From Acidobacteriota bacterium (lineage in GTDB: Bacteria; Acidobacteriota; Blastocatellia; Pyrinomonadales; Pyrinomonadaceae): a DNA stretch of 64,000 nt. The notes below the pieces were generated by a model. It had not been told where the DNA came from. It saw only the letters and a program-made list of their open reading frames with translations, and ran no database searches. Shown here one piece after another: positions 1-64,000 of the stretch (positions are counted from its first letter, which is position 1; the number at the start of each line of letters is the position of its first letter). Both the position numbers and the translations under genes were made by a program. The stretch lies in assembly GCA_003697135.1 (NCBI GenBank), contig RFGC01000038.1, positions 62,001 through 126,000 on the forward strand, written 5' to 3'.

Positions 1-1
1 A

Positions 2-1507
2 CCCGGCTTTGAAACAATGATAATCAAAGAAAATGCAACCATTGAAGATATAGCTTGGGTAGAAGCTCACAGCTTGGAATTCCCTGAACTTCAAGTAGAA
101 ATAAGACCTCAAAGAAATTATCCTTATGGCGAAGTCTTAGCCCATGTCCTTGGTTATGTTGGCGAAGTAAGCCCGAAGCAATTGGAAAAACCTGAATACT
201 CTCATCTAAAACCCGGAGACATTGTCGGGAAGGCTGGTTTAGAGCAATATTATGACAAATACCTGCGCGGCATTCCCGGCTACAGAAAAGTTTTGGTTGA
301 TAGCCGCGGTAGAATTCAAGCAGAGCTAGAAGTTGTTGAACCCCAACCCGGACAAGATTTGATTACGACGATTGATCTAGACCTTCAATTAGCCGCCGAA
401 GCAGAGCTTGCAAAATCAGTCACAAAACGCGGAGCCATAATTGCCATGGACCCGAACAACGGTGAAATTTTAGCAATGGCTTCTTCACCTTCATTCGATC
501 CGAATGTTTTCGTGAAAGGGGTTTCAACGCCAGAGGGGAGAAGAAAAATAGCCGAATACTACAAAGACGAAAACCGTCCGCTACTTAATCGAGCAATACA
601 AGGCAGATACCATCCCGGCTCAACTTGGAAAATCCCACTTGCTGTTGCTGGGCTTCAACAAGAGGCTATTACGGTGAAAAATTCACGCTTGCTTTGCGGT
701 GGTGGAATTACTATCGGAAACAAATTTACCAGATGCATGGGAAACCATGGAACTCCGCCTTTGGACTATGCAATCACGAAATCTTGCGACGGTTATTTCT
801 ATAGGCTAGGGTTGAAATTAGGCGTGGATGGCCTTATCAAAATGGTCGAAGAATTTGAATACGATCGGCCAACAGGCATTGACCTACCAAATGAAAAGGC
901 TACAAGAACGCCTAAGTATTGGAAGCCTTACGTCGAAAAAAGAGAGGGTAGCTGGAAAGACATACGCACTGTTTATGCTTCGATAGGTCAAGATACTGTA
1001 GAAGCTACTCCTATTTCGATGCTTCGGACAATCGCAGCGATAGGCGTTCAAGGCAAGATGTATGTTCCCCACTTGATGAAAGAAATCAAAGAAATTGGCG
1101 CTGTTGGCGCTTTTCCGGCTAGACCGGGACTAACTTATGAAATTCCCGAACCCAAAATTATCAAAATGACCGAAGAGCAAGAAGCATTGGTAATGCATGG
1201 GCTTTGGGGCGTGGTAAATGCTGGTGGGACGGCAAGCAGAATAAGGATTCCGGGATTTGATATTGCAGGCAAAACAGGAACTGCCCAAAACGCTGCACTC
1301 GGAACGAAGGGTCCGAAAGACCATGCTTGGTTCGTAAGTTTTGCACCTGCATACAAACCCGAGATAGCCGTGATGGCGATAATTGAAAATTCAGGATTCG
1401 GCGCTCAACATGCCGCTCCGGCAGTTAGAGGCGTTTACGATGCTTACTTACGAAAGCATCATCCAGAACTAGTCCAAGGACAAACATTAGCAAAAAACGG
1501 TTTATGA
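2..1507 (+). CDS. mrdA: Penicillin-binding protein 2 (peptidoglycan D,D-transpeptidase), 5' end cut off
   Basis: Class B PBP that cross-links peptidoglycan in the periplasm during lateral wall growth, working with RodA. The reading frame is open from base 2, so the cytoplasmic tail, membrane anchor and start of the pedestal lie outside the window; about 501 codons are visible against roughly 600-650 for the family. The transpeptidase signature motifs are all present: SxxK as STWK at about 620-631, the PBP2-type SxD as SCD in TKSCDGYFY, and KTGT in AGKTGTAQ. The upstream part (YPYGEVLAHVLGYVGEV, GKAGLEQYYD) is the family's dimerisation/linker region. Its TGA overlaps the rodA ATG (ATGA), so the two are translationally coupled. 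Family assignment rests on the SxD motif plus the adjacent rodA; PBP3/FtsI is less likely. Confidence 0.95.
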   Translation, partial: PGFETMIIKENATIEDIAWVEAHSLEFPELQVEIRPQRNYPYGEVLAHVLGYVGEVSPKQLEKPEYSHLKPGDIVGKAGLEQYYDKYLRGIPGYRKVLVDSRGRIQAELEVVEPQPGQDLITTIDLDLQLAAEAELAKSVTKRGAIIAMDPNNGEILAMASSPSFDPNVFVKGVSTPEGRRKIAEYYKDENRPLLNRAIQGRYHPGSTWKIPLAVAGLQQEAITVKNSRLLCGGGITIGNKFTRCMGNHGTPPLDYAITKSCDGYFYRLGLKLGVDGLIKMVEEFEYDRPTGIDLPNEKATRTPKYWKPYVEKREGSWKDIRTVYASIGQDTVEATPISMLRTIAAIGVQGKMYVPHLMKEIKEIGAVGAFPARPGLTYEIPEPKIIKMTEEQEALVMHGLWGVVNAGGTASRIRIPGFDIAGKTGTAQNAALGTKGPKDHAWFVSFAPAYKPEIAVMAIIENSGFGAQHAAPAVRGVYDAYLRKHHPELVQGQTLAKNGL

Positions 1508-2628
1508 TTGGAATCATTGAAAAACGCAATTTTAGAGAGTTTGATTTTCTCCTGCTCATCTTGGCTATCTCGATAGTTTGCTTCGGCATTTGGCAAATCT
1601 ATAATGCTCAGCCTAATGAGATTTACTGGCAAAAGCAAATCATAGGTTTGATAATAGCCGTTCTCATTGCCTTGGTTGTTTCTATGATTGACTACAGAAC
1701 TTTGATTCACTTCGCTCCTGCTTTTTATGCTCTTGGACTGATTTTACTCATACTTGTTTTGACACCGCTTGGAGTCAAGGTAAAGGGTCAACAAGCTTGG
1801 TTGAAACTACCTATCGTCGGGCAATTCCAGCCTTCGGAGTTTGTCAAAATTCCGGTTGTTTTGATGCTTGCAAAATACTTTGGCGAGCGCAAAGGCGTTC
1901 AACCTTTAACGCTAAAAGAAATGATGGTTGGAGTGGCGATATTAGTGGCTCCGGTTGGCTTGATTCTGTTAGAACCAGATGCAGGACAAGCTTTGACCTA
2001 TATTCCCTTGCTGGCAACCGTCATCTTCCTATCGGCTATAAAAATCCGCTGGGTTGTTTTGTCGCTGATTGCTGTTTTGATCTTAGCACCTGTCAGCTTT
2101 TATGTAGGTGTAAAGACCGGAAAAATCAAGCAATATCAGATCGAAAGAATAAACGTTATTCTCGATCCGGAAAATGCTGATCCGCGAGGATACGGCTATC
2201 ATACTTTTCAATCAATCATCACGGTTGGACAAGGCGGAGTAACAGGCATAAAAGGCGATGCAGAAAAATCGCAAAGTGCTTTGAAATTTCTACCCGAACC
2301 ACATACTGATTTTATTTTTGCAGTCACAGCAGAAAACACAGGTTTTTTAGGATGTGTTTCTCTGCTTTTGGCTTATGCGCTTTTGCTCTCTCGTCTGATT
2401 ATGGGAGCAAAGTTTTCTCCAGATCGCGCCGGGATGCTTGTAATTATGGCATTTGTCGGCGGCATGACTTTTCAAATTTTCATAAACATCGGGATGACGC
2501 TAGGAATACTGCCTGTGATAGGTGTGCCATTGCCTCTAATGAGTGCGGGTCTTTCTTCAATTTTGTCAACCTTTATCGCTATCGGTTTCGTGCTTAGTGT
2601 GAGAATGCGTCGTTTTGTAAACTATTGA
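1504..2628 (+). CDS. rodA: Rod shape-determining protein RodA (SEDS peptidoglycan glycosyltransferase)
   Basis: Polytopic inner-membrane SEDS protein of 374 residues that polymerises lipid II into glycan strands in the elongasome, in complex with PBP2. About ten hydrophobic segments can be read. Family signatures include LEPDAGQALTY, the RGYGYHTFQS loop, FLPEPHTDFIFAVTAEN and the C-terminal GVPLPLMSAGLSS segment. Length matches RodA (about 370) rather than the longer FtsW proteins. The ATG overlaps the PBP2 stop by four bases, and the gene is followed 16 bases later by a class A PBP, so three wall-synthesis genes form one unit. No unusual residues were seen. Confidence 0.95.
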   Translation: MIGIIEKRNFREFDFLLLILAISIVCFGIWQIYNAQPNEIYWQKQIIGLIIAVLIALVVSMIDYRTLIHFAPAFYALGLILLILVLTPLGVKVKGQQAWLKLPIVGQFQPSEFVKIPVVLMLAKYFGERKGVQPLTLKEMMVGVAILVAPVGLILLEPDAGQALTYIPLLATVIFLSAIKIRWVVLSLIAVLILAPVSFYVGVKTGKIKQYQIERINVILDPENADPRGYGYHTFQSIITVGQGGVTGIKGDAEKSQSALKFLPEPHTDFIFAVTAENTGFLGCVSLLLAYALLLSRLIMGAKFSPDRAGMLVIMAFVGGMTFQIFINIGMTLGILPVIGVPLPLMSAGLSSILSTFIAIGFVLSVRMRRFVNY

Positions 2629-2644
2629 TTAAGGAGTTCAAAGC

Positions 2645-5251
2645 ATGGCAAATAATGGCAAGCTGAAAGAAGTTTCTGCACGATCAACAAACGGTAGAAT
2701 TCATTGGAACCTTGTTTATTTCTTTTCCACGCTCCTTTTGTTCTTATCAGCAGGAGTGTTGACGGGCATTTTAATTTCATATCATCTGAATAACTCTAGC
2801 ATAGTCACGGAAGTATCAGCCCTCGCAACATATCGGCCGCCAGAGGTAACGAAAATCTATGCTGACGACGGAGAGACCGTAATAGCTGAGTTTGCCTTGG
2901 AAAAGCGCATTCCTGTAAAGGAAAGCGAAATACCGCAAGTAGTTGAAGACGCTTTGCTTGCCATTGAAGATATACGTTTTTACAACCACATAGGAATCGA
3001 TCCGTATAGAATTGTCGGAGCCGCTGTCAAATACATAACAACAGGCAAAGTTGAAGGAGCTTCAACCATAACCCAACAGCTTGCCAAAAATCTGTTCCTT
3101 TCGCGTGAGCAAACAATCTCAAGAAAAGTTACCGAATGGATGATGGCTTTGCAAATCGAAAGATTCTACACAAAACGGCAAATCCTTGAAATGTATGTAA
3201 ACTATGTTTTTCTCGGAGCAGGTTCCTACGGCTTTGAAGCAGGTGCTCGGACTTACTTCGGTAAGTCTCTGAAAGACTTAAGCATAGAAGAAGCGGCAAT
3301 GCTTGCCGCAATACCGAAATCTCCAGAGTATTCACCAACCAGAAATATGACCAAAGCTTTGGAGAGGCGAAATATCGTTTTGGACCAAATGGGAAGGTTC
3401 TTCCCTGACAGATATCCTCCTTCCGTGATTCAAGAAGCAAAATCTAAACCTATAAAACTTGCAGGTTCGGCTTACTATCGTGATGTTCCTAAATCAACTG
3501 CATGGGACTATCCGGTTGAAGAAATCCGCAAGTATTTGGAAGACAAATACACAACACGCGTAGCTCAAGGGGGCTTGAAGGTTTATTCTACAATCAACAT
3601 CGAAGCTCAAAAGCTAGCAACAAAAGCAATAAGAGAAGGTTTGCGACGCTACGATCAAACTCGTCCTTGGCGTTCAAATTATCAGAACATATTGGTTGAT
3701 GAAAACAACGAACCGATAACCGATCCGAAAGAAATACAACGCAGACTTGAAGGATTTAAGCATCCCGATTGGCACGGTGACGATTATGAAAAAGGCGAAT
3801 TCATCAAAGGATTAGTGATGAGTGTTGATAAGCAGAAGGAAGAAGCCGTAGTTCGATTTGGACGATACAAGGCAATAGTAACAGCCAAGGACATGGGGAG
3901 ATGTCCCAAAAAACCAAGCCAAGAATTGAAGCCAGGTTTCTTGGCAGAGTTTGAGATAAAGGAAGTTGATGATGAAAACAGAACCTTAAAAGTCCAACTC
4001 TCACAAGTTCCTGAAGTGCAAGCGGCTTTGGTGTGTTTGAACGCCAAAACAGGCGAGATTGTTGCGATGGTTGGCGGATACGATTTTGCAACCAACAAAT
4101 TCAACAATGCGACGCAAGGATTGCGACAAACTGGTTCGGCTTTTAAGCCTTTTGTTTATGCAGCAGCACTGGAATGGGGCATGACACCAGATATGTATGT
4201 TAGCGGCGCACCTATCAAGCGTGGTAATTGGCAACCACGTAACTATGACGGCTCGCTAAGCCATCCAAATGTCCCTATGAAAATAGCTCTGGCAAAATCC
4301 TACAACATCGCCGCAGTCCATTTAATGGAACAAGTTGGTGTTCAAACAGTCGCACAACTGGTGCGTCGTTTTGGAGTAACAACTCCAATGGCACCTTATC
4401 TGCCTTCAGCTCTTGGTGCTTCGGAAGTTCCTCTACTTGAAATGGTTTCAGCTTATTCTGTATTTCCAAATAAAGGAGTGCGTGTTGAACCTCACCTTAT
4501 CAGAAAAGTCTTAGATAGAGACGGCAAGGTTTTAGAAGAGTGGCAAAATACTTCATACAGAGTCACAAGCGCATACGTAGCTCTGACAATGGTTGACATA
4601 ATGCAAGCCGTTGTAAAGCCGGGTGGCACTGCCGCCCACGCTAACGCAAGCGGACATCCTCTAGCAGGCAAAACCGGCACGGTCAATAATCACACAGACG
4701 TATGGTTCATAGGATACACACCAACCTATGTAACTGGTGTTTGGATGGGGAACCCCTTAAGAAAAGAATCTTTGGGAAGAGGAATGACAGGAGGAGGCGC
4801 TGCGGTCCCAATCTTCAACGCATTTATGATTCCGTTCATGAAAGACAAACCCAAAGAGAGTTTCCCGCCACCACCACCAATGCCTGCCGAAATCAAAGCT
4901 TTGGTTGAACTGCGCAAACGTGAAGCTCTTGAAAGACTCGAAAAGGAAAAGGAAGCGGCAATGCTTCTCGGCGAAAAACGCACTAAAACGGGAGATTTAC
5001 CTGTAGATATTTTGACACTACCTGAAAACATTTTTATTCAACAAGAAAACGAAAAGAGTAACGATAAAAAGGAAAAGCTACCCGAAGAACCTAAATCTTC
5101 CGACTACAGAGAATCGCAGCAACCACAAAAACAAAGAAGCCTCATAATAGACAATGGTCCTTTGACAACGGAAAATCCGATAAGAAAAAAACGAGAAGAA
5201 GAGAAATCCTCTGAGAAGAAGAAAAATAAGAAAGGCGATAATGATGACTGA
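2645..5251 (+). CDS. Class A penicillin-binding protein (bifunctional transglycosylase/transpeptidase, PBP1A type)
   Basis: An 868-residue periplasmic enzyme with one N-terminal membrane anchor (about residues 22-46). The GT51 transglycosylase domain carries EDIRFYNHIG with the catalytic Glu, EGASTITQQLAKNLFLS, and the YVNYVFLGAGSYGFEAGA region. The transpeptidase domain has SxxK as SAFK in RQTGSAFKPF, SxN as SYN in AKSYNIAAVHL, and KTGT in AGKTGTVNNHTD. The last 130 residues or so are a Lys/Glu-rich, probably disordered tail (many KKE, EKEK runs). The start is supported by AAGGAG about 8 bases before the ATG. It completes a PBP2-RodA-PBP1 cluster, so this locus encodes both elongasome and bifunctional wall synthesis. 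The exact paralogue name (ponA, mrcA) cannot be fixed from sequence alone. Confidence 0.94.
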   Translation: MANNGKLKEVSARSTNGRIHWNLVYFFSTLLLFLSAGVLTGILISYHLNNSSIVTEVSALATYRPPEVTKIYADDGETVIAEFALEKRIPVKESEIPQVVEDALLAIEDIRFYNHIGIDPYRIVGAAVKYITTGKVEGASTITQQLAKNLFLSREQTISRKVTEWMMALQIERFYTKRQILEMYVNYVFLGAGSYGFEAGARTYFGKSLKDLSIEEAAMLAAIPKSPEYSPTRNMTKALERRNIVLDQMGRFFPDRYPPSVIQEAKSKPIKLAGSAYYRDVPKSTAWDYPVEEIRKYLEDKYTTRVAQGGLKVYSTINIEAQKLATKAIREGLRRYDQTRPWRSNYQNILVDENNEPITDPKEIQRRLEGFKHPDWHGDDYEKGEFIKGLVMSVDKQKEEAVVRFGRYKAIVTAKDMGRCPKKPSQELKPGFLAEFEIKEVDDENRTLKVQLSQVPEVQAALVCLNAKTGEIVAMVGGYDFATNKFNNATQGLRQTGSAFKPFVYAAALEWGMTPDMYVSGAPIKRGNWQPRNYDGSLSHPNVPMKIALAKSYNIAAVHLMEQVGVQTVAQLVRRFGVTTPMAPYLPSALGASEVPLLEMVSAYSVFPNKGVRVEPHLIRKVLDRDGKVLEEWQNTSYRVTSAYVALTMVDIMQAVVKPGGTAAHANASGHPLAGKTGTVNNHTDVWFIGYTPTYVTGVWMGNPLRKESLGRGMTGGGAAVPIFNAFMIPFMKDKPKESFPPPPPMPAEIKALVELRKREALERLEKEKEAAMLLGEKRTKTGDLPVDILTLPENIFIQQENEKSNDKKEKLPEEPKSSDYRESQQPQKQRSLIIDNGPLTTENPIRKKREEEKSSEKKKNKKGDNDD

Positions 5252-5372
5252 GAACGCAGAAAAATTTGCTCACGCTGATTCATCCGGAATCTCTGCAATT
5301 CATCGAATTCGCTCTTTTGTTGCTTGCAACTACATTGCGCTTGAGATTTTTAATCCAGGACGCATGCTATGA
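5244..5372 (+). CDS. Possible 42-residue translationally coupled small ORF
   Basis: A short frame fills the whole gap between the class A PBP and ribD. Its ATG (5244) lies 8 bases inside the end of the PBP gene, and its TGA overlaps the ribD ATG as ATGA (5369-5372). A weak AAAGG ribosome site lies just upstream. The product begins MTENAEKFAH and ends NPGRML; no membrane segment or known motif is visible. The perfect coupling at both ends is what suggests translation: either a small protein or simply a ribosome-delivery reading frame for ribD, which otherwise has no clear Shine-Dalgarno. It could equally be chance. Confidence 0.3.
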   Translation: MTENAEKFAHADSSGISAIHRIRSFVACNYIALEIFNPGRML

Positions 5373-6472
5373 CCTCAGATTTTGATTTGAAAATGACAAG
5401 GCGCGCTCTTGAGCTTGCCTCTCTCGGCATAGGTCAAGTTAGTCCTAATCCTCTGGTCGGCTGTGTAATAGTTGACAAAGAAGGCAAAGTAGTAGGCGAA
5501 GGAACTTACATCTACGAAAACGTAACACACGCCGAAGTTATTGCTTTGGAACAAGCCGGAGAACGAGCAAAAGGCGGCACAGCTTACGTTTCACTCGAAC
5601 CACACGCTCACACAGGTAGAACTCCACCATGCACCGATGCCTTAATAAAGGCAGGAATCAAGAGAGTTGTTTGCCCTATCGAAGACCCTAACCCTTTGGT
5701 TTCAGGTAGAGGCTTTGACGTCTTACGGCAAAACGGTATCGAAGTAGTTACAGGAATCTTGGCTGATGAAGCTTATAAGCTAAATGAAAAGTTTTTCGTG
5801 TGGCATAGAAAAAAACGTCCTTTCGTGCATCTAAAAATGGCAGTTTCCCTTGATGGTCGAATTTCTCTTAGCAGGAGTGTTTCTACATCTCTTTCAAGTG
5901 AACGCGCTCGATGTCGTGTCCATGAACTTCGGCATGAACATGATGCAATTCTTGTAGGCGGGAACACCGTAGCTGTTGATAATCCTTTATTGACCGATAG
6001 AAGCGGCAAACCGCGTAGAAGAAAACTGGTTCGAGTGATTTTAGACAACAACCTTAAAATACCGCTTGAATCGAAAATTGTAGAAACAGCTAACGAAATT
6101 CCAACTATTGTTATCTCAAACTCCGCAAATTCGGAAAAAGTCTGCAAACTTCAAGAAAAAGGCATTCGAGTTTTCGCAGAGAACGCTTATGATCTTTGCA
6201 AAGTTTTACAAATCCTTCGTCAGCTTGAACTCCAAAGCGTGCTGGTTGAAGGCGGAGCAAAGATTGCTGGGAGTTTTATTGATGCTGGATTAGTTGATAA
6301 GGTGACTTTTATCTATTCACCATTTATTATCGGTGGCACGAAAGCACCTCTAGCCGTCGAAGGTCACGGAGCCGATTCGCTTGCGAATGCGATGATGTTG
6401 AAAGATATAAAAATTTTTCACTATGATCCTGATTTTGAAGTAACAGGTTATCCGCTTAATGAAACTAATTAG
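5369..6472 (+). CDS. ribD: Bifunctional riboflavin biosynthesis protein RibD (pyrimidine deaminase/reductase)
   Basis: Cytosolic 367-residue enzyme performing the second and third steps of riboflavin synthesis: deamination of the diaminopyrimidine, then NADPH-dependent reduction of the ribosyl chain. The N-terminal cytidine-deaminase-like domain (about 1-145) has HAE at residues 54-56 with the catalytic Glu56, and the zinc site TGRTPPC with Cys88. The usual PCxH of that site reads EPHAH, so the first Cys ligand is His79. The C-terminal reductase domain (about 150-360) has LKMAVSLDGRI, GGNTVAVDNPLLT and VEGGAKIAGSF. The 3' end overlaps rsmA by 14 bases. Other rib genes are not in the window. 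Function is confident; the zinc-ligand change is the one oddity. Confidence 0.94.
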   Translation: MTSDFDLKMTRRALELASLGIGQVSPNPLVGCVIVDKEGKVVGEGTYIYENVTHAEVIALEQAGERAKGGTAYVSLEPHAHTGRTPPCTDALIKAGIKRVVCPIEDPNPLVSGRGFDVLRQNGIEVVTGILADEAYKLNEKFFVWHRKKRPFVHLKMAVSLDGRISLSRSVSTSLSSERARCRVHELRHEHDAILVGGNTVAVDNPLLTDRSGKPRRRKLVRVILDNNLKIPLESKIVETANEIPTIVISNSANSEKVCKLQEKGIRVFAENAYDLCKVLQILRQLELQSVLVEGGAKIAGSFIDAGLVDKVTFIYSPFIIGGTKAPLAVEGHGADSLANAMMLKDIKIFHYDPDFEVTGYPLNETN

Positions 6473-7298
6473 CGCAAAAAAATCCTTCGGACAAAATTTT
6501 CTCATCAGCCATAGGCATATTCAGCAAATTGTTTCTGCCTTAAGCCTTCGAGCTGCTGAAACGATCATCGAAATAGGTTCAGGCTGTGGAGCTTTGACTG
6601 AACCTTTGATTGAACTGGGCGCAAATGTAATTGCAATCGAGCTTGAGCGAAATGCAATAGATTTTTTGAAGAGTAAATTCCCTGAAAAAAAGAATTTTAC
6701 ACTTATCGAAGCCGACGTTCTGAAAATAAATTTCAGCGATATTTTGCAAACTCAAAAAGCAAAATTAGTTGGGAACCTTCCGTTTTACATTTCGACAGCA
6801 ATACTGCAAAAATTGATACCTGAGCGTTTTTGTTTTGAGTTCATGGTCTTGATGTTTCAGCGTGAAGTAGCCGAAAGGCTACTTTGTGAGCCAAAAAATT
6901 CTAACAGAGGTTTTTTAAGCGTTGTAGCACAAACCTTTTTTCATTTAGAAAAACTCTTTGATGTTCCGCCCAGTGCCTTCAGACCTGTTCCAAAAGTCTG
7001 GAGTTCAGTTTTGAAAATCACTCCAAAAGAGCAACCATCGGTTGATGAAAAACCTTTCTGCGATTTAGTAGGAAAAGCCTTTTCGCAAAAAAGAAAAACC
7101 TTGTTTAATAATCTGAAAAATTTCAGTAAAGCGAAAAACGAAAGTGATTGTAGAGACTCTAAAACTCTCGAATTTACCAAAGAACACTGGCTTACAATCT
7201 TCCAGAAAGTTGGGATTGATCCATCGGATCGTGCAGAGGCTCTATCAAACGAAAAATGGCTAGAGCTTTACAGAGAAGTTTTTGACAATTCGCCTTGA
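6459..7298 (+). CDS. rsmA: 16S rRNA (adenine1518-N6/adenine1519-N6)-dimethyltransferase RsmA/KsgA
   Basis: Dimethylates two adjacent adenines in the 3' terminal hairpin of 16S rRNA late in 30S assembly, using S-adenosylmethionine. The 279-residue length is typical. Visible signatures: KKSFGQNFL at the N-terminus, the SAM-binding motif IIEIGSGCGALTEPL, the acidic loop AIELE, and the catalytic motif NLPF (family NLPY) in LVGNLPFYIST; the family position FRPVPKVWSSV follows. The last third is the helical KsgA C-domain. The start lies inside the end of ribD (14-base overlap), and folD follows after 27 bases, so ribD-rsmA-folD look co-transcribed. Tyr to Phe in the catalytic motif is a mild variant and still allows the expected stacking. 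Confidence 0.94.
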   Translation: MKLISAKKSFGQNFLISHRHIQQIVSALSLRAAETIIEIGSGCGALTEPLIELGANVIAIELERNAIDFLKSKFPEKKNFTLIEADVLKINFSDILQTQKAKLVGNLPFYISTAILQKLIPERFCFEFMVLMFQREVAERLLCEPKNSNRGFLSVVAQTFFHLEKLFDVPPSAFRPVPKVWSSVLKITPKEQPSVDEKPFCDLVGKAFSQKRKTLFNNLKNFSKAKNESDCRDSKTLEFTKEHWLTIFQKVGIDPSDRAEALSNEKWLELYREVFDNSP

Positions 7299-7325
7299 TT
7301 TTACTGAATTTTGGAGCGAGTCTAT

Positions 7326-8258
7326 ATGATCAAAATCCTGAGCGGAAAAGAAATAGCTGAAGCAATAAAGCATGAGGTTGCGGAAGAAGTGAAAAAGATG
7401 CCAACTCCGCCTTGCCTTCATGTCATTAGAGTCGGCGACGATCAAGCCTCTGCGGTTTATGTGTCAAATAAAATCAAATCAGCTTGCGAGGTCGGCATCA
7501 TCTCGCATCATACGCATCTCCCAGCAACAATTACGCAAGTTGATTTGCTAGAAAAGATTAGGCAGTTGAATGAAGACGAATCGGTTGATGGGATACTTGT
7601 TCAATTGCCACTCCCATCGCATATAAGCGAAGAGGTTGTTTTAGAGAGTATCCATCCTGAAAAGGACGTTGATGGATTCAACCCGATAAATGCTGGAAGA
7701 CTCTTTCAAGGGAAACAGACTCTGCCACCTTGCACTCCTGCAGGCGTAATCGAAATGCTAAAACGTTACGGAATAGTTATTGAAGGAAAGAAAGCGGTTG
7801 TTGTAGGTAGAAGCAACATTGTCGGAAAACCTATGGCAATGATGCTTTTGCAAGAAAATGCAACTGTAACAATTTGTCATTCACGAACTACGAATCTTCA
7901 AGAAATTACGAATCAAGCCGATATTCTAGTCGCCGCCATCGGCAAAGCTGGCTTTATAAGAAGCGATCACATAAAAGAAGGCGCTGTAGTGATAGACGTA
8001 GGAATAAACAAGGTTACTGATGAATCCCTTGCACGTGAACTTTTCGATGAAGATGAATTAGATAAAAGACTAAAAGCTATAAGAGAAAAAGGATTTACTT
8101 TGGTCGGAGATGTCAATCCCAAAGAAGCAAAGCAGAAAGCTGGATTTTTCACTCCTGTTCCCGGCGGCGTTGGACTTTTAACAGTTGCAATGCTTATGAA
8201 GAATACACTAAGGGCATCGAATTTAAGAAGAAAAAAATCTGCCTTCAACAAGAGTTAA
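7326..8258 (+). CDS. folD: Bifunctional methylenetetrahydrofolate dehydrogenase/methenyl-THF cyclohydrolase FolD
   Basis: Cytosolic enzyme interconverting 5,10-methylene-THF and 10-formyl-THF for one-carbon metabolism. The ATG at 7326 is chosen because it gives the standard N-terminus MIKILSGKEIA and has TTGGAG about 9 bases upstream; an in-frame TTG at 7311 would put that ribosome site inside the coding region. The product is 310 residues. Signatures: the active-site Lys in YVSNKIKSACEVGI, VDGFNPINAGRL, the NADP-binding GRSNIVGKPMAMMLL, and the C-terminal signature PVPGGVGLLTVAML. It ends at the junction with a decayed RHS fragment. The C-terminal 15 residues are Arg/Lys/Ser-rich and run past the usual end of the family. 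Confidence 0.95.
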   Translation: MIKILSGKEIAEAIKHEVAEEVKKMPTPPCLHVIRVGDDQASAVYVSNKIKSACEVGIISHHTHLPATITQVDLLEKIRQLNEDESVDGILVQLPLPSHISEEVVLESIHPEKDVDGFNPINAGRLFQGKQTLPPCTPAGVIEMLKRYGIVIEGKKAVVVGRSNIVGKPMAMMLLQENATVTICHSRTTNLQEITNQADILVAAIGKAGFIRSDHIKEGAVVIDVGINKVTDESLARELFDEDELDKRLKAIREKGFTLVGDVNPKEAKQKAGFFTPVPGGVGLLTVAMLMKNTLRASNLRRKKSAFNKS

Positions 8259-8269
8259 GATAAGCAATT

Positions 8270-8515
8270 CATTTACGATACCGCAGAACATGTAGAGGCA
8301 AGAAAATCTATCAGGTCGTTGGAAGGCGCTATTATGATGGCGAAGGGCGGAGAGTGAAAAGGGAGTGCCTGCAACGGGTGAGACGACTATTTTTGTGATG
8401 CAGTTGGCAAGTTGATAGCTGAGTATTCGACGCAAGTCACACAGCTATCAGAAGCGAAAACTAGTATTTGACAACAAACAATTTGGGTAGTCTGAAAGGC
8501 TGACTCAGGCAGGCA
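8270..8515 (+). pseudogene. Decayed RHS-repeat (YD-repeat) fragment
   Basis: Translating this gap piecewise recovers RHS/YD-repeat core peptides in successive frames: IYDTAEHV from about 8271, then YYDGEGRRVKRE from 8330, then TGETTIFV, then AVGKLIAEYSTQV from about 8400, then YLTTNNLGSL from about 8467. The order matches the conserved RHS core (YDGEGRRVKK ... TIFVYDAxGKLIAEYS ... YLTTDxLGS) common in acidobacterial RHS proteins. At least three frameshifts and several stops separate the blocks, and there is no start or signal peptide, so this is a dead internal fragment of a large polymorphic-toxin-type or cell-surface RHS protein. The rest of such a gene is not in the window. Confidence 0.75.
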
Positions 8516-8523
8516 AGTTACTT

Positions 8524-9408
8524 TTACTGTTTTGAAATTTTCGCTCTCGGATGCGCTTTTTCATAGCTTTTTTGCAAATCGCTTTTCCTAAGATGAGTAT
8601 AGATTTGCGTTGTTGCAACGTCTGCATGGCCGAGCATCCTTTGAACCGATAAAAGATCAGCATCGTTTTGCACTAGGTGAGTTGCAAAGCAATGTCTTAA
8701 AGTGTGCGGTGAAATGTCTGGAATCCCAATTTTCTTACCGCATTCTTTAACAAAAAGGAATACATCTTGCCTTGTTAATGGCTTTCCGGCAGGAGAAACA
8801 AAGATTTTTTCGGTTTTTGTTTCTTTCTGTCTTCTTACTGCAAGATATTTCTTAAGCCACTCTGCGGCTGACCTACCAATCGGGATTTTTCTTACTTTAC
8901 TTCCTTTGCCGTAGCATGTTAGAACTCTCGCATCAAGATCAACGTCGCTAAACTCCAGATTCACCAACTCCGAAACACGCAACCCGCAGGCATAAAGGAG
9001 TTCTAGGATTGCACGGTTTCTAAGCCCAGTCTCTTGAGAAGTATCTGGCACAGAAAAAAGCCTCTCAATATCTTCAACCGAAAGATACTCAGGCAGTTTC
9101 TGTAGCTTCTTTTGAAACATCAAGTTTTCAGCCGGATTCTTGTCAATGAATCCATCAATCATCAAAAACTTATAAAACCCGCGCACAGAGCTTATCAAGC
9201 GATTTATTGAAGATGGCGAGAGCTTATGCGAATCAATCAAAAACTCGCGCAAATCTCTTTGAGTAAGCGATTCGAGCTTGAGTTTTTGCTTATCAGCCCA
9301 CTCTGATAACTTCATCAAATCTCTTCTGTAGCTCTCCAATGAATTGCTCGACAACCCCTTTTCAACTTGCAAGAATTTAAGATACTCACTAATCAAATCT
9401 CTGCGCAT
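8524..9408 (-). CDS. xerD: Tyrosine recombinase XerD/XerC
   Basis: Site-specific recombinase of 294 residues that resolves chromosome dimers at dif with its partner. The N-terminal SAM-like core-binding domain (about 1-90) begins EYLKFLQVEKGLSSNSLESY; the catalytic domain has Arg in ACGLRVSELVNL, Lys in GKGSKVRKIP, HxxR in HTLRHCFATHL, His in MLGHADVATTQ, and the nucleophile Tyr in IYTHL. All the R-K-H-R-H-Y residues are intact. Length is standard for the housekeeping Xer proteins rather than for phage or integron integrases. It stands alone, convergent with the RHS remnant; no dif site was identified nearby. XerD versus XerC cannot be settled without comparison. Confidence 0.9.
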   Translation of the reverse strand: MRRDLISEYLKFLQVEKGLSSNSLESYRRDLMKLSEWADKQKLKLESLTQRDLREFLIDSHKLSPSSINRLISSVRGFYKFLMIDGFIDKNPAENLMFQKKLQKLPEYLSVEDIERLFSVPDTSQETGLRNRAILELLYACGLRVSELVNLEFSDVDLDARVLTCYGKGSKVRKIPIGRSAAEWLKKYLAVRRQKETKTEKIFVSPAGKPLTRQDVFLFVKECGKKIGIPDISPHTLRHCFATHLVQNDADLLSVQRMLGHADVATTQIYTHLRKSDLQKSYEKAHPRAKISKQ

Positions 9409-9461
9409 AAAACTAGATAAATTTTATTTCAAAGATGTCACCTTTACAACGAAATACTTGT

Positions 9462-9490
9462 ATGACAACTCCGACGAGCGATGCTATACT
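9462..9490 (+). promoter_or_regulatory. Sigma-70-type promoter for the TonB-dependent receptor
   Basis: ATGACA at 9462-9467 (one mismatch from TTGACA), a 17-base spacer, and TATACT at 9485-9490 (one mismatch from TATAAT). The predicted transcript starts near 9497, giving a leader of about 35 bases that ends in a strong AGGAGG before the ATG at 9532. Confidence 0.6.
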
Positions 9491-9531
9491 CTAAAATTAG
9501 AATCCATCCAAAACAAATCAGGAGGTAAAAA

Positions 9532-12489
9532 ATGAAAGCATTGAAAGTTGTTCTAGCGGTGATTTTTTTGACTTTTATTTCGGCTAAGCTTTTCGGACAA
9601 TCGCAAGCTCTTAACGGACAAATCGAAGGGACTGTTTTGGACACAAACGGAGCTGTGATTCCAAATGCTACGGTTACCGTGAGAAACACGGAAACGGGAG
9701 CAGAAAGAAAAGCTATAACCGACGAAAACGGTTTCTACAGAGTGCCGCTTTTGCCCTTAGGCACTTATCGCATTACTGTAGAAGCTCCGAACTTTAAACG
9801 TCTTGTTCGCGAGGGTATCTCACTGACGACTGGGCAAACAGCCACCGTTGACGTAACACTCGAAGCAGGTGGAGTTCAGGAAACTGTCACAGTAACATCA
9901 GATGCACCGATTGCAGACCCCGGAAAAATTGATCTCGGTCGCGTTATGAATACGCGCGAAGTGCAAAACCTTCCTCTGGTTTCGCGTAATCCGTATAACT
10001 TTGCGCTTCTACAAGGCAACGTCACGGGAAGGCCGAATTCCGAGTTCGGTGTTCCACGCATAAATGCTAACGGCTATGCTCGTCGAACAAATTATCAACT
10101 AGATGGAAACGTAAATACTCAAGCCGATAGGTCGGGAATCCGCTTGATACCAATTTCAGATACTTTCGTCAGCGAAGTCCAGCTTGTAACAAATGGATTT
10201 GCTCCTGAATTTGGCAACACCGTAGGTTTAATCATGAATGTTGTAACTCCTACGGGAACGAACGATTTGAAAGGTTCTATCGGCTATCGTTTTCGTCGAA
10301 CGCCATTTTACGCAAGACCTTTCTTTTACTCTTCACCAAACGACTTACCAGAAAACAATGTTGATAACTTCACTGCCACTGTCGGTGGTCCTATCGTGAA
10401 GGACAGATGGCATTATTACACTGGCTATGAATACATAAAGCGTGATTTAGCCGTAGAACCGGGACGACTTGTAACGATTCCAGCATCAGCTCAAGCTCAA
10501 TTGATAGCGGCAGGTGTTCCGGCATCAGCTTTCGTGCCCGCAATCCCCGTCTCGCAGAAAGCAAACTTTTTTATAATCAGAACAGACGCACAACTCGACA
10601 AAACACATCGCTTAACTGCAAGATACAACTATTTTGACAATGATTCACCAAATAACATTGGTGGCGGTATTAACACGCTGCAACGAAGCATTGATTTCAA
10701 GGACAAATCATACTCTCTCGGCGTGCAACTAGCTTCTGCCTTTTCAGCACAAATCATCAACGAATTTCGATTCCAACACTCAAAACGCGACTCTCGATTT
10801 CTTCCGAATTCAAATTCCGGAACTGGTCCTTCAATAGTAATTTCCGGTATCGCAAATTTCGGTTCTCCAGAAAACAAAGACACCATCTTACCGATTGAAA
10901 AAATGACTCAAGTCCAAAACAACCTCACTTTGATCAGGTCAAATCATTCGATAAAAATAGGCGGTGGCTTCAACAAGATTTATGATTTTCGCCGTTTTGC
11001 AGTCTTTGCCCGATACGTTTTCCCAACCATACAGGCTTACGTTGACGCTAAAAACGGGGTAAACCCACGAAGCTACTCGCAATACGTTGAAGCCTTCGGA
11101 GACCCAGAACTCGAATATAAGTCAAACTTCTGGAATTTCTTCGCTCAAGATGATTGGAAAATCACCCGCCGATTGAAAATAACATACGGGGTGAGATATG
11201 ATCTCTACGACGTTCCTGATGCCGATCCGAACTCGCCTTTTCCAGCCTCGCAAAAGTTCAACATTGACAAAAACAACTTTGCTCCAAGACTCGGTTTGGC
11301 TTATGCCTTCAGAGAAGGTGAACTTCCAACTGTTATTCGAGCAAGCGCAGGAATTTACTATGATCCACCTCAACTCGATATTTACGCACGTGCTCTTCAA
11401 AACAACGGGAATCCTAGATTTTTCACCTTTACGTTCTCACCAACCACATCAGGCGCTCCTAATTTTCCGAATACTCTAGGCTCACTTCCTCCGGGGACAC
11501 CTCTTCCCAGAAGAAGCATCGAAACGGTTGCACCAGACTTTGAAAATATGTATGCAATTCATGCCAACTTGCAAGTAGAACAAGCCCTAACGAAGGATTT
11601 GGCCTTGACGGTTGGTTATATTCACTCAAGCGGAAGGCATATCCCGGTGTATAGAAATATCAACTGCTTGCCTGTGGGTGGAAGTTTGGCAGATGGACGC
11701 CCGTTCTTTGGAACTGCAACTGTAAATTCAACTACAGGTGCAGTTAGCATAACACCATGCACTAACAGAGTCTTTCCACAGTTTCAAAATATCCTGATGG
11801 TAGAATCAGCAGGAAATTCAAACTACAATGCGTTGACACTTCAACTAAACAAGCGATTCTCACAAGGCTATCAATTCAGCATTAACTATACGCTTTCAAA
11901 GGCTGTTGACGATGCTCCCGAACAAAATCTCGTCGTTGCACCGTCGCTTACGCTTTCAGACCCATCGAATCGAAAGTTCGACAAAGGCAATTCATTCGCC
12001 GATCAAACCCATACATTCGTTATGTCATTTGTCGGAAGACCCACTTTCAAGATCGAAAATAAGTTCTTGCGCACACTTTTGAACGATAATCAAGTCGGGT
12101 TTATCGTCACTGCAAACAACGGCGAAACTTTTAATATAACCACCAATACAGACCTCAACCGCGACGGTGTTCTTCAGGATCGTCCCGTAGGGATTAAAAG
12201 AAACCAATTCCGCACACCAAAACAGTTCAACGTTGATTTGCGTTACTCACGCTTTATAAACTTCTCCGAAAGATTTAAGTTAGAGGTTTTCGGCGAGTTC
12301 GTTAATCTCTTCAACATCAACAGCATTTTCCAATACAACAACACAACCTTGACAGCTAACAACGTCAACACTTCTTTGGTGAATCCGTTGACCGGTGAAT
12401 TAAGAGGGCCACTGCCCGACTTCAAAGCCTTGGGAGCAACATCACTTGATAGCCGCCAATTCCAACTCGGCTTTAAGTTTACTTTCTAA
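9532..12489 (+). CDS. TonB-dependent receptor with N-terminal carboxypeptidase-regulatory-like domain (Oar-like)
   Basis: Outer-membrane beta-barrel of 985 residues, probably taking up a large substrate or linking the surface to the TonB system; the substrate is unknown. A signal peptide (residues 1-26, ending LFGQSQA) is followed by a CarboxypepD_reg-like Ig fold (GQIEGTVLDTNGAVIPNATV to about residue 115), a plug region (TREVQNLPLVSRNPYNFALL, DGNVNTQADR) and a long barrel ending in the aromatic C-terminus FQLGFKFTF. This architecture is greatly expanded in Acidobacteriota. The start is fixed by AGGAGG 7 bases before the ATG. It is a single-gene unit with its own promoter and a strong terminator at 12541-12577. 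No SusD-like partner lies beside it. A TonB-like protein is encoded far downstream (56.8 kb). Confidence 0.92.
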   Translation: MKALKVVLAVIFLTFISAKLFGQSQALNGQIEGTVLDTNGAVIPNATVTVRNTETGAERKAITDENGFYRVPLLPLGTYRITVEAPNFKRLVREGISLTTGQTATVDVTLEAGGVQETVTVTSDAPIADPGKIDLGRVMNTREVQNLPLVSRNPYNFALLQGNVTGRPNSEFGVPRINANGYARRTNYQLDGNVNTQADRSGIRLIPISDTFVSEVQLVTNGFAPEFGNTVGLIMNVVTPTGTNDLKGSIGYRFRRTPFYARPFFYSSPNDLPENNVDNFTATVGGPIVKDRWHYYTGYEYIKRDLAVEPGRLVTIPASAQAQLIAAGVPASAFVPAIPVSQKANFFIIRTDAQLDKTHRLTARYNYFDNDSPNNIGGGINTLQRSIDFKDKSYSLGVQLASAFSAQIINEFRFQHSKRDSRFLPNSNSGTGPSIVISGIANFGSPENKDTILPIEKMTQVQNNLTLIRSNHSIKIGGGFNKIYDFRRFAVFARYVFPTIQAYVDAKNGVNPRSYSQYVEAFGDPELEYKSNFWNFFAQDDWKITRRLKITYGVRYDLYDVPDADPNSPFPASQKFNIDKNNFAPRLGLAYAFREGELPTVIRASAGIYYDPPQLDIYARALQNNGNPRFFTFTFSPTTSGAPNFPNTLGSLPPGTPLPRRSIETVAPDFENMYAIHANLQVEQALTKDLALTVGYIHSSGRHIPVYRNINCLPVGGSLADGRPFFGTATVNSTTGAVSITPCTNRVFPQFQNILMVESAGNSNYNALTLQLNKRFSQGYQFSINYTLSKAVDDAPEQNLVVAPSLTLSDPSNRKFDKGNSFADQTHTFVMSFVGRPTFKIENKFLRTLLNDNQVGFIVTANNGETFNITTNTDLNRDGVLQDRPVGIKRNQFRTPKQFNVDLRYSRFINFSERFKLEVFGEFVNLFNINSIFQYNNTTLTANNVNTSLVNPLTGELRGPLPDFKALGATSLDSRQFQLGFKFTF

Positions 12490-12540
12490 CCTTTGATAAA
12501 GCCAAGGTAGATTCTCAATTTTTACTCTCAAACCAGCAAA

Positions 12541-12577
12541 AACAAAAACGGATGGTTGATAACCATCCGTTTTTGTT
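12541..12577. terminator. Bidirectional intrinsic terminator
   Basis: A perfect 17-base-pair inverted repeat (arms 12541-12557 and 12561-12577) with a GAT loop, starting with A-rich and ending with T-rich sequence in both directions. It sits between the convergent TonB-dependent receptor (+) and quinone oxidoreductase (-) genes and can terminate both. Confidence 0.88.
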
Positions 12578-12598
12578 GTATCAAACCTTTGATGAACC

Positions 12599-13558
12599 TC
12601 AAGGAAGCAAAACTATTTTTCCGAAGGCTTTTTTCATTATAACCTGGTAATGCGCTTCAACGGCTTCTTCAAGCGGAAAAGCCGTGCCAACAACTGGGTT
12701 CAAGAATCCTTCAGAAAGTCCTTTCTCGATTTCATTGAGAATTTCCTGCATATCAACTTCAGAAGCATTGAAAAGCGACATTCCAAATATGCTTGCGTCC
12801 TTTGTCATCGTAGCGCGTGGGTTGAATTCAAGCGAACCTCGGCTGCCTATAACAACTATCCTTCCATGCTTTGCTAAAATATCCAGGTCTTTCATCAAAT
12901 TGACATTTGCAAGCATTTCAAGAATTATCGGCACGCCTTCATCAGCAACTTCTAAAATTTCCTGCAAATAGTTTTCCTTTGAATGATCGAAAACAAAATC
13001 AGCTCCCTGTTCAGCAACAAGTTTCTTTCCTTCTTCCGAGCCAGCCGTTCCTAAGATTTTCAACCCCGCCTTTTTTCCCCATTGAATTGCCGCTATACCA
13101 ACACCACCAGAAGCACCGTGAATCAAAACAGTTTCTCCTGATTTTGCCTTCGCTTTTTGGAAAAGCGCTCTGTAGGCAGTTGCATAAGGGATAAAAATTC
13201 CCGCACCTTGTTCAAATGAAATTCTTTCAGGAAGATGATGAACTTGCCACTCTTCACATAAAGCCATTTCGGCGTATGTCCCCGTTAAAGAACCCGAAAG
13301 AAAAACTCTGTCACCGACTTTGACTTTGGTAACTTTTTCTCCGACCTTCTCGACGACACCTGCTCCATCTTTTCCTGGCGTATAAGGAAGATCGGGCTTT
13401 ACAGGATAAATGCCCGATCTAATGTAGGTATCAACTGGGTTTACGCCTGCCGCTTTAATTCGCACCAAAACTTGAGAAGCCCCAACTTCAGGTGTCGGGA
13501 CTTCTTCAAGTTTCATAACTTCGGGTTCACCAAACCTTCTAACTACTATGGCTTTCAT
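12599..13558 (-). CDS. Quinone oxidoreductase-like MDR dehydrogenase
   Basis: NADPH-dependent medium-chain dehydrogenase/reductase of 319 residues, zeta-crystallin/quinone oxidoreductase type, in the cytosol. The N-terminal GroES-like domain starts MKAIVVRRFGEPEVMKLEEV and contains AAGVNPVDTYIRSGIY and PGKDGAGVVEKVG. The Rossmann domain has GASGGVGIAAIQWGKKAG, the NADPH-binding glycine motif. No catalytic or structural zinc Cys cluster is present, as expected for this subgroup. Its start lies 20 bases inside the upstream thioredoxin gene, so trxA and this gene are coupled and a shared role in thiol or quinone redox balance is plausible. The substrate is not predictable. Confidence 0.85.
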   Translation of the reverse strand: MKAIVVRRFGEPEVMKLEEVPTPEVGASQVLVRIKAAGVNPVDTYIRSGIYPVKPDLPYTPGKDGAGVVEKVGEKVTKVKVGDRVFLSGSLTGTYAEMALCEEWQVHHLPERISFEQGAGIFIPYATAYRALFQKAKAKSGETVLIHGASGGVGIAAIQWGKKAGLKILGTAGSEEGKKLVAEQGADFVFDHSKENYLQEILEVADEGVPIILEMLANVNLMKDLDILAKHGRIVVIGSRGSLEFNPRATMTKDASIFGMSLFNASEVDMQEILNEIEKGLSEGFLNPVVGTAFPLEEAVEAHYQVIMKKAFGKIVLLP

Positions 13559-13883
13559 TTAGATATTTCTCTACTAAACGCACGATAACATCTCTCGGAA
13601 CAGCTCCGACTATTCTCTCTTGCTCAACTCCATTTTTGAACAAAATCAACGTCGGAATGCTACGGATTCCATATTGTTGAGGAACGTCCGTGTTCTCATC
13701 AACATTCAATTTAACGATTTTTGCCTTTCCGTCAAACTGCTGAGCAACAGCTTCGATTGACGGTGCAATCATTCTGCAAGGACCGCACCACTCTGCCCAA
13801 AAATCAACCAAAACCGGTTTATCAGATTTCAAAACTTCTGTTTCAAAATTTCCATCTGTAACTGCCTTTGCGAAATTTCCCAT
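13539..13883 (-). CDS. trxA: Thioredoxin
   Basis: Small cytosolic disulfide reductase of 114 residues. The active site WCGPC lies in VDFWAEWCGPCRMIAP, followed by the cis-Pro segment IRSIPTLILFKNG, both canonical. Length is slightly over the 105-110 typical of TrxA because of a short C-terminal extension (EKYLNESHSS), which is the part that overlaps the next gene. The start has AAGGAG upstream (AAAGGAGAAAGATATG). It leads a two-gene unit with the quinone oxidoreductase. No thioredoxin reductase is seen in the window. Confidence 0.96.
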   Translation of the reverse strand: MGNFAKAVTDGNFETEVLKSDKPVLVDFWAEWCGPCRMIAPSIEAVAQQFDGKAKIVKLNVDENTDVPQQYGIRSIPTLILFKNGVEQERIVGAVPRDVIVRLVEKYLNESHSS

Positions 13884-13970
13884 ATCTTTCTCCTTTCAAT
13901 TTTTGTCTGCTTGAAACTTTATTTTGCTTTATGTTCACCAAGAAAGCAAATGGCTTGAAAATTCAGGGCT

Positions 13971-14870
13971 TTAGGTCATCTGAATCCATGTTTCATCGGC
14001 AACTTCCTGCCAACGCTCTCTAATTGCTTGATATTCTTCTTGCGATAATTCACCTTCGCGGATGTATTTTATATTTTCCAATAGGTGATGTGATTTTGTC
14101 GTCCCAACTATGACTGTCGAAACACCCGGCACGGTCATCGTAAATCTCAGCGCAATCGCAACGGACTCTTCCAAACTCTTATTCAAGAAATCATAGCGTA
14201 ATTTTTGGAGTCTTTCCCAGTATTCGTGATGGTAAGAATCTTCTGGCTTTTCCTTGTGTCTCCATGCAACATTTGCTATTGGTCTTTTCACCACCACTCC
14301 GATATTTCTTGAAGATGCAAGCGGAATTACAGTTTCTATTCCGATTTGATCGGCTATCGAAACAGACGTTTGAAGACAATCGAAGAAATCCAACTCGATT
14401 GCATATTTTGCGGCTTCATTATCGCCTGAATATCCTGTGTAGCGTGTATAGCCTTTTTCAACAGCACGAATCAAACCTTCAATACAATCGGCTTGACGAA
14501 GTATTTCAACCGAACAGCTATGAAGAAAAACCACGTCCAAATAATCGGTTCGCAGATTTCTTAAGCTTTGCGTAATCGTTTCTTGAACGCCTCTTTTTGA
14601 CCAATCAAAGCGTGTGAAAAAATCAAGCGCTCCGCATTTTGTCATTAGGACTAACTCTTTACGGCGATGCGATATTGCCTTTCCAATCATTTTTTCAGAA
14701 TCGCCATAGGCCGCCGCAGTGTCAATCACATTCAAACCTGCGTCAATCGCTGAATTCAAAAGCAGATCAACCGCGCTTTGCGTTTGTTCAGGATTGAAAC
14801 CGATTTCAGCCCCACCAAATCCCAAAACTGAAACCTCTAATCCTGTTTTGCCGAGCTTCCTTCTTTGCAT
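13971..14870 (-). CDS. Aldo/keto reductase
   Basis: NADPH-dependent oxidoreductase of 299 residues with the AKR (TIM-barrel) fold. The catalytic tetrad is recognisable: Asp and Tyr in NVIDTAAAYGDSE, Lys in LVLMTKCGA, and His in DVVFLHSCSVE. The start MQRRKLGKTGLEVSVLGFGG is the usual N-terminus of this branch, which includes L-galactose dehydrogenase-like and other general AKRs. NADP-binding residues follow near TTKSHHLLENI. No Shine-Dalgarno is evident. It lies 87 bases from trxA and 164 from gpx, on the same strand. Substrate unknown. Confidence 0.88.
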   Translation of the reverse strand: MQRRKLGKTGLEVSVLGFGGAEIGFNPEQTQSAVDLLLNSAIDAGLNVIDTAAAYGDSEKMIGKAISHRRKELVLMTKCGALDFFTRFDWSKRGVQETITQSLRNLRTDYLDVVFLHSCSVEILRQADCIEGLIRAVEKGYTRYTGYSGDNEAAKYAIELDFFDCLQTSVSIADQIGIETVIPLASSRNIGVVVKRPIANVAWRHKEKPEDSYHHEYWERLQKLRYDFLNKSLEESVAIALRFTMTVPGVSTVIVGTTKSHHLLENIKYIREGELSQEEYQAIRERWQEVADETWIQMT

Positions 14871-15034
14871 ATTGAAGCTGTCAAGAAAAAAGCGGAAGAA
14901 AAGCTAGTAGCCAACTTCCCCGGAAAAGGCTACAAGCCCTATACCGCCTTGAAGAACAAAAACACCTACCTACTCTCGGAGAATGCTTCAAAGAAAAATC
15001 AAAAGCTCGAATTAAATTCCAAGAACTTCAAATC

Positions 15035-15574
15035 TCAAAGCTCGCTTTCAATTTTTTCGATGACACGCTCATCTTCAGGCTTAATGCTTGGATCGAACCT
15101 GGCAATTATCTCGCCGTTTCTGTTTATCAGAAACTTTTCAAAATTCCACAAAATATCATTCGGCTTTTCTCTTTTTTGACCATAGCCAGCAAGTTTTTCC
15201 TCAAATTCTTTGTCTTTGACATCAGCTTCCGGTTTCTTTTCGGTTAGGTATTTGTAAAGCGGATGCTGATCTTCGCCTTTGACGGAGATTTTTGAAAACA
15301 TCGGGAATTCAACGTTGTAATTGGTCTTGCAAAACTCTTTTATTTCTTCATTGGTTCCGGGTTCTTGTCCCAAGAAATTATTTGCAGGAAAGCCTAAAAC
15401 CTCAAATCCTCTGTCCCTGTATTTACTGTAAATCCTTTGCAAGCCTTCATATTGCGGTGTCAAACCGCATTTTGACGCTACATTGACAATCATCAAAACT
15501 TTGCCTTTGTATTCTTCCAGCGTTGTTTCTCTGCCATCAATTGTTTTAACAGGTATTTGATAGAGTTCCGACAT
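15035..15574 (-). CDS. Glutathione peroxidase family protein (thiol peroxidase)
   Basis: A 179-residue peroxidase reducing H2O2 or lipid hydroperoxides, most likely with thioredoxin as the electron donor, as for most bacterial Cys-type members. The catalytic Cys is in NVASKCGLTPQYEGL; the Gln/Trp partners are in LGFPANNFLGQEPG and ILWNFEKFLI. It is a Cys rather than a selenocysteine protein. The sequence contains FCKTNYNVEFPMF, where the Cys could be the resolving residue in thioredoxin-linked enzymes. The start has AAGGAG upstream. It follows the O-methyltransferase gene by 15 bases and ends the SDR39U1-MDR-OMT-Gpx operon. Confidence 0.92.
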   Translation of the reverse strand: MSELYQIPVKTIDGRETTLEEYKGKVLMIVNVASKCGLTPQYEGLQRIYSKYRDRGFEVLGFPANNFLGQEPGTNEEIKEFCKTNYNVEFPMFSKISVKGEDQHPLYKYLTEKKPEADVKDKEFEEKLAGYGQKREKPNDILWNFEKFLINRNGEIIARFDPSIKPEDERVIEKIESEL

Positions 15575-15589
15575 AACCTTTTTCTCCTT

Positions 15590-16228
15590 TCAATCTTTTT
15601 CTTTTCTTATGACCATCAAACCGTCTCTTATCGTGAGCAAAATGTTGCTCACGCGAACGTCAGATTGGACTTTTTGATTGAAGTGATGCAAAGCAGTAGC
15701 GGCCTCGTCATTCATGAAGTCAAGCACCTTTCCGCTCCAAAGAACATTATCAGCTAAAATCACGCCACCAATTTTCAATTTGGGAAATACCAGATCGTAA
15801 TAAACGCCGTAATTTTCCTTATCGGCATCAATAAAAACTATGTCAAAAGTCTCGTCCAGAGTCGGTATTATTTGAGTTGCATCGCCTAGCAAAGCTTCTA
15901 TTTTGTCAGAAAACTCGGACTCTTGCCAATAAGATTTAGCTTTCTGCTGAGTTTCGGCGTTTATGTCAATCGTGATCAGCTTTCCATCTTCAGCTAAGCC
16001 TTCTGCAAGACAAAGTGCCGAGTATCCAAGATAAGTCCCAATCTCAAGAATTCTTCTCGGACGCATGATCTTGCTTAAAAAAGCCAAGAAACGCCCTTGA
16101 TAGAACCCTGAAAGCATTCTAATATCCTTTCTCTCAGCATTTTCTTTGCGAATCTTTTTCAGGATTCTACTTTCACCAGAAGTGAAACTAACCGCATAAC
16201 CTTCAATGTTTTCATCAACAATCTTCAT
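15590..16228 (-). CDS. O-methyltransferase (class I SAM-dependent, COMT-like)
   Basis: A 212-residue member of the caffeoyl-CoA/catechol O-methyltransferase family. SAM motif I is ILEIGTYLGYSALCLAEGL, followed by the acidic ITIDINAE, DIVFIDADKENYGVYYD (metal/SAM contact) and GGVILADNVLWSGKV (metal-binding Asp-Asn). Small hydroxylated aromatics are the usual substrates; the true one is unknown. The ATG overlaps the stop of the upstream dehydrogenase by four bases (ATGA), and gpx follows 15 bases later, so expression is coupled. Confidence 0.9.
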   Translation of the reverse strand: MKIVDENIEGYAVSFTSGESRILKKIRKENAERKDIRMLSGFYQGRFLAFLSKIMRPRRILEIGTYLGYSALCLAEGLAEDGKLITIDINAETQQKAKSYWQESEFSDKIEALLGDATQIIPTLDETFDIVFIDADKENYGVYYDLVFPKLKIGGVILADNVLWSGKVLDFMNDEAATALHHFNQKVQSDVRVSNILLTIRDGLMVIRKEKD

Positions 16229-17235
16229 TTTGCCAACCTTATCACAACCTTACCGAAATGAGAGCCGCTTTCCATGAATTTGAATGCTTCAATTGTATTC
16301 TCGAATTCAAAAGTTCGGTCAATGATAGGTTTTATGTTGTGCTTTTCGATAAATTCATTCATCTGCTCGAACATTTCTCTTGAACCTACAAATATGCCTT
16401 GAACTCTTATTGCTTTCATCAAAATCAAAATCGGATCGAACTCTCCTTTGCCCGCTAAAACTCCTATGACAGCGATGTAACCGCCCATTTTCACTGCCTT
16501 GAGAGATTTCTGTAGTGTCCCAGCCCCGCCTAACTCGATTATGTGATCAACGCCGCGTTTTTCCGTTAATTCAAGCACGGCTTGATCCCAATCGGGCGTT
16601 TCTTTGTAGTTTATCAACTCGTCCGCGCCCAAGTTTTTTGCTCTTTGAAGTTTCTCATTGCTAGAAGAAGTTATGAAAACTTTCGCTCCTACTGCTTTCG
16701 CAAATTGAAGAGCGAAAATAGAAACTCCGCCCGTTCCTTGCGTTAACACCGTCTCACCAGACTTTACACTTCCCGAAACAAAAAGAGCGTTGTAAGCAGT
16801 CAAAGCGGCACAAGGAAGCGTCGCCGCTTCTTCATAGGAAAAGTTTTCAGGGATTCCTACTAAACCTTCTTCGTGAAAAACACCGAATTCACGCAAACAG
16901 CCGTCAAGATCACCACCAAGCGCAGTTCGAGCCTTTTTGTATTCGATACTGCCGTCAATCCAGCCTTGCATGAAGATAGGCATCACTCTATCGCCTACTT
17001 TCCATCGTTTTACGTCTTTGCCTACTTCGACGACCTCACCAGCTCCGTCGGAGCAAGGAACAATCGGCACTTTTAAGTTTGGATTGTATCTACCCGTCAC
17101 CATCAGCAAATCACGATAATTCAAAGAAACAGCATGAAACTTGACCAAAACCTCATTTGCCGATGGTTTCGGTATCTCACGATCAACCAGAGCCAGATTG
17201 TCTATTCCAAACTCTCTTATCTCAAACGCTTTCAT
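16225..17235 (-). CDS. NAD(P)-dependent MDR alcohol dehydrogenase-like protein
   Basis: Cytosolic medium-chain dehydrogenase of 336 residues. The N-terminal domain has MKAFEIREFGIDNLALVD, HAVSLNYRDLLMVTGRY and PCSDGAGEVVEVGKDV; the cofactor domain has TQGTGGVSIFALQFAKAVGA with a Rossmann glycine motif. The Cys-His-Glu set that binds catalytic zinc in classical ADHs is not evident (Cys at the PCSDG position only), so this is closer to the quinone reductase-like NAD(P) alcohol dehydrogenases. Four-base overlaps with both the upstream SDR39U1 gene and the downstream O-methyltransferase make it the middle of a tightly coupled three-gene set. Confidence 0.86.
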   Translation of the reverse strand: MKAFEIREFGIDNLALVDREIPKPSANEVLVKFHAVSLNYRDLLMVTGRYNPNLKVPIVPCSDGAGEVVEVGKDVKRWKVGDRVMPIFMQGWIDGSIEYKKARTALGGDLDGCLREFGVFHEEGLVGIPENFSYEEAATLPCAALTAYNALFVSGSVKSGETVLTQGTGGVSIFALQFAKAVGAKVFITSSSNEKLQRAKNLGADELINYKETPDWDQAVLELTEKRGVDHIIELGGAGTLQKSLKAVKMGGYIAVIGVLAGKGEFDPILILMKAIRVQGIFVGSREMFEQMNEFIEKHNIKPIIDRTFEFENTIEAFKFMESGSHFGKVVIRLAK

Positions 17236-18131
17236 TTCAAAATCTCCCTCAATGCATCCTCAAGATTTGGGAAACTAAACTCAAATCCTAAATCCTGCAA
17301 GCGTTTAGGTAAAACTCGATTCCCTTCCAAAAGCAATGTTTCTCCCATTTCGCCGAACAAAAATTTTATCGCCAACGACGGAATCGGCAAGATAGTTGGT
17401 CGGGAAAGAACCTTTCCGAGCGTTTTTGTGAATTCATAGTTTGTTACGGGATTCGGTGCAGTGCAGTTGATAGCACCTTGAACAGAATCGTTTTCAAGCG
17501 AAAATATGATTATCCTAACCAAGTCTTCAAGAGCAATCCAAGACATCCATTGTTTTCCGCTACCGACGACTCCACCCAGACCCAACCAAAAAGGAAGTAG
17601 CATCTTTTTTAATGCACCACCTTCTTTTGCCAAGACAATACCGATTCTGAGCAAAACAACTCTTGCCCCGAAATCTTCTGCCTTCAAGGCTTCTGCTTCC
17701 CATTCGGTGCAAACTTCAGGGAAAAAACCTTCTCCTTTCGGTGATTCTTCCGTTAAGATTTCGTCGCCTCGATTCCCATAAAACCCAATTGCAGAGGCAG
17801 AGATGAAAACTTTAGGCTTAATTTCTCGTCTCTTTAGAGCTTCAACAAGATTTCTAGTTCCAAGCACGCGGCTGTTTCTTATCCGTCTTTTTTTCTCAGG
17901 CGTCCATCTTTCAGAAGCTACATTGTCACCAGCAAGATTGATAACCGCATCGAATCCTTCGAGCTTTTTTTCGCTTTCTTCCGAAAAGCCTTTTTCAGCA
18001 TCCCACAAAATCTCATTCGCCTCGCCTTTTGTTTTCCGCACCAACTTGCAGATTTCATGCCCTTTGCTCTGCAAAACAGGTATTAGCGCATTCGCCACTA
18101 ATCCGGTTGCGCCGGAAATCAAAACTTTCAT
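17232..18131 (-). CDS. TIGR01777-type NAD-dependent epimerase/dehydratase (SDR39U1 family)
   Basis: Extended SDR protein of 299 residues. The nucleotide-binding motif reads GATGLVANALI, where the third glycine of GxxGxxG is Ala. Family marks include INLAGDNVASERWTPEKK, FISASAIGFYGNRGDEILTE, and the C-terminal DUF1731-like segment LPIPSLAIKFLFGEMGETLLLEGNRV. The physiological substrate of the family is not established. AAGGAG precedes the start. The gene lies 40 bases downstream of the cytochrome c gene and overlaps the dehydrogenase by four bases. The Gly to Ala change is seen in some atypical SDRs. Confidence 0.9.
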   Translation of the reverse strand: MKVLISGATGLVANALIPVLQSKGHEICKLVRKTKGEANEILWDAEKGFSEESEKKLEGFDAVINLAGDNVASERWTPEKKRRIRNSRVLGTRNLVEALKRREIKPKVFISASAIGFYGNRGDEILTEESPKGEGFFPEVCTEWEAEALKAEDFGARVVLLRIGIVLAKEGGALKKMLLPFWLGLGGVVGSGKQWMSWIALEDLVRIIIFSLENDSVQGAINCTAPNPVTNYEFTKTLGKVLSRPTILPIPSLAIKFLFGEMGETLLLEGNRVLPKRLQDLGFEFSFPNLEDALREILK

Positions 18132-18171
18132 AAATTCTCCTTCCTTACCTTTCTGCTTCCTTATTTTTCAC

Positions 18172-18567
18172 TCAATCCTCTTTGCCCTGCAAATCACGCC
18201 GTATGAACCTAACCAAACGTCTGATGTCTTCGTCGGTTAGCTGATCTTTGAAAGAAGGCATTGGATGTTTTCCGTTTGCGATCTGTTCGTAAAGCTCTTG
18301 TTCGGTTTTGTTCTCCGCATTGCCGAAGCGAAGCGAAGGAACTTGCTGGCCGTTTATTTCTTTGCCATAAGCTTCTGCTCCATGACAAACAGCACAGTTT
18401 TGCCGATACAGCGAAGCCTCATAAGTTTTGCTTTCAGCAATTTTGATACCGCTACTGCGACGCGCTTTCCCTGTTCCTTCAAAACAACTCGACACAAAAA
18501 TACTAAAACCGATAAAGAAAATGAAGAAAAACGTTATAACAACCTTTTTTGACAGGCTTCTTCTCAT
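18172..18567 (-). CDS. Cytochrome c, probably a lipoprotein
   Basis: Small monohaem c-type cytochrome of 131 residues exported across the inner membrane. An N-terminal hydrophobic stretch (VVITFFFIFFIGFSIFVSSC) ends in a lipobox-like FVSSC, suggesting lipid anchoring at that Cys. The haem site is CAVCH in YRQNCAVCHGAEAYG; the distal Met is probably in HPMPSFKDQLTDED. This is a cytochrome_CBB3/c6-like fold. It lies 18 bases downstream of thiG and 40 bases upstream of the SDR39U1 gene. The neighbourhood gives no clear electron-transfer partner; a general periplasmic electron carrier is the safest reading. Confidence 0.85.
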   Translation of the reverse strand: MRRSLSKKVVITFFFIFFIGFSIFVSSCFEGTGKARRSSGIKIAESKTYEASLYRQNCAVCHGAEAYGKEINGQQVPSLRFGNAENKTEQELYEQIANGKHPMPSFKDQLTDEDIRRLVRFIRRDLQGKED

Positions 18568-18585
18568 TTTTGAGTTTCTATCGAG

Positions 18586-19356
18586 CTATTTTATTGCTCC
18601 TTCTATTGGGCTGGATGCGCTTGCATACATTCTCTTAGGCATTCTTCCTGCCAAGTAAGCCAATCTACCTGCTTCGATGGCCAACTTCATCGCCCTTGCC
18701 ATCTTTTCAGGGTCTTTCGCTTCGGCTATTGCGGTATTCATCAAAACAGCGTCAGCACCTAGTTCCATCGCCACCGCTGCATCGGAAGCTGTCCCAACTC
18801 CTGCATCAACAATGATAACGGCATCAGGAAGTTGCTCTCTCATGATTTTCAGATTCAAAGGATTTTGAACTCCCATGCCAGAACCAATCGGAGCCGCCAA
18901 AGGCATTATTGCAGGACAGCCTATGTCAAGAAGTTTCTTTGCTACAACCAAATCATCGTTAAAGTAAGGCAACACTACGAAACCTTCTTTGACGAGAACG
19001 CGTGCCGCCTGCAGTGTTTGTTCATTATCGGGAAAAAGCGTTACTTTATCGCCGATGACCTCAAGCTTTATCCAATTGGTTCCGAGAGCTTCGCGTGCAA
19101 GACGCGCCGTTCTTATAGCATGTTCGGCGTCGTAGCATCCAGCAGTATTGGGCAAAATCTCCATATCAGGCAGTAGGTAGTCCAAAAATGATTCCGTCTT
19201 TCTGTCAAGTGGGACTCGATTCACTGCAACCGTGACCATCTCAGCACCAGACGCCCTGTGAGCGGCTTGCATCTCTTGATAAGAACGATATTTTCCGGTT
19301 CCGACTATTAACCGAGACTTAAACTTTCGTCCCGCAATCGTCAGATAATCTTCCAT
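18586..19356 (-). CDS. thiG: Thiazole synthase ThiG
   Basis: Makes the thiamine thiazole phosphate from 1-deoxyxylulose-5-phosphate, dehydroglycine or glycine imine, and ThiS-thiocarboxylate. The 256 residues match the family, with the Schiff-base Lys in [11 protein letters not shown], plus [43 protein letters not shown] and [17 protein letters not shown] lies 4 bases before the ATG. ThiS, ThiF and ThiH are not encoded next to it, so the pathway is dispersed; thiC is 12 kb away under a TPP riboswitch. No such element was recognised upstream of thiG in the 104-base gap to the next gene. Confidence 0.95.
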
Positions 19357-19460
19357 ATTTCTCCTCTACTTTGAATTTAACATCAAAAAGACCTTAAGGA
19401 CTAACGGGCTTGAAAAGAAATTTCGAGCTTTTTAAGATTTCAGGCTTTTCCGAAGTTTTT

Positions 19461-20237
19461 TCAAGAAAGAAGCTGGGTTGTTTCCTCTTCGAGTTGTCTT
19501 CGTAACTGTTCCTCGATCCTGATTGCTTCAAGTGCAAGTGGAAGTTCCCGCGCTCTTGCTGAAAGTTTCTTAAGTGCGAGTTCCATATCAGCAACACTAC
19601 CGCCACGATGAGCTGTAACCTCTATCATCTGAAGTCTAGCCTTAGCTTCATCAAGCATTTGCTCGGCTTCTTTTCTTATCCTCTTGAGCTTTTCTTCATC
19701 TCTTTTGAGTTCCTGCAAGAATCCTTCAGTATCGGCTTTTTGCAAGTTTTTCACGCTGTTTACCTTCCTTTGAATGTATAAAAGCTCTTCTTTGACCTTG
19801 TTGATTACTCTAGTTGCAGTCAGTCTCGAAGCTAGAGTTTCTCGATACGCATCGGCAAGTAGTTTGTCCCTAGCTTCTATTTCCTGAAGAGCCTTTTTCT
19901 CGGCAGAAGTCATTTCAGACTTAAACCATTCGATCTCGTCGGGATGAATCCCATCTGCTGCGATTTTTTCACGCAATTTTTTGAGCCAATTTGAACGGTA
20001 ATAGAAAATAAATGCAGTCAAAAGGGCTCCGAAGAAAAAGCCTGCAAATGAAGAGATAAAAGCCAAAAAGAAGAAAAAAGCTACCGAAGCAGGCGATGCA
20101 CTGAGAAGTCCTATTATGAGGAAAACGATCCCTGGCGTGAAAGTCAAAACAGGAATTGTTGCCCAGGAAAGGTGTTTCAGCATCTTGTCTTTTGCTATGT
20201 CTTTCGCCGTTACTTCGTATCTTTCAATGTTGCTCAT
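19461..20237 (-). CDS. Unknown membrane protein with cytoplasmic coiled coil
   Basis: Not recognised. The 258-residue product has two hydrophobic segments (about residues 25-48 and 51-76, rich in Phe), followed by a long highly charged alpha-helical region (about 85-258) with heptad-like Leu/Ala/Glu/Lys content (RVINKVKEELLYIQRKVNS and ELKRDEEKLKRIRKEAEQML) that should form a coiled coil. This layout suggests a membrane-anchored cytosolic scaffold. A GGAGAAAAGCG ribosome site precedes the ATG. It is followed after 104 bases by thiG. No enzymatic motif is visible. Confidence 0.7.
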   Translation of the reverse strand: MSNIERYEVTAKDIAKDKMLKHLSWATIPVLTFTPGIVFLIIGLLSASPASVAFFFFLAFISSFAGFFFGALLTAFIFYYRSNWLKKLREKIAADGIHPDEIEWFKSEMTSAEKKALQEIEARDKLLADAYRETLASRLTATRVINKVKEELLYIQRKVNSVKNLQKADTEGFLQELKRDEEKLKRIRKEAEQMLDEAKARLQMIEVTAHRGGSVADMELALKKLSARARELPLALEAIRIEEQLRRQLEEETTQLLS

Positions 20238-20535
20238 CGCTTTTCTCCACAGCCGAGATCAGGACACCTAAGAGCTTAATTCTATGATAACTCATCAAGC
20301 TCTTCTTCTTCATCAAAGACCTGTGCTTTGTTAAGTGACCCGATCAAATCAGCTAAGGAAAGCCTTAAACTACGCAAATAGCCAACTAAAGGCAAAAAAT
20401 TAGATTTTGCATTTTGAATAAAGAACAAAACCCACCGAGAATAGGTCAAAGAGCTTGTCTTTCGCTTTCTTTCAACCGAATTGGAGTAAACGACATCTTT
20501 TCGGCCACATGAAAGCGATCGGCTTGAAAGTTCGT

Positions 20536-21426
20536 ATGAAACTATCGAAAAAACTTGCGATCTTAGCTGGTATCCTAGCAGTTTTGTCTGCAAGCATTCT
20601 TTTTTATGCTTATTACATCGAACCTAGAAAGCTGGTCATCCGCCATCAAAGTTTAAAGGTGAAAAATTGGAATCCGCAACTAAACGGATTAAAAATCGCC
20701 GTGATGGGCGATATTCATGCCGGTTCAAACTACGTCACCGAAGAGCGCTTGCGAGAAATCGTTGAAAAAACCAATGCCGAAAATCCTGATTTGATAGTTA
20801 TATTGGGCGATTTTCTTTCGCCCGGCAAACGAGAATTTCAAATCTTCGAGATGCCAGTTCCTAATGTAGCCGAAAATCTTAAAGGCTTTCAGGCAAAACT
20901 CGGCACTTATGCGGTCTTCGGGAATTGGGATTTCTGGGCTGAACAAAACTTGCGAAGAGAGTTTGAAAAAGTCGGAATTAGATTTCTTGAAAACGAAGTC
21001 GTAACACTAGAAAAAAACGGGCAAAAATTTAGGATTTTCGGGCTGGAAGATCACAAAAAGTTTGGGAATTGGGCAAACAAAACAAATAAATGGAAGCAGA
21101 TTTTAGAACCAACAGAAGCGGACGGTGATTTGATAGTTTTAGAACATAGCCCTGATGTATTGCCGATTATTACGGACGAAAGACTTTTAATTTCGTCAAA
21201 ACTTCGCCTTATTTTGGCCGCTCACACTCACGGCGGACAGGTTTGGCTACCGCTAATCGGTTCTCCAATCGTGCCTTCAAGCTACGGGCAGAAATACTCC
21301 TACGGCCATATCAGAGAAAATGGCGTTGATATGTTCGTAACAACAGGGATTGGAACAAGCATTCTGCCAATTCGTTTTTTAGTTCCACCTGAAATCGTGA
21401 TTCTCGAAATTTACGCTGATGACTAG
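20536..21426 (+). CDS. Membrane-anchored metallophosphoesterase (YaeI/YkuE-like)
   Basis: Calcineurin-like phosphodiesterase, 296 residues from the ATG at 20536, which gives a short basic N-terminus and a membrane segment (LAILAGILAVLSASILFYAYY) and a weak GAAAG upstream. Upstream in-frame ATGs lack support. Metal motifs: DxH as GDIHAG (Asp59, His61), GD as LGDFLSP (Asp92), and C-terminal HTHGGQVWLPLIG. The usual GNHD reads GNWD (residues 129-132), replacing the active-site His by Trp. The HSPD segment (LEHSPDVLP) is present. Family members hydrolyse lipid-A precursor, cyclic nucleotides or phosphodiesters at the membrane; the substrate here is unknown. It is divergent from the unknown coiled-coil gene. 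Confidence 0.82.
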   Translation: MKLSKKLAILAGILAVLSASILFYAYYIEPRKLVIRHQSLKVKNWNPQLNGLKIAVMGDIHAGSNYVTEERLREIVEKTNAENPDLIVILGDFLSPGKREFQIFEMPVPNVAENLKGFQAKLGTYAVFGNWDFWAEQNLRREFEKVGIRFLENEVVTLEKNGQKFRIFGLEDHKKFGNWANKTNKWKQILEPTEADGDLIVLEHSPDVLPIITDERLLISSKLRLILAAHTHGGQVWLPLIGSPIVPSSYGQKYSYGHIRENGVDMFVTTGIGTSILPIRFLVPPEIVILEIYADD

Positions 21427-21441
21427 AAACTCACCTGATTT

Positions 21442-21557
21442 TCAGAAAATCGAAACGCAATAGTCGGCGTTTATGCAAAAATCGAGACCACAAGGTTTGA
21501 GTTAACGGAGCGAAATTTTGTATAAAAGCATATTGCGTTTTCCGTAAAATTTTCTGA
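21442..21557. repeat. Long-range inverted repeat flanking the fabG promoter region
   Basis: Left arm 21442-21450 (TCAGAAAAT) plus 21453-21462 (AAACGCAATA) pairs with right arm 21531-21540 (TATTGCGTTT) plus 21549-21557 (ATTTTCTGA). That is 19 paired bases with a small asymmetric bulge and about 68 bases between. The candidate fabG promoter lies in the loop. Function unknown. Confidence 0.45.
21497..21526 (+). promoter_or_regulatory. Candidate sigma-70 promoter for fabG
   Basis: TTGAGT at 21497-21502, 18-base spacer, TATAAA at 21521-21526. It lies 45 bases upstream of the fabG ATG and within the inverted repeat at 21442-21557. Confidence 0.4.
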
Positions 21558-21570
21558 CGAAAGAAACAAA

Positions 21571-22326
21571 ATGAGCGAAAAACAGTTTTTGGGAAAATGT
21601 GCAATCGTAACAGGTGGCACGCGTGGTATTGGCAAGGCAATCGTGCTGGAGCTTGCAAGACGTGGTGCCAACGTGGCTTTCAATTACGCCAAAAGCGCAG
21701 AAGAAGCCGAAAAGCTAAAAGCCGAGATAACTTCAATGGGCGTAAAGTGTTTTACTAGTCAATGCGACGTTGCAAAAACCGATTCAGTAGCTGAATTTGT
21801 CAAACAAGTGACAGCAGAATTCGGCACCGTTGATTTCCTCGTAAACAATGCCGGCATCACCAGAGACCAATTGATTTTAAGAATGAAAGAGGAAGATTGG
21901 GACGCCGTGATTAACACCAACTTAAAAGGCGCTTGGAATTTCGCAAAAGCTGTTTTAAGACCAATGATGAGAAACGAAAACGGCGGTTCAATCTTGAACA
22001 TCTCTTCAATTTCAGGAATCGTCGGCATGATCGGACAAACAAATTACTCTGCATCAAAAGCCGGCATGATCGGTTTGACAAAGGCTTTAGCAAAAGAAAT
22101 CGCCAGTAGGAAAATAACCGTAAATGCCCTTGCGCTGGGGCTTATCGAAACAGACATGGCGCAAGAAATGAACGCAGAATATCGCGAGAAAATCTTATCG
22201 CAGATTCCACTGGGAAGACTCGGCAACGTTCAAGAAGTAGCCGAAATAGCTTGCTTCCTGCTTTCAGATTCAGCTCGCTACATCACGGGGCAGGTAATCC
22301 AAGTTGACGGCGGGCTCGCAATGTAG
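21571..22326 (+). CDS. fabG: 3-oxoacyl-[acyl-carrier-protein] reductase FabG
   Basis: NADPH-dependent SDR enzyme of type II fatty acid synthesis, 251 residues. Motifs: TGGTRGIG (cofactor), NNAG in LVNNAGITRDQLILRM, catalytic Ser in NISSISG, and YxxxK in TNYSASKAGMIGLT; the ITRD and GLIETDM segments are specific to FabG. C-terminal GQVIQVDGGLAM is standard. No clear Shine-Dalgarno is seen. It is not beside other fab genes (acpP, fabF, fabD), so it could be one of several FabG-like reductases. Confidence 0.9.
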   Translation: MSEKQFLGKCAIVTGGTRGIGKAIVLELARRGANVAFNYAKSAEEAEKLKAEITSMGVKCFTSQCDVAKTDSVAEFVKQVTAEFGTVDFLVNNAGITRDQLILRMKEEDWDAVINTNLKGAWNFAKAVLRPMMRNENGGSILNISSISGIVGMIGQTNYSASKAGMIGLTKALAKEIASRKITVNALALGLIETDMAQEMNAEYREKILSQIPLGRLGNVQEVAEIACFLLSDSARYITGQVIQVDGGLAM

Positions 22327-22409
22327 CAAGTTCGAGATTGTTGATTAACAAAAATGCACGTTTCCAACTCGTTAAGCTGTCAATTAAACACCTTGCTCTC
22401 TTGTAGTTC

Positions 22410-23606
22410 TTATCTGCGGATAATGGGCCTTACGCCTTCTTTTTCGTAGATTTTTCGCTCTTTCCAGCTAACGCCATCACCGCTTATGATTTTGAAAGTC
22501 GAATTTACCAATATCAGCAGAAACAAAAGCAATCCCAAAGGCGACAACAAAGCATAAAGCGGATTTCCTTGCCATCTCAAATAAACAGGCACCAATGTTA
22601 TGACTTGAAAAACATAGGCGATGAAAAAAATACTTCCCAAGCCCTTATATCCGAAAAAGATGAAACCAAAAGCAAGCAAAATTGGCATCACGCCGAAAAA
22701 TAAAATCGCAAAAGAGCTTAAAATCGCTTTAGAGACAGAAAATTTCAAGCCCGAAAAAAGATTTTTTGTAAAGCCTTCCCAAATCTCTTTTAGTGTTGAA
22801 TACATGCGAGTTTGAATCAAATCAGGAGCGTATTCCATTCTGAACCTAAAACCCTGTTCTTTCAAAACCTCAGCCATTCGCAAATCTTCTGCAACGTCGC
22901 TTTTAACAGCAGAAAAACCACCGATTTTCTCCAGAACCGAACGCCGAAACATGAAAAAATTACCAACTCCCATTGCCTCTTTGCGTTTCGGATCGTTTAC
23001 TCGGTGCGGTGGCATTGCAAGCAAACAAAACCACGCAAAAATCGGCAAAAATAGCCTTTCCCAGAAGGAGCCATAAATCAATTTCGGTGCTAAAGTTAGA
23101 GCATCAAGATTTTTTGCTTTCGCATATTGAACGGCTGTTTGAACCGCATTCCTCGAAAAGATTATGTCGGCATCTGTTGCTAAAATCCACTCTCCGCGTG
23201 CGTGACGAAAAGCCTGTTCAAGAGCAAACGGCTTTCCAAGCCAACCAGCTTCAGGCTCAACTCCATTTACGACAACAAGCCTCGGATTGCTTTTCTGAAT
23301 CTCGCGTAAAATCTCTTCTGTATTGTCGGTTGAGCAGTCGTTCAAAACCACGACCTCAAGATTTTTGTAGTCTTGTGAAAGCATCGAAAGAATGCTTTTT
23401 TCCAAGACGCGATTTGCTTCATTTCGAGCGGGGACGATGATTGAGACCTGTTCCGATTCGTTCGCACCTTGGCCTTCGTAAGGCTTGAGTGGTTTTAGAT
23501 TTCTCAAAAGATAAAGCGTCCAAAAAAGTGAAGCCACCCAGAGTGCCGTAACAGCTATGCCGAAAATCGCAAAAATAATCATAATTCGATTATCGGCTCT
23601 TTTCAT
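22410..23606 (-). CDS. Membrane glycosyltransferase family 2 (HpnB-like)
   Basis: Inverting GT-A glycosyltransferase anchored in the inner membrane. An N-terminal segment (MIIFAIFGIAVTALWVASLF) is followed by the GT2 domain: VSIIVPARNEANRV, LNDCSTDNT, and the DxD-like ATDADIIF; then AEDLRMAEVLKEQG (ED motif) and an HpnB-like QTRMYSTLKEIWEGFTKN. Three to four C-terminal hydrophobic segments follow. This layout resembles hopene-associated glycosyltransferase HpnB, but no hopanoid genes are nearby. An ATG start at 23606 is used; an in-frame TTG at 23666 would add 20 residues, and neither has a good ribosome site. Divergent from the TspO-like gene. Confidence 0.82.
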   Translation of the reverse strand: MKRADNRIMIIFAIFGIAVTALWVASLFWTLYLLRNLKPLKPYEGQGANESEQVSIIVPARNEANRVLEKSILSMLSQDYKNLEVVVLNDCSTDNTEEILREIQKSNPRLVVVNGVEPEAGWLGKPFALEQAFRHARGEWILATDADIIFSRNAVQTAVQYAKAKNLDALTLAPKLIYGSFWERLFLPIFAWFCLLAMPPHRVNDPKRKEAMGVGNFFMFRRSVLEKIGGFSAVKSDVAEDLRMAEVLKEQGFRFRMEYAPDLIQTRMYSTLKEIWEGFTKNLFSGLKFSVSKAILSSFAILFFGVMPILLAFGFIFFGYKGLGSIFFIAYVFQVITLVPVYLRWQGNPLYALLSPLGLLLFLLILVNSTFKIISGDGVSWKERKIYEKEGVRPIIRR

Positions 23607-23721
23607 TCGTTCTTTCAAATCAGCTCTTTCAGCCACGTCAGTAGTCTCATTTGAATCTTTTTGCAAACAATGACTAATTTTGAGATTATGATTTCAAAGC
23701 CTGATTTTTCCGAGGGACGAA

Positions 23722-24453
23722 ATGCTAAAGGCTCTGCTAGTAATAGTTGCAACTTTCGGCATGATAATTTTCAATTGGATGGCCGCAACTGGGCAGATAG
23801 GTAAAGCTCCAACAGGCACAATCTCGGACATTTATCCAACAAAGCTAACACCTGCAAACTACGCATTCTCGATTTGGGGGCTGATCTATTCTGGTCTAAT
23901 CGCATTTAGCCTCTATCAACTTCTACCTTCTCAACTGGATAAATTCAATCGAGTTCGCTTGCTCTACGTTTTAAGTTGCTTGCTCAACGTGCTTTGGCTT
24001 TACGTCTGGGGCTGGGAAAATATCACAATTTCGGTCGCCGTGATAGCACTGCTTCTAGCCTCGCTTGCTCTAATTAACATAGAGTTAATTCAAACGGAAA
24101 CCGCATTGGACTATTGGCTCGTCAAATTCCCTTTTGGCATTTATTTTGGTTGGGTCACAGCCGCAACGGTTGTGAATACCACGATTGCATTAAAATCAAT
24201 TGGATTTGAAATCTCACCTTCAGTTGATTCATTGATAGCTTCAGCCCTGATTTTAATAACCGCAGCTTTGGCAATTTTTGTCTGCTGGAAATTGAGAAAT
24301 TACTTCTACCCGCTACCGATAGCATGGGCAATTACAGCTATTGCCATCAAACAAAGTGGCTCCGAAACCGCAGTCGTTGTTTCTTCTGCTTTTGCCGTCA
24401 TCGGTTGCCTTTTGGCATCAATGAGCTTCGTTCTCAGAAATCAGACTTCATGA
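23722..24453 (+). CDS. TspO/MBR-related tryptophan-rich membrane protein
   Basis: Integral membrane protein of 243 residues with seven or so hydrophobic segments. PTKLTPANYAFSIWGLIYSG and LLNVLWLYVWGWENI are typical of the TspO/peripheral benzodiazepine receptor superfamily (Trp-rich loop, AFSIWGLIY); it is longer than classical TspO (about 150-160). TspO-type proteins bind porphyrins and related ligands; the long form's role is unknown. AGGGACGAA precedes the ATG. Its TGA overlaps the aroDE ATG by four bases, so this membrane protein and shikimate enzymes are translated together, a linkage with no obvious reason. Confidence 0.72.
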   Translation: MLKALLVIVATFGMIIFNWMAATGQIGKAPTGTISDIYPTKLTPANYAFSIWGLIYSGLIAFSLYQLLPSQLDKFNRVRLLYVLSCLLNVLWLYVWGWENITISVAVIALLLASLALINIELIQTETALDYWLVKFPFGIYFGWVTAATVVNTTIALKSIGFEISPSVDSLIASALILITAALAIFVCWKLRNYFYPLPIAWAITAIAIKQSGSETAVVVSSAFAVIGCLLASMSFVLRNQTS

Positions 24454-25931
24454 ATATGCAAAACGGAAAAATTTGCGTATCTGTTTGCGCTAGTAGAATA
24501 GAAAATCTGCATCTGAATTCAGTAAAAAACGCTGATTTAATCGAAATCAGGCTCGACTGCCTTGAAAACTTCGAGAACCTGAATTTTCTCACGCATCTTT
24601 CAGGTAATTTCATCTTAACCTACAGACCCGAAGAACAGGGTGGAAAACGTCCGCTTAGCAAACAAGCTCGACTTGAATTTTGGAAAAGACTTGAGAATCT
24701 CAGCTTCAAAGGTGAGATTCTAATAGATTGCGAATACGACTTATTCCCAGAAGCGGCTTCGTTCAAATTCAACAAAATCGTTTCTTTCCATTCTTTTGCG
24801 GAAGCAGTGAAGCCAGAAAAAATCTATGAAACTCTCCGTGAAAAAGCTGGCATTATGAAGATTGCGGTTTACGTTGAAGAAGCCACCGATGCAATAGAAC
24901 TGTGGAAGTTACTCAAGAAAGCCGCCTCCGAAGGCATAAAGCTTATTCCAATTGCGATGGGAGAAGGCGGAAAATGGACTCGAATCTTGGGACTAGCTCA
25001 CGGAGCTTATCTAACTTATGCCTCATTGAACGAATTCAGCGAAACCGCTCCCGGACAAATCAGCATTTTCGATCTAACCGAGATTTACCGAGTAAAGCAA
25101 ATCAACAAAGAAACAGAAGTTTATGCAATCATAGCAGGCAACACCGAATACTCAATGTCACCTTACATGCACAACACAGCTTTTCGCTATCACGGATTGA
25201 ATGCGGTTTTTGTTCCCATGCAAGTTAAAAATCTCGAAAATTTTATTCGTCGAATGGTCAAAGAAACCAGAGAGATTGAACTTAACTTCAAAGGTTTTGC
25301 CGTGACAAATCCGCACAAAGAAAAAATAATCGAATACTTAGACGAAGTGGATTCAACTGCTCGTGAAATTGGTGCTGTAAATACGATAAAGATTGAAAAT
25401 AATCGCTTGATAGGTTTTAACACTGACTGCAAAGGTTTTATCGAACCGCTACTAAACGTTTACGGCGATTTGAAAGAAGCAAGAGTAGCTGTCTTCGGAG
25501 CAGGTGGCGCAGCGAGAGCCTGCATCTACGCACTCAAAAAACACGGCGCTGATGCCACAGTCTTTGCAAGAAACCTGAAAAAAGCCAGCAATTTATGCTC
25601 TGAGTTTGGAGTTGAATTACAACCGATAACGGACAATGCGCTAAAGGGCTTCGACATTTTGATTAACGCAACACCTCTCGGAACAAAAGGAGAGTTTGAA
25701 AACGAATCCGTCGTAACTGCCGAGCAAATAAGAGAAATAAAACTCGTTTACGATCTCGTCTATAATCCGTTTCAAACAAAACTGATGCAAGAAGCTGACA
25801 AGGCTCAAGTCCCGAAAATAGGCGGTTTGGCGATGCTAGTAGCTCAGGCAATCGAGCAACAAAGAATCTGGACAGGTTTAGAAGCACCTATGAAGGAAAT
25901 GAGCGAAGCCGTTTTGAGAAGATTGAAGTAG
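24450..25931 (+). CDS. aroDE: Bifunctional type I 3-dehydroquinate dehydratase/shikimate dehydrogenase (AroD-AroE fusion)
   Basis: Two consecutive shikimate-pathway steps in one 493-residue cytosolic chain. The first ~220 residues are a type I dehydroquinase (TIM barrel): LTYRPEEQGG, VSFHSF with the catalytic His, and IMKIAVYVEEA with the Schiff-base Lys. From about residue 228 the shikimate dehydrogenase follows: IAGNTEYSMSPYMHN (SxS substrate site), NPHKEKIIEYLDEV with catalytic Lys, GAVNTI, GFNTDCKGF, and the NADP motif FGAGGAARACIYAL. The ATG at 24450 overlaps the upstream stop as ATGA; an in-frame extension further upstream would read through the TspO-like gene and is rejected. No other aro gene is present. 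Confidence 0.93.
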   Translation: MNMQNGKICVSVCASRIENLHLNSVKNADLIEIRLDCLENFENLNFLTHLSGNFILTYRPEEQGGKRPLSKQARLEFWKRLENLSFKGEILIDCEYDLFPEAASFKFNKIVSFHSFAEAVKPEKIYETLREKAGIMKIAVYVEEATDAIELWKLLKKAASEGIKLIPIAMGEGGKWTRILGLAHGAYLTYASLNEFSETAPGQISIFDLTEIYRVKQINKETEVYAIIAGNTEYSMSPYMHNTAFRYHGLNAVFVPMQVKNLENFIRRMVKETREIELNFKGFAVTNPHKEKIIEYLDEVDSTAREIGAVNTIKIENNRLIGFNTDCKGFIEPLLNVYGDLKEARVAVFGAGGAARACIYALKKHGADATVFARNLKKASNLCSEFGVELQPITDNALKGFDILINATPLGTKGEFENESVVTAEQIREIKLVYDLVYNPFQTKLMQEADKAQVPKIGGLAMLVAQAIEQQRIWTGLEAPMKEMSEAVLRRLK

Positions 25932-25944
25932 TCCCAAAAAGATT

Positions 25945-25996
25945 AGCGCCTTCGAGCTGATTATCAACAAAATCCGCAAAACGGCGCTTTTATTTA
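25945..25996 (+). terminator. Weak terminator-like inverted repeat after aroDE
   Basis: AGCGCC at 25945-25950 and GGCGCT at 25983-25988 can pair, followed by TTTTATTT. The loop is about 32 bases, so this is only a weak candidate for terminating aroDE before the convergent GDT1-family gene. Confidence 0.3.
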
Positions 25997-26001
25997 AGAC
26001 A

Positions 26002-26274
26002 TTACAACTTCCCTGACAGCATCAAAACGCCTATCAGAATGAATGCGACAGCAACAACTCGATGAAGCCATTCTGTCGGGATATATTTGCTTATCAGATC
26101 ACCTACCAAAATGCCTATTAGCGTCACAAGTATCAATGCAAGCGAAGCACCTAGAAAAACCGACCACTTTGAATCAGTATTAGCCGACATCGTGATAACC
26201 GCTAGCTGAGTTTTATCTCCCAACTCCGCTAAAAACAAAGTTATAAAGGCCGCAATAAAAGCTTTCCAGTTCAT
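26002..26274 (-). CDS. GDT1/TMEM165 family transporter, half-size (UPF0016)
   Basis: Small inner-membrane protein of 90 residues with the family signature ELGDKT in FLAELGDKTQLAVITMSA and three hydrophobic segments. Characterised relatives export Mn2+ (or transport Ca2+/Mn2+); half-size forms act as dimers. The start at 26274 is chosen because AGGTGG lies 7 bases upstream (AGGTGGAAAACGATG); a longer frame to 26295 would include that site. It is separated from ftsH by a terminator at 26386-26423, so it needs its own promoter, which was not identified. No yybP-ykoY (Mn) riboswitch was recognised upstream. Confidence 0.82.
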   Translation of the reverse strand: MNWKAFIAAFITLFLAELGDKTQLAVITMSANTDSKWSVFLGASLALILVTLIGILVGDLISKYIPTEWLHRVVAVAFILIGVLMLSGKL

Positions 26275-26385
26275 CGTTTTCCACCTGTTAGGCAAATACG
26301 CTTAAATCTCTGGTTTTATCTCATCTTAATCAACCAAAACTTTACAAATCAAGAGAAACTGAAACTAAGATACTATCTCTACTAC

Positions 26386-26423
26386 CAAAAAAGAATGAGG
26401 CTTCCGAAGCCTCATTTTTTTGG
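26386..26423. terminator. Intrinsic terminator downstream of ftsH
   Basis: Arms ATGAGGCTT (26395-26403) and AAGCCTCAT (26407-26415) with loop CCG, flanked by A- and T-runs that extend the stem on both sides. For the minus strand the stem is followed by TTCTTTTTTGG. It lies 15-50 bases past the ftsH stop. Confidence 0.85.
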
Positions 26424-26438
26424 TAATCCGATCGAAGA

Positions 26439-28394
26439 TTAAGCAGTCGCTGGGTTATTTGGCGTTATTGGTGGAAGGATTGGTTTCTTGAGCCTACCGG
26501 TTCGTTTACCTTCTTTTCTTTCCGCTTCATCGTCGGGTTCTGAGCCGGCGGCTTGTTCTTCATCTTCCAAAGACAAGCCTTCGACTATCCTTCTGACTTG
26601 TGAGCCATCGAGAGTTTCTTTTTTGATAAGCTCTTCGGCAAGTCTTATCAAGGCATCCTTGTTTTCCAAAATTATCTTCTTTGCTCTTTCGTATTGCTCG
26701 GAAACAATTTTTCTAATTTCTTGGTCAATCTTTATTGCCGTATCTTCTGAGTAATCGCGATGTTGGGCTATTTCTTTACCCAGAAAGATTTGCTCTTCTC
26801 TTTTGCCGAAAGCCAAGGGACCGAGATCACTCATTCCGTATTCGCAAACCATTGCGCGGGCAATTTCGGTCGCATTTTCGATGTCGTTCGAGGCTCCCGT
26901 CGTTATTTTATCTTCACCGAAAAAGACTTCTTCGGCAATTCGGCCGCCCATCAGTATTGCAATTCGGCTAAGCAAATACTCTTTTGTATAGCTATGGCGA
27001 TCGGTTTCAGGTAGCTGTTGAGTCACGCCCAATGCTACTCCGCGCGGAATGATTGTAACCTTATGAATCGGGTCTGCCGCTGGAACTTTTAAGCTAACGA
27101 GCGTGTGACCGGCTTCATGATATGCAGTAAGGCGCTTTTCTTCTTCGGAAAGCACGAGCGACTTTCGTTCTGCTCCCATCAAAACTTTGTCTTTTGCAAT
27201 CTCGAAATCTTCCATCGAAACAGCCTTTTTGTTATTGCGTGCGGCATTCAAGGCGGCTTCGTTGACAAGATTTGCAAGGTCTGCACCGGTAAAGCCGGGA
27301 GTGCTTCTTGCGATAACTTTTATGTCAACATCTTTGTCGAGTGGTATTTTTCTGGTGTGAACCTTCAGGATTTCTTCTCTTCCCTTTACATCGGGACGCC
27401 CGACGACGACGCGTCGATCGAATCTTCCGGGACGCAAAAGAGCCGGGTCTAAAACATCAGGACGGTTCGTTGCGGCCATCAGGATAACACCGTCATTTGA
27501 CTCAAAACCGTCCATTTCAACGAGAAGCTGGTTTAAGGTTTGCTCTCTTTCATCGTGTCCGCCGCCTAGACCTGCGCCTCTATGGCGTCCAACAGCATCA
27601 ATCTCATCAATAAAGATGATGCATGGAGCATTTTTCTTTCCTTGCTCAAACAAATCGCGAACGCGCGAAGCTCCGACACCGACGAACATTTCGACAAAGT
27701 CTGAACCTGAAATCGAGAGAAAAGGAACGTTAGCTTCGCCTGCTACAGCTTTCGCCAATAGGGTTTTTCCAGTTCCCGGCGGGCCAACCATCAAAACTCC
27801 TTTCGGGATACGACCGCCTAATCTCTGGAATTTGTGTGGGTCTTTCAAGAATTCGATAATTTCTTGCAATTCTTCTTTTGCTTCATCAACTCCGGCAACA
27901 TCTTTGAACGTGACACGTTTTTGCTGGTTATTCAGAAGCCTTGCTCTCGATTTACCGAAACTGAGAGCTTTATTCCCGCCAACCTGCATTTGTCGGACTG
28001 TAAAAATCAAAAAACCGACCAGCAAAAGAAATGGCAAACTTTGAATCAAAACATACCAGAAAAGCCCGCTGGAAGTTTGTTCTTCGTAAAACTTAATTGG
28101 TGAAGATGGATTAAGTTCATTTTGTTCTTGAATCGTTTTCAAAATCAGTTCTCTTGTTGGATCGCTTCCAATGTTTGTGTAGAATTTGCTACCGTTTACA
28201 TCAACGAATTCGATTTGAGATTGCTTGAGAAATACTTCTTTGAAATCTCTGTTCTTTATTCTTATAATCGCTTGATCCAAGCTCAATTCTTGTGGGCTTC
28301 TGCTACTTTGAGTTTTCTGGATAAACCAGACAAACATCAAAGCGCTAGAAATTATCATCAACCACAGAAGAGCATTTTTCGCTTTGTTACTCAA
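26439..28394 (-). CDS. ftsH: ATP-dependent zinc metalloprotease FtsH
   Basis: Membrane-anchored AAA+ protease of 651 residues that degrades damaged membrane proteins and regulatory proteins. Two N-terminal membrane segments (about residues 9-28 and 110-134) flank a periplasmic domain. AAA features: Walker A GPPGTGKT, Walker B IIFIDEID, and the second region of homology around [19 protein letters not shown]. The zinc site is HEAGH, with the distal Asp in the [10 protein letters not shown] region. The C-terminus is Pro/Lys-rich. The start at 28394 is a TTG (TTGAGTAACAAA) with GGAGG 12 bases upstream; no ATG alternative exists nearby. It follows tilS by 111 bases, a conserved tilS-ftsH order seen in many bacteria. 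Confidence 0.97.
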
Positions 28395-28505
28395 TTTTCT
28401 CTCAATCCTCCGCCTTTCTTGCGATGAAAATCCGTTTTCAACCGTTGTTTTAAGAGCTTTTACAGCCCGTCCAAGTTAAATTTTAACGGCTAAGTTCAGA
28501 CTTTT

Positions 28506-29483
28506 TCAAACTCTATTGATAAAGATTTTTCCTTGCCGTTTTTCTATATGAATTCCTTTGGGAAGTTCAACCACTCGCCCGCTTTTTCTGCTCATAACTA
28601 AACGCTCGATTGCTTCTATGTGAACTGAATCAATTCCTTTCAAACTTCCTAAATTTCTTTCAAGCCATAAGCGCAAAACTGCGCGCCTCAATGAAGGGGG
28701 CATTGATTGCAAATCTACAACTTTCAAATCTGGAGTCACGAGTTTTCTTAGCAGTTGTGAAGAAACCTCACTTTCATCGGCTAGATTCCGAGCTGTTCTT
28801 GCTAAAACTTCGATTATTCTAGGATTAAACTCTTCAAGCAAAGGCAAAAGTTTTTTTCTGATTCTAACGCGAGTAAAATTCATCTGTGCATTCATCGAAT
28901 CTATACGAAATTCGACTGCTCTTCTCTGGCAGAAACTTTCTGTATCGCAACGCTTAGCCCATTGGAGAAGTGGACGTATCAACAAGATTTCTCTTTGAGC
29001 CGTTTTCTTTAGGGTTCTTATCGGTTTCATTGCAGAAAGCCCTTTGATTCCACTTCCGCGAAGAAGGTTCATCAAAAAAGTTTCAGCCTGATCATTGACA
29101 GTATGAGCAGTCAAAACACCAAAGGAATCAAACTTCTCGGCAACATTGCTTAAAAATTCGTATCTGGCTTCTCTTGCCTTTTCTTCGAGATTTCCTTTTG
29201 ATGAGAAATTTCCGTGCCCAACAACAATTTCAAATCCGAGCTTTGCGGCAAAGTCTTTGACGAATCCTTCATCTTCATCACTTGCCGATCCACGAAGACG
29301 ATGATTGAAATGAGCTAGAATGAAGCGCAAGTTAAGTTTCTTTCGCTCTTGCAATTCCTTTAGAGCCAGTGTCAATGCACAAGAATCTGCTCCGCCCGAT
29401 AAAGCAACAACAAAACTCTCATCAAAGAAAGGCAAATTTAACTTTCTCCACTCGGTTATGAGTTTTCTTACGAAAACATCCAC
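28506..29483 (-). CDS. tilS: tRNA(Ile)-lysidine synthase TilS
   Basis: Attaches lysine to C34 of tRNA-Ile(CAU), changing decoding from AUG to AUA; essential in most bacteria. The 325-residue protein has the PP-loop ALSGGADSCALTLAL and the following motifs AHFNHRLRGSASDEDEG, VLTAHTVNDQAETFLMNLLRGSG; the C-terminal half carries the tRNA-recognition region. Shorter than the E. coli enzyme (about 430) but typical for the single-domain-extended forms in other phyla. It lies between ctpA and ftsH on the minus strand. Confidence 0.93.
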   Translation of the reverse strand: MDVFVRKLITEWRKLNLPFFDESFVVALSGGADSCALTLALKELQERKKLNLRFILAHFNHRLRGSASDEDEGFVKDFAAKLGFEIVVGHGNFSSKGNLEEKAREARYEFLSNVAEKFDSFGVLTAHTVNDQAETFLMNLLRGSGIKGLSAMKPIRTLKKTAQREILLIRPLLQWAKRCDTESFCQRRAVEFRIDSMNAQMNFTRVRIRKKLLPLLEEFNPRIIEVLARTARNLADESEVSSQLLRKLVTPDLKVVDLQSMPPSLRRAVLRLWLERNLGSLKGIDSVHIEAIERLVMSRKSGRVVELPKGIHIEKRQGKIFINRV

Positions 29484-29557
29484 AAGCTTAAGATAGCAGA
29501 AAAGTCTTCACGGGCAATCTCAAGCTTTGAGACTTTTCCCACGCAAAGCTATCAAGA

Positions 29558-31291
29558 TTATCTAGGCTTGCTCGCAAGTTTCCTTTGTGCGGCCTGGGCC
29601 AACATGAGTGATTTAGGCAAGTTCAAAATAGCTTTCTCCACTTGTGGGTCTGATTCAATTAGAACTTGATTGGCCGTAACTACACCAAACATAGCAATAG
29701 CAAGGTTATATTTCAACCGCAATATCAAAAATTTCTTTTCAGATTCGGCATCTGAAAGCAAATCTGGCCATGTTCTTTTCAGGTAATTTCTAAAAGCTGT
29801 AAAGAGAATATCAGATGGCGGAAAATCATTTGGTTGAATTCTATGCCCAAACTTTGGCAGACTTACCCATTTGTAAGCCTCTAGCCCTGGGATTCTTCCG
29901 TTAATCATGTCACGCACAAAGAAAAACGCTGGATCGAGCAGTTTTGTTTGAACTTTCGTTAAGTTTTGAGTCTGCACGATTTCATCGGGCATTATGCCAT
30001 TGCCACCGTAAACAATGCGTCCTGTGATGGTTTTCCTAGCTTGCTTCGAGTCAGGCTTGTAATCAATCTTATGACGATAGTAATCGTAGAGCCTTTCGAC
30101 GCTATACTCACGCTGTATCAATCTTCCCGATGGAGTGTAGTATTTGGCAGTTGTTAAAGTCAAACCCGACCCACTCGGTAAGCTAAAAACTGTTTGAACT
30201 AAACCTTTACCGAAAGTATTTTCACCAACGATTAAAGCTCTGTCGTGATCTTGCAAAGCCCCAGCGACTATTTCAGAAGCAGAAGCGGTGTAACGATTAA
30301 CTAGAACAACAACAGGAAGATTTTCTGGATTTCTGTTGCTCGACTTCCACAAGCGATTATCTGCCGAAGAACGCCCGCGCTGTGATACTATAACTTGGCC
30401 GTATCCGATGAATTTTTCCGCAACCTTGACTGCTTCTTCAAGAACACCACCCGGATTATTCCGCAAGTCTAAAATTAAACCGCTTAAGTTTTGTTTTTTT
30501 AGGCTTTTCAACGCTTTTTCCAATTCATCGCTTGTGGTAAAACTGAAACCCGTTGTCATGTCAACATAACCAATGCCGGATTTCAAAATATAAGCGTCTT
30601 GAATCGAAGGTGACTGGATCAAAGCACGCTTTATTTCAAACGTTTCTACCTTGCCGTCAAAAGCTCTTTCTACAGTTAACCTGACAATTTTTCCACGCTC
30701 ACCGCGAATTTTGTCTCTGACGAAAGCCGAATCTTTCTCTTTGACGTTAATTCCATCAACGGCAACTATTTTGTCACCAAAACGAAGGCCCGCACGAAAT
30801 GCCGGAGAATTAGGGAAAACAGAAAGAATATAGGTTCCCGCTTGACCATTGAATTTGTATGTAGTAATCGAAACACCAATTCCAGAGTATTCAGATTTTT
30901 GCTCTTGAATCATTTCGCGAAACTCCGTAGGAGTCAAAAAACCTGAGTGAGGATCAAGTGCACGAAGCATTGAGTTTATGGAAAACGTTGTCAACTTCTC
31001 GTAGTCAATCCATTTGCCGTCAACATGCTTGTTACTAATTAACTCTAGTGCTTCTTTGTAATCCTTCAGAAGTTCCTTAATGGAAACATCTTCTTCTAAT
31101 GTCTCTGAATCGCTTGCGGAAGGTTTAACTCTTGAAGAAGCCGAAAAAGAATAGCCGGGTCCAATCTTAAAAGGCTCGCTTTTGATATTTTGCTTTGCTT
31201 CTTCGATAACTTCCAAATCTTGCGCTACCGCCCCAAACGCAAGCAAAAGAAAAATCAATAAGAAATCAAAGATTCTGCTTTTCATGTCCAC
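29558..31291 (-). CDS. S41 C-terminal-processing peptidase with PDZ domain (CtpA-like)
   Basis: Periplasmic or secreted serine protease of 577 residues. A signal peptide (IFDFLLIFLLLAFGAVAQ) is followed by a peptidase S41 N-terminal region, a PDZ domain around GIGVSITTYKFNGQAGTYIL and PNSPAFRAGLRFGDKIVAVDG, and the catalytic domain with Ser in TASASEIVAGALQDHDR and Lys in GENTFGKGLVQTVF. The 31291 start is GTG, with an in-frame ATG two codons later (31285); both give the same signal peptide. It runs to the tilS gene, 74 bases on. CtpA proteases trim cell-wall hydrolases or photosystem proteins in other phyla; the substrate here is unknown. Confidence 0.92.
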   Translation of the reverse strand: MDMKSRIFDFLLIFLLLAFGAVAQDLEVIEEAKQNIKSEPFKIGPGYSFSASSRVKPSASDSETLEEDVSIKELLKDYKEALELISNKHVDGKWIDYEKLTTFSINSMLRALDPHSGFLTPTEFREMIQEQKSEYSGIGVSITTYKFNGQAGTYILSVFPNSPAFRAGLRFGDKIVAVDGINVKEKDSAFVRDKIRGERGKIVRLTVERAFDGKVETFEIKRALIQSPSIQDAYILKSGIGYVDMTTGFSFTTSDELEKALKSLKKQNLSGLILDLRNNPGGVLEEAVKVAEKFIGYGQVIVSQRGRSSADNRLWKSSNRNPENLPVVVLVNRYTASASEIVAGALQDHDRALIVGENTFGKGLVQTVFSLPSGSGLTLTTAKYYTPSGRLIQREYSVERLYDYYRHKIDYKPDSKQARKTITGRIVYGGNGIMPDEIVQTQNLTKVQTKLLDPAFFFVRDMINGRIPGLEAYKWVSLPKFGHRIQPNDFPPSDILFTAFRNYLKRTWPDLLSDAESEKKFLILRLKYNLAIAMFGVVTANQVLIESDPQVEKAILNLPKSLMLAQAAQRKLASKPR

Positions 31292-31610
31292 TCAAAACCT
31301 ACAAACATTTATAGAGAAAGTCAAGGCGATTGGCAAGAAGTATTTGCAATTATTATCATTACGGCAATAAAAGACTCTACCCGAAAAGAAAAAGTTCTCT
31401 TCGATTACGGAAAACGTTCAAGCCATGCTCGTCTTCCGTGCTTAATTTCTCGAAGTGTTGCAAAGGTTTGGTTTTCGTCTATGCCCGATCAGCCATAAAC
31501 TAGAAGCTGCTGTGTATTTGGTTGAGCCTTTTGCTCAAAGGCATGGCTTTCAAACAAAAAGAAATGCAAAAAGCTCAACCGAGAACAAAGCGAAACAAGG
31601 AAGGTCTATC
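31292..31610. other. Intergenic region between thiC and ctpA
   Basis: 319 bases without a supported gene. It contains a 15-bp inverted repeat (31520-31534 with 31566-31580), which lies 31-91 bases past the thiC stop on the minus strand. No RNA gene or credible short coding frame was recognised; the ctpA promoter must lie here but no good -35/-10 pair was found. Confidence 0.5.
31520..31580 (-). repeat. 15-bp inverted repeat downstream of thiC
   Basis: On the minus strand, GGTTGAGCTTTTTGC (31580-31566) pairs with GCAAAAGGCTCAACC (31534-31520), with a single G-U-type mismatch and about 31 bases between. It could stabilise the 3' end of the thiC message or slow transcription; there is no terminal U run, so it is not a classic intrinsic terminator. 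Confidence 0.5.
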
Positions 31611-33611
<2,001 letters not shown>

Positions 33612-33726
33612 CTAGCGATTTTCAAATAGTAGATTCGCCTTCAAGGCAAATCCTAAAAACTGAAGTTTACAAAAAAGAAACAAATAAAACGCAAACTTCA
33701 TTTACTCGAATAATGCTGAGCATGCG

Positions 33727-33732
33727 TATAAT
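33727..33732 (+). promoter_or_regulatory. -10 box of a possibly leaderless MFS transcript
   Basis: Perfect TATAAT 8 bases upstream of the MFS start codon at 33741. Transcription would start at or just before the ATG, giving a leaderless or near-leaderless message. The -35 region is poor (nearest TTTACT at 33701, 20-base spacing). An 8-bp inverted repeat (TGAAGTTT 33661-33668 with AAACTTCA 33693-33700) lies just upstream and could be an operator. Confidence 0.4.
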
Positions 33733-33740
33733 ACTTCTCA

Positions 33741-34940
33741 ATGTTAGAGCGTTACAAAAAGCTTCCTCGCAACGTTTTCATTTTGAGTTTTGTCTCGCTT
33801 TTGAACGATATTTCGAGTGACATAATTTATCCTCTTTTGCCTATTTTTCTAACTATAACGCTCGGCGCATCGCCTTTTGCCATTGGACTTATTGAAGGCA
33901 TGGCTGAATCTGCTTCATCTCTTCTAAAGCTGTTTTCTGGATATCTGAGCGATAAATTTCAACGACGCAAACAACTTGTCTTTGCTGGATATTCTTTATC
34001 AGCGATGTTGCGACCTCTTTTGGCATTCACCACAAATTGGCTTCAGGTTTTGGTTTTGCGTGTGAGTGACCGATTGGGAAAAGGCTTGAGAGCGGCTCCG
34101 CGCGATGCACTTCTTTCAATGCAAGTGCCTGTAGAATTAAGAGGCATCGCCTTCGGATTCCACAGAGCCGCCGACAATTTGGGAGCTGTTTTAGGTCCAC
34201 TACTTGCTTCTGCATTGATCTTACTTGTAGCCGAAAACAAAGAGAATCCTTCAGCAGCAGACTATCAAAAAATCTTTCTCATGGCTTCGGTGCCCGCAAT
34301 CATCGCAGTTCTTGCAATCTGGTTTTTTGTTCAGGAAGAAACAAATCTCCACGAAAATGAGAAAAAGCCCGTAAGACTTTCACTCGAAGGTTTTGACGCA
34401 AACTTCAAGCGATTTTTATTCGCCGTCTCGCTTTTTACTCTTTCAAATTCAACTGACGCATTTTTGCTATTGAAAGCCCAGCAAGTAGGCGTTAGCACGG
34501 CAAGTTTACCGATTTTATGGATGTGCTTGAATATCTCAAAGGTAATCACTTCACTGATTGGCGGTGAAATTTCGGACAAACTCGGCAGAAAAAAGGTGAT
34601 TCTTTCAGGTTGGATTCTTTATGCATTGGTGTATTTAGGATTCGGCTTTGCTACAGACCAAACTCAAATTTGGGCTTTGTTTTTCCTTTACGGATTTTAC
34701 TTCGGTTTTACCGAAGGAGTAGAAAGAGCGTTAGTTGCCGACTTAGTGCCGAAGGAAAAGCGCGGCACCGCTTATGGACTTTATGCTTTCGCATTCAGCA
34801 TAACAGTTTTTCCCGCATCTATCGTCTTCGGCCTACTCTGGCAAACCCTTGGTTCTCAATGGGCTTTTGTCTTCAGCGCCTGCCTTTCTTTGTCTGCCTC
34901 TGCGCTACTTCTAACCGTCAAAAGCGTTCGCAATCACTAA
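33741..34940 (+). CDS. Major facilitator superfamily transporter
   Basis: Polytopic inner-membrane protein of 399 residues with about 12 hydrophobic segments. The cytoplasmic loop 2-3 signature appears as LFSGYLSDKFQRRKQLVFAGY, repeated in the second half as GGEISDKLGRKKVILSGW, the internal duplication typical of MFS. RVSDRLGKGLRAAPRDALL is characteristic of a bacterial subgroup often annotated as drug or metabolite exporters, but no substrate can be inferred. Transcribed divergently from the thiC riboswitch region. No Shine-Dalgarno precedes the ATG, consistent with the leaderless prediction. Confidence 0.88.
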   Translation: MLERYKKLPRNVFILSFVSLLNDISSDIIYPLLPIFLTITLGASPFAIGLIEGMAESASSLLKLFSGYLSDKFQRRKQLVFAGYSLSAMLRPLLAFTTNWLQVLVLRVSDRLGKGLRAAPRDALLSMQVPVELRGIAFGFHRAADNLGAVLGPLLASALILLVAENKENPSAADYQKIFLMASVPAIIAVLAIWFFVQEETNLHENEKKPVRLSLEGFDANFKRFLFAVSLFTLSNSTDAFLLLKAQQVGVSTASLPILWMCLNISKVITSLIGGEISDKLGRKKVILSGWILYALVYLGFGFATDQTQIWALFFLYGFYFGFTEGVERALVADLVPKEKRGTAYGLYAFAFSITVFPASIVFGLLWQTLGSQWAFVFSACLSLSASALLLTVKSVRNH

Positions 34941-35092
34941 AGAGTGCGCTTTGCTAAGTTTCAAAATGTGTAGCTTGAGTTCGCTATGGAAATTTTGCAT
35001 TAAAAGAACTCAAAATTTGAAAAAGATTTTGCAAAATTGGCAAGTTTAGCACAAAATTTCATGGATAGTTTCTGTAAACTTGGAGAGCATTT

Positions 35093-37780
35093 ATGCAGGC
35101 AAAAGAGACGATGAAAACATGGGCTTTTCTTTTCGATGAATGCGAATCACCGAACACAAAAGAAGGCAAATTGCTTTACGGCGGTAAAGGAGCGGCTTTA
35201 GCAGAGATGACGAAATTAGGTTTACCCGTCCCGCCCGGATTTGTCATCACAACCGAATGCTGTAGGGCTTACCACCTAAACGAAAAGATTTTTCCCGAAG
35301 GCATGTGGTCACAAGTTCGGGAGAAGTTAAGTCACATCGAAGAGAGAACAGGCAAAAAGTTTGGCTCTCAAGAAAATCCTTTGCTTGTTTCTGTTCGTTC
35401 AGGTGCGCCCGTTTCAATGCCCGGAATGATGGATACGGTCTTGAATCTTGGCTTGAACGACAAAACCGTAGAAGGTTTGGCTAACCAAACAAATGACGAA
35501 AGATTCGCTTGGGACGCATATCGTCGCTTTATCTCGATGTTTGGAGAAATAGTTTTAGGAATCGAGCATGAAAAATTCGAGCGCGTTTTGGATCGCTTCA
35601 AAAACAACGGGAAACAAGATTCTGACCTAACAACAGAAGAGCTAAAACAAATCGTAGCCGCTTACAAAAAGATAGTTTTCACGGAAGAAACAGGTTTAGC
35701 CTTTCCCGAAAATGCAGAATCGCAACTGAAAATGGCAATTGCCGCTGTTTTCGATTCATGGATGGGAAAACGCGCTGTTGACTATCGGCGTGTTCATCGA
35801 ATTCCTGAAGATTTAGGAACGGCAGTAATCGTTCAAGCAATGGTTTTCGGAAACATGGGCGAAAAAAGCGGGACGGGCGTATGTTTTACACGCAATCCTT
35901 CAACAGGCGAGAAAACCCTTTATGGTGAATATCTCTTGAACGCCCAAGGCGAGGACGTGGTTGCAGGAATTAGAACACCCAAACCAATCTCAAAACTTGC
36001 CGAGGAAATGCCTGAAGTTTATAAACAGCTTGTCGAAATCACCGACAGGCTCGAAAAACACTATTGCGACATGCAAGACATCGAATTCACTATTGAAAAC
36101 GGTAAACTCTACATGCTTCAAACCAGAAGTGGTAAAAGAACTGGCGCAGCAGCGATCAGAGTAGCCGTAACAATGTTCAAAGAAGGTTTGATTGACAAGA
36201 AAACAGCAATCAAAAGAGTTTCGCCTGAGCAACTTGATCAACTACTTCATCCGATGATTGACCCGAACATAAACTTAGCACCAATAGCTACTGGGCTTCC
36301 TGCAAGCCCAGGCGCAGCTCAGGGAATCGTTGTTTTTTCTCCCGACGAAGCTGAAGAAATGGCAAAGCAAGGTCATAAGGTGATTTTGGTAAGACGTGAA
36401 ACCAGTCCTGATGACTTTCACGGAATGGTGGCGGCTGAAGCAATTTTAACGCAGCGGGGCGGTATGACTTCACACGCAGCAGTAGTTGCTCGTGGCATGG
36501 GCAAACCGTGCGTTGCTGGCGCAAGTGCATTAAATATCAATTATAGCCATAACGAATTTACTGTTGGCGACTTGACGGTAACAAAGGGTGAATGGATAAC
36601 AGTTGATGGCTCGACTGGAAGAGTGTTCAAAGGAAAAGTCCCAACAATTCAGCCACAGCTAGATGAAAACTACGAGCTTTTGATGTCGTGGGCTGATGAA
36701 ACAAGAAGGCTGAGAGTGCGCGCAAATGCAGATACAGGCGCAGATGCGGCACTAGCGCGCAAATACGGTGCTGAAGGAATCGGGCTTTGCCGCACCGAAC
36801 ACATGTTTTTTGGCGAAGAACGCCTTAAGGTCATGCGTGAAATGATTATGGCTAGAGGACAAGGCGAGCGTGAAAAGGCTTTAGAGAAACTTCTGCCTTT
36901 TCAAAAGCAAGATTTTATAGAGATTTTCCAAGCCATGAACGGTCTTCCTGTAACAATTCGTCTGCTTGATCCGCCGCTTCATGAATTCTTGCCAAGCCAG
37001 ATCGAGCTTTTTGCAGAGCTTACAGAACTGAAATTCCGAGCACGCCACGCAAGCCCCAAAGAGATGGATTTGCTTTTAGACGAGATCGCCGAAAAGAGAA
37101 GAATTCTCAAGCGAGTTGAGCATCTTTCTGAAGCGAATCCAATGCTGGGCTTACGCGGCTGTAGGCTTGGGCTTCTTGTGCCGGAAGTAACGAGAATGCA
37201 GGTTCGCGCTATCTTTGAAGCCGCTTGTGAAGCGCAAGGTTCTGGCATAAAAGTCTTGCCCGAAGTCATGATACCGCTGGTTTCTACTCCGGAAGAGTTC
37301 ATTCATCAAGCAAAATTGATTCGTGAAGTTGCTACACAGGTTATGAACGAGCATGGAATGGAAATAAAATACACAGTCGGCACAATGATTGAACTTCCAC
37401 GTGCTGCGCTTGTAGCCGATTCCATAGCAAAACATGCTGAGTTTTTCTCATTTGGAACGAATGACCTGACTCAAACGACATTTGGCTTAAGCCGTGATGA
37501 TTCCGGGCGTTTCTTGCCGCTCTATGTTGAGAGAAAAATTTATCCTGACGATCCATTTCAAACAATAGACAGAATCGGAGTTGGTGAGCTTATAAAGATC
37601 GCAGTCGAGCGTGGACGGAAAGTGAATCCGAATCTGAAGATTGGCATTTGCGGCGAACATGGCGGAGACCCACGCTCAATAGAATTTTTCGACTCTTTGG
37701 GATTCGATTACGTAAGCTGTTCACCTTTCCGAGTCCCAATCGCAAGACTCTCAGCCGCTCACTCTGTGCTAAAAGAGTAG
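35093..37780 (+). CDS. ppdK: Pyruvate, phosphate dikinase
   Basis: Interconverts pyruvate, ATP and Pi with PEP, AMP and PPi, in gluconeogenesis or PPi-linked glycolysis. The 895-residue length is exact for the family. Domains: N-terminal ATP-grasp (LLYGGKGAALAEM, SVRSGAPVSMPGMMDTVLNLG), central phosphohistidine swivel with the catalytic His in QRGGMTSHAAVVARGMGKPC, and C-terminal PEP/pyruvate TIM barrel (GIGLCRTEHMFF, EVMIPLVSTPEEF, SFGTNDLTQTTFGLSRDD). The start at 35093 has TTGGAG 8 bases upstream; ATG 35111 is an internal alternative. No ppdK regulatory protein (DUF299) was seen nearby. Confidence 0.97.
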   Translation: MQAKETMKTWAFLFDECESPNTKEGKLLYGGKGAALAEMTKLGLPVPPGFVITTECCRAYHLNEKIFPEGMWSQVREKLSHIEERTGKKFGSQENPLLVSVRSGAPVSMPGMMDTVLNLGLNDKTVEGLANQTNDERFAWDAYRRFISMFGEIVLGIEHEKFERVLDRFKNNGKQDSDLTTEELKQIVAAYKKIVFTEETGLAFPENAESQLKMAIAAVFDSWMGKRAVDYRRVHRIPEDLGTAVIVQAMVFGNMGEKSGTGVCFTRNPSTGEKTLYGEYLLNAQGEDVVAGIRTPKPISKLAEEMPEVYKQLVEITDRLEKHYCDMQDIEFTIENGKLYMLQTRSGKRTGAAAIRVAVTMFKEGLIDKKTAIKRVSPEQLDQLLHPMIDPNINLAPIATGLPASPGAAQGIVVFSPDEAEEMAKQGHKVILVRRETSPDDFHGMVAAEAILTQRGGMTSHAAVVARGMGKPCVAGASALNINYSHNEFTVGDLTVTKGEWITVDGSTGRVFKGKVPTIQPQLDENYELLMSWADETRRLRVRANADTGADAALARKYGAEGIGLCRTEHMFFGEERLKVMREMIMARGQGEREKALEKLLPFQKQDFIEIFQAMNGLPVTIRLLDPPLHEFLPSQIELFAELTELKFRARHASPKEMDLLLDEIAEKRRILKRVEHLSEANPMLGLRGCRLGLLVPEVTRMQVRAIFEAACEAQGSGIKVLPEVMIPLVSTPEEFIHQAKLIREVATQVMNEHGMEIKYTVGTMIELPRAALVADSIAKHAEFFSFGTNDLTQTTFGLSRDDSGRFLPLYVERKIYPDDPFQTIDRIGVGELIKIAVERGRKVNPNLKIGICGEHGGDPRSIEFFDSLGFDYVSCSPFRVPIARLSAAHSVLKE

Positions 37781-37988
37781 AAACCAAAAAAGAATCAACT
37801 CTTTAGTCAGTTACTGAGAGATTCAGATTGGGCTGTTGCCTTATGGAAACCAAGCAAATTTTCTGAAACGCTCTTGGTTCACCAAGTCTAACTTGGTAAA
37901 AACAAGCTGAAAAAGTAAGCATTCCAGAACTTCTTGAAAGTTTTAGAATACTCACTCTCACAAGAGATATAGCAGAACCTCGTAATTT

Positions 37989-38120
37989 CTAATAACCTAT
38001 CTTTGCCTTACGCCAGGCATCATGCCATGGAGCTTTTTTCGGCTCAGGTGGTCTTTTTATAGTTAAGATTATGTCTGCTTCTGAAAGATCAGCAACTGTG
38101 ATTTTTCTTCCATACCACAT
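37989..38120 (-). CDS. Small 43-residue protein of unknown function
   Basis: Not recognised. The frame begins MWYGRKITVADLSEADIIL and ends WRKAKIGY, with a basic/Pro-rich middle (KRPPEPKKAP) and three Trp. It is preceded by a near-perfect Shine-Dalgarno, AGGAGG 8 bases before the ATG (TTAGGAGGATGTGAGTTATG), which is stronger than for most genes in the window, so translation is likely. It lies 55 bases past the broken membrane-protein gene at 38176, on the same strand, and may share its transcript. The high charge and aromatic content suggest a soluble nucleic-acid or protein-binding peptide, or an antitoxin-like product, but nothing proves that. Confidence 0.55.
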   Translation of the reverse strand: MWYGRKITVADLSEADIILTIKRPPEPKKAPWHDAWRKAKIGY

Positions 38121-38175
38121 AACTCACATCCTCCTAACTTGAACTAAAGAAATCAAAAATTCAAACTCTTAAAAC

Positions 38176-38786
38176 TCACCTAATCTCGAAACAAGCCATT
38201 ACTTCCCAGTAGATTGAGTTGAGTTTGATAGGCTTATCTACTATTAGTTCTATTTTTGTGTATTTCCCTTTAGGTAAGTAAATTGAGTCACCTGATTGAC
38301 AAAACGGCGTTAGCTCAATGATAGGACCATCACCAGATACGCATATTTCATATTTTTCACCCTTGTCGTTATAAATAAAACCTTCCACACGAACCATTTC
38401 ACCATTTTCCAAACAAATCGTATGATAAAAATCGCGTTCAACAGGGCATGAACCTAATTGATTAGAATACAAGACTACTTGTTCACCACGCACTTCTGAG
38501 TGAACAGAATGTTCGCCAGAAGCTCGAAGTGGTTTAGGTGGTATTATTTCATTTACTCCAGGTTGTAACTCCACAGAATCACTAATACTCCAGGTTGTAA
38601 CTCTACAGAATCACTAACCTTAATTGGATTCAAAGCAAGCCAAAGGCAGGGATATGCGTATAGTGGGACTCGAAGAATGAAATATAAGCCAATGAGCATA
38701 AAGATTGAAACTGGGGATAAAACCCCCGACATAAAAAATGCTAGATAAGGATGGTTTTGACTGAAGCGGCGAAAAAACACCTTCAT
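38176..38786 (-). pseudogene. Frameshifted Cys-rich membrane protein, paralogue of the 38881-39606 gene
   Basis: Two reading frames together encode what was one protein. The first (38786 to about 38586) gives a membrane segment and ALNPIKVSDSVELQPGV; the second (from the same motif to 38176) continues NEIIPPKPLRASGEHS to the C-terminus IYWEVMACFEIR. A 32-bp tandem duplication (38554-38617) shifts the frame exactly here. Removing one copy restores 192 codons that align along their length with the intact neighbour (KVSDYVTLQAGRNEIIPPRPL, YTKIELMVDKPLEIDSIYWE). Either a recent pseudogene or a reversible contingency switch. Family unrecognised. Confidence 0.8.
38554..38617 (-). repeat. 32-bp tandem duplication inside a coding gene
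   Basis: Two head-to-tail 32-base copies, 38554-38585 and 38586-38617, differing at one position (C versus T at base 19). On the gene strand the unit encodes the SDSVELQPGV region. Because 32 is not a multiple of 3, the second copy puts the rest of the gene out of frame. One substitution between copies suggests the duplication is recent but not brand new. Confidence 0.92.
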
Positions 38787-38880
38787 AATTAATATCCATA
38801 AAAACCAATCACTGGAAAACAGACTAGAAAGACCTCAAGTATTTTCATAAACTTCAACTTCAAATTAAACCCTTATCATG

Positions 38881-39606
38881 TTACATGATTTCGATACAAG
38901 ACTCACCTTCCCAGTAGATTGAGTCGATTTCAAGTGGTTTATCTACCATCAGTTCTATCTTTGTATATTCGCCTTTAGGGAAATCTAAGAAGTAAGTCTT
39001 AAGACTCTCTGTAGAACAGGGTGAAAGTTCAATACTGCTTGATGTTATACATATCTCATATTTTTGTCCTTTATCGTCATAAATAAATCCTTCTAAGCGT
39101 ATCATATTACCGTTCTTCAAGCATATAGTATGACGAAGATCGCTTTCAGAGGGGCATACTCCGAGATTCCTAACATATAATACTAGACGTTCACCCGAAA
39201 TAGGAGAGGTTTTAGGATTAATGCCGTATGCTGGGAGAGGTCTTGGTGGTATTATTTCATTCCGTCCGGCTTGCAGTGTGACATAGTCACTCACCTTTAT
39301 TGGATTCAAACAAAGCCATGCGTTAGGATAAGCTTGTGGTGGTGTTTGTATAATAACAAACACGAAAAAAGCAGTAGCAATAAAGACCGGGATAAGTAGA
39401 ATTGATACAAAAACTGTTAGATAAGGACTCTTCCGATAAAAATTTGGAAAAAACCAATAGATAGTAGTGAAAATTATCGCGCCCAAAGAAACATAGAATG
39501 GAATGCAAAACGGATTTAGTAGCTCTAAGAAAAAACTGACTCTCAACATAACTCCTCTGACATGAAGAAATAAAGAACAAGAATGCTCGAATATGTAGCT
39601 ATCCAT
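38881..39606 (-). CDS. Cys-rich membrane protein of unknown family (intact paralogue)
   Basis: Not recognised. The product has two hydrophobic stretches (ending about residue 100) followed by an extracytoplasmic domain of about 130 residues with repeated short beta-like segments and paired Cys: LGVCPSESDLRHTICLKNG, KYEICI, LSPCSTES and ESCIEI. YAYP-like Pro/Tyr motifs precede the soluble part (TPPQAYPNAWLCLNP). The start is uncertain: ATG 39606 is used because a short frame (39611-39658) with AGGAG ends 4 bases before it, while ATG 39549 has GAGGAG only 2 bases away and TTG 39645 would extend the frame. The paralogue at 38176-38786 shares the whole C-terminal domain. Confidence 0.6.
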   Translation of the reverse strand: MDSYIFEHSCSLFLHVRGVMLRVSFFLELLNPFCIPFYVSLGAIIFTTIYWFFPNFYRKSPYLTVFVSILLIPVFIATAFFVFVIIQTPPQAYPNAWLCLNPIKVSDYVTLQAGRNEIIPPRPLPAYGINPKTSPISGERLVLYVRNLGVCPSESDLRHTICLKNGNMIRLEGFIYDDKGQKYEICITSSSIELSPCSTESLKTYFLDFPKGEYTKIELMVDKPLEIDSIYWEGESCIEIM

Positions 39607-39610
39607 AAAC

Positions 39611-39658
39611 TCAAAAAAGCGGGAAACATGATACAAAACTATCAAGTGTCCTAGGCAT
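39611..39658 (-). CDS. Possible 15-residue leader peptide
   Basis: ATG at 39658 with AGGAG 7 bases upstream (AGGAGTTTAGTTATG) opens MPRTLDSFVSCFPLF and stops at 39611, 4 bases before the ATG proposed for the Cys-rich membrane protein. Such spacing would permit translational coupling. It may instead be the decayed true N-terminus of the downstream gene. Confidence 0.3.
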   Translation of the reverse strand: MPRTLDSFVSCFPLF

Positions 39659-40038
39659 AACTAAACTCCTATATCACCGCAGTTTACATATATCATAAGG
39701 AAAGCCAACCATCACATATCAGTAGCTTATTTATCAACCAACATAGCAACAAGACTTCGAGATGCAAGACGCAAAATATAATCAAATTTTTTGCAATCAA
39801 TCTTCATTTCGTAATAGGTTTAGCTAAGCATGCAAACCGTAAACCGTAAATCAGGCTTTCTTGTTCTCTTAAAAGGCTTTACATTACTTCATCGGTTAAG
39901 AACCTCAGTAGCCTTGAATAAGTGCCTGATATGAAACCCGAAATTTTGGCATTCAGGATTTTAGGTTAATAGGCGAAAATGAGTGCTTGCTCGCTTCTTG
40001 TTAAGTTCCGAGTAAAGCTAACATAGAACTTAAAAGCT
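39659..40038. other. Non-coding AT-rich region upstream of dsbD
   Basis: 380 bases with no supported gene on either strand. It carries the ribosome site for the possible leader peptide (about 39666-39670) and a short direct repeat (ACCGTAAACCGTAAA near 39837). No tRNA, insertion sequence or strong promoter was recognised. It separates the accessory island from dsbD. Confidence 0.5.
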
Positions 40039-41958
40039 ATGCTTCAAAAAAGCTTTCTACAGATTGCGTTTTTGTTTCTACTCGGTTTCATCAGTGTAAG
40101 TGCTCAGAATCCGATTTCATGGGATTTGGAAGTAGAAGCCAAAAATCTCAAATCAGGCGAAAGATTAAAAGCAACGCTTTCGGCTAAAATCGAAGATGGT
40201 TGGTATCTTTATGCGATGGACCAGCCAGAGGGTGGTCCATCAGCGTTGAAAATTTCAATTGCAGAAAACTCACCTTTTGAAATCGAAGGCAAAATAACCT
40301 CTTCTGAAACTCCGCTCTCGAAATATGATAAAAACTTCGATCTAGAAACTAGATACTTTATCAAGCAGGTTGAATTTCTTCTGCCACTCAAGGCTCTAAA
40401 GGAAACCAACACAGATGAACTTCTCGTCGCAGTGCGTTATCAAGCTTGCAACGACACCTTCTGCCTTCCGCCGAAAACCATAAAACTCAGCAAAAGCGGA
40501 ATAAAACCAGATGCAACTTCGTTAAATCTTGTGCCTAGCACGTCTCCACAAAAGACGGAGGAAAAAGCCGAAAGTAGCCAGAGCAGTAATTTCAAGCTCT
40601 CGAACACTAATGCAACTTCGACTTTCGTGCCGATTTACGAAAGAACTCTATCGTTTTGGGCTTTTATATGGCTCGCGGTAACGCTTGGGGCGCTGTCGCT
40701 TCTGACTCCATGCGTTTTCCCGATGATACCGATTACGGTTTCGTATTTCACAAATCAAGCTAGCAAGACAAAATCCGGAGCGTTGAAGTTAGCTTTGATT
40801 TATTCAATAGGCATCATAGCAACCTTCAGTATTCTTGGCATGTTACTTGCCGTTTTCGTCGGAGCGGCGGGGATAAATCTTTTTGCGGCAAATCCGTGGG
40901 TTAACCTTCTGATCGCCGGGATTTTTCTTTTCTTCGCTTTCAATCTATTCGGCGCATACGAAATTACCATTCCTGCGTCCTTTTTAAGCAAGCTTGACAA
41001 ATTAACCAGAACAAAGGAAGGTGAAGGAAGCCAGATAATCGGTACTCTTTTGATGGGATTGACTTTCACCTTAACAAGTTTTACTTGCACCTCGCCTTTT
41101 GTAGGGACCATTCTTGTTTCGGCGGCACAAGGCGATTGGCAAATGCCTTTGCTTGGTATGTTAGCGTTTTCAATCCCATTCGCCGCTCCGTTCTTCGTTC
41201 TTGCTCTGATACCACAATATCTAGCTTCTCTACCTAAAGCTGGCGGTTGGATGAATTCAATCAAAGTGACTATGGGTTTTCTAGAAGTTGCCGCCGCAAT
41301 GAAATTCGTTTCAAACGCGGACCTAGTTTGGAAATGGGGCATATTTACGCGCTCGGTTGTGCTTTCATTTTGGATTGCTATCGGCTTCATTTTGACGCTT
41401 TACTTACTTGGCAAATTCCAACTGTCTCACGACTCGAAATCAGAAAGAATCGGAGCGCTCCGTTTGACTACCGCTATCATCACTTTGGCAATCACCTTCT
41501 ATCTCTTAACAGGTCTCTTCGGAGCAAAACTTGGAGAGATAGAATCATTCTTGCCGCCGGATTTGAACCAAAATTCACTTTCAACAAAGCCTAGAGATGA
41601 AAAATTGTTTTGGATTGAGAATGATTTGGAAAGAGCAAAACAGCAAGCAAAAGCTGAAGGAAAGAGAATTTTCATTGACTTTACTGGCTACACCTGCACA
41701 AACTGCCGCTGGATGGAAGCTAACATTTTTACAAAGCCAGAAGTAGAAAAAGAGTTTGAAAGATTTGTGCTACTCAGGCTTTATACCGATGGAGAAGGAG
41801 AAATCTACGAACGCCAGCAAAAGTTTCAGGAGGAAAAATTCAAGACCGTAGCCCTACCTTTTTATGCAATCATCGAGGCAGACGAAAAGGTGATTGCGGT
41901 TTTTCCTGGGCTAACGCGAGATACTTCCGAATTTCTGGAATTTTTAAGAAGCGGATGA
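40039..41958 (+). CDS. dsbD: Thiol:disulfide interchange protein DsbD
   Basis: Transfers reducing equivalents from cytoplasmic thioredoxin across the inner membrane to periplasmic thiol proteins (for example for cytochrome c maturation). A signal peptide (LQIAFLFLLGFISVSAQ) precedes the N-terminal immunoglobulin-like domain with its Cys pair in RYQACNDTFCLPP. The central eight-segment membrane domain has Cys in LLTPCVFPMIPITVSYF and FTCTSPFVGTILV. The C-terminal thioredoxin domain has YTCTNCRWMEANIF. All six redox Cys are therefore present, as in classical DsbD. Length 639 is normal (E. coli 565-ish, longer forms common). No Shine-Dalgarno is evident. Confidence 0.94.
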   Translation: MLQKSFLQIAFLFLLGFISVSAQNPISWDLEVEAKNLKSGERLKATLSAKIEDGWYLYAMDQPEGGPSALKISIAENSPFEIEGKITSSETPLSKYDKNFDLETRYFIKQVEFLLPLKALKETNTDELLVAVRYQACNDTFCLPPKTIKLSKSGIKPDATSLNLVPSTSPQKTEEKAESSQSSNFKLSNTNATSTFVPIYERTLSFWAFIWLAVTLGALSLLTPCVFPMIPITVSYFTNQASKTKSGALKLALIYSIGIIATFSILGMLLAVFVGAAGINLFAANPWVNLLIAGIFLFFAFNLFGAYEITIPASFLSKLDKLTRTKEGEGSQIIGTLLMGLTFTLTSFTCTSPFVGTILVSAAQGDWQMPLLGMLAFSIPFAAPFFVLALIPQYLASLPKAGGWMNSIKVTMGFLEVAAAMKFVSNADLVWKWGIFTRSVVLSFWIAIGFILTLYLLGKFQLSHDSKSERIGALRLTTAIITLAITFYLLTGLFGAKLGEIESFLPPDLNQNSLSTKPRDEKLFWIENDLERAKQQAKAEGKRIFIDFTGYTCTNCRWMEANIFTKPEVEKEFERFVLLRLYTDGEGEIYERQQKFQEEKFKTVALPFYAIIEADEKVIAVFPGLTRDTSEFLEFLRSG

Positions 41959-42000
41959 AATTCCGCATAGCAAACCTTGCCTAAACTTTCGTAGGTTTGC

Positions 42001-42540
42001 CTACTTTCTTTCGCGGAAAATTTTTATGGGACTAAAATCTTCGGGAGTAACTCTCAAACCTTCTTCAAGCTCCTGCTTAAGTTCTACAGGAGTTTTCAAT
42101 TTCAAATCAGGGTCATCGGCTCGAAAATCTCTGTCTAGCTTCATAACTAACTCAACAGATTCCAATCCTTTCTTGAAAAGCTCATCATCGTTATAAAATC
42201 TTCCCCAACCTTGGCGATAAAAGCTGTAGGCAACATAGAATTGAACCTTCGCACTTAACTTTTCTGGGTCTGCTTTCTCAAAATAATCTCTCGCCAAAAC
42301 AAAATTGTCTTTTCTGAACGCTTCTAAACCTTCCTGAAATTTTGCTTCATCAATTTGATAGATTCCCGTTAAAACTTGCGTTTTTGTCGTGGCTTTTTCG
42401 ATTGTTTGCTGTGCTTTCGATGACAAATCTTGAAGGCTTGTTGGCGAAACCAAATACAGCCAAAAGACAAAACCGCCGTAAAATAGCGTCAAAACTATGC
42501 CAGCCGACTGAATTATTTTTTCTTTCGTTTCCGATTGCAC
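42001..42540 (-). CDS. Membrane-anchored TPR-like protein
   Basis: A 179-residue protein with one N-terminal membrane segment (QSAGIVLTLFYGGFVFWLYL) and a soluble helical part (AKFQEGLEAFRKDNFVLARDYFEKA, KVQFYVAYSFYRQGWGRFY) resembling one or two tetratricopeptide repeats. Its start lies 28 bases inside the upstream YkgJ-family gene, so the two are coupled. TPR proteins of this type act as scaffolds; the partner is unknown. It is convergent with dsbD and stops 42 bases from it. Confidence 0.7.
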   Translation of the reverse strand: MQSETKEKIIQSAGIVLTLFYGGFVFWLYLVSPTSLQDLSSKAQQTIEKATTKTQVLTGIYQIDEAKFQEGLEAFRKDNFVLARDYFEKADPEKLSAKVQFYVAYSFYRQGWGRFYNDDELFKKGLESVELVMKLDRDFRADDPDLKLKTPVELKQELEEGLRVTPEDFSPIKIFRERK

Positions 42541-43025
42541 TCAAACAAACTCCTTAAGGCTACTCTTTTCATTTTTCCGTTACCAAATTTTAATTGCAAG
42601 CCTGCTAATCTGCTTTCAAAAATCCCGATAGTTAAGCACTTATCGGGTTCGAGATTTTCAATCGGTTCTCCGTTTTCATTTAGCGGACAAATATCACGAT
42701 ATTCGATTTCGTTTTCCTCATCTAGCCACCGTAACGGTAATCCCTGAGTTCGGCAAACGTATGGGCGATTTTCATATATCCGGCAAGCACCCGATTCATC
42801 TAAAAAAGCACATTTCCCGATTCCGTGAGGTTTTTCTTCTCGTAAAAGTTTTTTGTAGTGAAACTTTATGTTTTCGGCCTCGACTTGAAAAACTGTAATT
42901 CCATCAATACAGCAACTTGCACACCCTTTTTTGCACTTTAACCTTTCTGAATGAATGCTCTTTAACCTGCGAACTTCTTGATCAACCTCATCATAAAACC
43001 TTCTTAGCTCCTCGATGTTCTTCAT
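42513..43025 (-). CDS. YkgJ-family cysteine cluster protein
   Basis: Putative zinc- or iron-chelating protein of about 170 residues. The Cys clusters are diagnostic: CKKGCASCC near the N-terminus and GKCAFLDESGACRIYENRP then YVCRTQGLPL, the YkgJ/Fe-S-cluster-oxidoreductase signature. The ATG at 43025 is used since TGAGG lies about 6 bases upstream and it starts the conserved region; a longer in-frame start at 43082 adds 19 residues. Function of the family is not well established. It is coupled (28-base overlap) to the TPR-like gene. Confidence 0.82.
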   Translation of the reverse strand: MKNIEELRRFYDEVDQEVRRLKSIHSERLKCKKGCASCCIDGITVFQVEAENIKFHYKKLLREEKPHGIGKCAFLDESGACRIYENRPYVCRTQGLPLRWLDEENEIEYRDICPLNENGEPIENLEPDKCLTIGIFESRLAGLQLKFGNGKMKRVALRSLFECNRKRKKK

Positions 43026-43117
43026 CGTTTGCCTCAGCACCAACTTACGCCTTTGGACGGAAACAAAATTTACTTGAATCAAGAAGCCCCGAACATCAAG
43101 ACTTAATAGTCAACAAC

Positions 43118-44488
43118 TCAAGCCTGTCTTTGAAACTGCCTCATGATTCTGGCTTGCTGTAAAGCCAGCAAAGCCGCTTCGTTTTCCTTCTTTTCTTTCG
43201 TTAGAACCCAACCTACTGCTACGAAGATAAAATGAAACACCTGAATTTGAGTTCTTTGCCGATAAGCTGTTCCGATATTCCCTTGAAAAATAGCATAACC
43301 GACGGTTAGCATCAGCGTAAAAATCATTATCGCCATCGTTTCTTTAAGCCTGTGCCTAAAGGAATAGACCATTCCTCTAATCAAAAAGGGAATCATCAAC
43401 CACCATGCTACCATCTCAGGTTGAGTCAAAGCCGCTCTTATACTCGTTATCTGCCAAGGAAAAGGCGCTAAAAACAAATACAAAAGTCCAACCGGCAAAA
43501 TCGTTACAATTCCTTCAGCAGTCGAAACATCTACTTCTTCAAAACCAGATGCGGCCGTTCTTGCTTGATCAAGGCGAGCATTGTTGAGTCTTTCCAGAGT
43601 CCCATACTTCTGAATATCTTCGTGAATCCCGATTGAAGCCCCTATGTAGGTTATCAAAATCCCTATGATCAGAAAAAGTACTATCTTCTTTAAGACTGTG
43701 CTTTTAGAAGCTTCTGTGGTTATACCTATGAGAAAAGTAGCCACAATCGCCATAACAGTCATCGGGAAGATATAAAACCGCAAAGCCACAATCCCAAAAA
43801 GGCTGAAACCCAGCACAGTTAAGTAAAGTGGATTAAACGCTCTCTGTAACCGATTAACCATCAGCATTGAGATAGCCAAAAGGAAAATTATGATTCCATC
43901 CTTGAGCATGAAACTAGACCAGTTTATAAATCCCGGCATGAAGGCAACCAGAAGAGAAGCTATCTTAGCAACCTTACTATTTCTGTAAATATCTTTTGCC
44001 AAAATGTAAACAGCAGGTGCAGCAGCGGCTCCTATCGAGGCACATAAGAAATTCCCTGCTACAGGATTTTGCCCAGTGAAGAAATAGAGGAAAGCAACAA
44101 TGTAATACATTCCCCAGCCAGAACCGCTGAAACTGAAGAAACGATGATAGAGAACCGGATCGCTTTCTCTCCTTATCGGGAAGTTACCTTTGAAATACTC
44201 TGACAAAATATATCCAAAGTTGTTATAGGTCGTGGCATCCGGCGCAAAGTAATCCCACAGGTCTAGATAGTAAAATAAAGCCCCAAACACGGCGCGAGCC
44301 GACAAAGCCAGAAAATAAATCTTCCACAAAAACTCTTCATCAGACTTATCGTTTGATAAACGGATCGTTAAAAACGCCAGTGGAAGCGAGAAAATAAAGA
44401 AAATAGGAAAGCTGAGAACACCTTCAGGAAAAGTAATGAAGGAAACAAAAAGAAGCGAGAGTATCAGAATTATGAAAGATGCCCTCAT
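43118..44488 (-). CDS. Polytopic membrane protein, GT39/dolichyl-phosphate-mannosyltransferase-like
   Basis: A 456-residue inner-membrane protein with about 10-12 hydrophobic segments. An early loop reads YFAPDATTYNNFGYILSEY, with an Asp after the first membrane segments as in GT-C (ArnT/PMT-like) glycosyltransferases that take sugars from a polyprenyl carrier. It overlaps the carbamoyltransferase gene by four bases (ATGA), placing it as the last gene of a surface-glycan operon. Whether it is a transferase or a glycan polymerase cannot be told. Confidence 0.6.
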   Translation of the reverse strand: MRASFIILILSLLFVSFITFPEGVLSFPIFFIFSLPLAFLTIRLSNDKSDEEFLWKIYFLALSARAVFGALFYYLDLWDYFAPDATTYNNFGYILSEYFKGNFPIRRESDPVLYHRFFSFSGSGWGMYYIVAFLYFFTGQNPVAGNFLCASIGAAAAPAVYILAKDIYRNSKVAKIASLLVAFMPGFINWSSFMLKDGIIIFLLAISMLMVNRLQRAFNPLYLTVLGFSLFGIVALRFYIFPMTVMAIVATFLIGITTEASKSTVLKKIVLFLIIGILITYIGASIGIHEDIQKYGTLERLNNARLDQARTAASGFEEVDVSTAEGIVTILPVGLLYLFLAPFPWQITSIRAALTQPEMVAWWLMIPFLIRGMVYSFRHRLKETMAIMIFTLMLTVGYAIFQGNIGTAYRQRTQIQVFHFIFVAVGWVLTKEKKENEAALLALQQARIMRQFQRQA

Positions 44489-46200
44489 CCATTTTCACTC
44501 CGCAAAACTAGATTATTTTCCAAAACCAAAGCATCAAAGCTAGCACTCATGAAAGTTTTTATAGCATCTTCGGGAGTGCAAACAATAGGCTCTTGGATGT
44601 TGAATGAAGTATTCAGCAAAACAGGCACTCCGGTTAACTTGTAAAACTCATGTATTAGATTCCAGTATCGAGGATTCGTTTCTTTACTAACCATCTGCGG
44701 GCGGGCGCTTCCATCAACATGAACCACAGCAGGTATTTTCTTTTTCCACTCCTCAGACACTTCAATAACGGTAATCATGAAGGGATCGTAGTGATTCTTA
44801 CCGAAGATTTCACGTCCGTATTCTTCTAGAATCGAAGGTGCTAGTGGACGAAACCATTCTCTTAGCTTGACTTTGTGATTGAGAATTTCCCTCATATCGG
44901 CACGGCGAGGATCGGCAAGAAAACTTCTCGAACCTAAAGCACGCGGTCCCCACTCCATTCTGCCTTGAAACCATCCGATGATTGCACCTTCACTGAGCAT
45001 TTTCGCAAGTCTAGGTAACAAGATTTCATCAGGCAAGGTCTCATATTTCAAACCTGCTTTTTGAAGAGCTTTCTGGCATTCTTCGTTCGTAAACTTTGGA
45101 CCCCAGTAAGCATGTTTCATTACGAATTTTCGCGGCTTTCCTAGAATCTGATGCCAGACGTAATAAGCGGCGCCGAGACTACATCCCGCATCGCCAGCCG
45201 CAGGTTGAATAAAAAAGTTCTTGAAAGGAGATTCGTGGAAAATTCTTCCGTTCATGACGGAATTGAAAGCAACGCCGCCAGCCATGCAGAGATTTTCTTC
45301 TCCAGTCATTTCTTTGATTTTTCTTACTAGATGGAGTCCAATTTCTTCAAGAACTTTCTGAGCTGAAGCCGCAATGTCCCAATGTCGTTCCGTAAGCTCT
45401 TCGCCCGGTCTTCTCGGTGGGCCTATTTCTTTGATTATAGCTTCAGGAAACTGATAATGCTTTGCCAAATGGTGATCCAAAACCTTTATGTTGAATCGAA
45501 AATCGCTATCTCCGTTTTTTATCAAGACCTTTTCGGCAAAAAATTCGTAAAATCTCGGCTTTCCGTAAGCGGCAAGACCCATTACTTTCCACTCATCGCC
45601 CTCAAACATGTCAAACCCGATAAAATTCGTAACCGCAGAATAAAATTGACCTAAACTGTGAGGAAGCTTAATGCGTTTTAGAACTTTTATTCGGTTGCCC
45701 TTGCCGTGGCAAAAAAGCGTTGTAGTATCTTCGCCTGTTCCGTCCCAGGTCAAAATTGCGGCAGATTCAAAGGGCGAAACAAAGAAGGCAGAAGCGGCAT
45801 GGCTTTGATGATGCTCGATGAAATGAAATTTGAAATCCGAATCGCCAAAGTATTTTCTCAAACGTCTCGGATGAAGAAACATTCCAAGATAACTATCGCT
45901 TACCTGTGCCACTCCCCTATCAACTCTCGCTTTGAACATATCGCGAGAGATGAAAGCCGCTTTCAAAGCTTGCATCGCCTTGTGGCGCAGTATCCAAGGC
46001 TTCCAATAATGCCCTACATGAGCTACGTCCTTTAGTTTGATACCAGCGTAATCTAAGCAAAACTTTATAGCATTGTAAGGAAAGCCGCTGTGATGTTTCC
46101 GCCTTGAAAAACGCTCTTCTTCAGCCGCTGCTATTAACTCACCGTCTTTTATCAAAGCCGCTGCTGCATCGCCTAATGTTGTAAGTCCTAAAATATACAT
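44485..46200 (-). CDS. Carbamoyltransferase, NodU/CmcH family
   Basis: Cytosolic enzyme of 571 residues transferring a carbamoyl group from carbamoyl phosphate to a sugar or other hydroxyl. The N-terminal YrdC-like/Kae1-like domain begins LGLTTLGDAAAALIKDGEL and carries EHHQSHAASAFFVSPF with the metal-binding His, and LTWDGTGEDTT. The C-terminal NodU domain includes FQGRMEWGPRALGSRSFLADP and GVPVLLNTSFNIQEPIV. Located in a glycan operon, so it probably decorates a surface polysaccharide. Four-base overlap with the downstream membrane gene; 12 bases from the upstream epimerase. Confidence 0.92.
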   Translation of the reverse strand: MYILGLTTLGDAAAALIKDGELIAAAEEERFSRRKHHSGFPYNAIKFCLDYAGIKLKDVAHVGHYWKPWILRHKAMQALKAAFISRDMFKARVDRGVAQVSDSYLGMFLHPRRLRKYFGDSDFKFHFIEHHQSHAASAFFVSPFESAAILTWDGTGEDTTTLFCHGKGNRIKVLKRIKLPHSLGQFYSAVTNFIGFDMFEGDEWKVMGLAAYGKPRFYEFFAEKVLIKNGDSDFRFNIKVLDHHLAKHYQFPEAIIKEIGPPRRPGEELTERHWDIAASAQKVLEEIGLHLVRKIKEMTGEENLCMAGGVAFNSVMNGRIFHESPFKNFFIQPAAGDAGCSLGAAYYVWHQILGKPRKFVMKHAYWGPKFTNEECQKALQKAGLKYETLPDEILLPRLAKMLSEGAIIGWFQGRMEWGPRALGSRSFLADPRRADMREILNHKVKLREWFRPLAPSILEEYGREIFGKNHYDPFMITVIEVSEEWKKKIPAVVHVDGSARPQMVSKETNPRYWNLIHEFYKLTGVPVLLNTSFNIQEPIVCTPEDAIKTFMSASFDALVLENNLVLRSENG

Positions 46201-46212
46201 GGTCGTTCGCCG

Positions 46213-47325
46213 TCATTTTACTAAATTTCTCGTCATCAATTCAACGGTCGCCGTAGCCACCCGATCCTCTGGCTTCTGATCTTTTATCCAATCGAGAAGT
46301 TCTCTCAAGCCCTCTTCCAATCGCACTTTCGGCTCGTATCCCAAAAGTTTTCTGGCCTTTGTAATATCAGCGACACAATGGCGAATGTCTCCTTCTCGAT
46401 ACTTTCCTACAATCTCTGGTTCAATATCTTTGCCCAATCCCTTCGCCAGCATCTGAGCAATCTCTTTAACAGACGTTGGTATTCCGGTTCCGACATTGAT
46501 TGCCTGATAGTTCGCTTCTTCTTTTTCTAAAGCCAATAAGTTTGCTTGCACAATATCGCTTACATGGACAAAATCACGAGTTTGATTGCCGTCTTCAAAT
46601 ATCAAAGGCTTTTGTCCATTCAATAGCCTAGCCGAGAAAATAGCACAAACTCCTGTGTATGGATTTGAAAGCGCTTGACGCGTGCCGTAAACGTTGAAAT
46701 ACCGAAGCGCCACAGTAGGAATCTTGTATGCGCGCCCTACTGCCAAACAGTATTGCTCTTGATCTTGCTTTGAAACCGCATAAACAGAAGTTGGGAAAAG
46801 AGGTTTTTCTTCGCTTGTAGGAATAGGCTCTAGTTCTGTCCCGTCTTTATCCATGACTTCCCATTGATGATTGGCCAATTGCTCATCGGTTCGCAATTGT
46901 GGATAAACAATCTCACCAGTTTTTGGATTGCGATAAGCTCCTTCTCCGTAAATGGACATCGAAGAAGCGACTATCAATTTCTTAAACTGAGCAGGTTTTT
47001 TAGTCATTTCTTCAAGCAAAACTGCTGTCCCTAAATCGTTAGCTTTGACATATCGGACAATCTCATACATGGATTGCCCAACTCCCACCTCAGCCGCTTG
47101 ATGATAAACAACTTCTACATCTTCAAGCGCCTTTCTAACAGCTTCAGCATCGCAAATATCAGCTCTTATAAATTCTGCCTCTTTGTTGAGATGATCTGGT
47201 ATTTTTCCGCCGTGAACTTGCTCGACCAGTGAATCGAGAATTCTCACTTGGTAGCCTTTTTCTATTAAAGCATCAACAAGATGCGAGCCGATAAATCCTG
47301 CACCACCTGTAACTAAAACTTTCAT
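46213..47325 (-). CDS. NAD-dependent sugar epimerase/dehydratase (UDP-glucose 4-epimerase-like)
   Basis: Extended SDR of 370 residues that modifies a nucleotide sugar. NAD motif GGAGFIGSHL at the N-terminus, AAEVGVGQSMYE, catalytic Ser region SSMSIYGEGAYR, YxxxK as YAVSKQDQEQ, and RYFNVYGTRQALSNPYTGV. An insert of about 30 residues around residues 150-185 (QLRTDEQLANHQWEVMDKDG) precedes the Tyr. Overlaps the upstream glycosyltransferase gene by four bases. Supplies an activated sugar to the glycan cluster; the exact sugar is not fixed. Confidence 0.88.
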   Translation of the reverse strand: MKVLVTGGAGFIGSHLVDALIEKGYQVRILDSLVEQVHGGKIPDHLNKEAEFIRADICDAEAVRKALEDVEVVYHQAAEVGVGQSMYEIVRYVKANDLGTAVLLEEMTKKPAQFKKLIVASSMSIYGEGAYRNPKTGEIVYPQLRTDEQLANHQWEVMDKDGTELEPIPTSEEKPLFPTSVYAVSKQDQEQYCLAVGRAYKIPTVALRYFNVYGTRQALSNPYTGVCAIFSARLLNGQKPLIFEDGNQTRDFVHVSDIVQANLLALEKEEANYQAINVGTGIPTSVKEIAQMLAKGLGKDIEPEIVGKYREGDIRHCVADITKARKLLGYEPKVRLEEGLRELLDWIKDQKPEDRVATATVELMTRNLVK

Positions 47326-48422
47326 AATGAATTTTTCCTTCCACTTGTGTTTTCTACAACTGACTTGAAAATCTCAAAGACTCTGGGAGCTTGAACTTTT
47401 GCAGAATAATTTTCCTCAACGGTTTTCCTGCCTGCAAGGCCAAATCTTTTTCTTAGTTCGTAAGAATGCAAAAGTTTTTTGAGCTTTTCGACCCATTCCT
47501 CTTTGCTACTAGCAAGAAAGCCGTTTTCACCATCCTGAATGATTTTCGTATTAACCCCTACTGGCGAGCAAATGGTTGGAATACCTAAAGCCATGTATTG
47601 CAGAGCTTTCAGACCGCATTTGCCTCTGCTCCATTCGTCATCCGGTAGTGGCATTACTCCAATATCAATCTTTTCAAGGTCAGCAATCTCGCTATCTGCC
47701 CTCCATACCATCGCTTCAACATCAACCCCATCAATTTTGTAGCTACCCGTCCCAATAACGCGCAGCCGAAATCTCTCTGTTTTTGCAAGCTCTTTGAAAA
47801 CTTCTCTAATTGTGTCTAAGTGCTGAACCGTGCTAAGACTCCCACTCCAACCTATCGTCAAAACCTCTTTGTTTTCTGCCTTTTCTACGGGCTTATATTT
47901 TTCGGTATCAATCGTTGTTGGGATGATGGTCACATTTCGATTGAATCGCTTTGCATATGAAGCCAAATACTCATTACCTGCTATGACATGGGACGAGAAA
48001 CTACAAATGGTTGCAGTCTTTTGCGGAAATTTCAAATAACTCAGATAGCCGTTGGCAGGACTTTTGTAAGGGACAAAAATCGCATCATCAAAATCAAAAA
48101 CCATTGGAATTCCAGAGTTTGCTATTCTCCTTTCAAACCATGCAGGTCCCAAAATAGCCGCTTCCCGAAACAAGTAAACTAGATCAAAATTGCCCAGCGC
48201 CTTAATATCCTTTTGCCTATTAACAAAGCATCTCAAAACTTCTCGAACTTTCCTGAACGTATGCCCTCTTTTATACAAAACTTCATTAAGCTCAATGGTT
48301 TCAAACGGCGAGTAAGTTATCTCAACGCCTTTTTCTCGTAAGATTTTCTCCCATTGCTCAATCCTAAATCGCTGTCCAGGTGAAGTGTTGTATATGCTAG
48401 GGACGATTGCTAGAACTTTCAT
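47322..48422 (-). CDS. Glycosyltransferase (GT4-like)
   Basis: GT-B glycosyltransferase of 366 residues. MKVLAIVPSIYNTSPGQRFR opens the N-terminal Rossmann half; the C-terminal half has the retaining GT4 pattern IGVMPLPDDEWSRGKCGLKA and LQYMALGIPTICSPVGVN. The ATG at 48422 is used; a TTG at 48431 adds three residues and neither has a strong ribosome site. Its 3' end overlaps the epimerase by four bases. Cytosolic, building a lipid-linked or surface glycan. Confidence 0.85.
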   Translation of the reverse strand: MKVLAIVPSIYNTSPGQRFRIEQWEKILREKGVEITYSPFETIELNEVLYKRGHTFRKVREVLRCFVNRQKDIKALGNFDLVYLFREAAILGPAWFERRIANSGIPMVFDFDDAIFVPYKSPANGYLSYLKFPQKTATICSFSSHVIAGNEYLASYAKRFNRNVTIIPTTIDTEKYKPVEKAENKEVLTIGWSGSLSTVQHLDTIREVFKELAKTERFRLRVIGTGSYKIDGVDVEAMVWRADSEIADLEKIDIGVMPLPDDEWSRGKCGLKALQYMALGIPTICSPVGVNTKIIQDGENGFLASSKEEWVEKLKKLLHSYELRKRFGLAGRKTVEENYSAKVQAPRVFEIFKSVVENTSGRKNSL

Positions 48423-48448
48423 AAACCGCAAAGCTTAAAATTATAGCA

Positions 48449-49678
48449 TCATTGAAGAAGTCTTCTATAAATCCTGCGGTATCTCTCGCCACCAATTCTT
48501 TCCAGATCAAAATACTCTCGTGCAACTCGGCGGCATCTTTCTCGGCATGTCTCGTCTTTCGATAAAGCAATGATTTCTTCCAAAGCTTTAGAGTAACCAT
48601 CTTGCGTAAACTCACGTAATATTACACCAACTTTTTCCTTCTCGATGAGTTCATCCAAATCGCCAACTCCTGAATTTGAAACAACTGGCAAGCCACAATA
48701 TAGATATTCAGCAAATTTCGTAGGTGACGAAGCTTGTTTGGAGTAACACGTTTTAATAAAAGAGATCGCCACGCTCGCCTTGCTGGCATATTCAGGTATC
48801 TCTTCAGGAGCGACGCTCCTGACAATGAAGCTATCGGGATTCAAACCTGCTTTGGTGAGCTGTGCCTTAGCTTTTTCTACATCTCTTTGGGTTAGAATAA
48901 TCGTGAAAGCTTCCGGATATTGCCGGTGAGCAAAGCTTAGAAACTCTATCATTTTATCCGTCAAATACCAACTTCCGAATGAACCTACATAGATGAAAAC
49001 AGGTTTACCATTTACTTTCTCAGATTGATTGTGATGATTCAGATTTTGAAACCGCGCCGCATCAACACAGCACGGAATGACTTCAACAGGCCGATTGAAT
49101 TTATCGAGACCCGTCTCTTTGCTTTCAGGAAACAGAATACTGCGCGCCTTTTCTGTTAGAACAACGAATCCATTAGCCTCTCGCAAAAGCCATTTTTCAA
49201 TTATCTTAGCAGAGCGATAAAGCCATCCGTTTGCTTTCCAAACACCAGAATCTACATACTCTTCAGGAAAGAAACCTCTTATATCGAAGAGTATCTTAGG
49301 CTTATGAAGGCTGAGAATCCTCGCCAATACAGCCATCAGCATTGGGACATGAACCCTTGCGTGAAGCACATCGAACTTTTCTTTCCTATTTTTTCGCCAA
49401 ATAAACCAAGTCCCACAAAGAATATCAAACGCAGTAGCAGGAACAGAAGGGCGCTTATGGTATTTCAAAAAATGCCATTCTATACCCTCTGATGCTAGCT
49501 TTCTGCGACTATCTTCGATTTTTTCCTTGCTCCAACTCCTCAAATCAGGCTCGAAAGTGAGAAGATAAGGCTTCACGCCACCTTTAGCTATTTCTCGCAA
49601 ATAGGGAATAACTTGCGTCTGCACCAAAGGTTCTCGAAGTCCAAAATAGCAAATGTAAAGCGTTTTATTTTTTTTCAT
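48449..49678 (-). CDS. Glycosyltransferase family 4 protein
   Basis: GT-B glycosyltransferase of 409 residues. It begins KNKTLYICYFGLREPLVQTQ, an acceptor-side motif, and has VFIYVGSFGSWYLTDKMIEF and the C-terminal FAEYLYCGLPVVSNSGVGDL, the GT4 nucleotide-sugar site. First gene of the minus-strand glycan run, 26 bases from the next transferase and 44 bases downstream of the ABC gene. No good promoter was found in that gap, so expression may read through from 51.9 kb. Confidence 0.88.
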   Translation of the reverse strand: MKKNKTLYICYFGLREPLVQTQVIPYLREIAKGGVKPYLLTFEPDLRSWSKEKIEDSRRKLASEGIEWHFLKYHKRPSVPATAFDILCGTWFIWRKNRKEKFDVLHARVHVPMLMAVLARILSLHKPKILFDIRGFFPEEYVDSGVWKANGWLYRSAKIIEKWLLREANGFVVLTEKARSILFPESKETGLDKFNRPVEVIPCCVDAARFQNLNHHNQSEKVNGKPVFIYVGSFGSWYLTDKMIEFLSFAHRQYPEAFTIILTQRDVEKAKAQLTKAGLNPDSFIVRSVAPEEIPEYASKASVAISFIKTCYSKQASSPTKFAEYLYCGLPVVSNSGVGDLDELIEKEKVGVILREFTQDGYSKALEEIIALSKDETCRERCRRVAREYFDLERIGGERYRRIYRRLLQ

Positions 49679-49722
49679 GCTTTTTAGTGTATCGCAAAAA
49701 AATCAGCGCAGAGACATTTTGC

Positions 49723-50676
49723 TTAATACCGAAGCACCTTGATTCTATCAGGTGGAAGGCCAATCACGCACTCGTCACCAACTTTAAGCCCTACAAGTCT
49801 CAAAACCAAAACCTCAATCGGAAGTCCTGAAGCATCAAATTCAACTCTTGTCGTCGAGCCGTGGAATTCTATCTTTGTTACTTTAGCTCTAATAAGATTA
49901 TCTTCCGGAAAAGAAGCACCACAGTGTATGCAAACTTGTTCGGGTCTGATTGCCAATGTAACATTCTGAAGAATCGAACCTAGATTTTTTCTTTCAACTT
50001 TGTCTGTCCTCAAACGATGATTGCCTTCAAGGGTTTGAAATTCTGGCATTTCCTCGTTACTGAAAGTTATTCTTCTTGCCGTTATAAGATTGCATCTTCC
50101 CAAAAGAGAAGCTGAAGCAACCGAATTCGGATTCTCATAAACCTCTTTCGGCGTGCCTTCTTGAATAATCTCGCCTTTGTCGAGAATTCCTATCCTGTCA
50201 CAAATCTTGAAAATTTCCTCCTCATTGTTAGTTACAAAAACAACAGCTAGATTCTTTCTTCTTGCGGTTTCTTCTAGTTTCTCAAGAGCTTCCTGACGCA
50301 TTTCACTATCGAAAGGCGCAAAAGGATTATCGAGGAGTAATAAGCCTTCGGCGTCTCTTAAAGCTTCCTCAAACTCAATCTTCCGCCGTTCGCTTTCTGA
50401 AAGAAACGGAGTTTTTTTGAACAAACTCTTCAAAAACGAATTCTTTTGCGGTGGCGAAGGGACGATTTTCGCTTGATTTATCGTTGAGTTTTCAAAAGAT
50501 ATTCTGCCCGTGAAGTCCTTTTCAAGCCCGGCTATTAGTCTCAAGATCGTTGACTTACCACTACAGGCACGCCCAACTAGACCGAAAATCTCACCACGAG
50601 AAACTTCAAAGCTTAAATCTCTTAAAACCCATTTGTTTGAATACCGCTTCGAGACTTTTTCTACCTTAAGAACCAT
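49723..50676 (-). CDS. ABC transporter ATPase with degenerate catalytic motifs and C-terminal TOBE-like domain
   Basis: A 317-residue protein that aligns by eye with CysA/PotA/MalK-type ABC ATPases. The P-loop GRACSGKST (residues 35-43) keeps the GxxxxGKS/T frame. The rest of the engine is lost: the signature is LSESE (92-96) instead of LSGGQ, the Walker B Glu is Asn in LLLLDNP (112-118), the switch His is Asn in FVTNNEEE, and Walker A to B spans 77 residues instead of about 115, so much of the helical subdomain and Q-loop is missing. The tail from about 200 includes a TOBE-like fold (AIRPEQVCIHCG to the end). It lies 10 bases downstream of the MCE-domain gene, with no permease gene. Probably binds but does not hydrolyse ATP. 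Confidence 0.85.
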   Translation of the reverse strand: MVLKVEKVSKRYSNKWVLRDLSFEVSRGEIFGLVGRACSGKSTILRLIAGLEKDFTGRISFENSTINQAKIVPSPPQKNSFLKSLFKKTPFLSESERRKIEFEEALRDAEGLLLLDNPFAPFDSEMRQEALEKLEETARRKNLAVVFVTNNEEEIFKICDRIGILDKGEIIQEGTPKEVYENPNSVASASLLGRCNLITARRITFSNEEMPEFQTLEGNHRLRTDKVERKNLGSILQNVTLAIRPEQVCIHCGASFPEDNLIRAKVTKIEFHGSTTRVEFDASGLPIEVLVLRLVGLKVGDECVIGLPPDRIKVLRY

Positions 50677-50686
50677 TTTCTAGATT

Positions 50687-51871
50687 CTAGAATATCTTCA
50701 GCTTGATTGTTAAGTATTTTTTCGGGTTTTGTCTAAAATCGTTCAGTAGCCTCGTGCTTTCGGTTGAAAATTGACTTATGTTAGCAGTTGTCTGGTTCAG
50801 ATTTTCGTAAAGAGTTTCATCAGTGAAGAGTTTTCCAACGGTGCCTTTCCCGGCCTTTATATCGGAAAGTAAGGAGTTTATCGTTGCTACAGAATTTTTC
50901 AAATCGTTGTAAAGAGCTTCATCTTTAAGCAGTTTTCCTGCAGTTCCTTTACCTTGATTCAGGTCTTGGAGTATTTTGTCGAGATTTTCAGCAACCGTAT
51001 TCAACCTGTGGGCCGCAATTCTTATTTCCTTTATAGCCTCGTTTGCTTCGTTGTAGAGCGAATCATCGCTGATTAACTTCCCTGCAGTTCCACGTCCTTG
51101 CCTCAACTCTGCTGAAATAGCTTCTAGCTGGCTTACGGTTTTATTGAGATTCTCATAAAGCGTTGGATCGTTTAGGAATCTTCCAGCACTACCTCGCCCG
51201 CTATTGAGATTATCAAGCGTGGTCTGCAATTTTATCATCGTTGTTTTGGCTTCGTTTATGGTTTGATCTAGGTTTCGGTAAAGCGATTCATCATTGATTA
51301 TTCTTCCTATCGTTCCTTCTCCTCGATTGGCTTTGTTGAGAATTTCGTTTACTGGGATAGCAAGCTTGTTTATTTGATTTAAGAGATCGTTTCCGGTTTG
51401 GGTTAATTGATTTATCGAGATGGCAGCGGTTGATTCGAGAATATGATTTTCCGACACAGGCTCTCCCTTCGCCGTGCCTGGCGTGATGTTAATCATCTTG
51501 TCATTTGCTAAAACGCTGGTAGCAACGAGTTGTGCAGTCGAATCGGTGCGGATTCTTTCCGTAATTGGACGGCCATCAATCTCTGAAGAAACACTCATCA
51601 CAGCTTCAACCTTTGCTTCGCTCGTGTCATCTGGCGGCAAGAATCTTACATCTTCGACTCTGCCTATCAGAATGCCTGCAAGTTGAACTTCGGCTCCGGG
51701 GCGCAATCCGTCGGCGCTAACAAAGCGCGCCCGCAGCCGCATTCTCTTCTCAAAAGGATTAAAGTCTCCCGAAGAATTGATAATCAAAAACGCTAACGCA
51801 AGCAACGTCAAAAAAACAAATATCCCAACCCGTAAACCACTCAACCCCAAATATCTTTGAGTCGTTGGCAT
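50687..51871 (-). CDS. MCE/MlaD-domain protein with five internal repeats
   Basis: Membrane-anchored substrate-binding component of lipid-transport (Mla/Mce) systems, 394 residues. One N-terminal membrane segment (GIFVFLTLLALAFLI) precedes the MCE domain (about 42-135: RARFVSADGLRPGAEVQLAG, GRVEDV, ITPG). The rest is helical and carries five copies of a motif G-x-G-T/S-x-G-[RK]-[LIF]-x3-D-x2-L-Y at residues 182, 223, 257, 305 and 339; the spacings (41, 34, 48, 34) differ by multiples of 7, as expected in a coiled-coil needle. The adjacent ABC protein is degenerate and no MlaE permease or MlaB is here. Confidence 0.88.
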   Translation of the reverse strand: MPTTQRYLGLSGLRVGIFVFLTLLALAFLIINSSGDFNPFEKRMRLRARFVSADGLRPGAEVQLAGILIGRVEDVRFLPPDDTSEAKVEAVMSVSSEIDGRPITERIRTDSTAQLVATSVLANDKMINITPGTAKGEPVSENHILESTAAISINQLTQTGNDLLNQINKLAIPVNEILNKANRGEGTIGRIINDESLYRNLDQTINEAKTTMIKLQTTLDNLNSGRGSAGRFLNDPTLYENLNKTVSQLEAISAELRQGRGTAGKLISDDSLYNEANEAIKEIRIAAHRLNTVAENLDKILQDLNQGKGTAGKLLKDEALYNDLKNSVATINSLLSDIKAGKGTVGKLFTDETLYENLNQTTANISQFSTESTRLLNDFRQNPKKYLTIKLKIF

Positions 51872-51908
51872 AAAACCATCATATCACTTAAAAAATCTAT
51901 TTTGCTAA

Positions 51909-51936
51909 TTGTTTTCGAGCGAAAATTTAATATAAT
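51909..51936 (+). promoter_or_regulatory. Promoter for the subtilase gene
   Basis: TTGTTT at 51909-51914, 16-base spacer, perfect TATAAT at 51931-51936. Predicted start near 51943 gives a leader of about 29 bases, including a G7 run (51957-51963) that serves as the ribosome site for the ATG at 51972. Confidence 0.5.
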
Positions 51937-51971
51937 TTTTTGGAGTAAAAACCGAAGGGGGGGTTTGTCAG

Positions 51972-54900
51972 ATGTTCGCAAGAAAAGTTTTTGCTTTGAC
52001 ATTGTTTTTAGCTCTTTTAGTTTTCAACACGACACCGATCTTCGTTGCTTCTGCCCAACAAGAAGAGCGGAACAGACGGAATAGGCCAAGTGAAGCGATT
52101 TTCAAAGCCGATACGGCAAAGCTAGCATCGCTTGACCCTTCAAAGGCACTCTGGCGAATTGATATTCAATCGCCAGAAGACAAAACAAAGATAAAGCGCA
52201 AGGCTACAATAATTGAAGATTACGGGGCTTTCGTTATTGCTGCCACAGCAAAAAACAATCTTCTAGGAGATTTCGACCAAAAAATCCGCCTGGAAACAAC
52301 AATAAACTTGCCCGGCTCAAGATTTGAACCACTTTCCGATTCTAAACACTCTTTGCGTGAAAATTTAACTGACGAAAAGGATTATTACATCGTTCAATTC
52401 GTCGCACCTGTTCGTGACAAATGGTTTGAAGACTTGAAAGAAATCGGAGCCGAATTCATCCAATACGTCCCACACAATGCGTTTTTCGTTTATGCCAATG
52501 CCGAACAAATAAATCGAATCTCAAACTACTACAGAGTCAGATGGATTGGCCACTATCTCGCAGAAGACAAAATTTCTCCCGTTTTACGTGCGCAGCTTGA
52601 AAATGCTCGAAGTGGAAAAGCTCTTCCTGAAAACATTTCACCCATCGAAGTCAATCAAGGCAACGTCCGAATGGAAATAGCTGTTTTCGCTAGAGCAGAA
52701 CTGCAAGAAGTAGCAAGACAAATCGAAGAAGCCGCTTCGGCAAAAATAGAACAAGCAACAAAGCTTCCTAGCAACTTCTTCAACTACATCAGAGCGGAAC
52801 TACCACTCGATCAAGTCGAAAAAATTGCTACTTTGAAAGACGTCTTCACCGTGGAAGCCTTCATTACTCCGCAACCTGAAGACGAGCGGGCGGCTCAGAT
52901 AGTAGCAGGCAATTATCTTTCTCAAACTCAGCTCTTTCCGCCAGGCTACAATCCGCTAAATCAGTTCGGTGTCACAGGTCAGAACGTGACAGTATCAGTT
53001 GTTGATGATGGAGTCTCGATTCCCGGAAATGGTGGATACTACATAACGGCAAATAACACAGTTAATGCACTAAGCGGTGCTACTGCTGGTGCCAGCGGCG
53101 GACATGGTCACATAAACGCCAGCATAATAGCGGGAACCACGCCTTATGGACCTCTTGATCCTCTGAATTACAACTATGGCTTAGGTGTAGCCCCGGGAGC
53201 AAACATAATCAACATTCCATTTTTGAAAGCCGGCTACATGGGTAGCTACCCACAAACTCTAAACGATACTGTGATGACAGCGGGAGTAAACGGTGTCCGC
53301 GGCAACATCTCGAACAACAGTTGGGGTTCCGGAACAAACAGTAATGCATACGACTCACTTGCCGCTCAATACGATGGCTACGTCCGAGATGCTTCATTTG
53401 CTTCGACAATTGATCCCGTCTGTGTGGTCTTCTCAGCAGGAAACTCGGGAACTAGCGGTTTGACCCGTCCGAAAGTTGCAAAAAACATTATAGCTGTCGC
53501 AAATTCTGAAAACATAAGGACTGAAATCTCATCTTCTGCCGATAACATTGACGATCTGAACAGTTCCTCAAGTCGCGGTCCTGCAGCCGATGGGCGTATA
53601 AAGCCTGATATTACAGCTCCCGGCACAGTCATCTCAGGAAGTAGAGCCGGTGATGGCTCAAGCGTTTCAGGTCAAATTGATCAATTTCATAGCTGGAGCA
53701 CGGGAACTTCACATGCCGCACCACAAGTTGCAGGCGCCGCAGCTTTATTTACAGAATTTTGGAAAAACAGCAACTTCGGACAGAATCCTTCACCTGCGCT
53801 CATTAAAGCCGCTTTGATAAACGGCACGGTTGATATGAACGGCGTCGGCACGACTGCTCCAATTCCAAACGGTGCAGAAGGTTGGGGCAGAATCAACATG
53901 AAAAACGTTCTTGCCACCGGTGTTCCTATCCAATACATCAATCAAACTGTTGAATTCACAGACGTAGGGCAAAGCTTTGCCATAACCGGCACTGTTGCTA
54001 ACTCATCCAAACCTTTCCGCGTCACCTTAGTTTGGACAGACCCGCCGGGAACAACTGATCCGGCTTTAGTGAACAATCTAGACCTGACAGTAACTGTTGG
54101 CGGTCAAGTTTATAGAGGTAACGTTTTCTCAAATGGAGTTTCCACAACAGGTGGAACTGCCGATACCCGCAACAATGTTGAAAACGTTTTCTTGCCACCG
54201 GGCATAAGTGCTGGGACTCAATTCACCATTCAAATAACTGCTACTGCGCTAAATGGCGACGGCATTCTCGGAAATGGTGATCCGACAGATCAGCACTTCG
54301 CTTTGGTTATCTTCAACGGCGAAAACATTTCTTCGTTCCAACGGCCAATAGCTGATTTTGATGGCGATGGCAGAACCGACATCTCGGTCTTCCGTCCATC
54401 TGAAGGTATTTGGTATCTTATCAGAAGTCAAAACGGACAATTCAGCGCTTTCAATTGGGGACAATCCAACGATACGATAGTAGCCGCTGACTATGACGGC
54501 GACGGTAAAACAGACTACGGCGTTTATCGAAACGGAGTCTGGTATTTGCAGAGATCGCAAGACGGAGTTGCCACGTACGGCTTTGTTTTAGGAAATGATA
54601 TTCCTGTTCCGGGTTACTACGACAGCGACCTCAAAGCTGACTTAGCTGTCTGGAGACAGAGCAACGGAACATGGTATATCTTGCGAAGCTCTGATGGTGG
54701 ATTTCAATCAGTCCAATTCGGCACGAATGGCGACAAGCCAATACCGGCTGACATGGACGGAGACGGTAGAACAGATTTCGTAGTCTTTCGTGGTGGCACA
54801 TGGTTCATTTTGCGAAGTTCTAATGGAAGCTCGTATTCGGTGCAATTCGGTCTGCCAACTGACAAGCCCGTAGTGGCTGATTACGATGGCGATTCAAAAG

Positions 54901-55160
54901 CCGATATAGCCGTCTTTCGTCCTTCAGATGGCACATGGTATATCTTGCGAAGCTCTGACAATCAACTACTTGCAATCAAGTGGGGAATATCGTCTGATTT
55001 GCTAGCTCCTGGTAACTACGATGGTGATTCCAAAACCGACATAGCCGTCTTCAGACCTTCTGAAGGCACTTGGTATATCTTGAGAAGTTCTGACTCCCAA
55101 ATGCAAGCAATGCAGTTCGGCGCTAGCAACGACATTCCAATTCCATCAGTCGGTTATTAA
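51972..55160 (+). CDS. Secreted subtilisin-like serine protease (S8) with C-terminal FG-GAP-like repeats
   Basis: Exported or surface protease of 1062 residues. Signal peptide about 1-28 (ending FVASA). After a long N-terminal region (probably a propeptide), the catalytic S8 domain has Asp345 in SVVDDGVSIPG, His378 in GGHGHINASIIAG, oxyanion Asn491 in SAGNSGTSG, and Ser580 in STGTSHAAPQVAGAA. A P-domain-like beta region follows. The last 270 residues or so hold six FG-GAP/VCBS-type repeats (DxDGDGxxD calcium loops plus GTWYILRSS), a beta-propeller that may bind ligands or the cell surface. This architecture is common in acidobacteria. The ribosome site is a G7 run. Confidence 0.93.
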   Translation: MFARKVFALTLFLALLVFNTTPIFVASAQQEERNRRNRPSEAIFKADTAKLASLDPSKALWRIDIQSPEDKTKIKRKATIIEDYGAFVIAATAKNNLLGDFDQKIRLETTINLPGSRFEPLSDSKHSLRENLTDEKDYYIVQFVAPVRDKWFEDLKEIGAEFIQYVPHNAFFVYANAEQINRISNYYRVRWIGHYLAEDKISPVLRAQLENARSGKALPENISPIEVNQGNVRMEIAVFARAELQEVARQIEEAASAKIEQATKLPSNFFNYIRAELPLDQVEKIATLKDVFTVEAFITPQPEDERAAQIVAGNYLSQTQLFPPGYNPLNQFGVTGQNVTVSVVDDGVSIPGNGGYYITANNTVNALSGATAGASGGHGHINASIIAGTTPYGPLDPLNYNYGLGVAPGANIINIPFLKAGYMGSYPQTLNDTVMTAGVNGVRGNISNNSWGSGTNSNAYDSLAAQYDGYVRDASFASTIDPVCVVFSAGNSGTSGLTRPKVAKNIIAVANSENIRTEISSSADNIDDLNSSSSRGPAADGRIKPDITAPGTVISGSRAGDGSSVSGQIDQFHSWSTGTSHAAPQVAGAAALFTEFWKNSNFGQNPSPALIKAALINGTVDMNGVGTTAPIPNGAEGWGRINMKNVLATGVPIQYINQTVEFTDVGQSFAITGTVANSSKPFRVTLVWTDPPGTTDPALVNNLDLTVTVGGQVYRGNVFSNGVSTTGGTADTRNNVENVFLPPGISAGTQFTIQITATALNGDGILGNGDPTDQHFALVIFNGENISSFQRPIADFDGDGRTDISVFRPSEGIWYLIRSQNGQFSAFNWGQSNDTIVAADYDGDGKTDYGVYRNGVWYLQRSQDGVATYGFVLGNDIPVPGYYDSDLKADLAVWRQSNGTWYILRSSDGGFQSVQFGTNGDKPIPADMDGDGRTDFVVFRGGTWFILRSSNGSSYSVQFGLPTDKPVVADYDGDSKADIAVFRPSDGTWYILRSSDNQLLAIKWGISSDLLAPGNYDGDSKTDIAVFRPSEGTWYILRSSDSQMQAMQFGASNDIPIPSVGY

Positions 55161-55186
55161 GCAAATATAAAACTCAAACTGCAAGA

Positions 55187-55219
55187 AAGGCACTCACTTT
55201 TGTGAGTGCCTTCTTTATT
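55187..55219 (+). terminator. Intrinsic terminator after the subtilase
   Basis: 11-bp stem AAGGCACTCAC (55187-55197) with GTGAGTGCCTT (55202-55212), TTTT loop, followed by CTTTATTTT. It lies 26 bases after the subtilase stop and separates it from the amidohydrolase gene. Confidence 0.85.
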
Positions 55220-55302
55220 TTGAAGAAATTCGCAGATGCTCTTAAAGTTTTCTCGATTTCCGGGTTTCCAAAATTCGGCCGCAGAATTTATATTTTTGAC
55301 TT

Positions 55303-56718
55303 ATGAAGAGAAGATTTTTGATTTCATTCTTCGCAATGGTTTTTAGCGTTTTATCTGTTTATTCACAACAAACCGCTGGAAAGATGGTTTCAGCAGATTT
55401 GATAGTCTTTGGCGGAACCGTGGTGACAATGGATTCCAGCGGAACCATAATTGAAAACGGCGCAATAGCCATCAAAGACGGCAAAATCTTAGCCATCGGT
55501 GAAAGCAATGAAATCTTAAGAAAATATCGAAGCCGAAACAAAATAAATGCTACTGGCAAAGTTGTAATTCCAGGTCTTATCAACACCCACACGCATATTC
55601 CGATGGTGCTGTTTCGCGGCATAGCTGATGACATGGACTTGCAGGAATGGCTTACGAAATACATCTTTCCGGCAGAAGCAAAAAACGTTGACGAAAATTT
55701 CGTTCGCATCGGCACTAGACTTGGCTTAGCAGAACTCATAAAGGGCGGAGTAACGACTTACTGCGACATGTATTATTTTGAAGATGCCATCGCAGAAGAA
55801 ACTGCAAAAGCTGGTGTTAGAGCTGTTCTTGGCGAAACCTTGATTGATTTCCCCGCACCCGACAATAAAACCTTCGCCGATGCCTTAAAATACACAGAAA
55901 ACTTCATCAAAAAGTGGAAGAACCATCCCTTGATAGTGCCTGCTGTAGCGCCACATGCTCCATACACGGTTTCGCAAGAGCATCTTTTGGAAGCTAAGAA
56001 GCTTGCCGACAAATACGACGTGCCTCTTGTCATTCACCTTGCAGAAGCCGAAACTGAAACGAAGTTTATAAAGGAAAAACACAACGGCTTGACACCGGTT
56101 CGGTATGTTGAAAGCATCGGATTTTTCAACCAGAAAACCATAGCCGCTCATGTTATTCAGGTGGACGAAGAAGAAATCGAGATTTTGAAGAAAAACAACG
56201 TCGGAGTCGCACATAATCCGCAATCGAATATGAAACTTGCGGCAGGAATCGCACCTATCCCCACGATGCTCAAATATGGTCTCAGACTTGGACTCGGAAC
56301 TGACGGCGCGGCATCTAACAACGATCTAAATCTTTGGGAAGAAATGGACACAGCCGCTAAAATCCATAAAGTCTTCACAAAAGACCCGAAAGCCGCTTCA
56401 GCTCAGCAAATTTTCGCAATGGCAACAATCGGCGGAGCAAGGGCGCTTCATCTTGAAAATCTCATTGGCTCGCTGGAAGTCGGTAAAAGAGCCGATATTG
56501 TAATTTTGGACTTCGATTCAATCCATCAAACGCCGATGTATAACATCTACTCGCACCTAGTTTACGCTACCAAAGCAAACGACGTAAACACCGTGATAAT
56601 CGAAGGTAAAATCGTTATGCTACAACGGCGTTTGCTCACACTAAACGAAAATGCTATAAAAAAAGAAGCAAACCTTTACAAACAGAAAATAATGAAAAGT
56701 TTAGGTCTGAAACCATGA
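55303..56718 (+). CDS. Exported amidohydrolase, MTA/SAH-deaminase-like
   Basis: Metal-dependent amidohydrolase of 471 residues in the 5-methylthioadenosine/S-adenosylhomocysteine deaminase (MtaD/TRZ-ATZ) branch. Metal ligands and catalysis: HTHIPM, HLAEAETE, AAHVIQVD, GLGTDGAASNN. An N-terminal segment (RRFLISFFAMVFSVLSVYSQQ) looks like a signal peptide, so the enzyme is probably periplasmic or lipoprotein-like, unusual for this family. PHAPYTVSQEHL and VAHNPQSNMKLAAG are further family marks. Adjacent genes (TPR-TonB, cysteine dioxygenase) do not fix the substrate. Confidence 0.85.
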   Translation: MKRRFLISFFAMVFSVLSVYSQQTAGKMVSADLIVFGGTVVTMDSSGTIIENGAIAIKDGKILAIGESNEILRKYRSRNKINATGKVVIPGLINTHTHIPMVLFRGIADDMDLQEWLTKYIFPAEAKNVDENFVRIGTRLGLAELIKGGVTTYCDMYYFEDAIAEETAKAGVRAVLGETLIDFPAPDNKTFADALKYTENFIKKWKNHPLIVPAVAPHAPYTVSQEHLLEAKKLADKYDVPLVIHLAEAETETKFIKEKHNGLTPVRYVESIGFFNQKTIAAHVIQVDEEEIEILKKNNVGVAHNPQSNMKLAAGIAPIPTMLKYGLRLGLGTDGAASNNDLNLWEEMDTAAKIHKVFTKDPKAASAQQIFAMATIGGARALHLENLIGSLEVGKRADIVILDFDSIHQTPMYNIYSHLVYATKANDVNTVIIEGKIVMLQRRLLTLNENAIKKEANLYKQKIMKSLGLKP

Positions 56719-56809
56719 AAAACATGGCTTCATATTTGCTGAAAGTTCAAAGAATCTCAGAAACTTTCTAAATAAGGTTTTGCGGCAAAAATTCTAGGAG
56801 GAATTTTGA

Positions 56810-57898
56810 ATGAATTTGCTTTTGCGATGTGTAAGTTTTTTTGTTTTTTTGATTTGCGTTATCTGCGTTCAATCGCAAACTGTTGCCGATTCGCTCGATG
56901 CAACACAAGAAAAAATAACTAAAGCAAAAGCCTACATTGCACTTAAAAATTATTCATCGGCTATCTACGAACTCGAACAAATCCGTCGGCAAACGAAAGA
57001 TGAAACAATCCGCAACCTCGTAAACTCGATGCTAATGAATTGCTATCTTGAGCAAAGAGACTATCGGCGCGCTCAGAAACTTCTCGAAGATGCCTTCGGC
57101 GAGAAAGATAAGCCAAACGCTCTGCAAAACTATTTTTCAATTGCCGCACAAGCACTTAAAGGCATTCGCACTCAAATAGAAAGATACAAGACTTTAGGAC
57201 TATCCTTTAATGACAAAAACCTTCCCAACGAAGCCGTCAGCGACATTGAAAAACTACGAGAGCTTTCAGAACTCATAATTCAACAAGCAAAATCTACGAT
57301 TACACAAGAAAATTCTTCTCTTTTGCTAGCCTTGATAGAAGAATCTTCAAAGGTGCGCTCTACTCTGGCAAAAGACGAATACGACGCTAGATACTGGAAA
57401 GACATAGCAGAAGATTTGCGCCAAGACATGACAAAATCAACAAAAATAGCTGATGCCGCCGAAGAGATCGCACCTTCATACACAAACAAAACACCAACCG
57501 AAAATCTTTATAAAGAAAGCCAAAGCACCTTCAGCACTGAAAAAGATACAAATAAAACAGAAAATAAAAATTTTCGTAGCCGTTTCGTATCTTCATTCCA
57601 ACCTGAAGATGACTTTTCACCTTTGCAAGTCGGTTCTCTGATTGAATATGTAACAAAAAAAATAAACCCAATTTATCCATCTCAAGCAAAGGCGTTGAAA
57701 ATTTCAGGCATTGTGAAAGTCGAAATTTTAATTGACGAAAAAGGCCGGGTTATTTCGATTGAAAAAGTTTCAGGTCCCGAACTACTTCAACAAGCCGCAA
57801 TCGAAGCAGTAAAAAAATGGGAATTTAAGCCATTCATGAAAAACGGTAGCTTCGTCAAAGCAAGAGGATTTGTGAGCTTTAACTTTTCCGCTGAATAA
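56810..57898 (+). CDS. TPR-containing TonB-like protein
   Basis: A 362-residue envelope protein. N-terminal hydrophobic segment (LLLRCVSFFVFLICVICVQSQ) is either a cleaved signal or an anchor. Residues about 35-110 are helical with TPR-like repeats (AKAYIALKNYSSAIYELEQI, YRRAQKLLEDAF). The C-terminal 85 residues are a TonB domain: INPIYPSQAKALKISG, VKVEILIDEKGRVISIEKV, and AAIEAVKKWEFKPFMKNG. AGGAGG 8 bases before the ATG supports the start. No ExbB/ExbD is nearby; it may serve the receptor at 9.5 kb or an unlinked one. No proline-rich spacer, which is odd for a classical TonB. Confidence 0.82.
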   Translation: MNLLLRCVSFFVFLICVICVQSQTVADSLDATQEKITKAKAYIALKNYSSAIYELEQIRRQTKDETIRNLVNSMLMNCYLEQRDYRRAQKLLEDAFGEKDKPNALQNYFSIAAQALKGIRTQIERYKTLGLSFNDKNLPNEAVSDIEKLRELSELIIQQAKSTITQENSSLLLALIEESSKVRSTLAKDEYDARYWKDIAEDLRQDMTKSTKIADAAEEIAPSYTNKTPTENLYKESQSTFSTEKDTNKTENKNFRSRFVSSFQPEDDFSPLQVGSLIEYVTKKINPIYPSQAKALKISGIVKVEILIDEKGRVISIEKVSGPELLQQAAIEAVKKWEFKPFMKNGSFVKARGFVSFNFSAE

Positions 57899-57900
57899 TC

Positions 57901-57929
57901 TTGAAAAACCATGCCCTAGCGAATATAAT
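57901..57929 (+). promoter_or_regulatory. Strong sigma-70 promoter for the cysteine dioxygenase
   Basis: TTGAAA at 57901-57906, 17-base spacer, TATAAT at 57924-57929. It starts immediately after the TonB-like stop codon. Predicted start near 57936, leader about 23 bases with TTTGGAG before the ATG at 57959. Confidence 0.75.
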
Positions 57930-57958
57930 CCAAAGCGTAACTACGATTTGGAGCTAAG

Positions 57959-58531
57959 ATGATGATAACGGTTGAAAAACTCATCCAAAAACTCCGCTCA
58001 CTATCGGACGAAGAATTCACCTGCGATAATGTCTATGAACTTCTAGCAGAAAACCCGGTTGAAGTTGACTCAATATCGCGCTATTTTTTCTGGAGTAATA
58101 AGTTTTACACTCGCAATCTCATTTACAAAGATGAGCGTTTTGAACTAATGGCGCTTTGCTGGGAAGTTGGGCAGTCATCGCAAATACACAACCACGCAAA
58201 CCAAAAATGTTGGATGGTAGTTCCTGTCGGGAAATTGCGCGGGCAAAATTTCCGCATTGCAGAAATTGATGAAGAAAGAAAATACTGCAAGCTGATTCCA
58301 ACCGAAACTTTCGAGCTTTCAAATTGGCTTGCCGCTAAGGTTGAGCTTGAAGAACCCATACATCAAATTTTGAATTTACCAGAATTTGGTAGTCGCGCCG
58401 TTAGCCTTCATATCTACTCAAAACCATTCGACAGATGCCTTTGTTACTGCAACAAAACAAACACATTCAAAGAAGTCAAACTCTTTTATACAAGCGTTTA
58501 CGGAAAACTCTGCGAAAACATAATCCTGTAA
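57959..58531 (+). CDS. Cysteine dioxygenase (type I, cupin)
   Basis: Fe(II) enzyme that oxidises L-cysteine to cysteine sulfinate, 190 residues, cytosolic. Iron ligands match the mammalian enzyme: IHNHANQKCW gives His77, His79 and the cross-link Cys84 (rat Cys93), His135 in PIHQIL (rat His140), then SLHIYSKPFDRC with His151, Tyr153 (rat Tyr157) and Cys160 (rat Cys164). Both partners of the Cys-Tyr cofactor are therefore present, a feature typical of eukaryotic rather than most bacterial enzymes. Its own promoter lies 30 bases upstream. Two ATGs in a row start the frame. Confidence 0.92.
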   Translation: MMITVEKLIQKLRSLSDEEFTCDNVYELLAENPVEVDSISRYFFWSNKFYTRNLIYKDERFELMALCWEVGQSSQIHNHANQKCWMVVPVGKLRGQNFRIAEIDEERKYCKLIPTETFELSNWLAAKVELEEPIHQILNLPEFGSRAVSLHIYSKPFDRCLCYCNKTNTFKEVKLFYTSVYGKLCENIIL

Positions 58532-58535
58532 AGCA

Positions 58536-60584
58536 TCAATCTTTTCGCTTTTGTGGAACGAGTTTAGGAATATCGCCATCATCGGTAATTGTGATGAGCG
58601 GGACAACTGGAACTCTTGGCCTTGGTCTGCTTTTAAGTTTCGGTGGTGACTTTTGAACTGTAGATGTTTGGTTTGAGATTCTCCCTGCTTGCATTTCTTC
58701 TGTGCGCTTCAAAATAGTCCCACCTTTCCCAGCAACCCAAACTCTTGTGCCACCAAGATAAACAACTGCAAAAAGCGTGTTAGGTGTCACAGGTGGCTGG
58801 ATTTGCCAATTTCTGCCGCTATCTGTTGTCCTGATTACAACGCCTCTTTCACCAACCGCAACTGCTTCATTACTGCGCAAAACAGAAATCGCAAATAAAT
58901 TCGTTTGAATATCAGTCTCCGCATACTGCCACGTCAAACCACCATCTTCGGTTTTCAAAATAGTTCCTTTGCTACCGACCGCATAGCCAATCTTTTCATC
59001 GTAAAAATCGGCATCATAGAGATTCTCCTCAATCCCAGTCTCAATCTTTTGCCACGTTTTTCCACCATCGTCGGTTTTCAAGATAGTGCCTCTGTCACCA
59101 AAAACTAAGCCGCGGTTTTCATCGAAAAAATAAACATCTTCAAGCCAAAATCTCGTGCCTGATTCCAGCTTTGTCCAGTAAGCACCGCCAGAATCGCTTT
59201 TTAGAATCGTGCCTCTACTGCCAACTGCATAACCAATTTTTTCATTCACAAAGAAAACGCCCGACAAATCTTCATCTGAATTTGAAATGCCTCTTCCCCA
59301 ACTAGCACCACCATTGATTGTGCGCAAAACAGTGCCTTTATCACCAACAATGAAACCTTTTCTGTCGTTTACGAAAAAGACCGAATTCAAATTCACCTGT
59401 GTGCCAGAATAGACCGGAATCCATTGGTTTCCACCGTCATTCGTTAGCCAAATTCTGCCATTCGCCCCAACAGCCCAACCTAGCCTTTCATCGTAAAAAC
59501 ACATGTCGTTTATGTCTTCTCTCAAACCTTCGGTTATTCGATACCACGAGTAACCTCCATCATCAGTGCGAATTACCAGTCCCTTATCGCCAACAGCAAA
59601 TCCCTTTGATTTGTTCATGAAGAAAAGCGAGAAAAGCCGAGGACTAGTTCTAATCGAAAACGGGAGCCATGTTTTTCCACCATTTGCCGTTCTCCAGAGA
59701 ATTCCGTTCGAGTCGGTTGCCCATCCATCGGTTTTGAGAACCTCGCTGGTTTTGAAACCTTCGCTTTCATCTGAAAAAAACACTGCAAGGAAATCCGCTT
59801 TTGTGAGACTTATCTTTTCCCAAGTTATGCCCTGATCATCGCTTCGAGCCAGACAGCCGTTTAAGCCAACAACTATTAAGCTTTTCTCACTCAAAAAAGC
59901 AAGGTCTCTAAGCTGGACCCCCTCACAAACTTTGCTTTCCCTCCAATTCTTCCCGCCATCAGTTGTAATCAAAACTGTTCCTTCATCACCAACAGCAGAG
60001 CCGATCAGTGAATTGAAAAAAAACACTTTGTAAAGATGCGCCTGAATGTGTTTTGAATTCTGCCGAACCCAAGTTCGGCCTCCGTCTTCTGTTTTTATTA
60101 TTGTTCCATAAGTTCCAACAGCCCAGCCGTTTTTCATGTTGTCTTGCGCAAAGAAAACGCTGTAAAGGTGATCTCCAAAAACACTAGAATTTTCTGTTTG
60201 GATGTTTTCCTTAACAAATGCTTGTTGCCATCTTCTACCGCCATCTTCCGTTTTCAAAATTGTCCCTCTAACACCAACCACCACAACTTCAAAACGGCTT
60301 TGAACGAAAACATCGAAAAGATTAACTCTGGTCGGAGAATTAAGAACCTTGAAATTGAAACCACCATCTTCCGTTTTCAGAATTGTTCCATTTTCGCCAA
60401 CAGCAAACCCAATTTCTCCTTCAGGAGAGAACCGAATGGAGCGAAGATCATTGCCTTGCGGAAGCGGATTTTGCCATTTCCAACCGTTAGCCTTGAAAGA
60501 TACCTGAGCCTGAAGGCTTTGGACTTTCAACCCTAGAATCAAAATAAGTGCGGTGTTTAGGATTTGAAAACAACTATTTCTCAT
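58536..60584 (-). CDS. Secreted YCF48/HCF136-like beta-propeller protein with 14 repeats
   Basis: Exported protein of 682 residues: signal peptide about 1-27 (ending QSLQAQ), then 14 copies of the YCF48-type unit G-x-x-G-T-[IV]-L-[KR]-T-x-D-G-G-x-x-W (for example GTILKTEDGG, GTVLITTDGG, GLVIRTDDGG), the last degenerate. Fourteen repeats fit two seven-bladed propellers. The C-terminus is Pro/Arg/Lys-rich (PPKLKSRPRPRVPVVP). In cyanobacteria and plants this family assists photosystem II assembly, but in non-phototrophs it is found in secreted proteins of unknown role, which is the reading here. Its start overlaps the rnhA stop by 11 bases. Confidence 0.88.
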   Translation of the reverse strand: MRNSCFQILNTALILILGLKVQSLQAQVSFKANGWKWQNPLPQGNDLRSIRFSPEGEIGFAVGENGTILKTEDGGFNFKVLNSPTRVNLFDVFVQSRFEVVVVGVRGTILKTEDGGRRWQQAFVKENIQTENSSVFGDHLYSVFFAQDNMKNGWAVGTYGTIIKTEDGGRTWVRQNSKHIQAHLYKVFFFNSLIGSAVGDEGTVLITTDGGKNWRESKVCEGVQLRDLAFLSEKSLIVVGLNGCLARSDDQGITWEKISLTKADFLAVFFSDESEGFKTSEVLKTDGWATDSNGILWRTANGGKTWLPFSIRTSPRLFSLFFMNKSKGFAVGDKGLVIRTDDGGYSWYRITEGLREDINDMCFYDERLGWAVGANGRIWLTNDGGNQWIPVYSGTQVNLNSVFFVNDRKGFIVGDKGTVLRTINGGASWGRGISNSDEDLSGVFFVNEKIGYAVGSRGTILKSDSGGAYWTKLESGTRFWLEDVYFFDENRGLVFGDRGTILKTDDGGKTWQKIETGIEENLYDADFYDEKIGYAVGSKGTILKTEDGGLTWQYAETDIQTNLFAISVLRSNEAVAVGERGVVIRTTDSGRNWQIQPPVTPNTLFAVVYLGGTRVWVAGKGGTILKRTEEMQAGRISNQTSTVQKSPPKLKSRPRPRVPVVPLITITDDGDIPKLVPQKRKD

Positions 60585-61161
60585 TGAGCGTCGAATCTTG
60601 GAACTTTCCTGAAACTTCTCTTGATAGTCCTAAAATTTCCTTAACTTTTTCTTCGCTTCTATTCTTGAGATCAACTGGGAAATCCTGCTTTTCGGCTACT
60701 CGATTAGCTACGCGGTCGGCTATTGCTTGAAGTTCATAAAACTCCTTTGGTAAGTCTAAGTCTTTTCTTGAAGTCTTCTGCGTATGCCCTTTTATCCATT
60801 CCCATTCAACTTTATGACGACTTGCTATTTTCTCAAGCTCATTCCACAAATCAAGGTTTGCTCGCCTTGAAAAATTCCCTTTCATAGTCTCAACCAGATA
60901 TTTTGAATCTGTAAATATGCGCACTTTGCAAGGCACTTTCAATTGTTTCAGAGCCAAAATGGCGGCATGAATTTCGGCTTGCTGATTCGTTGCTTCTCCA
61001 AGTGCCGATGCCACAAGCTTGAATTTCTGAGAATTTTCATTGAAAAAAGCCTTATGACTTGAATGAGTGTCGGAAATCAAAATCGCCGCCGCTCCCGCTA
61101 ACCTCTTCAAGTTGATTAAGCGAGAAGAACCATCGCATATTACCGTAACTTCATGCGTCAT
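60574..61161 (-). CDS. rnhA: Ribonuclease H (type 1)
   Basis: Cleaves RNA in RNA:DNA hybrids; 195 residues, cytosolic. Catalytic residues: Asp in VICDGSSRL, Glu in NQQAEIHAAILAL, Asp in RIFTDSKYLVE, and the last Asp in AIADRVAN. EWEWIKGHTQKTS corresponds to the substrate-handling loop. Slightly longer than E. coli RnhI (155) because of a C-terminal extension. It overlaps the YCF48 gene by 11 bases, so both may be on one transcript. Confidence 0.9.
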   Translation of the reverse strand: MTHEVTVICDGSSRLINLKRLAGAAAILISDTHSSHKAFFNENSQKFKLVASALGEATNQQAEIHAAILALKQLKVPCKVRIFTDSKYLVETMKGNFSRRANLDLWNELEKIASRHKVEWEWIKGHTQKTSRKDLDLPKEFYELQAIADRVANRVAEKQDFPVDLKNRSEEKVKEILGLSREVSGKFQDSTLNEK

Positions 61162-61292
61162 TATTCAAAATCTTATCAAATCAAAAACCCTGAAGACTAA
61201 CAAAACTTTGAGAAAGATTGAAACCATTTGTAGCCATCTAATTTCTAATACGGAAGCTTATTTTTCTTGGAAATCTTATCGAAAGCAAGGTT

Positions 61293-61321
61293 TTGCAGGA
61301 TATTTCTACATCTCGTATAAT
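61293..61321 (+). promoter_or_regulatory. Promoter for the pyruvate dehydrogenase operon
   Basis: TTGCAG at 61293-61298, 17-base spacer, perfect TATAAT at 61316-61321. Predicted start near 61328; the 33-base leader ends in GGAGG before a TTG start codon at 61361. Confidence 0.7.
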
Positions 61322-61360
61322 TTCTATATCAACTCAAATACTGGTGCCGGAGGAAAAACT

Positions 61361-62476
61361 TTGTCAAAAGTAGCCCAAAAAACAAAACATGAACAAGCTC
61401 TCGCAGACGGACGAACAAGATTTTCGCATGTAGAAAGTTGGGAAGAGATTTTTGATCCAGAAATAGCTCAAGCCGAATATCTGAAACGCAAGAAATCACA
61501 AATAGCACTTATCAAGAAGATGGATAAAGCACTCCTTCGTGAGATGCTTTATCAGATGGTGCTTGGAAGAATTTTTGAAGAGAAATGCGCTGAAGTTTAC
61601 AGGCTAGGAAAAATAGGCGGCTTTTGTCATCTCTACATCGGCCAAGAGGCAGTCGCCGTTGGAGCAATCATGGCAATTGACAAGAAAAGAGATTATGTGA
61701 TTGTTGCCTATCGAGATCATGTCCAAGCAATGGTTGCAGGAATAGAACCCGAAGCAGTAATGGCCGAGCTTTACGGGAAAGCAACAGGTTGCGTTAAAGG
61801 AAAAGGTGGCTCGATGCATCTTTTCTCCAAAGAACATAACTTTTTCGGCGGACACGGAATCGTAGGCGGACAAATCGGCGTTGGGACAGGCATGGCCTTT
61901 GCGCAAAAATATCAAGGCACCGGCGGAGTGACGTTGTGCTTTTTCGGCGAAGCCGCTGTCAATCAGGGCATATTTCATGAATCTCTCAACATGGCACAGC
62001 TTTGGAAACTTCCAATAGTTTATATCTGCGAAAATAACCAGTATGGCATGGGCACCGCTCAAAAACGTGCTATGTCAATTGCAAATATCGCTCGAAAGGC
62101 CGACGCCTACGGAATGTATGGCGAATTCGTTGATGGAATGGATGTGATGGCTGTTTATCAAGCAACTTCAAATGCCATTGAAAGAGCTAGAAAAGAGAGT
62201 TTACCGAGTTTGCTAGAAGTGCGATGCTATCGCTACATGGGGCATTCAATGTCCGACCCTGGCAAATACAGAACCATCGAGGAAATCAAAAAATACCAGC
62301 AGCGCGATCCAATCCTTCTTTTCAAGGACAGTTTGAAAGAAGCAAAGGTTTTCAACGACGAAGATTTTGCCGAAATTGAACAACAAGCAAGAAAGAAGGT
62401 AGAAGAAGCAGTAGAATTTGCTGAAAAAAGTCCTCTACCTGACGAAAGCGAACTTCTAACGGACGTTTTAGCTTGA
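61361..62476 (+). CDS. pdhA: Pyruvate dehydrogenase E1 component, alpha subunit
   Basis: Thiamine-diphosphate subunit of the pyruvate (or branched-chain 2-oxoacid) dehydrogenase complex, 371 residues. The start is taken as TTG 61361, because GGAGG lies 7 bases upstream; longer in-frame frames would overlap rnhA and pre-date the promoter. Motifs: KCAEVYRLGKIGGFCHLYIG, GKGGSMHLF, GGHGIVGGQIGVGTGMAFA, and the ThDP motif beginning G-E-A at residues 196-198 instead of GDG, ending ENNQYGMGT. RYMGHSMSDPGKYRT follows the family. pdhB begins 36 bases later. E1 alpha of an acetoin or branched-chain complex is possible. Confidence 0.93.
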   Translation: MSKVAQKTKHEQALADGRTRFSHVESWEEIFDPEIAQAEYLKRKKSQIALIKKMDKALLREMLYQMVLGRIFEEKCAEVYRLGKIGGFCHLYIGQEAVAVGAIMAIDKKRDYVIVAYRDHVQAMVAGIEPEAVMAELYGKATGCVKGKGGSMHLFSKEHNFFGGHGIVGGQIGVGTGMAFAQKYQGTGGVTLCFFGEAAVNQGIFHESLNMAQLWKLPIVYICENNQYGMGTAQKRAMSIANIARKADAYGMYGEFVDGMDVMAVYQATSNAIERARKESLPSLLEVRCYRYMGHSMSDPGKYRTIEEIKKYQQRDPILLFKDSLKEAKVFNDEDFAEIEQQARKKVEEAVEFAEKSPLPDESELLTDVLA

Positions 62477-62511
62477 TTTCAGACAAAGCATAATCAGGAG
62501 CAGAAAGCCAA

Positions 62512-63495
62512 ATGGCAGAAATGACAATGCGCGATGCCTTGAATCAGGCATTGCGAGAAGAACTAGCAAGAGACGAAAGGGTTTTCATAATGGGCGAAGA
62601 AGTCGCCCAATACGAAGGCGCATACAAAGTCACACGCGGACTTTGGCGCGAATTTGGCGATAAGCGCGTCATAGATACACCAATCAGCGAACTAGGCTTT
62701 GCCGCAATTGGTGTCGGCGCGGCAATGGCAGGTTTGCGTCCTGTTATAGAATTCATGACATGGAATTTTTCCATTCTAGCCGCAGACCAAATCATAAATC
62801 ATGCGGCAAAAATGCTTTACATGTCTGGTGGCCAATTCAACATACCTATAGTTTTCAGAGGTCCAAATGGCTCGGCTTATCAGGTTTCATCGCAACATTC
62901 ACAGGCTTTGGAAGCAATGTATGCCAACTTTCCGGGCCTAAAAGTTGTAATGCCTTCAACTCCTGCCGATGCCAAAGGGCTTTTGAAATCTGCCATTCGC
63001 GACGACAATCCTGTTATTTTTCTCGAACAAGAAAGAATGTATGGCATGAAAGGCGAAGTGCCCGAAGATGAAGACTTTACAATTCCGCTGGGAGTTGCCG
63101 ATGTCAAAAGACAAGGCAAAGACTGCACGATAGTTGCGCGTTCGTTGACAGTCCCATTAGCACTGCAAGCGGCTGAGAAAATCGAAAAGGAATTCGGCGT
63201 TTCTTGCGAAGTTGTTGATCCACGCACCATAAAACCACTTGACATTGAAACTATAGTCAAATCGGTTAAGAAAACGAATCGCTTGGTCATAGTTGAAGAA
63301 TCGCACCAATTTTGCGGAGTTGCCGCAGAGATTACGGCACAAGTAACGGAAAAAGCATTTGATTATTTGGACGCTCCGATAAAGAGAATATCTTCTGCCG
63401 AAGCGCCGATGCCTTACGCCAAGAATCTCGAAGCGGCGGCTTTACCCGATGTTCCCAAAATAATAGAAGCAGTTAAAGAGGTTTGCTACTTGTAA
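62512..63495 (+). CDS. pdhB: Pyruvate dehydrogenase E1 component, beta subunit
   Basis: Transketolase-like partner of E1 alpha, 327 residues. It begins MTMRDALNQALREELARDER and contains VFIMGEEVAQYEGAYKVTRG, TPISELGFAAIGVGAAMAGL, and RGPNGSAYQVSSQHSQALEA; the C-terminal transketolase-C domain includes VEESHQFCGVAAEI. It is followed by E2. AGGAG lies about 11 bases before the ATG. It is the second gene of a pdhA-pdhB-pdhC operon in the Gram-positive/mitochondrial arrangement (heterotetrameric E1), not the homodimeric AceE type. Confidence 0.96.
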   Translation: MAEMTMRDALNQALREELARDERVFIMGEEVAQYEGAYKVTRGLWREFGDKRVIDTPISELGFAAIGVGAAMAGLRPVIEFMTWNFSILAADQIINHAAKMLYMSGGQFNIPIVFRGPNGSAYQVSSQHSQALEAMYANFPGLKVVMPSTPADAKGLLKSAIRDDNPVIFLEQERMYGMKGEVPEDEDFTIPLGVADVKRQGKDCTIVARSLTVPLALQAAEKIEKEFGVSCEVVDPRTIKPLDIETIVKSVKKTNRLVIVEESHQFCGVAAEITAQVTEKAFDYLDAPIKRISSAEAPMPYAKNLEAAALPDVPKIIEAVKEVCYL

Positions 63496-63535
63496 TTTTT
63501 TGAAGAATTCAAAAATCTAAACGGTTGAAAGAATT

Positions 63536-64000
63536 ATGGCAAGTAAAATTTTGATGCCGAAACTTTCTCCGACAATGGAGGAAGGGCAAATTTCAAGATG
63601 GTTGAAAAAAGAAGGTGATGAAGTGCAGGCAAATGAAACGATTGCTGAAGTTGATACCGACAAGGCAACAATGGAAATGACTGCACTTGAATCAGGCGTC
63701 TTGTTGAAAATACTAGTCCCAGAAGGCGGGACAGCCAAACTCGGCCAAGTAATCGGAATAATCGGACAAAAAGGTGAAGACATCTCACAACTTCTTGCTG
63801 ATACGGTTGAAACCGCAACCAGTCCTGAGACTTCGGTTAGTGCCGCTGATTCAAGCAAAGATGGCGAAAAAGCGAAGGTTAAGGAAGCCGAAAAAACTGA
63901 AAGCGTCGCAGTAAAATCAGGAAACGGTTTTGAAACTGCTGTAGCGGAAAAAGAAGCTGAAGAGACCGATAGAATTTTTGTTTCACCGATAGCGGCTAGA
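63536..64000 (+). CDS. pdhC: Dihydrolipoamide acetyltransferase (E2), 3' end outside window
   Basis: Only the first 155 codons are in the window; the frame remains open at the last base. The N-terminal lipoyl domain (MASKILMPKLSPTMEEGQI) has the lipoylated Lys in EVDTDKATMEM. A charged linker with Glu/Lys/Ala follows, and at the very end VSPIAAR matches the start of the E1/E3-binding peripheral subunit domain. A catalytic domain should follow. E1 and E2 are adjacent, as expected for a pyruvate dehydrogenase operon; E3 is not seen. Weak ribosome site TTGAAAG. Confidence 0.93.
   Translation, partial: MASKILMPKLSPTMEEGQISRWLKKEGDEVQANETIAEVDTDKATMEMTALESGVLLKILVPEGGTAKLGQVIGIIGQKGEDISQLLADTVETATSPETSVSAADSSKDGEKAKVKEAEKTESVAVKSGNGFETAVAEKEAEETDRIFVSPIAAR

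Follow-up and report, generated by a model that had tools for sequence, protein, structure and literature searches.

A degenerate family of importer-type ABC ATPases, retained under selection in the Pyrinomonadaceae and very probably put to a non-transport use

The window analyzed here, a 64,000-nucleotide stretch of DNA from the 2.8-Mb genome of a member of the Pyrinomonadaceae (Acidobacteriota), encodes on its minus strand a degenerate MalK/FbpC-type ABC protein, the sole TOBE_2 protein of its genome (Table 1). Direct reading of the motifs bears out the first-pass annotation, which had described an ABC ATPase without catalytic machinery: the changes from LSGGQ to LSESE, from the Walker B Glu to Asn (N117), and from the switch His to Asn (N150) all read as it gave them; the approximately 40 residues that it reported missing from the helical domain number 41 (68 residues from Walker A to Walker B, versus 109 in canonical relatives); the frame is intact, running for 317 aa from an ATG without internal stops; and the TOBE-like tail is preserved as a full TOBE_2 domain (PF08402), which matches over the cut-off at positions 241 to 315. 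Its statement that the P-loop is kept holds, with one refinement: the Walker A Lys (K41) is present within GRACSGKST, as is the Walker B Asp (D116), but the second Gly of the loop is also lost (GRAC), and in L010, a protein from the same genus that is 62% identical to that of the window, the P-loop Lys has itself become Arg. Profile searches reflect the missing part. The Pfam ABC_tran model matches only over positions 1 to 59 of 137, and the NCBIfam models PhnT2, PotA, GlcV, and others give two-piece matches split at the deletion and far under their cut-offs; PhnT2, the best of them, scores 155 bits against a cut-off of 457.7, and no curated cut-off of the importer-ATPase group is passed. The oxyanion-binding TOBE model (PF03459) scores 15.1 bits on the tail (E = 0.028), below its cut-off of 22.3.

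Table 1. Features of the degenerate ABC gene and its upstream neighbor in the window (coordinates are window positions)
Feature	Position	Strand	Remarks
mlaD-like MCE gene	50687..51871	minus	ends 10 bp before the degenerate gene
CDS of degenerate MalK/FbpC-type ABC protein, 317 aa	49723..50676	minus	ATG start, no internal stop
Walker A / P-loop GRACSGKST, residues 35-43	50548..50574	minus	Lys present in 47 of 48 orthologues
Walker A to Walker B stretch, lacking Q-loop and helical subdomain	50344..50547	minus	68 residues vs 109
Signature remnant LSESE replacing LSGGQ, residues 92-96	50389..50403	minus	motif reading
Walker B LLLLDN, residues 112-117	50326..50343	minus	Asn117 in place of the catalytic Glu; Asp116 retained in 48/48
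D-loop Asp123	50308..50310	minus	kept in 48/48
H-loop position (FVTN), His replaced by Asn150	50227..50229	minus	His in only 1/48
C-terminal linker and TOBE/OB tail, residues 193-317	49726..50100	minus	most constrained part of the protein
GASFPEDN motif, residues 253-260	49897..49920	minus	near-invariant in the degenerate family

An AlphaFold2 model of the window protein, built with 41 family sequences, reached a pLDDT of 91.4; confidence drops mainly in the linker standing in for the helical subdomain (residues 61 to 90). The model aligns over its whole length (1 to 317) with MalK (2r6g, Z 29.1), Thermus thermophilus FbpC (9j4r, Z 26.7), and GlcV (1oxu, Z 26.5). Even for the most eroded member of the family (L076, the same gene as L017), the predicted core is still confident and the linker low-confidence. 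The RecA-like core thus persists in the absence of the helical subdomain. Domain-swapped dimerization is known for FbpC-type tails (PMC2896483), and by analogy a tail-held dimer of the degenerate protein is plausible.

Relatives above threshold were present in 74 of the 119 Pyrinomonadaceae genomes searched, 53 of which carry the degenerate form and 21 a canonical form, the two never occurring together (these presence/absence counts are approximate, given E-value thresholds and incomplete genomes). Carriers are soil and hot-spring bacteria. The same degenerate architecture recurs in 48 distinct full-length orthologues from about 10 genera, which we aligned with 17 canonical proteins. Outside the Pyrinomonadaceae, a sample of 396 genomes of the phylum yielded no family members, and none turned up among the 45 loci from a contig scan, whose records are nearly all from Acidobacteriota and whose queries were family-specific peptides that distant forms could escape. 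Within carrier genera, the degenerate gene is missing from some near-complete genomes (e.g., G067, 97% complete, and G006, 90%) and is thus dispensable.

The losses seen in the window are common to the family. The Q-loop, the helical subdomain, and LSGGQ are each absent from all 48 degenerate proteins; the Walker B Glu persists in 6 (replaced by Asp in 21, Asn in 15, Gly in 4, and Ser in 2) and the H-loop His in a single one. Set against this are the Walker A Lys (47/48), the Ser/Thr that follows it (45/48), the Walker B Asp, and the D-loop Asp (48/48 each). Over the 119 nucleotide-binding domain (NBD) columns that are invariant in canonical proteins and still present, median retention in degenerate members is 33%; the nucleotide- and Mg-binding residues top this ranking at 98 to 100%, and the catalytic and signature residues lie mostly at the bottom (Glu 12.5%, Gln 4%, His 2%, signature Gly 2%). 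Such a pattern is the one expected if binding, but not hydrolysis, were selected. There are exceptions: besides L010, a subclade of three proteins (L017, L074, and L078) has Arg or Gly at the Ser/Thr position after the P-loop Lys and a Walker A-to-B stretch reduced to 44 to 46 residues, and its members may have lost nucleotide binding itself. With the P-loop damaged in these four members, nucleotide binding cannot be universal in the degenerate family.

Maximum-likelihood analysis groups the degenerate proteins in a single clade (support 100/100), so that the losses, which the first-pass annotation had proposed to compare among relatives, are both common to the 48 orthologues and ancestral. 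The sister of this clade consists of two canonical ATPases from another genus (g4), whose tails already carry GASFPADN, indicating that the distinctive tail is older than the loss of the motor. Canonical genes mostly lie in the order of a divergent small open reading frame (ORF), solute-binding protein (SBP), ATPase, two-domain permease, and PIG-L deacetylase; in most degenerate genomes, the divergent small ORF is followed directly by the degenerate ATPase, with no SBP or permease at the locus. All 21 canonical genomes encode the orthologous permease and none of the 53 degenerate ones does; a few of the latter have only permease paralogues of 28 to 31% identity. The sequences thus show descent from the ATPase of an SBP–ATPase–permease importer operon, a single ancestral loss of the Q-loop, helical subdomain, and LSGGQ, and erosion of the Walker B Glu and the H-loop His. 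A near-basal member (L011; its position is approximate) keeps both Glu and His and lacks the Q-loop, helical subdomain, and LSGGQ, which suggests that the coupling part was lost first and that the catalytic residues eroded later.

Selection on the gene was assessed with Nei-Gojobori omega values over 34 degenerate pairs, with canonical pairs for comparison. Median omega in the degenerate pairs is 0.14 for the NBD, 0.22 for the Walker A-to-B stretch, and 0.08 for the tail (about 0.12 for the gene overall), versus 0.06, 0.08, and 0.16, respectively, in the canonical pairs. Because dS is saturated in many pairs, we also compared tail/NBD dN ratios of sister pairs: degenerate pairs have a median of 0.62 (12/14 below 1) and canonical pairs one of 2.58 (0/8 below 1; Mann-Whitney p = 2.5e-5), the canonical sister-genus pair being intermediate at 1.05. 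The comparison of the window protein with its congener L010 conforms to this, with a dN of 0.39 in the NBD and 0.25 in the tail. Constraint has thus been inverted rather than merely relaxed. No frame breaks occur in the 48 full degenerate sequences, and these intact orthologues, with omega of about 0.12, rule out pseudogene decay or an assembly artefact as the origin of the window gene. The first-pass annotation had named canonical ATPases at this locus in relatives, together with a dN/dS near 1, as what would speak against selection; canonical ATPases do occupy the ancestral locus in sister genera, but dN/dS here is ~0.1.

Selection for a non-hydrolysing role, as proposed from the first reading, agrees with the purifying selection found, and no member is at all likely to be catalytic. 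ABC domains need LSGGQ in trans to form their sandwich dimer, and the coupling of ABC ATPases to permeases runs via the Q-loop and helical subdomain; with all three gone in every member, hydrolysis by a homodimer and transport are very unlikely for the degenerate proteins, even where the Glu is kept. We are therefore highly confident that the protein is selected, does not hydrolyse ATP, and drives no transporter, and it has very probably taken on a new role outside transport. The more specific suggestion of a nucleotide sensor fares less well, since the binding residues are kept in 44/48 members but lost in 4, and the strongest constraint lies in the TOBE tail; a tail that binds a ligand or partner, ATP probably being a cofactor, fits better.

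As we picture it, the repurposed importer ATPase would be a pseudo-ATPase of the cytosol, probably still able to bind Mg-nucleotide but not to hydrolyse it or to couple to a permease, with the C-terminal TOBE (OB-fold) tail as its working part. The protein would dimerize through its tails, like MalK and FbpC; the GASFPEDN-containing tail would bind a small ligand or a partner; and nucleotide occupancy or ligand binding would change the shape of the protein, which would relay that state to another protein as regulators and sensors do, comparable to the restraint of MalT by idle MalK. MalK is known to sequester and restrain MalT (PMC10427625), and TOBE domains occur in regulators and in storage proteins (PMC11980592); no DNA-binding domain was identified in the degenerate protein. 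We consider the chances of a tail-centered sensor or regulator mechanism to be about even. Somewhat more tentatively, the family could constitute a lineage-specific class of soluble signaling proteins, in which an importer ATPase stripped of its motor and coupling parts uses the TOBE tail as a ligand-gated sensor and unhydrolysed ATP as a structural or signaling cofactor.

The tail is also the starting point of the foremost competing explanation, namely, that it serves to store or deliver a small ion or metabolite, which it would bind as do Mop, ModG, and Tub, and that the NBD is a mere folded scaffold. TOBE storage proteins are known (PMC11980592), constraint is tightest on the tail, and some members have damaged P-loops. 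We nevertheless regard storage or delivery as unlikely: the tail matches TOBE_2 (PF08402), with only the subthreshold hit to the oxyanion type (PF03459), and the P-loop Lys, Walker B Asp, and D-loop Asp, which a scaffold would not need, are kept in 98 to 100% of members. That same retention would suit the degenerate half of a heterodimer, paired with a canonical ABC ATPase encoded elsewhere and supplying one regulatory, non-hydrolysing site, and degenerate sites are indeed well known from type I exporters (PMC7756269). Against such a pairing, the absence of LSGGQ, the Q-loop, and the helical subdomain in 48/48 members would leave no usual contact with a permease and the partner's site uncompleted, and the window genome has no canonical TOBE_2 ATPase to act as a mate; this reading is quite improbable.

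A role with the neighboring MlaD-like protein in envelope lipid transport, confined to the window genus, draws on the gene following mlaD directly in both genomes of that genus (gaps of 10 bp and about 27 bp) and on mlaD having left the mlaEF operon there. We rate it as very improbable, given that all other genera have the gene elsewhere, usually beside a small ORF, that mlaD sits with mlaEF where examined, and that a normal mlaF is present in the window genome. Promiscuous ATPases are known in the MalK-type group, and the MalK-type fold would accord with a protein that still powers a different importer, as shared ATPases such as MsmX do; with the coupling surface (Q-loop and helical subdomain) and the catalytic residues gone and a cognate permease in 0/53 genomes, there is very little probability in this. 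Least probable of all is slow pseudogene decay following the loss of the importer, to which the lost importer genes, the faster evolution of the NBD than in canonical relatives, and the absence of the gene from some genomes might point; frames are intact in 48/48 full sequences at an omega of about 0.12, and across about 10 genera the tail is more constrained than in working ATPases.

Comparison with known systems places the reading of a tail-centered, non-transport protein among several partial likenesses. With the importer ATPases FbpC, PotA, and MalK, the degenerate protein has in common the whole-chain fold, P-loop, Walker B Asp, D-loop, TOBE_2 tail, and direct common descent; unlike them, it lacks the Q-loop, helical subdomain, LSGGQ, Walker B Glu, and H-loop His, has no SBP or permease partner, and shows constraint shifted from NBD to tail. 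The loss of the catalytic Glu, H-loop His, and signature, with nucleotide binding probably kept, resembles the degenerate sites of type I ABC exporters, but the exporter sites retain the helical subdomain, have a transmembrane domain fused or bound to them, and are paired with a canonical site, whereas the degenerate family retains nothing canonical or transmembrane. MalK, as the repressor of MalT, offers a parallel of a transporter ATPase regulating outside transport (PMC10427625); MalK does both jobs, and the degenerate protein can retain only the non-transport one. TOBE-only proteins (Mop, ModG, Tub, and ModE) likewise use the TOBE fold as the functional ligand-binding part, but they are of the PF03459 type and have no NBD, whereas the degenerate tail is a TOBE_2 domain with a distinctive GASFPEDN loop.

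To our knowledge, most of the pseudo-ATPases known from the ABC superfamily are the degenerate halves of transporters that work, and we found no described TOBE pseudo-ATPase in the open-access literature. Here, an entire orthologous family is without transporter, permease-coupling domain, and catalysis, yet is kept in about 10 genera. With canonical, working relatives in sister genera, the steps that led from motor to non-motor can be followed one by one and are testable on extant proteins. The automatic label "ABC transporter ATP-binding protein" would be wrong for the degenerate family.

Genomic context differs between the window genus and the remaining genera and thus yields no partner. In both genomes of the window genus (g1), the degenerate gene has moved directly behind the mlaD-like MCE gene, with which it is probably co-transcribed in this genus only; the adjacency may reflect either a connection with envelope lipid transport peculiar to this genus or no more than the capture of a promoter, and mlaD as a general partner is ruled out beyond this genus. 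The mlaD genes of the window genus (Table 1; L132 4644-6233) lie apart from mlaEF, which is on another contig, and mlaE, mlaF, and mlaD are contiguous in the other genera checked (L135, L136, and L137).

The divergent small ORF (about 90 aa, with a DAIPFVG-type motif and no Pfam match; e.g., L045 7532-7801, minus strand) is oriented away from both canonical and degenerate ABC genes and adjoins most degenerate genes and several canonical operons. It occurs in 87/119 genomes, some of them from genera that lack both ABC forms, and the window genus does not have it; it was accordingly rejected as a functional partner and is better seen as a syntenic neighbor than as an obligate one. A further conserved protein without a Pfam match (L045 6808-7548, minus strand, with homologues at 40 loci) is encoded near the degenerate gene in most genera; by eye, its product is probably secreted and coiled-coil. 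Upstream of the degenerate gene lies a strongly conserved intergenic element, ACTTGC..GATGACAANAGCATACT..TTTGCACG-N14-AAGTTYC, found at L012, L045, L061, and about 40 other loci and absent in the window genus. The element was rejected as a regulon signal or RNA leader, since genomes have essentially a single copy each, at this locus, and no conserved RNA fold was found. On its reverse strand it reads GGAAC-N16-CGTG, resembling an ECF-sigma promoter that points toward the divergent small ORF.
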